Assembly (NCBI GenBank): GCA_021845825.1
Contig: JAJZVF010000004.1
Location: 1 to 45,522 of the forward strand
DNA length: 45,522 nt
Source of the DNA: Pseudomonadota bacterium
GTDB taxonomy: Bacteria; Pseudomonadota; Gammaproteobacteria; Steroidobacterales; Steroidobacteraceae
Reading direction: 5' to 3'
Positions 1 to 45,522 of this stretch are shown in pieces. The position numbers and the translations under genes are program-made. Positions within the stretch are counted from its first letter, which is position 1; every line of letters begins with the position of its first letter. A model generated the notes under the pieces. The model was not told the DNA's origin. It saw nothing but the letters and a program-made list of their open reading frames with translations, and ran no database searches.

Positions 1-102
1 ACTGCCGCGGCCGACTTCCTTGATCACCTCGTACTTGCCGATCCGGGCGGGGACACTGCGCGCAGCGGTATCGGCAGAGACGGGGCGAGAGGCTTGGGAC
101 AT
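1..102 (-). CDS. Ser/Thr protein kinase, N-terminal fragment (runs off the window)
   Basis: The minus strand reads an ATG at 102-100 and stays open for 34 codons to the window edge. After a Ser/Ala/Arg-rich stretch of about 20 residues, the segment RIGKYEVIKEVGRGS matches the start of a Hanks-type (PknB-like) kinase domain: beta-strand 1 followed by the glycine-rich loop G-x-G-S that covers ATP phosphates. Catalytic residues (the beta-3 lysine, HRD, DFG) lie outside the window, so activity cannot be judged. No strong Shine-Dalgarno is visible. It points the same way as the thiL operon but is 305 bases beyond it, so it probably has its own promoter. Identification rests on a short motif. Confidence 0.6.
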   Translation of the reverse strand, partial: MSQASRPVSADTAARSVPARIGKYEVIKEVGRGS

Positions 103-407
103 GTCGCACAGGCAATGACAGGGTGCCTCGCAGCATACCCTTGGCACGCGCGGCGGGGCTGTGACACGCCCCTATAATTGGCTGGGCCCGGCAGGCGACG
201 CGATTTCACATAACACCCGCGCAACCGCATGTGTCCACGCACTCCCGGTCCGTGCGGCAGCAGCGCCGCTTCGCCGGGCGTGTCCCGGGCCGCCGTGCAT
301 ACGGCCCGAGAGGCTGCCGGCAGAGCGGCCGGTTCTGCACGCCCCGGGGTAAAGCCCGGCGACTCAAGCCGGCGCGGGCCGAGCGCGCCGCTCACGAACA
401 ATCCGGG
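103..407. other. Intergenic region without a supported gene
   Basis: This 305-base stretch lies between the thiL stop and the kinase start. Short open frames here are GC-rich and lack recognisable protein features or ribosome sites. It holds an isolated AT island with TATAAT at 173-178 (plus strand) and a GC hairpin near 342-360 (CCGGGG, loop TAAA, then CCCGG). That hairpin has no T-tract, so it is not a convincing terminator. No tRNA, riboswitch or known small RNA signature was recognised. Confidence 0.5.
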
Positions 408-1376
408 TCAGGCCGGCCCTGAGAAGTGATCGTATCCGGAATGAGCGAATGCCACGACCGCGCCCTCGCGCACGACATCGACGCCTGGTGCCTCCCGCAG
501 GGTGCCGATACGCGTGTAGCCCCAGCGCTGCGGCGGCATCTGCGCCAACAGGCGATCGATCTGCCCGGGGCCGACGCTGAAGCACAGCTCATAGTCATCG
601 CCGCCCGTCAATGCGAGCTCATGGGCGCGCTCGGCGCCCGCCGCCCACAACAAGGGCTGCGAGAGCGGCAGATCGGCATAGCAGATCTGCGCGCCGCAGC
701 CGCTGGCGGCGGCCAGCTTGCCGGCATCCCCGAGCAGACCGTCCGAAACGTCGATGCACGCACTCGCATACTCACGCAGCCGCTCGCCCAGCTCCATGCG
801 GGGCGTCGGAAACAGAAACCGCTCGCGCAGGTACCGCGAGCCCGGGGATGCGGGCCAGCGTCCCTGCTCGAGAGCGAGGCCCGCGGCGGCATCGCCGGGC
901 GTCCCGGAGACGAACAATGCATCCCCGGGTCTGCCGCCCGATCGCAGCATGGCCGAGCCCTGCACATGGCCGAGAATCTGCACCGTGACGCAAAGCGGCC
1001 CGCGCGTCGTGTCCCCGCCCACCAGGGCGACATTGTGGCGGCGGGCGAGCCCTGCGAACCCGGCAGCGAACTGCGCCAGCCACGACTCCTGCGCCTCGGG
1101 CAAGGTCAACGCCAGAAGGGCCCAGGCGGCCCGCGCGCCCATGGCGGCCAGATCGCTCAGATTGACGGCGAGCGCGCGATGGCCGATGGAGGTGGGCGGC
1201 GCGCCGTGCGGGAAATGCACCCCGTCGACCAGGGTATCCATGGCTGCGACCAGGCGTTGTCCCGGCGGACACTCGAGGACGGCGGCATCGTCGCCGACGC
1301 CGAGGCACACGTCTTCCCGCTTGACGCCGCAGTGGCGGAAATACCGCTCGATCAGGTCGAATTCCGACAGCGACAT
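408..1376 (-). CDS. thiL: Thiamine-monophosphate kinase ThiL
   Basis: ThiL phosphorylates thiamine monophosphate with ATP to make the cofactor thiamine pyrophosphate in the cytoplasm. The 322-residue product has the usual length. The start carries the AIR-synthase-type nucleotide/Mg2+ motif GVGDDAAVL, then the MDTLVDGVHF segment; further motifs are the loop VGGDTTRGP and the C-terminal GGDDYEL motif. It is the last gene of the leftward rib operon, 39 bases after nusB, the common gammaproteobacterial order nusB-thiL. The ATG at 1376 gives the standard ThiL N terminus (MSLSEFDLIERYF). Confidence 0.96.
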   Translation of the reverse strand: MSLSEFDLIERYFRHCGVKREDVCLGVGDDAAVLECPPGQRLVAAMDTLVDGVHFPHGAPPTSIGHRALAVNLSDLAAMGARAAWALLALTLPEAQESWLAQFAAGFAGLARRHNVALVGGDTTRGPLCVTVQILGHVQGSAMLRSGGRPGDALFVSGTPGDAAAGLALEQGRWPASPGSRYLRERFLFPTPRMELGERLREYASACIDVSDGLLGDAGKLAAASGCGAQICYADLPLSQPLLWAAGAERAHELALTGGDDYELCFSVGPGQIDRLLAQMPPQRWGYTRIGTLREAPGVDVVREGAVVAFAHSGYDHFSGPA

Positions 1377-1415
1377 GCCCGCGTGCCTCCAGCCCTTTTT
1401 AGCAGCCTCGCGCCC

Positions 1416-1859
1416 TCAGGTCTCGCCGGAGCGCAGCTGGCGCGCGGCGCGGTCCAATACCGCGTTGACATATTTGTGGCCATCGGTCGCTCCGAAGCGC
1501 TTGGTCAGCGCCACCGCCTCGTTGATTGCGACGCGGTAGGGCACTTCGGGGCGAGCCGACAGCTCGTACAGGCCGATCAGCAGGATGGCATGCTCGATCG
1601 GATCGAGCTGCGCGGCCGGACGGTCGGTCCAGGCGGCGAGCTGCGCATCGAGCGCAGCGTGCGAGCGCGCTATGGCCTCGACCAGCTCGCGAAAATACTC
1701 CGGGTCGGCGCGCGGCATGTCCTCGGCACCGGCGAACTCCTGCACCAAGTCCTGCCAGGAGCATTCATTGAGCTGCCAGCGATACAACGCCTGCAGCGCG
1801 AGCTTGCGCGCCACGGATCTCTGGCGCGCGAGCCGGCGAAGGGAAGGTTGCGCGGCCAT
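1416..1859 (-). CDS. nusB: Transcription antitermination factor NusB
   Basis: NusB binds the boxA element of rRNA leaders with NusE (S10) and supports processive antitermination. The 147-residue product has the usual length and an all-helical pattern: a basic N terminus, RKLALQALYRWQL, and the C-terminal helix VPYRVAINEAVALTKRFG. The ATG at 1859-1857 shares one base with the ribH stop (TGATG), suggesting translational coupling. A longer open frame extends upstream but runs through ribH, so the short start is preferred. It sits between ribH and thiL, as in many proteobacteria. Confidence 0.95.
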   Translation of the reverse strand: MAAQPSLRRLARQRSVARKLALQALYRWQLNECSWQDLVQEFAGAEDMPRADPEYFRELVEAIARSHAALDAQLAAWTDRPAAQLDPIEHAILLIGLYELSARPEVPYRVAINEAVALTKRFGATDGHKYVNAVLDRAARQLRSGET

Positions 1860-2335
1860 CAGGTCCCGAGCCGCGCCATGAGCGCGGCCATCTCGAGCGC
1901 CGCCTCCACCGCCTCTGCGCCTTTGTTGCCGGCGCTCACCGCTGCGCGCTCGATCGCCTGCTCCACAGTGTCCACGGTGAGCACGCCGAAAATCACCGGC
2001 ACGCCGGTCTCGAGGCCGGCTTGCTGCAGTCCCCGCGCACACTCGCCCGCGACGTACTCGAAGTGGGGCGTGCCGCCGCGGATCACGCAGCCAAGGGCGA
2101 TCACCGCATCATAACGGCCGCAGGCGGCGAGCCTGCGGGCGGCCACGGGCAGCTCGAACGCCCCCGGGACGCGGGCGACCAGCAAGTCCTCGGCCGCGCC
2201 GCCTCGCTCGAGCCAGGCGCTCGTGGCACCCTTGAGGAGGCTCGTCACGATGAAATCGTTGAACCGTGCCGCGACGATGGCGATTTTGCGACCGCTCGCG
2301 GCAACCTCACCTTCCACCACGCGCGCAGCGCTCAA
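1859..2335 (-). CDS. ribH: 6,7-dimethyl-8-ribityllumazine synthase
   Basis: RibH condenses 3,4-dihydroxy-2-butanone 4-phosphate with 5-amino-6-ribitylamino-uracil to give lumazine, the penultimate riboflavin step. The 158-residue product shows the family signatures: AARFNDFIVTSLL with the substrate-stacking Phe near the start, VPGAFELP, ALGCVIRGGTPHFEYV with the active-site His, and PVIFGVLT. The start overlaps the end of ribBX by four bases and the stop overlaps nusB by one. Its substrates come from the neighbouring RibBX and RibD enzymes, and its product goes to RibE. Confidence 0.97.
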   Translation of the reverse strand: MSAARVVEGEVAASGRKIAIVAARFNDFIVTSLLKGATSAWLERGGAAEDLLVARVPGAFELPVAARRLAACGRYDAVIALGCVIRGGTPHFEYVAGECARGLQQAGLETGVPVIFGVLTVDTVEQAIERAAVSAGNKGAEAVEAALEMAALMARLGT

Positions 2336-3504
2336 GTGTCCTCTCCGACGTAGCTGTCGATCTCCAGGCCAAATGCGGCGATCCCGTGGATCTGCTTGGG
2401 AGCGGACAACACGCGCATGCGCCTGACACCCAGGTCCTTCAGGATCTGCGCGCCGATGCCGAAAGTCTTGAGCACTTCGCCGGCACGCCGCGCCGGCCGG
2501 GCAGCGCCGGCGTCCGCGTCGGCCGGCAGCGAGAGCCCCCGCACAGACTCGAGCAACTCCTCCGGGGACTGCCGCTCGCGCAGCAGCACGATCACGCCGC
2601 TGCCCGCGCTCGCGACCCGCTCCATGGCGGCACGCAGCGTCCAGGCGAGGGGATCGGCCCGGATACCGAGCAGGTCGCGCAGCGGGTCCGCCACGTGCAC
2701 GCGCACCAGCGGCGGCTCGCCCCCGGCAAGGCTCCCCTTCACGAGCGCCAGATGCGCCTCATGGCTGACGCGGTCCTGGTAGGAGTACAGACGGAACTCG
2801 CCGAGCTCGGTGTGCACGGGCTGTTCGCTCACACGCTCGACCGAGCGTTCGTTGCGCAGCCGGTAGCGGATGAGATCGGCGATGGTGCCGATCTTCAGGC
2901 CGTGCCGGGCGGCGAACGCCTGCAGCTCCGTCCGGCGGGCCATCGTACCGTCATCGTTCATGACCTCGCAGATCACGCCGGCGGCGGCGAGTCCGGCGAG
3001 CCGGCAGAGGTCCACGGCAGCTTCGGTGTGGCCGGTACGCACCAGTACCCCGCCGGGGCACGAGCGAAGCGGAAAGATATGTCCAGGCCGTGCAAAATCG
3101 CCGGGTTTGGCGCTCGGATCGGCCAGCGCCCGGATGGTCGCGGCTCGATCCTGCGACGACACGCCCGTCGTCGTTCCGGCGACCAGATCGACCGACACGG
3201 TGAACGCCGTGCGATGCGCTTCGCTGTTGTTTGCGACCATTTGCGGCAGATCGAGCCTCAAAAGCCGATTTTCCTCCATGGGCACACAGATGATGCCGCT
3301 CGCGTGGCGGATCATGAAAGCCACGGCCTCGGGCGTGGCAAGCTCGGCGGCCATGATCAGATCGCCCTCGTTCTCACGGTCCTCGTCGTCCATGATGACG
3401 ACCATCCGGCCGGCCTTGAGATCCTGGAGAATCTCTTCGACCGAATTCAGGCCCGAGGGATGTTCCGGCGGAGCCTTGCCGGCAAGGGGAAGCACTTTGG
3501 ACAT
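2332..3504 (-). CDS. ribBX: 3,4-dihydroxy-2-butanone 4-phosphate synthase with degenerate GTP-cyclohydrolase-like domain (RibBX)
   Basis: The N-terminal half (about residues 15-220) is a complete RibB that converts ribulose 5-phosphate to dihydroxybutanone phosphate. It carries MDDEDRENEGDL (acidic metal site), RPGHIFPLR and RTGHTEAAVDL. The C-terminal half (about 225-390) resembles GTP cyclohydrolase II (RibA) in length and layout. However, its segment VRVHVADPLRDLLGIR replaces the RibA stretch with the three zinc cysteines, and no Cys remains in that half. This matches the described proteobacterial RibBX variant, in which the second domain is not a cyclohydrolase. A true ribA should exist elsewhere. 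The ATG at 3504 (MSKVLPLAGK) was chosen. An upstream ATG at 3591, overlapping the ribE stop, would add 29 low-complexity residues. Confidence 0.9.
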   Translation of the reverse strand: MSKVLPLAGKAPPEHPSGLNSVEEILQDLKAGRMVVIMDDEDRENEGDLIMAAELATPEAVAFMIRHASGIICVPMEENRLLRLDLPQMVANNSEAHRTAFTVSVDLVAGTTTGVSSQDRAATIRALADPSAKPGDFARPGHIFPLRSCPGGVLVRTGHTEAAVDLCRLAGLAAAGVICEVMNDDGTMARRTELQAFAARHGLKIGTIADLIRYRLRNERSVERVSEQPVHTELGEFRLYSYQDRVSHEAHLALVKGSLAGGEPPLVRVHVADPLRDLLGIRADPLAWTLRAAMERVASAGSGVIVLLRERQSPEELLESVRGLSLPADADAGAARPARRAGEVLKTFGIGAQILKDLGVRRMRVLSAPKQIHGIAAFGLEIDSYVGEDT

Positions 3505-3590
3505 GGGGGGCGCCTGGTGCGTAGGGTCTATGAGTATACCGGGGCTTGCCCGAGCGCCGCTGCCCGGGCTTGCGTGCCGGCGCCGGCGCA

Positions 3591-4202
3591 TCAGCTCTGC
3601 GGGATGTTCCGGTCCGCGGACAGCAGCCGCTCGGCGTATCGCGCCATCTGATCGATCTCGATGTTGACGCGCGTGCCCACAGTGAGCGCACCGAGGGTCG
3701 TCACCTGTTGCGTGTGCGGGATGAGGTTGACGCCGAAGAGGTCGTTGCGCACCTCGTTGACGGTCAGGCTGACCCCATCGACCGCCACGGAGCCTTTTCG
3801 GGCGATGTAGCGCGCGAGCTCGACCGCAACGGCGATCTCGATGCGGCTCGAGCGAGCGTCCTCGCGGACCCCAACGACCTGGCCCACGCCGTCGATGTGA
3901 CCCGAGACCAGATGCCCCCCCAGCGGATCCCCGACCCTGAGCGCGGGCTCCAGATTGACCCGCGCGCCGGGCCTGAGCTCACCGAGCGTGGTGAGCGAGA
4001 GCGTCTCGCGCGACACGTCCGCCGCAAAGGCGCGCTCCTGGAACTGCGCCACGGTCAGGCAACACCCCTGCACGCAGATGCTGTCACCGATACGCATCGC
4101 GGCCGGATCGAGCCGGTCGAATGCGAACACCATGCGCGCATCGCCGCCGCGCGCCTCGCTCGCCATCAGCCGGCCGACATCCAGAACTATGCCCGTGAAC
4201 AT
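3591..4202 (-). CDS. ribE: Riboflavin synthase alpha subunit
   Basis: This enzyme dismutates two molecules of 6,7-dimethyl-8-ribityllumazine into riboflavin and the RibD product. The 203-residue protein has the canonical MFTGIV start and two homologous lumazine-binding barrels. The first contains DSICVQGCCLTV; the second starts near GGHLVSGHIDGVG and contains GSVAVDGVSLTVNEV. A GAGG ribosome-binding sequence lies about 10 bases before the ATG. It is separated from ribD by a 175-base gap in which no FMN riboswitch consensus was recognised. Confidence 0.97.
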   Translation of the reverse strand: MFTGIVLDVGRLMASEARGGDARMVFAFDRLDPAAMRIGDSICVQGCCLTVAQFQERAFAADVSRETLSLTTLGELRPGARVNLEPALRVGDPLGGHLVSGHIDGVGQVVGVREDARSSRIEIAVAVELARYIARKGSVAVDGVSLTVNEVRNDLFGVNLIPHTQQVTTLGALTVGTRVNIEIDQMARYAERLLSADRNIPQS

Positions 4203-4377
4203 CCGATACCTCTTCGGCTCACACCCGTCAGGAGCCGCGCGTTACCCAGCCGGCTAGCGCCCGCAGAGCGCAGTTGCCCCGGAAGCCCTGCGGAGCAGGA
4301 GCCGACGCGCGAGCCTACAGGGATGCACGGGCGGCGTCGCGGGAAAATTCGCGCAACGACACGCTCCGGCCACGGCG

Positions 4378-5520
4378 TCACGGCCCGTCTTGCGGCCGCA
4401 ACCGCAGCCGCAGGTCCGCACCGATCCGGCTCAGCTCCACGAAGGCAAACCTCGGCGCCTGGTGCAGCTCGCGGATTTCCTGCAGGTCGAGGAGCGGCCG
4501 CGCCTGCGGGCCGAGCAGCTTCGGCGCAACGTACAGCAGCAGCTCATCGGCCAGGGATTGCTGCAGAAACGCACCGGCGAGCGTCGCTCCCGCCTCGACC
4601 AATAGCTCGTTGATCTCCTCGCGGCCGAGCCGATCGAGCACATCAGGCAGATGCGGCCTGCCGCTGCCGTCCGCAGCGATCGCCTCGACTGCCGCATGGC
4701 TCACGAGGCGCCGGCGCTTGCGCTCGAATTCGCCCTCACGCCCGGCGGCAGTGTCCGCCGTCAGGATGAGCACGGCGCCGTCCGTCGAGAAAATCCGCGC
4801 ATCCGGCGGCGTCCGCAGCCTCGAGTCGAGCACCACGCGCACCGGCTTCGGTCGCGGGCCCGAAGGCGGCTCAGGCAGCCGCACATCGAGCCGGGGATCG
4901 TCCGACAGCAGCGTACCGATGCCGGTCAGAATGGCGGAGCTGCGCGCTCTCCAATGCTGCACGTCCTCCCGGGCCGCCTCGCCGGTGATCCACTGACTGG
5001 CGCCGCTCACGAGCGCCGTACGGCCGTCGAGACTCATGGCGAGTTTCAGCCGGACCCAGGGCCTGCCGGTGCGCATGCGCTTGAGAAATCCCGGGTTGAG
5101 CTGCGCGGCCTCCTGCTCGAGCAGGCCCGAGGCGACCGGTATGCCGGCGTTGCGCAGGGTTTGCGCACCGCGCCCATTGACCCGCGGATTGGGATCCGTG
5201 ACTGCGAACACGACACGCCCCACGCGCGCGCCGATCAACGCGTCCACGCACGGTGCAGTTCGGCCCTGATGGCTGCACGGCTCGAGCGTCACGTACACCG
5301 TTGCCCCGGCCGCCTCGGCCCCGGCGGCGCGCAGCGCATGGATTTCCGCGTGCGGCTCGCCGGCGCGCTCGTGCCAGCCCTCGCCCACGATGCGCTCGCC
5401 TCGCGCAACCACGCATCCCACCCGGGGGTTCGGCTGAGTCGTCTCGAGCCCCTTGCCGGCGAGAGCCACGGCACGCGCCATCGCGGCGCGGTCGAACTCC
5501 GTAAACGGCCCGCAGCTCAC
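4378..5520 (-). CDS. ribD: Bifunctional riboflavin deaminase/reductase RibD
   Basis: RibD deaminates and then reduces the pyrimidine intermediate of riboflavin synthesis. The 380-residue product has a zinc deaminase domain (about 1-150) with H57-A-E59 and C82/C91 in the PCSH...PC motif. A reductase domain (about 155-375) follows, starting [17 protein letters not shown]. The proposed start is GTG at 5520-5518, which overlaps the nrdR stop (GTGA) and would be coupled to it. An internal ATG at codon 14 ([11 protein letters not shown]) would also keep the complete deaminase domain and is a possible alternative start. Confidence 0.95.
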
Positions 5521-6092
5521 CGCCCCCCCTCCTCGTCCCGCCCGGGCGGCTTGCCCGCAGTCTCGTCCGGCAGAAGCGACAGCTGGCCGCGATCCGCCGC
5601 GGTCCGGGCAGCCGGCCGATGCCCGCGCGGCCGGCCGTCGCGGCCGTTGCGCAGCTTGCGGATCTCGTCATGGAAAGCCTCGACGTCCTCGAAATGCCGA
5701 TACACGGAGGCGAAGCGGACGTACGCCACCTCGTCGAGCCGGCGCAGCTCGTCCATGACCAGCTCGCCGATCACGCTCGAGGAGATCTCCCGCTCACCGA
5801 GCGTGCGCCCGCGGTGCACGATGCGGCTGACGGCCTCATCGAGCGCTTCGCGCGCCACCGGGCGCTTCTCCAGCGCCTTTTCCATGCCGGCGCGCAGCTT
5901 CGCCTCATCGAACGGCTCGCGGCGGCGGTCCCCCTTGATGACCACGGGCAGCAGGAGCTCTGCGGTCTCGAAGGTCGTAAACCGCTCGCTGCAGGCCAGA
6001 CACTCCCGGCGGCGGCGGATCTGACGGCCCTCGCCGGCCAGCCGGGAATCAGTGACCTTCGTCTCGAGGTGACCGCAAAACGGACATTTCAT
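5517..6092 (-). CDS. nrdR: Transcriptional repressor NrdR
   Basis: NrdR represses ribonucleotide reductase genes when dATP and ATP bind its ATP-cone. The 191-residue product begins with a zinc ribbon (C3, C6, C31, C34) followed by the ATP-cone ([17 protein letters not shown] onward, about residues 48-138). The usual protein ends near residue 150-160. This one carries about 40 extra residues, rich in Arg, Gly and Pro and probably disordered. It lies between glyA and ribD, the standard gammaproteobacterial position, 29 bases after glyA. Confidence 0.96.
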
Positions 6093-6121
6093 GTCATGGT
6101 CGGTCCGCGGTCCCGGCCGTT

Positions 6122-7381
6122 TTACGAGGCCGAGTACACCGGGAATCTGCGGCAGAGCTCGATCACCTCGGCGCGTACGCGCTCGATCGTCGGCTGCGCT
6201 CCGCCGGTATCGAGCACATCGGCGATGAGGTCGGCGACCCGCTCGACTTCGGCCTCCTTGAAGCCGCGCGTGGTCGCCGCCGGCGTGCCGATGCGCAGAC
6301 CACTGCTGATCGCGGGCGGACGGGGATCGTTGGGCACCGCGTTCTTGTTGACCGTGATATTGGCCCGCCCGAGCGCCGCATCGGCTTCCTTGCCCGTGAT
6401 CTCGCGGCCGATCAAGCTCAGCAGGAACAGGTGGTTGTCGGTACCTCCGGATACGACGTCGTAGCCGCGGCGAACAAACCGCTGAGCCATGGCACGCGAG
6501 TTGGCGAGCACCTGGCGCTGGTAGTCGGCAAATTGCGGCTGCAGCGCCTCGAGCAGGGCGACGGCCTTGGCCGCGATCACGTGCATCAGGGGCCCGCCCT
6601 GCGTGCCGGGGAAAACCAGCGAGTTGAGCTTCTTGTGGATCTCCGGGTTGTCGCGCGCAAGAATCATTCCGCCGCGCGGTCCGCGCAGCGTCTTATGCGT
6701 CGTGGTGGTGACGACGTCAGCATGGGGCAGGGGGTTCGGATAGAGGCCCACCGCGACCAGGCCGGCCACATGTGCCATATCGACTACGAAATACGCGCCG
6801 ACGCTCCTCGCGATCTGCGCGAAGCGCGCCCAGTCCACCACCCGCGAGTAGGCCGAGAAGCCGGCGATGATCATCTTCGGCCGGTGCTCCTGCGCCAGGC
6901 GCTCGACCTGCTCGTAGTCGATCTCACCGGTGTCCGGGCGCACGCCGTACTGCGCAGCCTGGAAAAACTTGCCCGAGAAGTTGACCCGCGCGCCATGGGT
7001 GAGGTGGCCGCCGTGATCGAGGCTCATCCCGAGAATGGGGTCGCCCGGCTGCACCAACGCGAAGTAGGCGGCCGCATTGGCCTGCGAGCCGGAGTGCGGC
7101 TGCACGTTGGCGTAGGCGGCGCCGAAGAGCTTCTTCGCCCGCTCGATGGCCAGCTGCTCGGCGATGTCGACAAACTCGCAGCCGCCGTAATAGCGCCTCC
7201 CCGGGTAGCCTTCCGCGTATTTGTTGGTGAGCACCGAGCCCTGGGCCTCGAGCACTCGGGAGCTCGTGTAATTCTCCGAGGCGATGAGCTCGATGTGGTC
7301 TTCCTGCCGGCGCCGCTCGCCCTCGATCGCCCGAGCCAGCTCGGGGTCGAAGCTTCGAATGTCCTGGGTCTGTGACAGCAT
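6122..7381 (-). CDS. glyA: Serine hydroxymethyltransferase
   Basis: GlyA is the pyridoxal-phosphate enzyme that interconverts serine and glycine while loading tetrahydrofolate with a one-carbon unit. The 419-residue product has the usual length. It carries [11 protein letters not shown], the [11 protein letters not shown] loop, VDMAHVAGL, and the PLP-lysine motif [14 protein letters not shown]. The ATG at 7381 was chosen because GGAGG stands 7 bases upstream and the encoded N terminus fits the family. The longer open frame adds 82 residues without homology. It is the first gene of the leftward operon, divergent from ettA. Confidence 0.97.
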
Positions 7382-7413
7382 GCGGGGCCTCCGATGGGGC
7401 GTTGGGGGCGCGG

Positions 7414-7440
7414 ATTGTACCGGGCGCAAACGGGCAGCAA
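7414..7440 (-). promoter_or_regulatory. Weak candidate glyA promoter
   Basis: On the minus strand, TTGCTG (7440-7435) and TACAAT (7419-7414) resemble -35 and -10 boxes. The spacer is only 15 bases, which is short. The position, 33 bases before the glyA ATG, fits. The match could be chance. Confidence 0.25.
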
Positions 7441-7630
7441 TTGTACCGAAGCGTCCGCCGGCGAGCAGAATCTCGACCGGCGATCGCTCGGCGTGCGCGG
7501 CCCGGCACCGCGGCCGCATGGACGCCATCTGGCCCAATGGGCATCGACTCGATGATAATGGACGCAGTGCCCGCCCGCCCATATTCCGGAAGATACCGGT
7601 CCCATTGACGCGGCAGCACCACCTCACGGG

Positions 7631-7646
7631 ACGCGATGCATCGCGT
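7631..7646. promoter_or_regulatory. Perfect 16-base palindrome, possible operator
   Basis: ACGCGATGCATCGCGT is its own reverse complement. It lies 51 bases before the ettA ATG and 249 bases upstream of glyA. The outer ACGC...GCGT arms equal those of the enterobacterial PurR operator, and glyA is a PurR target in E. coli, but the centre differs. The binding protein is unknown. Confidence 0.35.
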
Positions 7647-7697
7647 AACCGTATTCCGCGGCGCAGGCCGCGGCCTCATTACCGGCTCGATGCGATT

Positions 7698-9371
<1,674 letters not shown>

Positions 9372-9469
9372 GCGGTCCGGGCTGCCGGCGGATAGGCGCG
9401 AGGGCGGCGTGAAAATCGGCTATAGTGGCAGCCCCGGGGTGGGCATACACCATCAACAACCGCCGCACC

Positions 9470-10183
9470 ATGGCTTACATCGACCCGGAAAGCCGTCTCA
9501 TCCTCGAACCGGGCAGGGCGCTAGCACTCACCTGCCCGCACTGCCTGGTCGTAGCACATGTCACTGCCGTCGCCGTCCCTCACTTCGCGGAGCTGCAGGC
9601 GAGCCGGCCGGCCCAGATCGGCATGGTGTTCCGCTGCGACGCCTGCCAGGCGCCGGTGTTCCTGCGCTTCTCGGCGCGCGCCTATGCCCCGACGAGGATC
9701 GAGCTGTCGGCGCGCTTCACCGAGATCGAGCGTGCGCGGGAGCGATTCGACTTCACGCACCTGCCCGAAGAGGTGGCGATGCTGTTCAAAGAGGCGCTCG
9801 AGTGCTTCAGCGCCGGCGCCTGCAACGCCTTCGCCTCCATGTGCCGGCGGACCGCGCGCGCGGCGTTCACCGATCTCGGCGAGGCGGGCAAGCTCAAGTT
9901 CTTCGACGCCCTCAATGAGGTGCGCGAGCTCGCGACGCTGACGCCCGAGATTTTCAACAAAGTGAGAAGCGTCCTGTTCGGCATCGCTTCGGATCCGCGT
10001 CCGGGCATTCCGCTGCTCGACAGCCACGAGGCCGGCATCCTGCTCGAGGTGATGAAAGACCTGCTCTACCAGACCTACGTGCGGCGGGGCCGGCTGGAGC
10101 AGGCGATGCTGGTCCGCCGCTTCTTTCATGAAGAGGCGCAGGCCCGCGGGAACGTCGCCACGCTGCCGAGCGCCTGCTCCTGA
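9470..10183 (+). CDS. DUF4145-like protein with N-terminal zinc ribbon
   Basis: The function is unknown. The 237-residue product opens with a probable zinc ribbon: C22-P-H-C25 and C56-D-A-C59. A helical domain follows (about 95-225) with FKEALECFSAGACNAFASM-CRR, the pattern of DUF4145 domains found alone or in defence and restriction proteins. No signal peptide or membrane segment is visible. The ATG at 9470 was chosen; a GTG 45 bases upstream would extend it by 15 residues. A TATAGT hexamer at 9421-9426 might be a -10 box. It sits 98 bases after ettA and 25 bases before the tPilZ gene, so ettA/DUF4145/tPilZ may be one transcript. Confidence 0.75.
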   Translation: MAYIDPESRLILEPGRALALTCPHCLVVAHVTAVAVPHFAELQASRPAQIGMVFRCDACQAPVFLRFSARAYAPTRIELSARFTEIERARERFDFTHLPEEVAMLFKEALECFSAGACNAFASMCRRTARAAFTDLGEAGKLKFFDALNEVRELATLTPEIFNKVRSVLFGIASDPRPGIPLLDSHEAGILLEVMKDLLYQTYVRRGRLEQAMLVRRFFHEEAQARGNVATLPSACS

Positions 10184-10208
10184 AAGCACCCCGCCCAGCG
10201 ACGAGCAC

Positions 10209-10778
10209 ATGGCTGAAGGCACCGATACCGTCGTTCTGCACGAGGAGCTCGCCTTCCAGGATGTGTTGCCGGTGCTGTGGAGCACTGCACCGGCCGCACC
10301 TGCGCCGCAGGCCCTCGCCAGTCTGTCCGAGCGCAATCTGCAGATCCTGCAGACCTGGGACGCACTGACGGATCAGAGCAGGGTCGAGCTGGAGGAGAGC
10401 TCGCCGCTCTCGGCGGAGTTGCAGCGTCTGGACCGCAAGCTCATGCTGCTGCTCGATCTGGTCGGACAGATCCTCGCAACCAACCGTCCGCGGCCGGCGC
10501 CGGTGCCGGTGTGCTTCAACGCGCTCGGGGCCGTCTGGCACGCCGACGGCCCGCCGCCGGCGCCCGGAGCCGCCGGAACGTTGGAAATCTACCTGCACGA
10601 GTGCGTCGCTCAGCCGTTGCGCTTTGCCGGCAAGGTAACCGAGGCGTCCCCCGCGGGGGACGTCACGGTGCGCTTTCTGCCCCTCGAGGACGCGGTCGCC
10701 GGCCTGATCGCCAAAGTCGCCTTCCGCCGCCACCGCCGCCAGATCGCCGGCCGGCTCGGACCACAGCGCACATTGTAG
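10209..10778 (+). CDS. Atypical PilZ (tPilZ) domain protein, probable cyclic-di-GMP receptor
   Basis: The 189-residue product fits the tetrameric 'tPilZ' family known from Xanthomonas. The N-terminal strand is FQDVLPVLW (16-24), then a long helix contains LSAELQRLDRKLMLLLDLV (67-85), the coiled-coil assembly helix. A PilZ-like barrel follows (98-170), and the end is FRRHRRQIAG. The classic PilZ ligand residues RxxxR and (D/N)xSxxG are not intact (VCFNALGAVW), as in this atypical group, so ligand binding needs proof. It is convergent with fliK. Its place next to the flagellar locus suggests a motility role (inference). Confidence 0.8.
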   Translation: MAEGTDTVVLHEELAFQDVLPVLWSTAPAAPAPQALASLSERNLQILQTWDALTDQSRVELEESSPLSAELQRLDRKLMLLLDLVGQILATNRPRPAPVPVCFNALGAVWHADGPPPAPGAAGTLEIYLHECVAQPLRFAGKVTEASPAGDVTVRFLPLEDAVAGLIAKVAFRRHRRQIAGRLGPQRTL

Positions 10779-10882
10779 AGGATGAATCTTCCCGCTGAGT
10801 GCGGCCGGCGCGCCCGAACGGCCGTTCTGCGCGGCAGAGTCCCCCGCGCGTGTGGCCGTTCGCGGCTGTGCGGCTCGCCCGC

Positions 10883-12067
10883 TCAGGCGTAGGCGTCCAC
10901 CATCCCAAGGCGTGCCCGCGAGGAGCCGGACTCGCCCGCGGCGGATTCTTCGGCAATGGCGCCGAGGGGTTGCCCCGAGGCCTTGGGCGGGGTCTGCTCC
11001 CGCGGGGCATCGCGCGATACCCCCGAGTCGGTGAGCGTCAGCCCCTGGCCCGAGAGCATCTGCCGCAGCTGCGGCATGGCCTGCTCGAGGGCTTGGCGGG
11101 TGTCGGCGTGGGCCGCTCCGAACCACACGCTCGCCGCGCCGTGTTGCACCGAGATGCTCACCTGCAGCGGCCCGAGGTGCTCGGGCGAGAGTTGCAGCGT
11201 GGCCGACTGCACGCCCTGGTGCGTCATCCACGTGAGCCGTGCACCGAGTTCCTCGGTCCAGCCGTCCGTTCCGACAGACGCGCTCAGCCGGGCGGCGAGG
11301 CTCGCCGCGGCGTGAGTCGGCATCGCGGCGCGGGGTGCGGAACCCGCCGGTACCCCGCCTGTGACCGCCGCCGCGGCGGGGCTCGAGGTCGTTGCAGAGG
11401 CACTCGCGCCCGGTCCCGCAGTCGCGGCGGGTGCCTGCGCATCCTGAGCTGCCGTGCGCGCAAGCAGCGTCCGGGCCGCCCGCCCGAGGCCCTTGGCTGC
11501 CGCCGAAGCGGATGCGGGCGCGCTCCGGGTATTGACCGGATCGCGGCCGCTTGGGGCTGCCGGTACCCCGGGCGAGCGCGGTGAGAGGAGCGCCAGAGCA
11601 GTCCCCACCGGGTCGAGCTTGCCGCCCTTGGCCGGAGCATGGGCCGCGGTGTCAGAATGCTGAGCGTGGCTGGGGGTCGCCCCATGACGGGCGCCGCTGC
11701 CGCGCCCGGCTGCGGCCTGTGACTCAGCCAGGGTCTGGGAGAAACTCCCGCGCCGGGGCTCAGCCTGGGGTCTTGAGCCGATACTGCCTGCCGTACGGGC
11801 CGGCTCGCACGTGCCGCGGACCGGATCCGCGGCGGCGGCTTTGCGGCCCGTGGAGCGTCCGGCCTCGGGCCGGGGAGAGCGCGACGCGGGGGTGTTCTGC
11901 GAGCTGCCGGCAGCACCCTCGGCAGAGGCCGTGGAGGCCTGGCCGGCCGCCGGGCCGGGGGTGCCATTCGCCTCGACGGGGCTTGCGCCGGCGACGGCCG
12001 GACCCGCTGGCGGCGGCGCGGCGGGCGCGGTGGGCGCGGCGCACGGGGGCAGCGACTCAATTGACAC
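10883..12067 (-). CDS. fliK: Flagellar hook-length control protein FliK
   Basis: FliK is secreted during hook assembly, measures hook length and switches FlhB to filament-type substrates. The 394-residue product has a long, disordered Ala/Pro/Ser/Gly-rich N-terminal part, expected of the molecular ruler. The C-terminal Flg_hook domain (about 255-345) contains LQLSPEHLGPLQVSISVQ. The proposed start is GTG at 12067, overlapping the fliJ end by 11 bases. It is the last gene of the leftward flagellar operon. Low-complexity sequence makes the N-terminal half hard to align. Confidence 0.92.
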   Translation of the reverse strand: MSIESLPPCAAPTAPAAPPPAGPAVAGASPVEANGTPGPAAGQASTASAEGAAGSSQNTPASRSPRPEAGRSTGRKAAAADPVRGTCEPARTAGSIGSRPQAEPRRGSFSQTLAESQAAAGRGSGARHGATPSHAQHSDTAAHAPAKGGKLDPVGTALALLSPRSPGVPAAPSGRDPVNTRSAPASASAAAKGLGRAARTLLARTAAQDAQAPAATAGPGASASATTSSPAAAAVTGGVPAGSAPRAAMPTHAAASLAARLSASVGTDGWTEELGARLTWMTHQGVQSATLQLSPEHLGPLQVSISVQHGAASVWFGAAHADTRQALEQAMPQLRQMLSGQGLTLTDSGVSRDAPREQTPPKASGQPLGAIAEESAAGESGSSRARLGMVDAYA

Positions 12068-12512
12068 GGATCAGACTCCCGCGGCTCCAGATCTGCTGCG
12101 AACGCTCGTCGGTCTCGTGCTGCTCGCGCTTATCCTCGGCGCGCCGCTCCTCGTCCCGCCAATGTTCGGTGAGGGAATCGACCGCAGCGGCGCGGCGCGC
12201 GGCGAGGCGCCAGCTCTGCAGCTCGGCGCCACGCTGCAACCGGGCCTGGACCACCACCTGATCCTGATGGCGCAGCGCCTCATCGAGCCGGCCGAGAAAG
12301 ACCTGGTATTCGCGTACGCCCGCGCCGTCAAGACCCGCTTGCGCGCGCCGCTTGAAGTCCTGCATATAGGCCGCGCGGTAGCGCTCGAGCTCCCCGAGCC
12401 GGCTCTCCGCCTCGAGGACGCGCCGCTCGCACCGGGCGAGGGCCTCGGCCTTGCGGCGCTCGAAATCATCGACTGCGCGCCGCACCCTATCGATCCGCTC
12501 GGATTTCTTCAT
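12057..12512 (-). CDS. fliJ: Flagellar export chaperone/stalk protein FliJ
   Basis: FliJ is the coiled-coil stalk of the export ATPase, contacting FliI and FlhA. The 151-residue product is almost wholly helical and highly charged ([20 protein letters not shown] onward), with the usual length of about 150. The ATG at 12512 overlaps the fliI stop (ATGA). A much longer open frame here merges an off-frame copy of fliI and was discarded. Confidence 0.92.
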
Positions 12513-13867
12513 GCTTCGCCACCGGTGAGCGCTTCCTGGAGCGCCGCGAGACTTGCCTCGAGGTCGACCCGCTCGCGCATATCCTGCTGCAGGAAGCGCT
12601 GCATGCGCGGCCACAGATCGATTGCCTGATCGACCCGCGGATCGTTGCCTTTCTGGTAGGCGCCGATGGCGATCAGATCGCGGTGCTGCTGATACTGGGA
12701 GAGGATCTGGCGGAATTGCCGCGCCCGCGCAAAATGCTCCGGCGAGGCGATCTCGTGCATCGCGCGGCTGACGGAGGCCTCGATATCGATCGCCGGGTAT
12801 TGGCCGCTCTCGGCGATCCGGCGCGAGAGCACCACGTGTCCGTCGAGGATGGCGCGGGCGGCATCGGCGATCGGATCGTTGTGATCGTCGCCTTCGGTCA
12901 ACACGGTGTAGAAGGCGGTGATGGATCCGGCGCCTTCGGCGCCGTTGCCCGCGCGCTCGACCAGCTGCGGCAGCCGCGCAAACACCGAGGGCGGATAGCC
13001 CTTGGTGGCGGGCGCCTCGCCGATCGCGAGCGAGATCTCGCGCTGTGCCTGGGCGAAGCGCGTGAGCGAGTCCATCAGCAACAGCACGCTCGCGCCCTGG
13101 TCGCGGAAGTACTCGGCGATGGCGGTGGCGAGCCAGGCCCCGTGCAGGCGCAGCAGCGGCGGGGCGTCCGCCGGGGCGGCGACGACCACCGCCCGGGTGC
13201 GGTCCTCGGGCCCGAGAATGCGCTCGACGAACTCCTTCACTTCGCGGCCGCGCTCGCCGATCAGTCCCACCACGATGACCTGCGCGCTCGTGTAGCGGGC
13301 CATCATGCCGAGCAGCACGCTCTTGCCGACACCGCTCCCGGCGAACAATCCGACGCGCTGCCCACGGCCCACCGTCGCCAACGCGTTGATCGCGCGGATC
13401 CCGACATCGAGCGGCTCGCTGATCGGCCGACGGGCAAGCGGATTGATGGGTCTGCCGGTGAGGCGCACGGTCGCGGCGCACGAGAGGGGACCCAAGCCAT
13501 CGAGCGGCTGCGCGCTGCCGTCGATGATCCGGCCGAGCAGCTCGGGGCCGACGCGCACGCTGCCGGCGCGCTGGCGCGGAATGACCCGCGCATTCGGCCC
13601 CAGGCCGTGCGCATCACCCGAGGGCATGAGGAACAGCCTGTCGCCCGAGAATCCGACGACTTCCGATTCGATCCGGGAGCCGTCGCCGGCGATGACGTCG
13701 CAGTAGTCGCCGACCGCGGCCTGGCAGCCGGCCGCCTCGAGCGTCAGGCCTATCATGCGCGTCAGTGAGCCTTCCACGGCCGGCGGCGCGAGCTGCTCCA
13801 CGGCGAGGCGGCTGCGCCGCAGGCTCTCGCTCCAGTGCGGCGTGCGCCGCACCTCGAGGCGGCTCAT
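12509..13867 (-). CDS. fliI: Flagellum-specific export ATPase FliI
   Basis: FliI is the hexameric ATPase that powers unfolding and delivery of export substrates at the flagellar base. The 452-residue product matches F1-beta-like ATPases: Walker A GSGVGKS at 177-183, [13 protein letters not shown], Walker B region [18 protein letters not shown], and the C-terminal domain ending [15 protein letters not shown]. The ATG at 13867 overlaps the fliH stop (ATGA). A longer upstream frame runs through fliH and is not used. Confidence 0.97.
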
Positions 13868-14592
13868 CGCCCCTCCCGCGCGGCGCCGCGCTCCTCGCCC
13901 AGTGCACCGGCGAGAATGGCGGCCACGCGGCTCTCGAAGCGCGCATCGACACGCGAAGACTCGCTCTGCACCAGACAGCCGCCGCGCGCGAGCGTCGGGT
14001 CCTCGATCAGGGTCCACACGCGCTCCGCCGGGACGCTCAAGCGCTCACGCACCGTCGCGGCATCTTCCGGATGCAGGTGCACTCTCACCTCGCGGGCCGC
14101 AGCGGGCAGCTGCGCGAGCGCCTCGCGCACGATGGCGATCACCTGTGCCGGATCGACGCTGAGCTCGCGGCGGGCAAGCTGCTTGCCGACCGCGAGCGCC
14201 AGCTGCACCAGTTCCCGTTCCAGCTCGGCATCGAGCTGCGCCAGAGGACGGGCGAGGGATCCGAGTGTCTCATCGAGGCGCCTGATCCGCTCATCGAGAG
14301 CGGCGGCACGCGGGCGCATCTCGGCCTGAGCGCGCGCGAGCCCCGCCTCGTAGCCGCGGGTCTCGGCCTGCTGCTGCGCCTTGAGCGCCTCGAGCTCCCG
14401 GCGCCGGCGCGCATCGCCCTGGCCGATCACCGGCCCCTCGACCTGCGGCAGCTCCCAGCGCTCGATCGCAGTGGGCAAGTCTCGGCGCGCGCAGCGCCCG
14501 GACTCGCCGCCGGGGCCGGAGGGTCTGCCGGCGCAGACGGCCGGCGGCACGGCAGCCGCCGACTCCGTCGGGCCCTCGCGTGACTCATACAT
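13864..14592 (-). CDS. fliH: Flagellar assembly protein FliH
   Basis: FliH binds and regulates FliI and docks it to the C ring. The 242-residue product has a Pro/Gly/Ala-rich N terminus, a helical middle (about 75-130, [20 protein letters not shown]), and the conserved C-terminal domain with [17 protein letters not shown] and [17 protein letters not shown]. The start overlaps the end of fliG by 8 bases. Position and domain order both support the call. Confidence 0.93.
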
Positions 14593-15598
14593 ACTGCTCT
14601 CCCTTGCCGGCGAGGGTGATCGCGCCGCTCTCGGCGAGCTTGCGCGCCATCTTCAGGATCTCCTTCTGCGCGCCCTCCACTTCGGAGACTCTCACCGGCC
14701 CCTTCGCCTCCAGGTCCTCCTTGAGCGCCTCGCCGGCCCGCTGCGACATGTTCTTGAAGATCTTCTCCTTCATGTTTTCCTCGGCACCCTTCAAGGCGAG
14801 CAGCAGTTGATCCGACTGCACGTTGCGCAACAGCTCTTGCATGCCGCGGTCATCGATATCGAGCAGGTTGTCGAACACGAACACGAGCTCCTCGATGCGC
14901 GCGGCCAGCGCCTCGTCGCTCTTGGCGACCTGCTCCATGAGGGCGCTTTCCTGGCTGGGCTCGAGGAAGTTGATGATGTTGGCGGCGGCCTTGGCACCGC
15001 CCAGCACGGAAGTCTTGCCGGTGGACTTGCCGGCAAACTGCTTCTCCATGATCTCGTCGAGCTCGCTCAACGCGCTCGGCTGCACCCCATCGAGCAGCGC
15101 GATGCGCGCGATGACGTCGGAGCGGATCGGCATCGGCAGCAGCTGCAGCACCTCGGCCGCCTGGTCCGCATCGAGATAGGCGAGCACGATGGCGATGATC
15201 TGCGGATGCTCGAGACGGATCAGCTCGGCGACGGCGCGCGGGTCCATCCATTTGAGCGCCTCGAGACCCTTGGTGCCGCGCCCGATGTTGATGCGGTCGA
15301 TGATGCTCTCGGCCTTGTCGGCCCCGAGCGCATCGACCAGGACCTTGCGCAGAAACTCATCCGCGCCCACGCCGACGGAAGTCTGACTCTCGACCGTGGA
15401 GTGGAATTCGGCGATGACGCCTTGCACCTCCTCCTTCGACACTTTGTCGAGCTTGGCCATGGCCGCGCCGATGCGCTGCACCTCCTTGGCGCCCATGTGC
15501 TTGAGCACCTGGGCCGCTTCGCTTTCCCCGAGCGTGAGCAGCAGGATCGCCGCGCGCTCGGTGCCGTTGCGGGCGGCCGCTTTGCCGCGATCATTCAT
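14585..15598 (-). CDS. fliG: Flagellar motor switch protein FliG
   Basis: FliG links the MS ring to the C ring and carries the torque-generating face that meets the stator. The 337-residue product has the usual length. It shows the N-terminal helical domain (AAILLLTLGE), the EHPQ motif in IRLEHPQIIAIVL, and a C-terminal domain with the charged ridge segment around LVFVFDNLLDIDDRGMQ. It overlaps fliF by 8 bases upstream and fliH by 8 bases downstream. Confidence 0.98.
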   Translation of the reverse strand: MNDRGKAAARNGTERAAILLLTLGESEAAQVLKHMGAKEVQRIGAAMAKLDKVSKEEVQGVIAEFHSTVESQTSVGVGADEFLRKVLVDALGADKAESIIDRINIGRGTKGLEALKWMDPRAVAELIRLEHPQIIAIVLAYLDADQAAEVLQLLPMPIRSDVIARIALLDGVQPSALSELDEIMEKQFAGKSTGKTSVLGGAKAAANIINFLEPSQESALMEQVAKSDEALAARIEELVFVFDNLLDIDDRGMQELLRNVQSDQLLLALKGAEENMKEKIFKNMSQRAGEALKEDLEAKGPVRVSEVEGAQKEILKMARKLAESGAITLAGKGEQYV

Positions 15599-17294
15599 CG
15601 CTGCCCACCCAGCCGCGCACCATCTGTGCGACCCGCTTGGGATCCTGGGTCACCAGGGCGCGCGCGTTCGCGAGCTGCTGCTCGTGCGAGAGCGCCTTGA
15701 CCACCGCCTCCTTCTGCGCCTGCGGCGCCCCCCCCTCCGCCGCAAGCTGCGGCGGCGCGGCGGCGGACGCGTGCGGCGCGGGCGTGAGCAGCAGCCTCAC
15801 CATCGGTCGCAGCACCACCAGCGCCAGGGCGAGCACTGCGACCAGGCCGGCGACGATCTTGACCAGGCTCCAGAACATCGGCCGCTGCCACAGCGACAGC
15901 CCGACGTATCGTCCGCCGGCGGCGGCGGCCGCAGGCAAATTGAGCGGCTCGTTCACCACGCTCACGCTGTCGCCCCGGGCGGCATTGAAACCCACCGCGT
16001 CCTTCACCAGCTGGGTGACGCGGGCGAGCTCCTGGGCCGACAGCGGCACCTCGGTGACCTTGCCGCCGGCGCCCTTTACCGGGCGATAGCCGATGAGCAC
16101 CGCGACGCTCAAGCGGCGGATCTGTCCCGGCGGCTGGCGGGAGTAATCGAGGGTCCGGTCAATCTCGTAATTGCGCGTGATGTTGCTCGAGAGCACGCCG
16201 CCGGCGCCGGCGGGCGCTCCCACCGGCTCCACCGCCCCTTGCACGCCGCTCGCGCGGGCTGCGGGGCGCGCGCGGGCCGGCGCTTTCGAGGCGGAAGGGG
16301 CCGCCGCAGCTCGCCCCGAAGCGGCGGATTTGGCCGGCGGAGGCGGCGCCAGAGAGCCCGCCACGGGCGGCTCGTTCGACAGTGAGCCGGGCACCCCGCC
16401 GGGGCCGCCGGCCGCGCTCTGCTCCGAGATCTGCTCGCTGCGCACGATCTGACTGCCGGGCTTGTAGAGCTCCCGGGCCTGCTCGCTCGTGCCCGTATTG
16501 AGCTCCGCGACCACATCCGCATGCACCAGCCCCGGGCCGACCAGGGGCGTAAGGAGCGCGACGATGCGCCGGCGGTCTTCGCTTTCCAGGCGATGCACCA
16601 TGTCGAAGCTCTGCTCGTCCAGGGCATAGGGGCTGTCACCCTGCGGACTCGAGAGCAGCTGGCCGTTCTGGTCGACCACCGTGACGTGCGAGGCGGCGAG
16701 GTCCGGGACGCTCGAGGCGACCAGGTTCACGATCGCCTGGACCTCCTCCGGCCCGAGCGTGCTGCCGTCGCGCAGCTGCACGAACACCGAGGCGCTGGCG
16801 GGGGTCTGGTCGCTGATGAACACCGACTGGCGCGGCACGGCGAGGTTGACGCGCGCGGAAGCCACCTGCTGCAGGCTGGCGATGGTGTGCGCGAGCTGCG
16901 ATTCCAGCACGTGCTGGTAACGGATGTTCTCGATGAACTGACTCACGCCGAAGCCCGAGCTCTTGTCGAACTCGGCGAAGCTGTCGCCGCCATCGACACC
17001 CTGTCCGGCGAGCTTCAGCCGCGCCGCATCGAGCTGCTCGGCGGGCACCTCGACGCCATTGGTCGCCGGATCGAGCCGATAGGGTATCTGCGCCCCCTGC
17101 AGCGCCTGCACGACCTGGGACTCCTGCCGCGGCGGGAGGTTGGCGTAGAGAAGGCTGTAGGTCGGGCCCCGCGACCACAACACGATCCAGACGCCGGCGG
17201 CCACAGCCGCGGCGATGCCGATCAGCAGCAGCAGAGGCCGCAGGCTCGCGGGCAGCGCCGGCAACGCCGGCAGGGCGGTGGATTCAGCGGCCAT
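15591..17294 (-). CDS. fliF: Flagellar MS-ring protein FliF
   Basis: FliF forms the inner-membrane MS ring on which the rotor and export gate assemble. The 567-residue product has two membrane segments, about residues 18-38 (LRPLLLLIGIAAAVAAGVWI) and about 465-490 (WSLVKIVAGLVAVLALALV). Between them are the ring-building YscJ-like domains. A disordered Ala/Pro/Gly insert lies around 300-375. The C-terminal FliG-binding tail ends in VTQDPKRVAQMVRGWVGSDE. It follows fliE by 9 bases. Confidence 0.97.
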   Translation of the reverse strand: MAAESTALPALPALPASLRPLLLLIGIAAAVAAGVWIVLWSRGPTYSLLYANLPPRQESQVVQALQGAQIPYRLDPATNGVEVPAEQLDAARLKLAGQGVDGGDSFAEFDKSSGFGVSQFIENIRYQHVLESQLAHTIASLQQVASARVNLAVPRQSVFISDQTPASASVFVQLRDGSTLGPEEVQAIVNLVASSVPDLAASHVTVVDQNGQLLSSPQGDSPYALDEQSFDMVHRLESEDRRRIVALLTPLVGPGLVHADVVAELNTGTSEQARELYKPGSQIVRSEQISEQSAAGGPGGVPGSLSNEPPVAGSLAPPPPAKSAASGRAAAAPSASKAPARARPAARASGVQGAVEPVGAPAGAGGVLSSNITRNYEIDRTLDYSRQPPGQIRRLSVAVLIGYRPVKGAGGKVTEVPLSAQELARVTQLVKDAVGFNAARGDSVSVVNEPLNLPAAAAAGGRYVGLSLWQRPMFWSLVKIVAGLVAVLALALVVLRPMVRLLLTPAPHASAAAPPQLAAEGGAPQAQKEAVVKALSHEQQLANARALVTQDPKRVAQMVRGWVGSDE

Positions 17295-17303
17295 GTGAAA
17301 CCG

Positions 17304-17666
17304 TTACATCTGCATGTTCATGATGTCCTGGTAGGCGCTGATGAGGCGGTTGCGCACCTCGGTCAGGGCCTGAAAGGACACGCTTGCCTTGTCCATCTGC
17401 ACCATCACCTGGGGCAGCGATACGCCCGGAGCGCCCCGCGAAAACGCGTCCGCCAGCGCGTTGGCGCGCTGCTCGCTCCGGTTCACCGCGTCGATCCCCT
17501 GCTTCAGCAGCGTGGCAAACTCGCTCGGGGCGCTGTTCGCGACGCCGCCCCGCACACCCGGGGCGCCGATGCCGCCCACGCCCGGCGGCCGGGGCGCATC
17601 GAGGCGCGCCTGCACCGAGAGCGAGCGGATCTGCGCCAGCACCTGCTCTATGGCCATCTGACTCAT
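17304..17666 (-). CDS. fliE: Flagellar hook-basal body adaptor FliE
   Basis: FliE joins the MS ring/export gate to the rod. The 120-residue product has a variable Gly/Pro-rich first half and the conserved C-terminal helix: SFQALTEVRNRLISAYQDIM and MNMQM at the end. It begins 9 bases after the flrC-like stop, so it is read from the same transcript rather than from its own promoter, as in FlrC-type systems where the regulator gene precedes fliE. Confidence 0.95.
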   Translation of the reverse strand: MSQMAIEQVLAQIRSLSVQARLDAPRPPGVGGIGAPGVRGGVANSAPSEFATLLKQGIDAVNRSEQRANALADAFSRGAPGVSLPQVMVQMDKASVSFQALTEVRNRLISAYQDIMNMQM

Positions 17667-17675
17667 GGGGCCGCC

Positions 17676-18791
17676 TCAGACCGCCGGCACTTCGACGCCC
17701 GCCTCGCGCAGGCGCGCGAGCTTGTAGCGCAGCGTGCGCGGACTGATGCCCAGCCGCTCGGCCGCCTCGCGCCGGCTCCCCTGGCCGCACCTGAGGGCAT
17801 CGAGGATGAGATCGCGCTCGGCTTGAATGAGCGAGCCGGCGAGCGAGCCGACCGATGCGCTCTCGTGCAAGGCAAGCGCGGCGGACTCGGGCGCACCGGG
17901 CGCCTCTGCCCGCACGCCGGCGAAGGTCCACGAGCGAGCGCCCGGCAGCGGGGCGCGCGCGCCGCACAGCGGCTCGCCGCCCGGGGCGCCGCTCGCGGCC
18001 TCGAACAGGATGTGCTCCGGACCGATCACCGGACCGTTGGCGAGGATCAGCGCCCGCTGCAGCACATTGTCGAGCTCGCGCACGTTGCCGGGCCACGGGT
18101 AGGTGAGGAGTCGATGGGCTCCCTCGGCGCTCAGCGCCGGGATGGTCTCGCCCGGGCGGCAATGCGCGGTCAACAGCTCCATGGCGAGCGGCAACACATC
18201 GTCGCGCCGCTGCCGCAGCGGCTCTATGGCGAGCGGAAACACGTTCAGCCGGTAGTACAGATCCGCACGGAAGCGCCCGCCGGCCACCTCTTCGCGCAGC
18301 CGGCGGTTGGTGGTTGCGACGACACGCACGTCCAGGCTGATGGGAGCGCGGCCGCCGAGACGCTCGACTTCCTTCTCCTGCAGCACGCGCAGCAGCTTCG
18401 CCTGCAGGCCGAGCGGCATCTCGCTCACCTCATCGAGGAGCAGCGTGCCGCCTTGCGCCTGCTCGAACTTGCCCGGATGGGCGGCGTGCGCACCGGTGAA
18501 GCTGCCGCGCTCGTAGCCGAACAGCATCGCCTCGAGCATGTTCTCGGGAATCGCCGCACAGTTGACCGCGACGAACGGTCCTGCGGCGCGCCGCGAGCGG
18601 CGGTGAACGTAACGGGACAGGACTTCCTTGCCCGTGCCGGACTCGCCACAGACGAGCACGGTGCACTCGGCCGCTGCCACGCGGCGCGCGAGCTCGAGCA
18701 GACGCTGTGAGCCGGCCGCGCAGCCGACCGGCTCCGGTCCGCCGTGCGCGGCGCCTGCTCGCGAAGTCACTGGATCTCGATTCTCTGGCAT
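17676..18791 (-). CDS. flrC: Sigma-54-dependent activator, FlrC/FleR family, lacking a receiver domain
   Basis: This is an enhancer-binding protein of the FlrC/FleR type that activates middle flagellar genes. The 371-residue product goes almost directly into the AAA+ domain (about 30-260): Walker A GESGTGKE, sigma-54 loop GSFTGA, Walker [13 protein letters not shown], and arginine-finger region [14 protein letters not shown] Fis-type helix-turn-helix ends the protein ([20 protein letters not shown]). FlrC and FleR normally carry an N-terminal receiver of about 120 residues; here only about 30 residues precede the ATPase. A GGAGG site precedes the ATG at 18791; the open frame further upstream has no homology. 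A sigma-54 promoter lies 40 bases upstream. Confidence 0.9.
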
Positions 18792-18830
18792 CGCTCCCTC
18801 CAAACACCGGGACGCTTCACCGGGGAGGAA

Positions 18831-18846
18831 TGCAAATGCCGTGCCG
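18831..18846 (-). promoter_or_regulatory. Sigma-54 (-24/-12) promoter of flrC-fliEFGHIJK
   Basis: The minus strand reads CGGCACG, four bases, TTGCA, against the consensus TGGCACG-N4-TTGCA/T: one mismatch with ideal spacing. The expected start of transcription near 18820 leaves a leader of about 30 bases ending in the GGAGG of the flrC-like gene. Confidence 0.85.
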
Positions 18847-18866
18847 GGCGGCAAGCGGCTGCAAAA

Positions 18867-18882
18867 CGTGACGCCGGTCACG
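18867..18882. promoter_or_regulatory. Inverted repeat upstream of the flrC promoter
   Basis: CGTGAC-GCCG-GTCACG has six-base arms around a 4-base centre, about 54 bases upstream of the predicted start. It shares the word GTGACCGG (minus strand) with a site at 20219-20226 in the fliL upstream region. It may be an activator site (inference). Confidence 0.35.
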
Positions 18883-18900
18883 GCCACGGGGCCCCGGCCG

Positions 18901-20097
<1,197 letters not shown>

Positions 20098-20304
20098 GAC
20101 CGCTTCACTCTCTCTTCTTGCTTCTTGCCAACTCTTCGCTCGGGCCGGGACTGCGCCGGCGGTCCGCCGCGTCATCACCCCCGAAAGGCGATCGTGCGCG
20201 CAAGCTTCACGGGATTCTGTGACCGGTCTCCAGATTGTTGACGTTTGGCGACAGTCCCGCCGCCTGGCACGGGGAGTCCGCCGCGGACGCCGGCGCCGGA
20301 AGTT

Positions 20305-20328
20305 CGTCACCGGCGCGCCGCTGTGACG
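20305..20328. promoter_or_regulatory. Inverted repeat, candidate upstream activator site for fliL
   Basis: CGTCAC and GTGACG arms are separated by 12 bases. The centre lies about 105 bases before the predicted fliL transcription start, a typical enhancer distance for sigma-54 activators. Part of it (GTCACCGGCG) resembles the repeat upstream of the flrC-like gene. Confidence 0.35.
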
Positions 20329-20364
20329 CGGCGCACACCGGCCGGCAAGCGCAATTCTTTGTTC

Positions 20365-20377
20365 AATCATGTAGTTG
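20365..20377 (+). promoter_or_regulatory. IHF-like site
   Basis: AATCATGTAGTTG matches the IHF consensus WATCAANNNNTTR with one mismatch. It lies between the candidate enhancer and the -24/-12 promoter, where IHF usually bends DNA in sigma-54 systems. Confidence 0.35.
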
Positions 20378-20395
20378 AATCATCGCAAACGCGAG

Positions 20396-20411
20396 TGGCA
20401 CGGGCATTGCA
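20396..20411 (+). promoter_or_regulatory. Perfect sigma-54 (-24/-12) promoter of the fliL operon
   Basis: TGGCACG-GGCA-TTGCA matches the full consensus with exact spacing. Transcription would start near 20422, giving a leader of about 36 bases before the fliL ATG. Confidence 0.92.
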
Positions 20412-20457
20412 CTCCTTCCGGCGCAACACCCTGTAACGCACCGGAGTCCCGACACCA

Positions 20458-20949
20458 ATGGCCAGCGAGCCCGCCGCCGAGACCGCACCGCAGGAGAAAC
20501 GCCGCCTGCCCCTGTGGCTGATCCTTGTCATCGCAACGGTGGTGCTCGGCGCGGGCATCGGCGGCGCTGCGGCACTGCATCTGTTCGGCTCCGGCGCAGC
20601 AGGCGGCGGCAAGGCCAGGGTCCCATCCGGCCCGCCGATCTACCTGCCGCTCAAGCCCTTCGTCGTCAACTTCCAGGCTGGCCAACCGGTGCACTTCCTG
20701 CAGGTGACCGTGCAGGTGATGTCGCGCGACCCGAAGACCATCGCGCTGCTCAAGCAGAACGATCCGATGGTGCGCAACAGCCTGCTGCTGCTGCTCGGCA
20801 GCCAGCAGGCGACGGCGCTCGCGACCGAGGCGGGCAAGCAGCGGCTGCGCGCCGAGGTGCTGGCGGCGATTCGCAAGGTGGCCGCGCAGAACGGCGGCCG
20901 GCCCGCCCGTATCGAGGCGGTCTATTTCACCAGCTTCGTGATGCAGTAA
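20458..20949 (+). CDS. fliL: Flagellar basal body-associated protein FliL
   Basis: FliL is an inner-membrane protein that surrounds and stabilises the stator. The 163-residue product has a short cytoplasmic tail, one membrane segment (about 20-42, LPLWLILVIATVVLGAGIGG), and a periplasmic domain with YLPLKPFVVNFQ and the final VYFTSFVMQ. A GGAG site lies about 12 bases upstream of the ATG. It is the first gene of the rightward sigma-54 operon. Confidence 0.96.
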   Translation: MASEPAAETAPQEKRRLPLWLILVIATVVLGAGIGGAAALHLFGSGAAGGGKARVPSGPPIYLPLKPFVVNFQAGQPVHFLQVTVQVMSRDPKTIALLKQNDPMVRNSLLLLLGSQQATALATEAGKQRLRAEVLAAIRKVAAQNGGRPARIEAVYFTSFVMQ

Positions 20950-20970
20950 CCGCCGCGCCGCGCGCCCTCC

Positions 20971-21966
20971 ATGAGCAACGAAAAGATACTCGACCAGGCC
21001 GAAATCGACGCGCTGCTGCACGGCGTCGACACCGGCGCGGTGAGCACCGAGGCGCCGCCCGCGCCGGACGCGGTCCGCCCCTACGACCTCACCAACCAGA
21101 TGCGCATCGTGCGCGGGCGCATGCCCACGCTCGAGATGATCAACGAGCGCTTCGCGCGCCTGCACCGGATCAACCTGTACAACCTCCTGCGCCGCTCCCC
21201 CGAAGTCGGCGTCGGCCCCGTGCAGATCAGGAAGTTCAGCGAGTTCGTGCACACCCTGCACGTGCCGACCAGCCTCAACCTCGTCAGGATCAACCCGCTG
21301 CGCGGCACGGCGCTCATCGTGCTCGATCCGAAGCTGGTGTTCGCGGTGGTCGACAACTTCTTCGGCGGCACCGGCCGGCACGCCAAGATCGAGGGACGCG
21401 AATTCACCGCCACCGAGCAGCGCATCATCCACCTCGTGCTGCGCGGCGTGTTCGCGGACATGCGCGAGGCCTGGTCGCACGTCGCCTCGATCGAGATCGA
21501 GTACCTGCAGTCGGAAATCAATCCGCATTTCGCCAACATCGTCTCGCCGTCGGAAATCGTGGTGACGACCTCGTTTCACATCGAGCTCGACGGCACGGGC
21601 GGGAACCTGCACCTCGCCCTCCCCTACGCCATGATCGAGCCGCTGCGCGAGGTGCTCGACGCCGGCATGGCGAGCGACCGCATGGAGAAGGACGAGCGCT
21701 GGATGCAGTCGCTGCGCGAGGAGATGGAGGACGCCGAGCTCGAGATCAGCACGCTCCTCGGCCGCTCCTCGCTCACCCTGGCCGAGCTCGTGAACCTCAA
21801 GCCCGGCGACGTGGTGCCGTGCGACTTCAACGGCAAGGTCACCCTCATCGCCGAGGACGTACCGGTGTTTCGCGGCAGCTTCGGCGTCTCGCACGGCCAC
21901 CAGGCGGTGAAGATCGAAGAGCGGATCCGCCGCGGCAAAACCGCCGCCGCGGGCCAGATCAAGTGA
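20971..21966 (+). CDS. fliM: Flagellar motor switch protein FliM
   Basis: FliM forms the middle of the C ring and receives CheY-phosphate. The 331-residue product begins with the CheY-binding peptide (ILDQAEIDALLHG, residues 5-17). It continues with the CheC-like middle domain, which includes the GGTGRHAKIEGREFTATEQR segment, and ends with the SpoA domain (about 245-320). It is 21 bases after fliL. Confidence 0.98.
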   Translation: MSNEKILDQAEIDALLHGVDTGAVSTEAPPAPDAVRPYDLTNQMRIVRGRMPTLEMINERFARLHRINLYNLLRRSPEVGVGPVQIRKFSEFVHTLHVPTSLNLVRINPLRGTALIVLDPKLVFAVVDNFFGGTGRHAKIEGREFTATEQRIIHLVLRGVFADMREAWSHVASIEIEYLQSEINPHFANIVSPSEIVVTTSFHIELDGTGGNLHLALPYAMIEPLREVLDAGMASDRMEKDERWMQSLREEMEDAELEISTLLGRSSLTLAELVNLKPGDVVPCDFNGKVTLIAEDVPVFRGSFGVSHGHQAVKIEERIRRGKTAAAGQIK

Positions 21967-21974
21967 GTGTTCCC

Positions 21975-22310
21975 ATGAATGCCAAGATAGACCCTCAGCC
22001 CGCCGAGTTCAGCGACCTCACCGACGAAGCGACCGGCAAGAGTGCCGGCGACGTCAACATCGAGGTGATCCTCGATGTCCCTGTGACCCTGTCGATGGAG
22101 GTCGGGCGCACACGCATCCCGATCCGCAACTTCCTGCAGCTCAACCAGGGCTCGGTCGTCGAACTCGATCGTACCGCCGGCGAGCCGCTCGACGTCTACG
22201 TCAATGGCACGCTGGTGGCCCACGGCGAGGTGGTCGTCGTCAACGAGAGATTCGGCATCCGCCTCACCGACGTGATCAGTCCGGCCGAGCGTCTGCGCAA
22301 GCTCAGATGA
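21975..22310 (+). CDS. fliN: Flagellar motor switch protein FliN
   Basis: FliN forms the base of the C ring and helps localise FliH. The 111-residue product is a SpoA domain: [20 protein letters not shown], then [20 protein letters not shown] and [17 protein letters not shown]. The ATG at 21975 is used. A GTG at 21963 overlapping the fliM stop would add only four residues. The end overlaps fliO by 4 bases. Confidence 0.97.
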
Positions 22311-22687
22311 GCCGGTTGTTCGCCGCCCCCGCTGCCGCCGCGCACGCGCCGCCGATCGGCGCCGGCGGCCTCCTGTCGGTTACCCTGGCGCTGCTCGCGG
22401 TCCTGGCCGCCATCTTCGCGCTCGCCTGGTTCACCCGCAGAGCGCGCACCTTCGGCAATCGCGCCGCCGGCGCGCTCGAGGTGCTCGCCAACATGCCGCT
22501 CGGACCGAAGGAGCGCGCGGTGCTGCTCAAGGTGGGCGCCGCCCAGATCCTGCTCGGCGTCGCCCCCGGACGGGTCAACGTCCTGCACGTGCTCGAGCAG
22601 CCGATCGAGGTCGGCAGGCCCGCCGCCGCGGGCCAGCCCGGCCGGCCCGGCTTCTCCCAGCTCCTGAGACGGAGTCTCGGGAAATGA
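22307..22687 (+). CDS. fliO: Flagellar biosynthesis protein FliO
   Basis: FliO is a membrane chaperone needed to assemble the FliP ring of the export gate. The 126-residue product has one hydrophobic segment (about 22-42, [20 protein letters not shown]), then a cytoplasmic domain with the family pattern [15 protein letters not shown] and [15 protein letters not shown]. It overlaps fliN and fliP by 4 bases each. Confidence 0.94.
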
Positions 22688-23427
22688 GCCGATTGCGCAC
22701 GGCCTGGCCGCTTCTGCTGCTCGCCCTCGCACCGATGGCCGCCTGCGCCGCCCCGGGCATTCCCGCCTTCAGCGTGCAGACCCACGGAGGCACACAGACC
22801 TACACATTGACGCTGCAGGTCCTGGCGCTGATGACGGCGCTCAGCCTCCTGCCGGCGCTGCTGCTGATGATGACCGCCTTCACCCGCATCGTCATCGTGC
22901 TCGGAATCCTGCGCCAGGCGCTCGGGGCCGGCCAGACGCCGCCCAACCAGGTGCTGCTCGGCCTGGCACTCTTTCTCACCTTCTTCGTGATGTCGCCGGT
23001 CATCAGGCAGATCGACCAGGTTGCCTATCGGCCTTACGCCGCCGGCACCCTCAGCGCCACCGCCGCACTCGATCGGGCCGAAGTGCCCCTCAAGGAGTTC
23101 ATGCTCCATCAGACCCGCGAGAGCGACATCGCCACCTTCGTGCACATCGCCGGCGGCAAGGGTTATGCCGCACCGCTCGACGTGCCGCTGTCGGTGCTCG
23201 TCCCGGCCTTCGTCACCAGCGAGCTGAAGACCTCCTTCCTGATCGGCTTTCTGCTGTTCATTCCCTTCGTGATCATCGATCTGGTGGTGGCGAGCGTGCT
23301 GATGTCGATGGGCATGATGATGGTCACACCGACACTGATCTCGCTGCCGTTCAAGCTGATGCTGTTCGTTCTGGTCAACGGCTGGTCGCTCGTCATGGGC
23401 TCACTGGCCGCAAGCTTCTATCACTGA
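22684..23427 (+). CDS. fliP: Flagellar export gate protein FliP
   Basis: FliP makes up the pentameric core of the flagellar type III export gate. The 247-residue product has a cleavable signal sequence (about 1-21, ending CAAPG) and the family motifs [20 protein letters not shown] and [14 protein letters not shown]. Its C-terminal part is the strongly conserved [18 protein letters not shown] segment. The start overlaps fliO (ATGA). Confidence 0.98.
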
Positions 23428-23441
23428 GGCGAGGAGGACAA

Positions 23442-23711
23442 TTGACCCCGGATTCCGTCATGACCCTGGGCAGGGGCGCGCTCGAGCTGGCACTCGCCCT
23501 GGCCGCACCGCTCCTGCTCGCCGCGCTCCTCACCGGCGTGGTGGTGGGCGCCTTCCAGGCCGCCACGCAAATCAACGAGATGACGCTGTCGTTCATCCCG
23601 AAGCTGCTGGTGATGACGCTGGTGCTGGTGATCGCAGGTCCGTGGATGCTGAAGACTCTCATCGGCTATACCCGCGAGCTCATCCTGAGCATTCCGGGCC
23701 TCATCGACTGA
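23442..23711 (+). CDS. fliQ: Flagellar export gate protein FliQ
   Basis: FliQ packs around the FliP/FliR core of the export gate. The 89-residue product has two membrane helices and the conserved GAFQAATQINEMTLSFIPK. The start is TTG at 23442. A GGAGG site stands about 6 bases upstream, and the encoded MTPDSVMTLGRGALE aligns with the usual FliQ N terminus (MTPE.VM.LGR.A). The later in-frame ATG (codon 7) has a poor ribosome site. Confidence 0.96.
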   Translation: MTPDSVMTLGRGALELALALAAPLLLAALLTGVVVGAFQAATQINEMTLSFIPKLLVMTLVLVIAGPWMLKTLIGYTRELILSIPGLID

Positions 23712-23727
23712 GCTCGGCCACGCCCCG

Positions 23728-24504
23728 ATGATCACGGTCTCCGCCACGCAGCTCGACACCGCAATCGATTCGGTCTTCTGGCCGTTCGTGCGCATCGGCG
23801 CGTGCTTCATGGTGGCGCCCGTATTCGGCGCGGTGGCGGTGCCCGCGCAGCTGCGCATCGTGCTGGCGGGCGCGATCGCGCTGCTCATCGCACCGCTCAT
23901 CCCGCAGCCGCCCGCAGTGAGCGCGCTGTCGGCGGCCGGCGCGCTGATCACGGTCCAGCAGGTGATCATCGGAGTCGCCCTCGGGTTCTGCCTGCAGATC
24001 CTGTTCGCGGCGATCTCCCTCGGCGGTCAGCTGATCGCCAACGGCATGGGACTCTCGCTCGCCTACAACCTCGACCCGCTCGAGGGGGCCGCCACCCCCG
24101 CCCTCGGCCAGCTCTACACCGTGTTCGCCACCCTGATCTTCCTGTTGCTGCACGGGGAGCTGGCGCTGATCCGCGTGCTGGTCCAGGGTTTTCGCAGCCT
24201 GCCGGTCGGCACCGCCGGACTCGGGGCCCAAGGCATGTGGACGGTGGTGAACTGGGGATCGATGCTGTTCTCCGGGGCGCTCGCCGTGGCGCTGCCCGGG
24301 GTCACGGCGCTGCTCGTGGCCAACCTGGCCTTCGGGGTGGTAAGCCGCGCGGCCCCGAGCATGAACCTGTTCGCCGTGGGCCTGCCGATCTCGCTGGTAT
24401 TCGGCCTGCTGGTGATCATCGCCGGCCTGCCGGCGCTCGGCAGCGGCTTCACCCGGCTGCTCGCCGACACCCTGATCCTGTTGCGACACCTGAGCGGGAG
24501 CTGA
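23728..24504 (+). CDS. fliR: Flagellar export gate protein FliR
   Basis: FliR is the single-copy partner of the FliP ring in the export gate. The 258-residue product is a polytopic membrane protein with about six hydrophobic segments and the conserved opening FWPFVRIGACFMVAPVFG. It also has the GMGLSLAYNLDPLEG and GVVSRAAPSMNLFAVGLPI motifs. It lies between fliQ and flhB, 16 and 4 bases away. Confidence 0.97.
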   Translation: MITVSATQLDTAIDSVFWPFVRIGACFMVAPVFGAVAVPAQLRIVLAGAIALLIAPLIPQPPAVSALSAAGALITVQQVIIGVALGFCLQILFAAISLGGQLIANGMGLSLAYNLDPLEGAATPALGQLYTVFATLIFLLLHGELALIRVLVQGFRSLPVGTAGLGAQGMWTVVNWGSMLFSGALAVALPGVTALLVANLAFGVVSRAAPSMNLFAVGLPISLVFGLLVIIAGLPALGSGFTRLLADTLILLRHLSGS

Positions 24505-24508
24505 GCCC

Positions 24509-25639
24509 ATGGCCGAAAGCAACAACGATCAGGAACGCAGCGAGCAACCGACAGCCAAGCGCCTGGAGGAGGCGCGCAAGGAGGGCCGGGTTCCCCGCTC
24601 GACGGAGCTCGGCACCGCGGCCGTACTGTTGGTCGCGGGCGGGGCGCTGCGCATGCTCGGCGCCGCAGCCGGCACCACGCTCGCCGGCATGATGCGCTCG
24701 GCGCTCACCTTGCACACCGATCAGTCCTTGGACCCGCAGCTCGCCCTACCCACTGCGGCTGCGGACGCGCTGCATGCATTCATCGCCTGTGCACCGATAT
24801 TCGGGCTCACCGTGGTCGCGGCGCTCGCCGCCCCGCTCGCGCTCGGCGGCTGGAACCTCAGCTTCGAGGCGCTGGCCGCCGATTTCACGCGGCTCGACCC
24901 GATCGAGGGATTCAAGCGGCTGCTGTCGGTGCGCGGCGCGGTCGAGCTCGGCAAAGCGTTCGCGAAGTTTGTGCTGGTGGCAGGGGTCGCCGTGCTGGTG
25001 CTGCGCGACGAGACGGGGAAGTTTCTCAGCCTCGGCGGCGAGCCGCTCACCGCGGCCATCGTGCAGGCCGCTGACTTGGTCGCCGATGCGCTGCTGCTCA
25101 TGGCGGCCCCGCTCGGCCTGATCGCCGCGATCGATGTGCCCTGGCAGCTCTTCCAGCACCACAAGCGCCTGCGCATGTCGCGCCAGGAGATCCGCGAGGA
25201 AATGAAGGAGAGCGAAGGCTCGCCCGAGAACCGCATGCGCGTGCGCCGCGTCCAGCGCGAGCTGCTCAAGCGGCGCATGATGCACGAGGTCCCCCAGGCC
25301 GACGTCATCGTCACCAACCCGACGCACGTCGCAGTGGCGCTGCGCTACGAGGAAAGCCGCATGCGCGCCCCGCGCGTCGTCGCCAAGGGAGCCGATCTCA
25401 TCGCGGCCCGCATCCGCGAGATCGCCGCCGAGCACTCGGTGCCGGTTTTCGAGGCTCCGCCGCTCGCGCGGGCGCTCTATCACAATGTCGACATCGGCGC
25501 GGAGATTCCGGCGGCGCTCTACGTAGCCGTCGCACAGGTTCTCACCTACATCTATCGCCTGCGATCGGCACGCGTCTCGGGAGGACTGCCGCCCGATCCG
25601 CCCGTGATCGACCCCTCGATCGAGAGCACACGGCACTGA
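24509..25639 (+). CDS. flhB: Flagellar export switch protein FlhB
   Basis: FlhB controls the change from rod/hook to filament export. The 376-residue product starts ERSEQPTAKRLEEARKEGRV, has four membrane segments, and a cytoplasmic domain with the autocleavage site N-PTH (VTNPTHVAVALRYEE). FliK, encoded in the leftward operon, is its expected partner in the switch. It ends one base before flhA starts. Confidence 0.98.
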   Translation: MAESNNDQERSEQPTAKRLEEARKEGRVPRSTELGTAAVLLVAGGALRMLGAAAGTTLAGMMRSALTLHTDQSLDPQLALPTAAADALHAFIACAPIFGLTVVAALAAPLALGGWNLSFEALAADFTRLDPIEGFKRLLSVRGAVELGKAFAKFVLVAGVAVLVLRDETGKFLSLGGEPLTAAIVQAADLVADALLLMAAPLGLIAAIDVPWQLFQHHKRLRMSRQEIREEMKESEGSPENRMRVRRVQRELLKRRMMHEVPQADVIVTNPTHVAVALRYEESRMRAPRVVAKGADLIAARIREIAAEHSVPVFEAPPLARALYHNVDIGAEIPAALYVAVAQVLTYIYRLRSARVSGGLPPDPPVIDPSIESTRH

Positions 25640-25640
25640 T

Positions 25641-27740
25641 ATGGCCACAGCGACCGCCTCTTCCGCCGCCCCTTCCAGCCCGCTTCCTTCCCTGCGGGAC
25701 CTGCTGCGCGTCGGCATCGGCGTTCCGGCAGGCGTGCTCGGCGTGCTCGCCATGGTCATCCTGCCGTTGCCGCCGATGGCGCTCGATGTGCTGTTCACCT
25801 TCAACATCGCGCTGTCGATCATCATTCTGATGAGCGTCTTCTACGTGGCGCGGCCGATCGAGTTCGGCGTGTTCCCCACGGCGCTGCTGCTGGCGACGCT
25901 GCTCCGCCTGGCGCTCAACGTCGCATCCGCCCGCGTGGTGCTGCTGCACGGGTATGCCGGTGCGGGCGCCGCGGGCCGGGTCATCGAGTCGTTCGGACAG
26001 TTCGTGGTGGGCGGCAACTTCGCCGTCGGCGTGGTGGTGTTCATCATCCTCACCATCATCAACTTCGTGGTGATCACCAAAGGCGCCGGACGCGTCTCGG
26101 AAGTAAGTGCCCGCTTCACCCTGGATGCCATGCCGGGCAAGCAGATGGCGATCGACGCCGACCTCGGCGCCGGCCTCATCACCCAGGAGGAAGCGCGCAC
26201 GCGCCGGGCCGAGGTCCGCGCCGAAGCCGACTTCTACGGCGCGATGGACGGCGCCAGCAAGTTCGTTCGCGGCGATGCGATCGCCGGCATCCTGATCCTG
26301 CTCATCAACATCATCGGCGGTCTGGCGATCGGCACCATCGGTCACGGCATGGCCCTCAGCGCCGCCCTGCACACCTACACGCTGCTCACCATCGGCGACG
26401 GGCTGGTGGCCCAGATCCCCGCCCTGCTGCTCTCGACCGCGGTGGCGCTCATCGTGACCCGCATGTCGCGGCCCCAGGACATGGGCGGGGAGCTCGGCAG
26501 GCAGCTGTTCGGCACGCCGAAGACCATCGGTGTCGCCGGCGGGCTGCTCGGGGTCATGGGACTGGTGCCGGGCATGCCCAATGTGCCGTTCCTGCTCATG
26601 GCGGCGGTGTGCGGGGCGGCCGCCCTGCTGATCCACCGCCGCCGCACGGCGGCCAAGACGAGCCCGCCGCCGAAACCCGCACCCGCCGCGCCGGAAACCC
26701 GTGATCTCACCTGGGAGGATGTCCGCCCGGTCGATCCGGTGGGCCTGGAGGTCGGCTATCGGCTGGTGCCGCTGGTCGACAGCAAGGGACAGGGGGCGGA
26801 CCTGCTCGGGCGCGTGCGCGGCGTGCGCCGCAAGCTCTCGCAGGAGCTCGGCTTCCTTCTGCCCGCCGTGCACATCCGCGACAACCTCGATCTCGCGCCG
26901 AACGTCTATCGCATCAACCTCAACGGCGTGCCGCTCGGCGAGAGCACCATCTATCCGGACCGCGATCTGGCGATCAACGCCGGCCGCGTGTTCGGCCCCC
27001 TGCAGGGCATCGCCGCCCGCGAGCCGGCCTTCGGCATGGAGGCGGTGTGGATCGAGCCCTCGAGCCGCGACCACGCCCAGGCCCTCGGCTACACCGTCGT
27101 CGACCCGAGCACGGTGATCGCCACACACCTTTCCTTCATCCTGCAATCGCACGCGAGCGAGATCCTCGGCCACGAGGAGGTGCAGCAGCTGCTCAACGCG
27201 CTGGCGAGAAGCGCGCCGAAGCTGGTCGAGGACCTGGTGCCGAAGGTGCTGCCGCTGTCGGTGCTGGTGCGCGTGCTGCAGGGGTTGCTCGGCGAACGCA
27301 TACCCATCCGCAACATGCGCACCATCATGGAGACGCTCGCCGAGCACGCGCCGCGCTCGCAGGACCCCGCGGTGCTGCTCGCGCAGGTGCGCACCGCCCT
27401 CGGCCGACAGATCGTGCAGGACATCGCCGGGGTGTCCGCCGAGCTGCCGGTGATCACCTTCGAGCCCGATCTCGAGCGGCTGCTGCAGAGCTCGCTCGCC
27501 GCCGGCGCCGCCGGCGCCGGCCTCGAGCCGGGCCTCGCCGAGCGGCTGCAGCAGCAGATGAGCGAGACCGCGCAGCGCCAGGAAGCCGCGGGCAACGCGC
27601 CCGTGCTGCTCGTGCCCCCGGCACTGCGCCCCTCGATGGCGAAGTTCCTGCGCCCGGGCCTGCCCCATCTGCACGTGCTCGCCTGGAATGAGATCCCCGA
27701 CAACCGCAAGGTCCGCGTCGTCGCCGCGGTCGGCAGGTAA
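25641..27740 (+). CDS. flhA: Flagellar export protein FlhA
   Basis: FlhA forms the nonameric export platform and proton channel. The 699-residue product has eight membrane segments in its first half. The conserved FHIPEP-region equivalents include VSARFTLDAMPGKQMAIDAD and DADLGAGLITQEEARTRR. A linker follows (about 335-355, Pro/Ala/Lys), then the large cytoplasmic chaperone-docking domain. Its length is typical. Confidence 0.98.
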   Translation: MATATASSAAPSSPLPSLRDLLRVGIGVPAGVLGVLAMVILPLPPMALDVLFTFNIALSIIILMSVFYVARPIEFGVFPTALLLATLLRLALNVASARVVLLHGYAGAGAAGRVIESFGQFVVGGNFAVGVVVFIILTIINFVVITKGAGRVSEVSARFTLDAMPGKQMAIDADLGAGLITQEEARTRRAEVRAEADFYGAMDGASKFVRGDAIAGILILLINIIGGLAIGTIGHGMALSAALHTYTLLTIGDGLVAQIPALLLSTAVALIVTRMSRPQDMGGELGRQLFGTPKTIGVAGGLLGVMGLVPGMPNVPFLLMAAVCGAAALLIHRRRTAAKTSPPPKPAPAAPETRDLTWEDVRPVDPVGLEVGYRLVPLVDSKGQGADLLGRVRGVRRKLSQELGFLLPAVHIRDNLDLAPNVYRINLNGVPLGESTIYPDRDLAINAGRVFGPLQGIAAREPAFGMEAVWIEPSSRDHAQALGYTVVDPSTVIATHLSFILQSHASEILGHEEVQQLLNALARSAPKLVEDLVPKVLPLSVLVRVLQGLLGERIPIRNMRTIMETLAEHAPRSQDPAVLLAQVRTALGRQIVQDIAGVSAELPVITFEPDLERLLQSSLAAGAAGAGLEPGLAERLQQQMSETAQRQEAAGNAPVLLVPPALRPSMAKFLRPGLPHLHVLAWNEIPDNRKVRVVAAVGR

Positions 27741-27743
27741 ACC

Positions 27744-28883
27744 ATGAAAATCACACGACACAACGCTGCGGACATGCGCCAGGCGCTGCGCGCCGTGCGC
27801 GAGCAGCTCGGCGATGAGGCCGTGATCCTCTCCTCCCGGCGCACCGCGCAGGGCGTCGAGGTCACCGCCGCGGTCGACTTCGACGCCGCCCGCATCGAGG
27901 CAGCCGCCGCCTGCGCGCCCGAGGCGCCGCCGGCGGCGCCGCCATCGCCCGCCGATGCCCACGAGATGGGCAGCGAGCTGAAAGCGCTGCGCCGCATGCT
28001 CGAGACCCAGCTCGCGCAGCTCACCTGGAGCGAGCGCACCCGGCGCCATCCGGTGCACACCGAGCTGCTGCGCGAGCTGACCGAGATCGGTATCACGCGG
28101 GATCTGGCCGACCACCTGGTCGGACAGCTCCCCCGGGAGGTCGAGCTCTCCCAGGGCCGGCGCACCCTCATCACTGCACTGTCCCAACAGCTGCCGGTGA
28201 CCGGTGACCGCTGGCTCGACAACGGCGGCTGCATCGCGTTCGTCGGCGCCACCGGCGTGGGCAAGACCACCGTGCTCGCCAAGCTCGCCGTGCGCTGGAT
28301 TCTGCGCCACGGAGCGCAAGAGCTGGCCCTGGTCGCCTCCGACACCGTGCGCATCGGCGCCCAGGACCAGATGCTCTCGCTCGGTCAGCTGCTCGGGGTG
28401 CCGGTGCACGTGCCCGAGCGCTTCGAGGCCCTGCCCGAGCTGCTCGCGCGCCTCGGCCGCCACCGGCTGATCCTGATCGACACGCCCGGCACCGGCGCAC
28501 GCGATGCGCAGCTCACCGCGCGGCTCGCCGTGCTGGCCGAGTGCGCCGCGCGGATCGAGTCGGCGCTGGTGCTCGCCGCCAGCACCCAGGCCGGCGCGAT
28601 CGAGGAAACCCTGCAGCACTTCTCGCCGCTCAGACCCGCCTCGTGCCTGCTGACCAAGCTCGATGAGGCGGCGAGCCTCGGCGGTGTGCTCTCGGCGCTC
28701 ATCCGCGCGCGGCTGCCGGTGTCCTATGTGAGCGGCGGGCAGCGGGTACCCGAGGACCTGCTGCCGGCGCGCGCGCTCGAGCTGATCACCCAGGCCGTGC
28801 GGCTCGCCCGGGCGAGCGGTGCGGCCGCCGACGAAGATCTCCTGCGACGACGATTCGGAAGGCCCGCTCATGCCAACACCTGA
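27744..28883 (+). CDS. flhF: Flagellar SRP-like GTPase FlhF
   Basis: FlhF marks the cell pole or site where a flagellum is built. The 379-residue product has a variable B domain with an Ala/Pro-rich linker (about 55-72), then the N and G domains: P-loop GATGVGKTT near 167, LVASDTVRIGAQDQ, LILIDTPGTGARDAQL, and the guanine-specificity motif LTKLDEA. It precedes flhG, its regulator, as in polarly flagellated gammaproteobacteria. Confidence 0.97.
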   Translation: MKITRHNAADMRQALRAVREQLGDEAVILSSRRTAQGVEVTAAVDFDAARIEAAAACAPEAPPAAPPSPADAHEMGSELKALRRMLETQLAQLTWSERTRRHPVHTELLRELTEIGITRDLADHLVGQLPREVELSQGRRTLITALSQQLPVTGDRWLDNGGCIAFVGATGVGKTTVLAKLAVRWILRHGAQELALVASDTVRIGAQDQMLSLGQLLGVPVHVPERFEALPELLARLGRHRLILIDTPGTGARDAQLTARLAVLAECAARIESALVLAASTQAGAIEETLQHFSPLRPASCLLTKLDEAASLGGVLSALIRARLPVSYVSGGQRVPEDLLPARALELITQAVRLARASGAAADEDLLRRRFGRPAHANT

Positions 28884-29748
28884 CCTCAGCCTCATCAACA
28901 ACGCCAAACTCGAGGCCCTCGCCCGGCCGGTGCAGGTGATCGCCGTCACCGGCGGCAAGGGCGGAGTCGGCAAGACGAGCGTCTCGGTCAATCTCGCCAC
29001 GGCACTCGCCGCGCGCAAGCGCGTGGTGCTGCTCGACGGGGACCTCGGCCTGGCCAACGCCGATGTGTTTCTCGGCCTCTCGCCGCGCTATACCCTGGCG
29101 CACGTCATCGGCGGCGAGCGCACCATCGACGAGGTGCTGATCCGCGCGCCCCAGGGCTTTCAAGTGGTTCCGGCCGCCTCGGGCGCGGCGGACCTCGCCG
29201 TCATGGGCGCCGCCGAGCACCTCGGACTGGTGCGCGCATTCAGCTCCCTCGCCGCGCAGATCGATGTGCTCATCGTCGACACCGCCGCCGGCATCGCCCA
29301 GGGCGTGCAGCAGTTCTCCCAGGCCGCGCAGCACGTCCTGGTGGTGATCTGCGACGAGCCGGCCTCGCTCACCGACGGCTACGCGCTCATCAAGGTGCTG
29401 AGCCGCCAGCACGGCGTCAACCGCTTCCGCGTGCTCACCAACCGCGTGCGCGGCCCCGGTGCGGGCCGCGAGCTGTTCGAGCGCTTCGAGCGGGTCACGA
29501 CCCGCTTTCTCGAGGTGGTGCTCGAATTCGCCGGCGAGGTTCCCGAGGACGAGTACCTGCAGCGTTCCGTGCGCGAGCAGCGACCGGTCTGTGAGGTCTA
29601 CCCCGCCAGCCCGGCCGCCCGGGCGTTCAAGAAACTGGCGGACGCGGCCGATACATGGCCAGTACCGCCCGGTCCGCGCGGGAACATCGAGTTCTTCGTG
29701 GAGCGGCTGGTGCGGCGCAACCCCGCGCGGCTGGCGGTCGTGTCATGA
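28870..29748 (+). CDS. flhG: MinD-like flagellar number regulator FlhG (FleN)
   Basis: FlhG limits flagellar number by acting on FlhF and, in Pseudomonas and Vibrio, on FleQ/FlrA. The 292-residue product is a deviant-Walker ATPase: GGKGGVGKTS near residue 30, LLDGDLGLANADVFLG, and VLIVDTAAGIAQGVQQF. The ATG at 28870 overlaps flhF by 14 bases. A C-terminal amphipathic helix region (EFFVERLVRRN) could bind membrane. Because the FleQ-like protein here lacks its N-terminal domain, how FlhG would act on it is open. Confidence 0.96.
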   Translation: MPTPDLSLINNAKLEALARPVQVIAVTGGKGGVGKTSVSVNLATALAARKRVVLLDGDLGLANADVFLGLSPRYTLAHVIGGERTIDEVLIRAPQGFQVVPAASGAADLAVMGAAEHLGLVRAFSSLAAQIDVLIVDTAAGIAQGVQQFSQAAQHVLVVICDEPASLTDGYALIKVLSRQHGVNRFRVLTNRVRGPGAGRELFERFERVTTRFLEVVLEFAGEVPEDEYLQRSVREQRPVCEVYPASPAARAFKKLADAADTWPVPPGPRGNIEFFVERLVRRNPARLAVVS

Positions 29749-30476
29749 ATGCCGCAAGCGCCTACGGGGCACCGCGCCCGCACTGGGAGGCGGGCAATGC
29801 GCGCGAACTCGTGACGCGGCACGCGGAGCTGGTCAAGCGCATCGCCTACCATCTGGCTGGCCGCCTGCCGCCCTCGGTGGACATCGATGACCTGCTGCAG
29901 GCCGGGATGCTCGGGCTGCTCGAGGCCGCCTCGAACTACGCCGCCGACCGGGGTGCGAGCTTCGAGACCTACGCCGGGATTCGCGTCCGCGGAGCGATGA
30001 TCGATGCGCTGCGCAAGCTCGACTGGGCGCCGCGCTCGGTGCACCGCAAGGCGCGGGCGGTGGCGGCGGCGGTGCAGGACATCGAGCGGCGCACGGGACG
30101 CGACGCGCGCGATACGGAAATCGCCGAGCGGTTGGGTGTGCCGCTCGAGGAGTATCACACCATCGTGCAGGACGCGGCGAGCTGCCGCCTGGCGGCGCTC
30201 GATGATGCGGCGGTGACCGTGGAGGGGGAGGCGGATCCTTTCCTCGAGACCGCCAACGAGGAGTTCAGGCAGGCTCTGGCGCGGGCCATCGACGGTCTGC
30301 CCACAAGGGAGAAACTGGTGATGTCGCTCTACTACAGCGAGGGCTTGAACCTCAAGGAGATCGGCGCGGTGCTCAAGGTGACCGAGTCGCGCGCCTGTCA
30401 ACTGCACGGGCAGGCGCTCGTGCGGCTGAAAGCGCGGCTGGCGGAATGGCGCGAGGCGCCGCAGCGGCAGGCATAG
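29745..30476 (+). CDS. fliA: Flagellar sigma factor FliA (sigma-28)
   Basis: FliA directs RNA polymerase to late flagellar and chemotaxis promoters. The 243-residue product has region 2 ([20 protein letters not shown] and [22 protein letters not shown]), region 3 ([13 protein letters not shown]), and region 4 ([23 protein letters not shown], then [13 protein letters not shown]). The start overlaps the flhG stop (ATGA). Candidate target promoters lie at 33875-33901 and 44042-44067. No flgM gene is in the window. Confidence 0.98.
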
Positions 30477-30541
30477 GCACGCGATGCGCCGCAGCGGGCG
30501 GGAAACCCGCAGCCGGCGCGTCAGACCATACGAGGCATGCA

Positions 30542-30925
30542 GTGAGTAAAGATCTGAAATTTCTAGTGGTCGATGATTTCTCCACCATGCGCCGCATCAT
30601 CAAGAACCTGCTGCACGACCTCGGCTACTCCAATGTCACCGAGGCCGACGACGGCAAGACGGCGCTGCCGATGCTGCAGGCCGGGAACTTCGATTTCCTC
30701 ATCACCGACTGGAACATGCCCGGCATGCCCGGCCTCGATCTGCTCAAGGCGGTGAGGGCCGACGCGAAGCTCGCCAAGATGCCGGTGATGATGCTCACCG
30801 CCGAGGCCAAGCGCGAGCAGATCATCGAAGCCGCCCAGGCGGGCGTCAACGGCTATGTCATCAAGCCCTTCACGGCCGAGACGCTCAAGGAAAAGCTCGA
30901 CAAGATTCTCGGCGCCGGGAAATGA
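30542..30925 (+). CDS. cheY: Chemotaxis response regulator CheY
   Basis: CheY carries the phosphoryl signal from CheA to FliM. The 127-residue single-domain receiver has the acidic pocket D11/D12, the phosphoacceptor D56 in [10 protein letters not shown], the switch Thr in MMLTAEA, and the KPF lysine. The opening [16 protein letters not shown] is that of flagellar CheY of Pseudomonas type. The start is GTG at 30542 (MSKDLKF), giving the normal length. It follows fliA by 65 bases, a gap with a small GCGGG-AAA-CCCGC hairpin. Confidence 0.96.
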
Positions 30926-30932
30926 GCCCGTG

Positions 30933-31694
30933 ATGTCGAATTTCTCAATCCTGAAGAGCGAGTACGGCACCTATGTCGAGGCCCTGAGCGAGGCGCTCGC
31001 GCGCGGCGATGAGCCCGGTTTCTTCGCCGCGGTCGATCATATCGTGCATATGCGCGAGCCGAAGATGTTCGCCGAGATTCGCCGGCTCACCGGCGATCTG
31101 CAGAAAGCGCTCGATCGCTTCGGCATAGAGTCCCGTCTGGCGGATATCGCCGAGCACGAGATCCCGAATGCGCGTGCCCGCCTGACTCACGTCATCAACA
31201 TGACCGACGAGGCCGCGCACCGCACGCTCGATCTGGTCGAGCGCTCCGGGCCGCTCGCCGAGCGCACCGCGCGCGAAGCGGGCGCACTGCTCGATGCGCT
31301 CGGCGCCTTCCGCGAGCGCGCTGCCGGCAGCGGATTCGAGGGCATCGCCCGCTCGGTGGAGGCGTTCCTGCCGGTGGTGCGCGCGCTCGAGGCTTTCCTG
31401 CCGTCGGCACGCTCCGACTCGGAGCAGATCCGGCGCAACCTCGCCGAGGTGCTGCTCGCCCAGGGCTACCAGGACCTGACCGGCCAGATCATTCGCAGCG
31501 TCATCAAGCTGGTCGAGGAGCTCGAAAATGCGCTCGGCAACCTCACGCGTCTCTCCGGCGGCCTGGTCGAGCACACCAGCCTCGGCGAGAGTCCGAGCGC
31601 CGGACACGGACCGGCGGTGCCCGGGGTCACTCAGGGCGAGGTCGCTTCCGCCCAGACGGACGTGGATGCGCTGCTGTCGGGCCTCGGCATGTAA
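30933..31694 (+). CDS. cheZ: CheY-phosphate phosphatase CheZ
   Basis: CheZ dephosphorylates CheY. The 253-residue product is a helical protein with the catalytic motif YQDLTGQIIRSV, where D181 and Q185 correspond to Asp143 and Gln147 of E. coli CheZ. It ends in the CheY-binding tail DVDALLSGLGM. It starts 7 bases after cheY; an in-frame GTG just before the ATG is an equal start choice. Confidence 0.96.
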   Translation: MSNFSILKSEYGTYVEALSEALARGDEPGFFAAVDHIVHMREPKMFAEIRRLTGDLQKALDRFGIESRLADIAEHEIPNARARLTHVINMTDEAAHRTLDLVERSGPLAERTAREAGALLDALGAFRERAAGSGFEGIARSVEAFLPVVRALEAFLPSARSDSEQIRRNLAEVLLAQGYQDLTGQIIRSVIKLVEELENALGNLTRLSGGLVEHTSLGESPSAGHGPAVPGVTQGEVASAQTDVDALLSGLGM

Positions 31695-31703
31695 GGGGCG
31701 CTG

Positions 31704-32444
31704 ATGGACATCCTGAGCATCATCGGCATGGTGCTCGCCGTCAACGCCGTGCTGGTCGGGGCCATGCTGCGCGGTGCGGGCGTCATGGCGCTGATCTCTT
31801 TCGAGGCGTTCGTCGTCGTCGGCGGGGGAACGATCGCTGCGATCTGCGTGCAGACGCCCCTGCCGGTGATGCGGCGCGCGCTCGGACTTTTCCCCTGGGT
31901 CATCCGCCCGCCGCCGCGCGACGGCCGGCACCTGATCGCCAAAATCATCGACTGGAGCAACACTGCGCGCAAGCGCGGGCTCCTCGGCCTCGAGCCGCTG
32001 ATCGACGGCGAGCACGACGAGTTCACCAGAAAGGCGCTGCAGCTGGTGGTCGACGGTCACGAGCCGGATCACATCAGCAATACGCTCGCGGTCGACATGA
32101 ACATGCGCGAGCACGCCGACATCACCGCCGCCAAGGTCTTCGAGAGCGCGGGCACCTACTCGCCGACGCTCGGCATCATCGGCGCGGTGCTCGGCTTGAT
32201 GGCGGTGCTGCAGAATCTCGCCGATCCCACCCAGCTCGGCCACGGCATCGCCGCGGCCTTTACGGCCACCGTGTACGGCATCAGCTTCGCCAACCTGTTC
32301 TTCCTGCCGGTCGCCGCCAAGCTCAAGGGCATCATCCACCGCCAGACGCAGTTTCGCGAGTTGATCATCGACGGCATGATGGCGATCGCCCAGGGCGAGA
32401 ATCCGCGCTCCATAGAGTCGAGACTGCAGGGCTACCTGCACTGA
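31704..32444 (+). CDS. motC: Flagellar stator protein MotC (MotA family)
   Basis: MotC with MotD forms the proton-driven stator of the second type known in Pseudomonas. The 246-residue product has four membrane segments, including the conserved AGTYSPTLGIIGAVLGLMAVL and AAFTATVYGISFANLFFLP. Its cytoplasmic loop contains charged residues expected to contact FliG. It starts 9 bases after cheZ, inside the flagellar/chemotaxis block. Confidence 0.95.
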   Translation: MDILSIIGMVLAVNAVLVGAMLRGAGVMALISFEAFVVVGGGTIAAICVQTPLPVMRRALGLFPWVIRPPPRDGRHLIAKIIDWSNTARKRGLLGLEPLIDGEHDEFTRKALQLVVDGHEPDHISNTLAVDMNMREHADITAAKVFESAGTYSPTLGIIGAVLGLMAVLQNLADPTQLGHGIAAAFTATVYGISFANLFFLPVAAKLKGIIHRQTQFRELIIDGMMAIAQGENPRSIESRLQGYLH

Positions 32445-32452
32445 AGGCCGCG

Positions 32453-33319
32453 GTGCGCAGAATCCGCCGGCAACCCGAAGAGCACATGAATCACGAGCGC
32501 TGGGCGATCCCGTACGGGGATCTGCTCACGCTGCTGCTGGCGTTTTTCGTGGTGATGTACTCGATCTCCTCGGTCAACGAGGGCAAATACCGGGTGTTGT
32601 CGAGCTCGCTGCACGCCGCCTTCCGCGGCCAGCCGCGCGCCCTCGATCCCATCGAGGTCGGGCACAAGCGGCTCGGCGCGGACGCGCACATCCGCATCGG
32701 CATCGTCCGTCAGGGCATTAGCAAGAGCCGGCCGAGGGCGCATCTCGCGCCGCTCCCGGTCCCGCGCCCGAAACCCGCGGCCGACTCCGCCGCCGCCCGC
32801 GATGCCGTTCTGCCCCGCGTCGCCGCCCGCATCGACCGGGCGCTGTCGGCTCTGATCAATGACCGTGAGGTCGTGGTGCAGAGCAAGCCCGGCCGGATCG
32901 AGGTGCAGTTCCGCAGCGACATCCTCTTCCCGAGCGGCAGTGCGCGGCTCTCGGTGAATGCGACGGCCGCCATCCGCAAGCTCGCCGCGGTGCTCGTGCA
33001 CTTTCCCAACCCGATCCGGGTGGAAGGATTCACCGACAACGTGCCGATCCGCACCCTGCAGTTCCACTCCAACTGGGAGCTGTCGGCCGCCCGCGCCGGC
33101 AGCGTGGTGCACGTGCTGCAGGACGAGGGAGTCGCGCCCGGGCGATTGGCGGTCGTCGGCTTCGGCGCTCAGCGTCCGATCGCGAGCAACGCCACGGCCG
33201 CGGGCCGCCGGGCCAACCGCCGGGTGGTCGTACTCATCCTGTCGACCAGACTCGCCAGGCACGCCGATCCCACCTGGGTTCCCCGGCAGGTTCACAAACT
33301 ATCCAACCGGTCGCGTTAA
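32453..33319 (+). CDS. motD: Flagellar stator protein MotD (MotB family)
   Basis: MotD anchors the stator to peptidoglycan and carries the proton site. The 288-residue product has a basic N terminus, one membrane segment with the essential aspartate (D23 in YGDLLTLLLAFFVVMYS), a Pro/Ala linker (about 95-115), and an OmpA-like domain (RIEVQFRSDILFPSGSARL, then VEGFTDNVPI). The start is GTG at 32453: its MRRIRRQPEEHMNHERW aligns along its length with Pseudomonas MotD. The internal ATG would remove the basic tail. Confidence 0.95.
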   Translation: MRRIRRQPEEHMNHERWAIPYGDLLTLLLAFFVVMYSISSVNEGKYRVLSSSLHAAFRGQPRALDPIEVGHKRLGADAHIRIGIVRQGISKSRPRAHLAPLPVPRPKPAADSAAARDAVLPRVAARIDRALSALINDREVVVQSKPGRIEVQFRSDILFPSGSARLSVNATAAIRKLAAVLVHFPNPIRVEGFTDNVPIRTLQFHSNWELSAARAGSVVHVLQDEGVAPGRLAVVGFGAQRPIASNATAAGRRANRRVVVLILSTRLARHADPTWVPRQVHKLSNRSR

Positions 33320-33326
33320 CCGCCGC

Positions 33327-33342
33327 TGGCACGGTTTCTGCA
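33327..33342 (+). promoter_or_regulatory. Sigma-54 promoter before the DUF2802 gene
   Basis: TGGCACG-GTTT-CTGCA matches the -24/-12 consensus with one mismatch and exact spacing, 8 bases after the motD stop. The start of transcription would be near 33353, about 80 bases before the DUF2802 gene. Confidence 0.75.
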
Positions 33343-33434
33343 CGTTTCACTCCGGGCCGCGGCCGGTGCGTCGGGAAATCGTCGCCGCCGCCCGCCCCGC
33401 CCGTTGTTTGATCGACATCACAGGAGACACCCGC

Positions 33435-33866
33435 ATGGCCGACGCAAATCTCGCGAATGTGTCGAACGTTGAATTCCTGCTCATCCTGGGGTGCGCGCTG
33501 TTGCTGGTCTTCTCGTTCGCCCTCGCTGCCACGACCTTCGGCGCGTGGCGGCGCGCCGCCCGCGTGCAGACCGAGCAGGCGCTCTCGCAGGGGCGGCTCC
33601 TGCTCGAGCAGCTCGCCGACATCGGCGGCACCCTGCGGGCCACCGCCCAGACCGTGACGCAGCTCACGGAACGGATCGAGCATCCGGTGACCCCCGCCGC
33701 CCCTTCCCCAGGTGCCTCGCCCGGCTACCAGATCGCGATCCGCCTGGCGCGCGGCGGCGCAAGCAGCGAGGAGCTGATCCGCGGCTGCGGCCTCACCCGG
33801 ACGGAAGCCGAGCTCGTGCGACGCCTGCACGGCCCGTCGCGACCGGAACTGCGTCAAGTTTCGTGA
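33435..33866 (+). CDS. DUF2802 membrane-anchored protein
   Basis: Function is unknown, but genes of this family recur beside cheW and motC/motD in gammaproteobacterial flagellar loci. The 143-residue product has one membrane segment (about 12-34), a helical region with heptad character (VQTEQALSQGRLLLEQLADI), a Pro-rich linker (about 82-92), and a C-terminal DUF2802 part. That part reads YQIAIRLARGGASSEELIRG followed by CGLTRTEAELVRRLHG, which looks like a helix-turn-helix. A CAGGAG site precedes the ATG. The sigma-54 promoter at 33327 suggests middle-class expression. Confidence 0.85.
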   Translation: MADANLANVSNVEFLLILGCALLLVFSFALAATTFGAWRRAARVQTEQALSQGRLLLEQLADIGGTLRATAQTVTQLTERIEHPVTPAAPSPGASPGYQIAIRLARGGASSEELIRGCGLTRTEAELVRRLHGPSRPELRQVS

Positions 33867-33874
33867 CGCGCGCC

Positions 33875-33901
33875 TCAAGAGCCGCGGGCGTACGCCGATA
33901 G
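33875..33901 (+). promoter_or_regulatory. FliA (sigma-28) promoter candidate before the STAS-cheA genes
   Basis: TCAAGAGC, 11 bases, GCCGATAG matches the sigma-28 pattern TMAAGTTT-N11-GCCGATAA in its key positions with exact spacing. The predicted start near 33908 is only about 5 bases before the STAS ATG at 33913, so that message would be almost leaderless. Confidence 0.65.
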
Positions 33902-33912
33902 CCCATTCGATC

Positions 33913-34287
33913 ATGAAATCTCGCACTCGATCGACCCCGGCGCGCAAGGCCGGGCGCGGCCGCACTGCGCGCGCCGCTTCGCCTCCCCGCGCCCGAGCGG
34001 GCAAGTCCGGCGAGCTCACGCTGAATGCCGACTGCACGCTGGCGCAGGCGGCGCGGCTGAAGACCTCGCTCGGCGGGCTGCTCGCCGAGCCGCAGACGGT
34101 CACGCTGGATGCCGGCGCCGTGCAGCGCATCGACACCGCGGCGCTGCAGCTCCTCGCGGCCTTCGTGCGGGACCGGCGCCTCCTCGGGCACTGCACCCAA
34201 TGGCGGGGCGCGCAACAGACGTTGGCGCCCGCCGCGCGGCTGCTCGGCATGGAGGGTGTGCTCGAGCTCCCGGGAGAGAGCCGATGA
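33913..34287 (+). CDS. STAS-domain protein upstream of cheA
   Basis: STAS domains act as anti-anti-sigma-like partners in phospho-switches. The 124-residue product has a 33-residue Arg/Ala/Ser-rich basic tail, then a single STAS domain (about 35-122). In that domain the segment RIDTAALQLLAAF places Thr where SpoIIAA has its phosphorylated Ser. No ribosome site is visible, in line with the near-leaderless promoter. The stop overlaps the cheA start (ATGA), so the two are translationally coupled. STAS genes before cheA are known in other proteobacterial chemotaxis clusters; the role here is not known. Confidence 0.85.
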   Translation: MKSRTRSTPARKAGRGRTARAASPPRARAGKSGELTLNADCTLAQAARLKTSLGGLLAEPQTVTLDAGAVQRIDTAALQLLAAFVRDRRLLGHCTQWRGAQQTLAPAARLLGMEGVLELPGESR

Positions 34288-36419
34288 CCGTCGACCTGAC
34301 GCAGTTTCACGCCGCCTTCTTCGAGGAGAGCTTCGAGGCGCTCGACGCCATGGAAGCGGCGCTGCTGAAACTCGATATCGGCGCCCCGGACCCGGAGCTG
34401 ATCAACACCATTTTTCGGGTGGCCCATTCGATCAAAGGAGGCAGCGCCACTTTCGGCTTCAGCGACATCGCCTCCTTCACCCACAGTCTCGAGACGCTGC
34501 TCGATGAGCTGCGCAGCGGCGGCATGCCGGTGACGGCGGCGGTATCGGATCTGCTGCTGAAGTCGGTCGACGTGCTGCGCGTCATGCTGCGCGCCGTGCA
34601 GAGCAAGCAGCCCATCGACGCCCAGCGCGTCTCGGACCTGCAATTCGACCTGGAAGTGACGATCGCGCGCAAGCGCGAATCCATCGCGGCCGAGACCGCC
34701 CGCGCCCCGGCGCCCGCCCTCACGGCCTCCTCGGACGGGGTGCCGGCGGCAACGGCCGATGCCCCGGCCCCCGGCACCGAGGCGCGACGCTGGCGGATCC
34801 ACTTCCGCCCCTTTCGCGAGCTGCTGGCGCGCGGCAATGACCCGGTGCGCATGCTGCGCGAGCTTGCCGGGCTCGGCGGACTCGAAGTACGGATCGACAT
34901 CCAGGCTCTGCCGCCCCTCGCCGACATCAATCCCCAGGAGTGCCATCTGTCCTGGACGCTCGAAGTCCCCGGTGAAGTTCCCGAAGAGGCGATCCGCCAG
35001 GTGTTCGACTGGGCCGAGGGCGACTGCGACCTCGCCGTAGAGCGAGTGCCCCCGGCGCCCTCGACGGCTGCGGCGGCGGACGCGGCGCAGTCCGCCCCGC
35101 AACCGCAGATCCCCGCCGACAGCACCCGCTCGCCGGCGCCGCAAGCGGCCGCGCTCGAGCCGCCCGCCCTCACACCGGCGCCGGCGTCACCGTCCCCATC
35201 GGCGCAGCCGCGCCCCGAGGCCACCCTGAGCGCACCAGGGGACTCCGGCTCGATCCGCGTCAGCGTGGAGAAGATCGATGAGCTGATGAACAGCGTCGGT
35301 GAGCTGGTGATCACCCAGGCGATGCTGAGCCAGCTCGGCGCGCAGACCGAGGGCCCGCAGGCCGAGCGGCTGCGCGCGGGACTGGCGCAGCTCGAGCGCA
35401 ACATGCGCGAGCTGCAGGAGAGCGTCATGCGTGTGCGCATGCTGCCGATCAGCTTCGTGTTCAGCAGATTCCCGCGCATGGTCCGCGACCTGGCCCAACG
35501 TCTCGGCAAACAGATCGAGCTGAAGCTCACCGGCGAGCAGACCGAGCTCGACAAGACGGTGCTGGAGAAGATCGGCGATCCGCTGGTCCATCTGGTGCGC
35601 AACTGCATCGATCACGGCATCGAATCCCCCGAGGTGCGCCTCGCCGCCGGCAAGCCTGCCGCCGGTACCGTGCACCTCGACGCCAGCCACCGCGGCGGCA
35701 ACATCTCCGTGGAGGTGAGCGACGACGGCGGCGGCCTCGACAAGACGCGCATCCTCGCCAAAGCTCGCGCGCGCGGCCTGATCGGCGCCAACGAGACACT
35801 GGGCGACGCGCAGATCTACGAGCTCATCTTCCTGCCCGGCTTCTCCACTGCCGAGAAGACCACCGACCTGTCGGGCCGGGGCGTCGGCATGGACGTCGTG
35901 CGTCGCAATGTCAAGGAGCTCGGCGGCAAGATCGAGCTGGCGAGCGAGCCCGGCCGCGGTTCGCGCTTCACCATCACCCTGCCGCTCACGCTCGCCATCG
36001 TCGACGGCCAGTCGGTGGCGGTAGGGAGCGAGACATATATCGTGCCGCTCATCTCCATCGTCGAATCGATGCAGCTGAAGCCGACAGGCATCAATCGGCT
36101 GTCCGGCCGGGGCGAGGTGTTCTCCTTCCGGGGCGACTACCTGCCCATTCTGCGCCTGCACGCGCTGTTCGGCGTAGAGCCGCACACGCGCGCCCTGGAC
36201 GAAGGACTGGTGGTCGTGGCCGAGGGCGACGGCCGCCGGGTGGGGCTGTTCGTCGACGATCTGCTCGGCCAGCAGCAGGTGGTGATCAAGTCCCTGGAAG
36301 CCAATTACGGGCATATCGACGGCATCTCCGGCGCAACCATCCTCGGGGACGGCTCCGTGGCGCTCATTCTGGATGTCCCCGGCCTGATCCGCGCCGCCGA
36401 CATGCGCGCGGCGGCCTGA
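34284..36419 (+). CDS. cheA: Chemotaxis histidine kinase CheA
   Basis: CheA phosphorylates CheY and CheB in response to receptors. The 711-residue product has P1 (1-110) with phospho-His H48 in FRVAHSIKGG, and a middle domain (about 165-253, RIHFRPFRELLARGNDP) in the P2 position. A long Pro/Ala linker leads to P3 dimerisation (about 322-390) and then P4: N box VHLVRNCIDHGIE near 435, G boxes DDGGGLD and GRGVGMDVV. P5, the CheW-like end (about 572-705), follows. No CheB gene is in the window, though the P4/P5 layout is complete. It is the only cheA here. Confidence 0.98.
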   Translation: MTVDLTQFHAAFFEESFEALDAMEAALLKLDIGAPDPELINTIFRVAHSIKGGSATFGFSDIASFTHSLETLLDELRSGGMPVTAAVSDLLLKSVDVLRVMLRAVQSKQPIDAQRVSDLQFDLEVTIARKRESIAAETARAPAPALTASSDGVPAATADAPAPGTEARRWRIHFRPFRELLARGNDPVRMLRELAGLGGLEVRIDIQALPPLADINPQECHLSWTLEVPGEVPEEAIRQVFDWAEGDCDLAVERVPPAPSTAAAADAAQSAPQPQIPADSTRSPAPQAAALEPPALTPAPASPSPSAQPRPEATLSAPGDSGSIRVSVEKIDELMNSVGELVITQAMLSQLGAQTEGPQAERLRAGLAQLERNMRELQESVMRVRMLPISFVFSRFPRMVRDLAQRLGKQIELKLTGEQTELDKTVLEKIGDPLVHLVRNCIDHGIESPEVRLAAGKPAAGTVHLDASHRGGNISVEVSDDGGGLDKTRILAKARARGLIGANETLGDAQIYELIFLPGFSTAEKTTDLSGRGVGMDVVRRNVKELGGKIELASEPGRGSRFTITLPLTLAIVDGQSVAVGSETYIVPLISIVESMQLKPTGINRLSGRGEVFSFRGDYLPILRLHALFGVEPHTRALDEGLVVVAEGDGRRVGLFVDDLLGQQQVVIKSLEANYGHIDGISGATILGDGSVALILDVPGLIRAADMRAAA

Positions 36420-36444
36420 ACGCCCGGCACCCGGGAGTAAACTC

Positions 36445-36975
36445 ATGGCAACCCAAACAACATCCGAGCAGCAGCAGAGAGCCCCTGACAGCTCCCAGGT
36501 ACTCACCTTCGTGCTCGGCAACGAGACCTACGGGGTCGACATCCTGCGCGTGCAGGAAATCCGCGGCTGGTCGGCGGTAACCAAGATTCCGCACGCCCCC
36601 GCCCACGTGCTCGGCGTGCTCAACCTGCGCGGCTCAATCGTGCCGATCGTCGACCTGCGCATGCGCTTCGCTCTGGAGCGCGCCGAATACACCGCGGTCA
36701 CCGTCATCATTGTCATGTCGGTGGTCACTGCATCCGGACGCAGGGACTTCGGCGTAGTCGTCGACGGAGTCTCCGACGTGGTCGACGTAAATTCCGCGGA
36801 GATCAAACCCGCGCCCGAGCTCGGTACGCGCGCCGCCATCGATTACCTCCTCGGGCTGGTCTCGATCGCGGAGCGCATGGTCGTGCTGCTCGACATCGAC
36901 CGGCTGATCGGCCGGGATCTGGGCGTGTTACCGGGCGGCACCGAGGCGGGCTCGCCGGCCGCCGACGCGGCCTGA
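36445..36975 (+). CDS. cheW: Chemotaxis coupling protein CheW
   Basis: CheW links receptors to CheA. The 176-residue product begins with about 18 polar residues, then the CheW fold: [20 protein letters not shown], the conserved [21 protein letters not shown], and [18 protein letters not shown] site precedes the ATG. It lies 25 bases after cheA and 11 bases before the first receptor gene. Confidence 0.97.
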
Positions 36976-36986
36976 TCGGGGAAAAC

Positions 36987-38375
36987 ATGGACAGTCTGAA
37001 AAATCTCTCGCTGCGCGCGAAGATGCTGCTCGCCTTCGCCGCTCCGGCCGCCATCCTCGGCGCTGCGGCGCCCTTCGGCAGCTGCGGGCTCACCGTTGGG
37101 CTCACCGCGGCAGCGGTGCTCGGCGGCGGCGCATTCGCCTTCCTCACCGCTTGCTCCGCGGATGGCGCGCTGAGGCGCGCGACGGCGGCCGCTCGCTCGT
37201 TGAGCGAGGGCCGGATCGAGGACGCGGTACCTGCCGAGGTGACCGGCGGATTCGCCGCCCTGTCGAGCGCCCTCGAGTCGCTGCGCACCACGCTGCGCAC
37301 GCACAGGGATGAGACCGCCGCGGAGCGCGCGCGCTGGGCCGCGGCATCCGGGCAGGTCACGGTATCGCCCGAGAGCAGCGCCGCACAAACGCGCCTCGCC
37401 GAGCAGGTGCAGCGCGCGGCGGCGGCGACCCGCGAGACGGTCGAGGCGGCCGCGCAAGGGGACTTGCGCCGGCGCCTCGACACCGCGCTCGACAGCACGG
37501 GGCTGCGCTCCATGGCCGAGGACATCAACTCCCTGCTCGACAACATCTCGGCCATGGTCGCCGAGATCAAGGCGACTTCCGCGCAGGCCCGGCGCGCGGC
37601 CGAGGAGATCTCGAGCGGCAACGAGAATCTCTCGCAGCGCACCGGGGAGCAATCCTCCTCGCTCGAGGAGACGGCCTCGTCCATGGAGCAGATGACCACC
37701 ACGGTCAAGCAGAACGCGGACAATGCCTCGCAAGCCAACCAGCTGGCGCTCGCCGCGCGCGGGCAGGCGGAGAAAGGCGGTGTGATCGTCAACCAGGCGA
37801 TCACCGCCATGTCGGAGATCAATCAGGCTTCGCGCAAGATCGCCGACATCATCGGCGTCATCGACGAGATCGCCTTCCAGACCAACCTCCTCGCGCTCAA
37901 CGCCGCCGTCGAGGCGGCGCGCGCCGGCGAGCAGGGCCGCGGCTTCGCCGTGGTGGCGAGCGAGGTGCGCAGCCTCGCGGGGCGCTCGGCCACGGCCGCC
38001 AAGGAGATCAAGGGCCTCATTCAGGACAGCGTGCGCAAGGTCGAGGACGGCTCGGCGCGGGTCAGCCAATCGGGCCACACGCTCGAGGAGATTGTCGCCT
38101 CGGTCAAGAAAGTCTCCGACATCGTCGCCGAGATCGCCGCGGCCTCCCGCGAGCAGTCCGCGGGCATCGAGCAGGTGAACCGCGCGGTGATGCAGATGGA
38201 CGAGCTCACCCAGCAGAACGCCACGCTCGTCGAGCAGGCGACGGGGGCGGCGCGCAACATGACCGCTCTCACCCATGGCCTCAATCAACGCATGGAGCGC
38301 TACCGGCTCGTGGAGCGGCCGCAATCTGCCGCCGGCGATGCCGGGACGCGGCGGCGCGCGGCCGTCGGGGGCTGA
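36987..38375 (+). CDS. Methyl-accepting chemotaxis protein without a periplasmic sensor
   Basis: The 462-residue receptor has two closely spaced hydrophobic segments (about 13-58) and no ligand domain between them, so it cannot sense in the periplasm by itself. A HAMP-like helix region follows (about 60-110), then a Tsr-like signalling domain. Methylation-helix sequence [14 protein letters not shown], and the tip [20 protein letters not shown]. There is no C-terminal CheR-docking pentapeptide (it ends RRRAAVGG). It may sense membrane or internal energy state, or act as a helper in mixed arrays (inference). Its signalling DNA is nearly identical to that of the third receptor gene. Confidence 0.95.
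37836..38054 (+). repeat. Near-identical receptor tip segment, copy 1
   Basis: This 219-base stretch differs from 42903-43121 at only 4 positions by direct comparison, including silent sites. The corresponding part of the second receptor gene (from 40343) is more divergent. Confidence 0.85.
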
Positions 38376-38380
38376 TCGAC

Positions 38381-40888
38381 ATGCCCAAACTGACGCTCAA
38401 CCACCTCAGGCTCTGGCAGAAGCTCACCGTGCTCGTGCTGGCGATGAGCCTGCCGGCCATGCTGGTCGGATTCTTCTATTGGCATTCCGCGAGCGACAGC
38501 CTGCGCCAGGGGCGCGGTGAGCTGGCCGGCATCCGCTATCTGAGCGGCATCGGAGCGCTTCAGACGGCGCTCGTGACCCGGGAAGGCCGGGCGTTCGCGC
38601 TGGCAAGCGGCGACCGCGCCGCCAGGGCGGCGGTGTCCGCCGCGCAGCGGCGCGTGACCGGGGCGCTGCGGCGCCTGGCCGCCACCAACGCCAGGCTCGG
38701 GGAACGCTATGGGGTCAGGCGGAACTTCCGCGCCATCGAGAGGCAGTGGGCCGCCGTCGGGCGCGTGACCCGACCCGCCGGGCGGGTGGTCACGGCGAAC
38801 GCAGCGCTCCTCGCCCGTCTCGGGCGCCTGAGCGATGCGGTGGCCGCCGGCGCGCGGATCAGCTCCGATCCGGACCAGGAGACGCGCAGCCTGGTGCAGA
38901 TCGTTGCGCACTATGCGCCGGCCGCTCTGGCGGACGAAGCGGCGCTGCGCCGCTACGCGGAGGACGCGGCCGCGAAAGGCTACCTGGGCGGAGAGGATGG
39001 GATGGGCATCCGCATCGCCCACGCCCGGCTGCTCACCGACCTCGAGATGATCCGGACCGCGCTCGGGCAGGTGCCCCCGCAACGCGCCCGTGCGCTGAGC
39101 GATGCGTTACGGCGCGCGAGCCGGCAGGCACATGCCTACTATGCCACCGTCACCGCGCAAGTCCTCGATGCCAACGACCTGAAGATCAGCGTCGGCGCGC
39201 TGCATGCGGCGGGTCGGGACGCCCGCGTCGCCTTGAGCGGGCTGCTCGGCGCGAGCAGCGCGGCGGCCGCCGCTGCGCAGAGAGCCCGGGTCGCCGCCCT
39301 CAGCGCCAATCGCGATCTCAGTCTTGCGCTGGTGCTGATCGCCATAGTCCTGATCCACGCGCTCACCTGGACGACGGAGCGCTCGCTTACCGGGCCGATG
39401 AAGCGGGCGGTCGCGGTTTTCGAGCGCATCGCCGCCGGGCACTACGACAACGATGTCGAGGCGGACCGCACGGATGAGCTCGGACAGGTTCTCAAGGCGC
39501 TCGATGCCATGCAGGTGAAGCTGCAGGCGCAGATCGAGCACGAGCGTGCCGTGGCCGCCGAGAACTCGCGTATACGTCAGGCGCTCGATAAGACCTCCAC
39601 CGGCGTGCTGCTCGCGGACGCCCAGCACCGGATCATCTACGTCAACGAAGCCGCCGAGGCCGGCTTCACCCGCCACGCCGCCGAGCTGCGCCGCAGTCTG
39701 AGCGGATTCGATCCGGCGAAGCTGCGCGGCGCGGGCCTCGAGACGCTGTCGAGCTCGCCCGCGCAAGAGCGCCGTGCGCTCGATGATCTGCACGCCGTGC
39801 GCACCGAGGAGCGCACGTTCGGAGCGCTCAATTTCCGCATCACCACCACTGCGGTGACGGGCGAGCGCGGCGAGCGCCTGGGCACGGTGATGGAGTGGAG
39901 CGAGCGCACGCAGGAGGTGCGGGTGGAGCAGGAGCTGCAGGGCGTGCTCGCCGCGGTGAACGGCGAGGACCTCAGCCGGCGCATCGCGCTCGAGAACAAG
40001 GCGGGATTCTTCGCCTCGCTCGGCGCCGGAGTCAACCGCCTCGCCGACAACCTCGCCGAGATCGTCGCCGGAGTGAAGGGAGTCGCGCGGGAGATTCTGC
40101 TCGGCGCCGAGGAGATTGCCACGGGCAACTCGAGCCTCTCGACCCGGACCGAAGAGCAGGCTTCCTCGCTCGAGGAAACCGCCTCCTCCATGGAGCAGAT
40201 GACCACCACCGTCAAGCAGAACGCCGACAACGCCGCCCAGGCCAACCAGCTGGCCCTCGCCGCCCGTGATCAGGCCGAGCAGGGCGTGGCGGTGGTCGGC
40301 AAGGCCGTGCAGGCGATGAGCGGCATCGACGAGTCCGCGCAGAAGATCGCCGACATCATCGGTGTCATCGATGAGATCGCCTTCCAGACCAACCTCCTCG
40401 CGCTCAACGCCGCCGTCGAGGCGGCGCGCGCCGGGGAGCAGGGCCGCGGCTTCGCCGTGGTCGCGAGCGAGGTGCGCAGCCTCGCAGGCCGCTCGGCCAC
40501 CGCCGCCAGGGAGATCAAATCCCTGATCGAGGACAGCGTGAGGAAGGTGGCGGACGGATCGCAGCTGGTCACCGACTCCGGGCACACCCTCGGGGAGATC
40601 GTCGCCTCCGTGAAGAAGGTCTCCGGCATCGTCGCCGAGATCGCCGCCGCCTCGCGCGAGCAGTCCGCGGGCATCGAACAGGTCAACCGCGCCGTGATGC
40701 AGATGGACCAGATCACCCAGCAGAACGCCGCGCTGGTGGAGGAGACGATCGCCTCCGCCCAGGTCATGACCGGCAAGGTGCGCGATCTTAACGAGACGCT
40801 GGGGCACTTCAAGCTCGGCGAGGGCGAGAGGCGGGCCGCGCAGCCGGCCTGCGACCCGCCCAAGGCAGCCGTCGGCGAGAGCCGGTGA
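38381..40888 (+). CDS. Methyl-accepting chemotaxis protein with helical sensor and PAS domain
   Basis: The 835-residue receptor has a first membrane segment at about 16-36, an all-helical periplasmic sensor (about 37-310), a second segment at about 312-331, HAMP (about 332-385), and a cytoplasmic PAS-like domain (about 397-515, GVLLADAQHRIIYVNEAAE). A Tsr-like signalling domain follows (about 560-815) with [13 protein letters not shown] and [20 protein letters not shown]. The sensor resembles long helical types such as NIT, but the ligand is unknown. It lacks a pentapeptide (it ends VGESR). It is a paralogue of the next gene (shared LWQKL-V-V-AM-P opening). It starts 5 bases after the first receptor gene. 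Confidence 0.95.
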   Translation: MPKLTLNHLRLWQKLTVLVLAMSLPAMLVGFFYWHSASDSLRQGRGELAGIRYLSGIGALQTALVTREGRAFALASGDRAARAAVSAAQRRVTGALRRLAATNARLGERYGVRRNFRAIERQWAAVGRVTRPAGRVVTANAALLARLGRLSDAVAAGARISSDPDQETRSLVQIVAHYAPAALADEAALRRYAEDAAAKGYLGGEDGMGIRIAHARLLTDLEMIRTALGQVPPQRARALSDALRRASRQAHAYYATVTAQVLDANDLKISVGALHAAGRDARVALSGLLGASSAAAAAAQRARVAALSANRDLSLALVLIAIVLIHALTWTTERSLTGPMKRAVAVFERIAAGHYDNDVEADRTDELGQVLKALDAMQVKLQAQIEHERAVAAENSRIRQALDKTSTGVLLADAQHRIIYVNEAAEAGFTRHAAELRRSLSGFDPAKLRGAGLETLSSSPAQERRALDDLHAVRTEERTFGALNFRITTTAVTGERGERLGTVMEWSERTQEVRVEQELQGVLAAVNGEDLSRRIALENKAGFFASLGAGVNRLADNLAEIVAGVKGVAREILLGAEEIATGNSSLSTRTEEQASSLEETASSMEQMTTTVKQNADNAAQANQLALAARDQAEQGVAVVGKAVQAMSGIDESAQKIADIIGVIDEIAFQTNLLALNAAVEAARAGEQGRGFAVVASEVRSLAGRSATAAREIKSLIEDSVRKVADGSQLVTDSGHTLGEIVASVKKVSGIVAEIAAASREQSAGIEQVNRAVMQMDQITQQNAALVEETIASAQVMTGKVRDLNETLGHFKLGEGERRAAQPACDPPKAAVGESR

Positions 40889-40943
40889 GCCGGCGTAACA
40901 GCGCGCACCACCCCATGAGTCACCCGCATCAGGACACCGGCCC

Positions 40944-43658
40944 ATGCGTCTTCTAAACCGTCTGAAGCTGTGGCAGAAGCTCGGTGTGCTGGTGGTGGCC
41001 ATGGCGGTGCCGACCGCTCTGCTCGGGTTCTTCTACCTGAGCGCCGCCAACCACGAGGTGTCCCAGGCGCGCAACGAGCTCGACGGCGCCCACTACGCGC
41101 ATCGCCTCGGCGCCGTGCTGGCCGAGACTTCCCAGCACCGCAGCCTGCTGTTTGCCCTGCTCACCGGGGACTCGGCGCAGTCCGGCGCCGTGGCCGCCTC
41201 CGAGGCGCGCATGCACAAGCTCCTGTCCGCAGTCGACGCCGTCAACTCCGCCGTGGGCGCCAGGCTCGGCGTCACCCGCCAGTGGCGGGCGGTGAAAGCC
41301 GGTTGGGCGGCGCTCAAGAGCGGTGAGTCGAAGATGACCGCGGATCAGGCGGCGGCGCAGCACGATGCGCTCATCGCGAGAATCGTCGGCCTCGGCCGGC
41401 TCGTGGTCGCCCGCTCCGCGCTCAACGTCGATCCCTCGCCGCAGACCGCAGCGCTCATCCGCGTCGCCACCCGGGATGTTCCCGACGCGCTGATCGCCTC
41501 AGGCGAGGTGCAATGGTACGCGACCAGCGCCGCAATCAAGGGGTATCTCGGCGGCGGCGACTCACGGGCGATCGAGATCTACCACCGGCAGGTGCTCGAG
41601 GATTTCACCCGGGCGAGGCACGACTTGAATGGTGCCTCGCACGCGGCCCGCGCCCGGATCCGGCCGATGCTCACATCGGCGCTCGCCGCGTTCAATGCCT
41701 CGTTCGACCTCATCCGCAGGCGCGTGCTGAACGCGCACAAGATGACCGTCACCACCGCGGCACTGTTCGCCAATTCGCAGTCCGTCAACGCCGGCCTGCA
41801 GCGGCTCCTCGACGCCAGCTACTCGGCCATGGACGCCGCCGTCAAGCATCGGCTCTTGCAGGTGAGCGCCGCGCGCGCCCTCGCCGTGGGGGTGACGCTG
41901 GCGGCGCTGCTGAGCGCCGTCGCCCTCTCATGGTTCATGGCGCGCGCACTGGCCGCACTCATCGCCCAGGCGATCACGGTCTTCGAGCACATCGCGGCCG
42001 GCCGGTACGACAACCGGATCGAGCTCAACGGATCGGACGAGGCCAACCAGGTGCTGCGTTCCCTCGAGGAGATGCAGGGGAAGCTGCGCGCGCAGATCGA
42101 GACCGAGCGGCTCGTCGCCACCGAGAACGCCCGCATCCGCCAGGCGCTCGACAGCGTCTCCGCGGGCGTGATGGTGGCCGACGCCGCCTCGAGCATCATC
42201 TACCTCAATCCGGCGGTCGGCAAAATCCTGGCGGCGGCCGAGCAGGACATCCGGCAGGACCTGCCCGGATTCAGCGCCGCGAGCATTCGCGGCTCGAGCC
42301 TGGAGCTCTTCCGCCGCGAGCGCGCGCAACAGAGGAGCCTCGGCGACCATCCTTCGGGCACGCAGCGGACCGACCTGGTGCTCGGCGGACATTCCTTCGC
42401 GCTCACTTTCAATCCGGTCGAGAGCGCGGGCGAGCGCATCGGCACGGTGGTCGAGTGGCAGGATCGCACACAGGAAGTGGCTGTCGAGAAAGAGATGCAG
42501 GACATGCTCGCGGCCGTGACCGCCGGCCGGCTCGGCCAGCGCATCGCAACGGACGGCAAGAGCGGCTTCTTCGCAGTCATGAGCTGCGGAGTCAACCGCC
42601 TGGCCGACAACATGGTCCAAGTCGTCGCCCGGGTCAAAGAAGTGGCCGACGAAGTGCACCGGGGAGCCGACGAGATCTCCGCCGGCAACGCCAATCTGTC
42701 CCAGCGCACCGAGGAGCAGTCCTCCTCGCTCGAGGAGACGGCCTCCTCCATGGAGGAGATGACCACCACCGTCAAGCAGAACGCGGATAACGCCGAGCAG
42801 GCCAATCAGCTGGCGCTTACCGCCCGCGAGCAGGCCGAGAAGGGCGGCTCGGTGGTCGGCCAGGCGGTGGCGGCGATGTCCGATATCAACCAGGCCTCGA
42901 AGAAGATCGCCGACATCATCGGCGTCATCGACGAGATCGCCTTCCAGACCAACCTCCTCGCGCTCAACGCCGCCGTCGAGGCGGCCCGCGCCGGCGAGCA
43001 AGGCCGCGGCTTCGCCGTGGTGGCGAGCGAGGTGCGCAGCCTCGCGGGGCGCTCGGCCACCGCCGCCAAGGAGATCAAGGGCCTCATTCAGGACAGCGTG
43101 CGCAGGGTCGAGGACGGCTCGATCCTGGTGACCGAGTCCGGCCAGACGCTGGCAAAGATAGTCGCCGCGGTGAAGAAAGTCTCGGACATCGTCGCCGAGA
43201 TCGCCGCGGCCTCCCGCGAGCAGTCCGCCGGCATCGAGCAGGTGAACCGCGCGGTGATGCAGATGGACGAGCTGACGCAGCAGAACGCCGCGCTCGTCGA
43301 GCAGGCCACCGCCGCCTCCCAGGCCATGGTCGAGCAAGTGCGCGGTCTCAACGAGATGCTCGCCCGCTTCGACGTGGGTGATACGTCCGCCAAAGAGCCG
43401 GCTGCGGCGGCGAGCCGCACCGCAACGGGAGGACGCGGCACGAGCCGTGTGCCGCCGGCGGCAGGCGGCGCCAACAGCGCCCGCAATGCCACGGCGCCAC
43501 GGGCGGAGCGGCGCAGGGCCAACCGGCCCTGGGCGCAACGCCCGGCCGCCGGTCCGACCGTCACGCCGCCGGTGCAGGGCGCGCCGCGGCTTGCCGCCGT
43601 CTCCTCGGGCGGCATCCACCCCGCCGCCGCCGAGGAGGCCGAGTGGGAGGAATTCTGA
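40944..43658 (+). CDS. Methyl-accepting chemotaxis protein with CheR-docking C terminus
   Basis: The 904-residue receptor has membrane segments at about 13-32 and 312-332, a helical periplasmic sensor between them, HAMP, a PAS-like domain (about 396-510, [19 protein letters not shown]), and a Tsr-like signalling domain (about 555-810). A flexible Ala/Pro/Arg-rich tail of about 90 residues follows and ends in EWEEF. The final five residues fit the xWxxF pattern of the CheR/CheB docking peptide (NWETF in Tsr). cheR lies 1.4 kb downstream. It is the only one of the three receptors with this motif. Confidence 0.95.
42903..43121 (+). repeat. Near-identical receptor tip segment, copy 2
   Basis: This is the partner of 37836-38054, in the same orientation about 5.07 kb away, with 4 differences in 219 bases. 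Similarity continues with more differences to about 43310. Confidence 0.85.
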
Positions 43659-43694
43659 CATGTGCAGAAGCGATAGACACCCTGGAGCGCGCAG

Positions 43695-44057
43695 ATGGCA
43701 CGGATACTCGCGGTAGACGATTCGGCGTCGATGCGCCAGATGGTGGGCCTCACCCTCACGGGCGCCGGCCATGAGGTGCAGCAGGCCGCCGACGGTGTGG
43801 AGGCGCTGCAGATCGCCGAGCGCAAGACGTTCGACCTCGTCATCACCGACGTCAACATGCCGAACATGGACGGCATCACGCTGGTACGCGAGCTGCGCGC
43901 CCGGGCGAGCTACCGGTTTGTGCCCCTGCTCGTGCTCACCACAGAGGCCACCGTCGAGCGCAAGCAGCAAGGCAAGGCCGCCGGCGCCACCGGCTGGCTG
44001 GTCAAGCCGTTCAATCCCGAGCGGCTGCTCGCCACGGTCAGCAAAGTGCTCAGTTGA
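43695..44057 (+). CDS. cheY2: Second CheY-like single-domain response regulator
   Basis: The 120-residue receiver has D8/D9, phosphoacceptor D52 (ITDVNMPNMDG), the Thr in VLTTEA, and KPF. The start ILAVDDSASMRQMV is that of CheYs encoded next to receptors and CheA, different from the flagellar CheY at 30542. It could be a phosphate sink or a second motor ligand (inference). A GGAG site lies about 10 bases upstream. It follows the third receptor gene by 36 bases. Confidence 0.95.
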   Translation: MARILAVDDSASMRQMVGLTLTGAGHEVQQAADGVEALQIAERKTFDLVITDVNMPNMDGITLVRELRARASYRFVPLLVLTTEATVERKQQGKAAGATGWLVKPFNPERLLATVSKVLS

Positions 44058-44067
44058 TTGCCGATTT
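44042..44067 (+). promoter_or_regulatory. FliA (sigma-28) promoter candidate before the secreted-protein gene
   Basis: CAAAGT (44042-44047) and GCCGATTT (44060-44067) resemble TAAAGT and GCCGATAA. The spacing between CAAA and GCCG is 14 bases, one short of the ideal 15. The predicted start near 44074 leaves a 23-base leader with a GAGG site. Confidence 0.45.
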
Positions 44068-44096
44068 CCCTCATACACATGCCACGAGGTTTTTCC

Positions 44097-44426
44097 ATGC
44101 AAGCACCCAAAGTCCTCGCCACCCTGGCGATCGCCTGCGCCGTGAGCGCGACTGCCTACGCGAACTGCCGACTGCCGACGGCCCCCAGCAAGATTCCCGA
44201 CGGCGCCACCGCGAGCCAGCAGCAGATGCTCACGGCCATGCAGACCATCCAGGAGTACAACCACGACGTTCAGACCTATCTGAAGTGCCTCGACTTCGAG
44301 GTGCGCCAGAACCAGATGAGCTCGGACCATCAGGCGAGCCTGCACAACGCCGCCGTCGATCAATTGAAGCGCATTGCCGCCGAATTCAACAGGCAGGTCG
44401 TGATTTTCAAGTCCAAGCACAGTTGA
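44097..44426 (+). CDS. Small secreted protein of unknown function
   Basis: The family is not recognised. The 109-residue product has a clear signal peptide (MQAPKVLATLAIACAVSATAYA), predicted to be cut before NCRLP. The mature part of about 87 residues is helical, rich in Gln and Asn, with two cysteines (one right after the cut site and one in YLKCLDFE) that could form a disulfide. The first Cys follows N, not a lipobox, so it is probably not a lipoprotein. The ATG at 44097 has GAGG 8 bases upstream. A FliA-like promoter lies just before it, which would make it a late flagellar gene. Confidence 0.8.
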   Translation: MQAPKVLATLAIACAVSATAYANCRLPTAPSKIPDGATASQQQMLTAMQTIQEYNHDVQTYLKCLDFEVRQNQMSSDHQASLHNAAVDQLKRIAAEFNRQVVIFKSKHS

Positions 44427-44552
44427 GCCGCGCCTGCGCCCGCACGCTGATTCGACGCCCGCGCTCGCCTCCGGCGGCCCGCACCGCAGGCGCCGCGAAG
44501 GCTCAATCAAGCGTGCACCCGCGCTGTGTGGTTCCGTAGCGATGGCCAGAGG
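44427..44552. other. Gap between the secreted-protein gene and the CheZ-like gene
   Basis: These 126 GC-rich bases show no clear promoter or terminator. The first 27 codon-aligned bases before 44553 could belong to the next gene if its GTG at 44526 is used. Confidence 0.4.
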
Positions 44553-45026
44553 ATGACGCGACACACACACATACCCCCGCCACAGGCCGGCGCCCCCTGC
44601 GTGCCCGGCCGGCCGCCGGCCGAGCTGGTCCGCTCCGCGGAAACCTCAGCCGCGCTCATAGAGCTTGCGATCAGCGAATCGCGGCGGCCCGTCGAGACGC
44701 TCGCGGAGGCGCTGCGGCGCATCTCGGCGGCGAGCGCCGCCGGCGAGCGCCCGATCGCGGCGGACGTTGCAGCCTGCGTCGAGAGTCTGCAGTTCCATGA
44801 CCGCATGATTCAGCAGCTCACGCATGTGCGCGATCTGCTGGCCGGCGTCGCCGCGGCGGCGCCGGCGCGGCCGGACCTGCCGGGCTGGCCGGCGCTGCGC
44901 GAAGCGCTGCGCTCGCGCTTCACCTCCGAGTCGCACCGGTTACTGTTCAATCTGCTGATGCCGCAGGAGGCCGGACATGCCCACATCCAGCTGCGCGCCG
45001 ACGAGGGGAGCGTGGAGCTGTTTTGA
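44553..45026 (+). CDS. Chemotaxis-cluster protein with a CheZ-like DxxxQ motif
   Basis: The 157-residue product is not assigned to a named family. It is mostly helical after a Pro-rich start. Around residue 79 it reads LQFHDRMIQQLTHVRDLL, in which D83 and Q87 are spaced as the catalytic Asp and Gln of CheZ (DLTGQ). Similar LQF-D-x3-Q helices occur in proteins encoded near cheR and receptors. It lacks the CheZ C-terminal CheY-binding tail; the end is acidic (DEGSVELF). The start is uncertain: ATG 44553 or GTG 44526. The stop overlaps the proposed cheR TTG start. Confidence 0.7.
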   Translation: MTRHTHIPPPQAGAPCVPGRPPAELVRSAETSAALIELAISESRRPVETLAEALRRISAASAAGERPIAADVAACVESLQFHDRMIQQLTHVRDLLAGVAAAAPARPDLPGWPALREALRSRFTSESHRLLFNLLMPQEAGHAHIQLRADEGSVELF

Positions 45027-45522
45027 GCGCGCGCACCGCCGTCATGGCCGATGCCGCTGCGCCGCGGCTGCGGGAATTCGCCTTCCACGAGCGGGACTTC
45101 CAGGCCCTGCGCTCGCTCGTGAAGTCGCTCACCGGCATCAATCTGACGGAGCAAAAGCGGGAACTCGTGTACGGCCGCCTGACACGACGCCTGCGCGCGC
45201 TCGGACTGAAGAGCTTCGCCGACTACCGGGAGCTGCTCGCCGGGGACGAGCGCGAGCTCACCGAGCTGTGCAACGCCATCACCACCAATCTCACCGCCTT
45301 CTTCCGCGAGCCGCACCATTTTCAGTCTCTGCGCGAGCAATGGCTCGAGCCGCTCGCCGCCGACGCGCGTGCCACCCGGCGCCTGCGCATCTGGTCGGCA
45401 GGCTGCTCGACGGGCGAGGAGCCCTACTCCATCGCCATGACCGTGCTCGAGACCCTGCCTCATCCGGCCGGCTGGGACGTGCGCATCCTCGCAACCGATC
45501 TCGACTCGGAGGTGCTGCAGCG
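45023..45522 (+). CDS. cheR: Chemotaxis methyltransferase CheR (5' part, runs off the window)
   Basis: CheR methylates receptor glutamates with S-adenosylmethionine. The open frame continues past the window end, giving about 166 residues. The N-terminal helical domain (FHERDFQALRSLVKSLTGI) is followed by NAITTNLTAFFREPHHF and the SAM-binding motif LRIWSAGCSTGEEPYSIA, then ILATDLDSEVLQ. The proposed start is TTG at 45023, with GGAG 5 bases upstream and overlapping the previous stop; the first ATG is at 45044. The beta-subdomain that binds receptor pentapeptides lies beyond the edge. cheB and cheD are not in the window and may follow. Confidence 0.95.
   Translation, partial: MSARTAVMADAAAPRLREFAFHERDFQALRSLVKSLTGINLTEQKRELVYGRLTRRLRALGLKSFADYRELLAGDERELTELCNAITTNLTAFFREPHHFQSLREQWLEPLAADARATRRLRIWSAGCSTGEEPYSIAMTVLETLPHPAGWDVRILATDLDSEVLQ

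Follow-up and report, generated by a model that had tools for sequence, protein, structure and literature searches.

The solute-binding proteins of indirect chemotaxis are large and have a two-lobed alpha/beta fold. The enterobacterial receptors Tar, Trg, Tap and Tsr, whose sensors are four-helix domains of 150–160 amino acids, sense indirectly through a periplasmic binding protein, and in phosphate taxis of Pseudomonas aeruginosa PstS stimulates CtpL, whose sensor (286 amino acids, nine predicted helices, not a four-helix bundle, fold unassigned) does not itself bind the ligand (PMC4926252). The cases of indirect sensing in the portions of PMC4926252 drawn on here use transporter-type binding proteins.

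Here we describe a small secreted protein encoded in a chemotaxis block of a Steroidobacteraceae genome. The window, by which we mean the whole stretch of DNA analysed, is 45,522 nucleotides long. Like PstS and CtpL, the candidate pair would consist of a periplasmic protein and a receptor with a large helical sensor, but PstS (36.6 kDa) is a binding protein that works for the phosphate transporter as well, whereas the candidate is an 87-amino-acid hairpin encoded with the receptor (PMC4926252). It also recalls CpxP and CpxA, in which a periplasmic accessory protein acts on a membrane sensor, although CpxP regulates a histidine kinase and the candidate is a putative chemoreceptor partner (PMC4160245). 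The sensor of the receptor mcp3, with ~276 amino acids and eight predicted helices, differs from the four-helix enterobacterial domains (PMC4926252) and in predicted fold is like the NIT domain of NasR, which also has eight helices (PMC7496416).

The secreted protein gene and its chemotaxis block

The window is one whole contig. On its + strand Pfam identifies, in order, a sigma factor (frame 29655–30476, taken as fliA from its position), a response regulator, CheZ, MotA, MotB, DUF2802, STAS, CheA, CheW, three MCPs and CheY; CheR lies downstream of the secreted protein gene, with x166 between them, also on the + strand (Table 1). The motA and motB genes are in the same cluster, ~11 kb upstream of the secreted protein gene. 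An earlier note on this DNA had placed the gene inside a chemotaxis block, and the co-directional run of cheA, cheW, three MCP genes and cheY, then x166 and cheR, bears this out. The x166 frame (166 amino acids) has a best Pfam E of 0.88 and no NCBIfam match; it is retained beside cheR in many che clusters of Steroidobacteraceae, at 29–83% identity. cheR runs on in C84, another contig of the assembly, which overlaps the window end (41 identical residues; L154, 6212–6334) and in which the genes downstream of cheR are readable. The assembly (G000) is 90.5% complete and has no flagellin match despite its chemotaxis and motor cluster, perhaps because of an assembly gap.

Table 1. Features of the window, in order of position
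Feature	Positions	Strand	Details and evidence
Likely sigma-28 promoter of the block, CTCAAGAG-N12-GCCGATAG	33874..33901	+	Score 14.9, second best of the window
STAS-domain gene	33913..34287	+	First gene after the 33874 site; Pfam STAS_2 3.7e-10
cheA	34200..36419 (frame; true start probably further in)	+	Pfam Hpt, H-kinase_dim, HATPase_c, CheW
cheW	36445..36975	+	Pfam CheW 5.3e-36
mcp1, receptor without large periplasmic domain	36987..38375	+	Pfam MCPsignal; hydrophobic segments 13-31, 35-53
mcp2, receptor with mcp3-type large sensor	38381..40888	+	Pfam HAMP, PAS, MCPsignal; sensor profile 1e-83
mcp3, large periplasmic sensor, HAMP, PAS and signalling domain	40944..43658	+	Pfam; sensor profile 4e-121
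mcp3 periplasmic sensor domain (residues 29-304), predicted NIT-like fold	41028..41855	+	AlphaFold2; alignment with NasR 4akk_B
cheY, response regulator	43695..44057	+	Pfam Response_reg 3.9e-28
Sigma-28 promoter proposed earlier, not supported	44042..44067	+	Score -2.6, chance level
Secreted protein gene	44097..44426	+	ATG 44097, stop ends 44426; 109 aa, mature 87 aa; homologues, AlphaFold2, dN/dS
Signal peptide MQAPKVLATLAIACAVSATAYA, 22 aa	44097..44162	+	Expected cleavage AYA-N; judged by eye and hydropathy scan
x166, uncharacterised	44526..45026	+	GTG start as listed, ATG 44553 also possible; adjoins cheR
cheR, cut by window end	45023..45522	+	Pfam CheR 1e-26, CheR_N 4.6e-18

The 109-residue ORF begins with a typical cleavable signal peptide, as the earlier note had claimed: by eye and by hydropathy scan, MQAPK is followed by a hydrophobic core (hydrophobic maximum at residues 6–24) and AYA-N, leaving a mature protein of 87 amino acids that runs NCRLP...KHS. 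Two cysteines had been counted. There are three, C14 in the signal peptide and C24 and C64 in the mature part, to which the count of two applies. C24 and C64 are invariant across 23 aligned sequences; when the alignment is widened to 37 rows, the second mature cysteine is still invariant and the first is retained in at least 90%. Comparison with each of the two nearest relatives gives dN/dS of 0.040/0.383 and 0.048/0.333, so the gene is coding, real and under purifying selection.

The AlphaFold2 model (37 sequences, pLDDT 96.4) predicts an N-terminal arm, a helix at 19–48 and a helix at 54–86, which together form a helical hairpin. The window protein falls below the curated cut-offs of both Pfam (best 14.3 bits versus 21) and NCBIfam (best 12.1 versus 767.75). 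The best Pfam E among the 37 members was 0.0012, with scattered matches, and no family claims the window protein or its 36 aligned relatives; none of the 37 matched NCBIfam at E 0.01. Foldseek returned nothing from the PDB at E ≤ 0.001, the best E in a sequence search of PDB chains was 0.18 (syntaxin helices), and literature searches brought up no title concerned with the protein. Structural alignment with VIA-align offered spectrin repeats and ribosome recycling factor, which we rejected as their Z (at most 9.2) is in the range of common helical arrangements.

We also considered two classes of accessory protein. As an all-helical hairpin of 87 amino acids (pLDDT 96.4), the protein does not have the two-lobed alpha/beta architecture of solute-binding proteins. 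CpxP belongs to the LTXXQ family, which has conserved LTxxQ motifs. Membership of this CpxP/Spy family was rejected: LTXXQ is not among the six Pfam families matched by the 37 members at E ≤ 0.01, and LTAMQ occurs once in the window protein, at a place that varies in the alignment (MITAMQ, MLTAMT, MLAGQK).

Residues 29–304 of mcp3 are modelled as eight helices (AlphaFold2 pLDDT 91.8). Since NasR (4akk_B) aligns with this model at Z 24.3 over 261 of 276 residues (rmsd 3.0, identity 12%; the next row scores 13.7), the predicted fold of the sensor is NIT-like, with eight helices; Foldseek matches the NasR structure at E 5e-3 with probability 1.00. Unlike the NIT domain of NasR, the mcp3 sensor has no Pfam NIT match. 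None of 26 sensor sequences matched Pfam NIT at E ≤ 0.1, no Pfam model recognises the mcp2 and mcp3 sensors, and the best E in a sequence search of PDB chains was 0.13.

Family distribution and placement beside receptors

Homologues occur in 184 of 200 genomes of Steroidobacteraceae (E ≤ 0.01), some of them without flagellin matches, in 12 of the 369 genomes searched at class level and in 6 of the 398 at phylum level (G000 in both; relatives included). Two homologue searches were made, on overlapping genome sets. The earlier note had proposed a survey of gene neighbourhoods; in the 25 genomes with the best matches (group A; one locus per genome, the window's own among them) chemotaxis genes flank the copy every time. 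The order is cheY-gene-x166/cheR in 22, as far as the contig reaches, and cheW-gene-MCP in three (L022, L024, L025). Chemotaxis genes flank 26 of the 29 matches at E ≤ 2.3e-28, and the other three correspond, by the length of their contigs and by position, to loci L036, L039 and L046 of group C. This group comprises five free-standing short loci (L036, L039, L045, L046, L047), 65–70% identical to the window protein, which have no chemotaxis genes as neighbours; by eye, DedA-type and ABC-transporter-like genes adjoin them.

More distant relatives are diverse. Group B consists of long-loop forms, sometimes in tandem, whose neighbours in the loci read by eye are glycosylase- or moeA-like; wider family members also adjoin PEPCK-like genes (by eye) or form tandem arrays (e.g., G060 C178, G085 C20). 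In fused forms the module lies within larger proteins, some with two copies. Thus, frames of ~600–700 amino acids in L265, L266, L270 and L271 (G149, G137) contain two copies of the two-cysteine module, and L262, L263 and L275 have a further stretch after it. No chemotaxis gene lies within ~1.5 kb in the 28 loci L228–L255, mostly long forms. As these long-loop and fused relatives lie away from motility genes, the family is broader than chemotaxis. Scanning 15 loci outside Steroidobacteraceae (L083–L091 and L162–L167, L162 and L086 being the same gene) found an MCP only at L166; L162/L086, L090 and L091 have only a receiver-domain or OmpA-type frame resembling CheY or MotB. In the gene tree, sequences group according to their labels (chemotaxis copies, group C, long forms); since its deep forks are unsupported, the tree is compatible with one recruitment or several. 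In five genomes of the genus (G018, G111, G166, G185, G190) the STAS locus is present, and both a nearby cheR and a chemotaxis copy are missing.

Where the receptor is readable, che clusters that contain the gene nearly always have a large mcp3-like receptor. Using a sensor profile (A4) made from 26 sequences, and calling a sensor at E < 1e-10 over at least 180 positions, we counted 24 receptor loci with the sensor (window included), 22 of which have the gene, and 14 without it, of which 2 do (Fisher 2.6e-6, kinship ignored). The sensor occurs without the gene in L196 (G007; sensor 71% identical) and L200 (G093; weaker and partial, positions 1–205), and the gene without the sensor in L257 and L258; both are absent from 12 loci (L157, L188, L195, L211, L212, L220, L221, L223–L227), with weak partial sensor matches in L220 and L223. 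Of 62 stretches, 36 were scanned for these counts, together with L257–L259 and L261 (entered because they bear the gene) and the window; three of those scanned gave no MCP row. Six of the 26 other stretches bear the gene, and their receptor is truncated or lies beyond the contig (L170, L174, L178, L182, L184, L185).

The association also holds receptor by receptor. Among 85 MCP frames of 18 gene-bearing genomes (83 of 84 listed MCP places fetched), the gene is within 3 kb of 19 of 24 frames with the sensor and 3 of 61 others, the latter made up of one weak frame (0/1) and 60 more (3/60), in which one G094 receptor is counted twice. Of the five sensor frames with no copy that near, four are paired in tandem with another receptor in an operon that does contain the gene, and the fifth is a weaker sensor of G151 (L287). 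Three arrangements are sensor-linked: MCP-cheY-gene, cheW-gene-MCP (L186, L207, L218), and a divergent gene and MCP (G116, G153 and G094, with sensor E of 4.9e-16, 4.0e-16 and 1.7e-16). G567 has two che clusters and the gene only in the one with two such sensor-bearing receptors, and in G153 and G094 the gene and sensor-bearing receptor share a contig, the CheR cluster being on a different one.

A short-form profile search of 106 flagellin-bearing genomes outside the genus yielded, beyond group A, six free-standing short copies. Five (G031, G047, G094, G116, G153) immediately adjoin an MCP or a cheW-MCP pair; the sixth (G017) follows cheR at ~3 kb and has no MCP within that distance. The adjoining receptors have the mcp3-type sensor in G094, G116 and G153 and lack it in G031 and G047. 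Because the genomes hold only one to nine MCPs, the chance of five of six short copies lying within 3 kb of one under random placement is low (~8e-10), a figure for a class (span ≤240 bp in a frame <230 amino acids) that was defined after the matches had been seen. Excluded from it were G149 C58 and C154 and G137 C368 and C295, which are domains of larger proteins (spans 237–252 bp, frames 611–705 amino acids; no chemotaxis match in L265, L266, L270 or L271); G117 C175, cut by the contig end, with no MCP in L260; G096 (255 bp); and partial matches of G158, G045, G148, G168, G061 and G113. No chemotaxis gene was found in L326, L327 or L329–L332, which hold excluded partial or long copies, and L328 has only an OmpA-type frame 36% like motB. 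Other shorter partial matches and a 267-bp copy of G129 were not treated as short. In one set of 20 stretches with copies of the gene, an MCP is beside the gene in four, cheR and cheW in one, and neither in 15. In an independent case, the phylum search found in G751, of another bacterial family, a 104-amino-acid frame 38 bp after a 516-amino-acid MCP frame on the same strand (L333, 6136–8033); the receptor has no match to the sensor profile, its sensor being of another kind. A second G751 copy has no chemotaxis gene alongside and, by eye, adjoins a tRNA-synthetase-like gene.

This recurrence beside chemotaxis receptor genes suggests that the secreted protein helps receptors to sense outside the cell. 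We lean, by a little, towards a small soluble periplasmic hairpin that acts with the NIT-like sensor of mcp3/mcp2-type receptors. One alternative, to which we give a low though appreciable probability, is that a general envelope protein, such as a small chaperone or a redox or stress module, was captured into chemotaxis operons and makes no contact with receptors. It keeps this standing because group C is not linked to chemotaxis, because the family is broad (184 of 200 genomes, some without flagellin, with moeA-, glycosylase- and PEPCK-like neighbours and tandem and fused forms) and because the rate correlation with the secreted protein does not single out the sensor: corrected values are 0.506 for motB (the highest), 0.455 for STAS, 0.390 for the PAS part of mcp3 and 0.295 for the sensor. 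However, a single capture leaves unexplained the separate receptor-side arrangements in g1/g2/g22, g5/g15, g7, g23 and G751 and the strong sigma-28 sites before standalone copies described below, and 0 of 28 loci L228–L255, mostly long forms, have chemotaxis genes nearby. It is also possible, but unlikely, that the protein is a periplasmic partner of any MCP rather than of the NIT-like sensor in particular. The copies of G031, G047 and G751, which adjoin receptors without that sensor, favour such a more general receptor role, whereas the low frequency of the gene beside other MCP frames (3/61, versus 19/24) argues against it.

Promoters of the block and of standalone copies

Sigma-28 sites were scored with a matrix built from 23 sites of 22 of 30 flagellin loci of Steroidobacteraceae (training range 19.8 to 31.5; consensus CTCAAGTT-like, 12 bases, nCCGATAC). 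Similar sites of L058, L059 and L070 were not entered, and the five other flagellin loci have no clear site or no upstream DNA. Matrix sites scoring at least 10 number 18, and those scoring at least 17 number three, in 575 kb-strands, mostly non-flagellar stretches.

The earlier note had put the gene under its own late-flagellar promoter at 44042, which is probably not real. The proposed -35 box, CAAAGTGC, consists of codons of the K-V-L-S end of cheY, which is conserved coding sequence, and stands 10 bases from GCCGATTT, not 11. The sigma-28 spacer in E. coli is N11. At the score of its best alignment, 153 window sites do equally well (1.7 per kb per strand), and only three sequences, the window and its two nearest relatives (L001–L003), have GCCGATTT at this position. 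When 29 chemotaxis rows were scored, their best sites were mostly within their shuffles. That the gene nevertheless has a promoter there, perhaps as a second one inside the operon, is improbable: GCCGATTT is a fair -10 box, and L002, L016 and L040 have sites in the corresponding position that score 3.3, 10.7 and 11.2 (L024 has one of 10.5 further upstream), but the window site scores at chance, its -35 box is coding sequence and most other copies have no site.

A better candidate start for the block is the site at 33874, in the 46-bp gap before STAS-cheA and 10.2 kb upstream of the secreted protein gene. STAS loci of the genus have a sigma-28 site in 29 of 30 cases (the window, L094, and 28 of 29 relatives; scores 9.3–19.3), L122 being the one without. 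In clusters read separately, the site is found in L156, L159 and L160, where the gene is present, and not in L155 and L157, where it is absent. As the site is conserved and the genes are co-directional, transcription most likely starts at 33874, and this promoter probably serves the whole block of ~10 kb by read-through as far as the secreted protein gene. One terminator-like site (38453) lies on the + strand between them, and on both strands there are six versus 4.2 expected. With the 33874 site upstream, the unit has the likely promoter of a sigma-28 regulon member, and the secreted protein gene would probably be reached from it. The link to late-flagellar control that the earlier note drew is supported, through the 33874 site and strong sites before L257, L261 and L215, but the promoter cited for it is not. 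The strongest sigma-28-type site of the window (29626–29654, score 20.1) falls within the 3′ end of the gene that precedes fliA, where it could possibly serve fliA autoregulation.

Among the standalone or well-spaced copies, gene-directed sigma-28 sites score 21.8 in L257 and 17.9 in L261 and L215, which are one lineage. Weaker ones are found in L024 (10.5), L259 (3.8) and L020, L021 and L023 (1.4–3.4), and L256 and L258 have none directed at the gene. A second element, GTGA-N6-TCAC, is the core of a CRP-type site. It lies upstream of 11 of 21 short copies (six divergent, five of group C and 10 of group A tested) and 0 of 7 long ones, against an expectation of 0.007–0.021 per 260 bp; the 11 copies represent four lineages (g2, g7, g23 and group C). 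The element is 40–41 bp before the -35 box in L020, L021, L023, L215 and L261 and 52 bp before it in L259. In group C (L036, L039, L045–L047) it is present and a strong sigma-28 site is absent. The window copy has no GTGA-N6-TCAC upstream.

A putative partner of chemoreceptors

The secreted protein is a good candidate for a dedicated chemoreceptor partner, above all of the NIT-like type: its gene is placed beside theirs, and the proteins may be in contact. In the mechanism that we lean towards, the mature protein would be an N-terminal arm and a two-helix hairpin, with its two conserved cysteines probably disulphide-bonded. Through transcription from 33874 it would be produced alongside the block's chemotaxis receptors, and in the periplasm it would act on the large NIT-like sensor of the mcp3/mcp2 type. 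It may belong to the sensing unit and carry or report either a ligand or the state of the envelope; alternatively, it may be a modulator of the sensor.

The earlier note had suggested receptor sensors, the stator or the flagellar rings as targets. The sensor gains support from the 22/24 versus 2/14 receptor loci, and the one clue to the motor is the top rate correlation of motB. Action on the stator (the periplasmic part of MotB) or the rings is very improbable: although motA and motB are in the same cluster as the gene, clusters L221, L224, L225 and L226 keep motB, cheA, cheW and cheR with another receptor and no gene, G153 and G094 have the gene beside a receptor away from the CheR contig, and G567 has it in one of its two che clusters only.

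Rather more speculatively, there may be a dedicated class of small, helical hairpin adaptors of the periplasm that form a composite sensor with chemoreceptors, above all NIT-like ones. The adaptor would then be the means by which the receptor senses, the pair travelling together under flagellar (sigma-28) and CRP-like control. We regard this broader proposal as tentative and, on balance, doubtful.

If the secreted protein does act with its neighbouring receptors, so small a partner, dedicated to the receptor and encoded with it, would depart from the designs described, allowing indirect chemosensing without a transport-type binding protein. It would also offer a route to the signals of a receptor type whose sensor has the fold of a nitrate sensor, and two families that lack a Pfam model, the hairpin and the sensor, would gain a joint function that can be tested.
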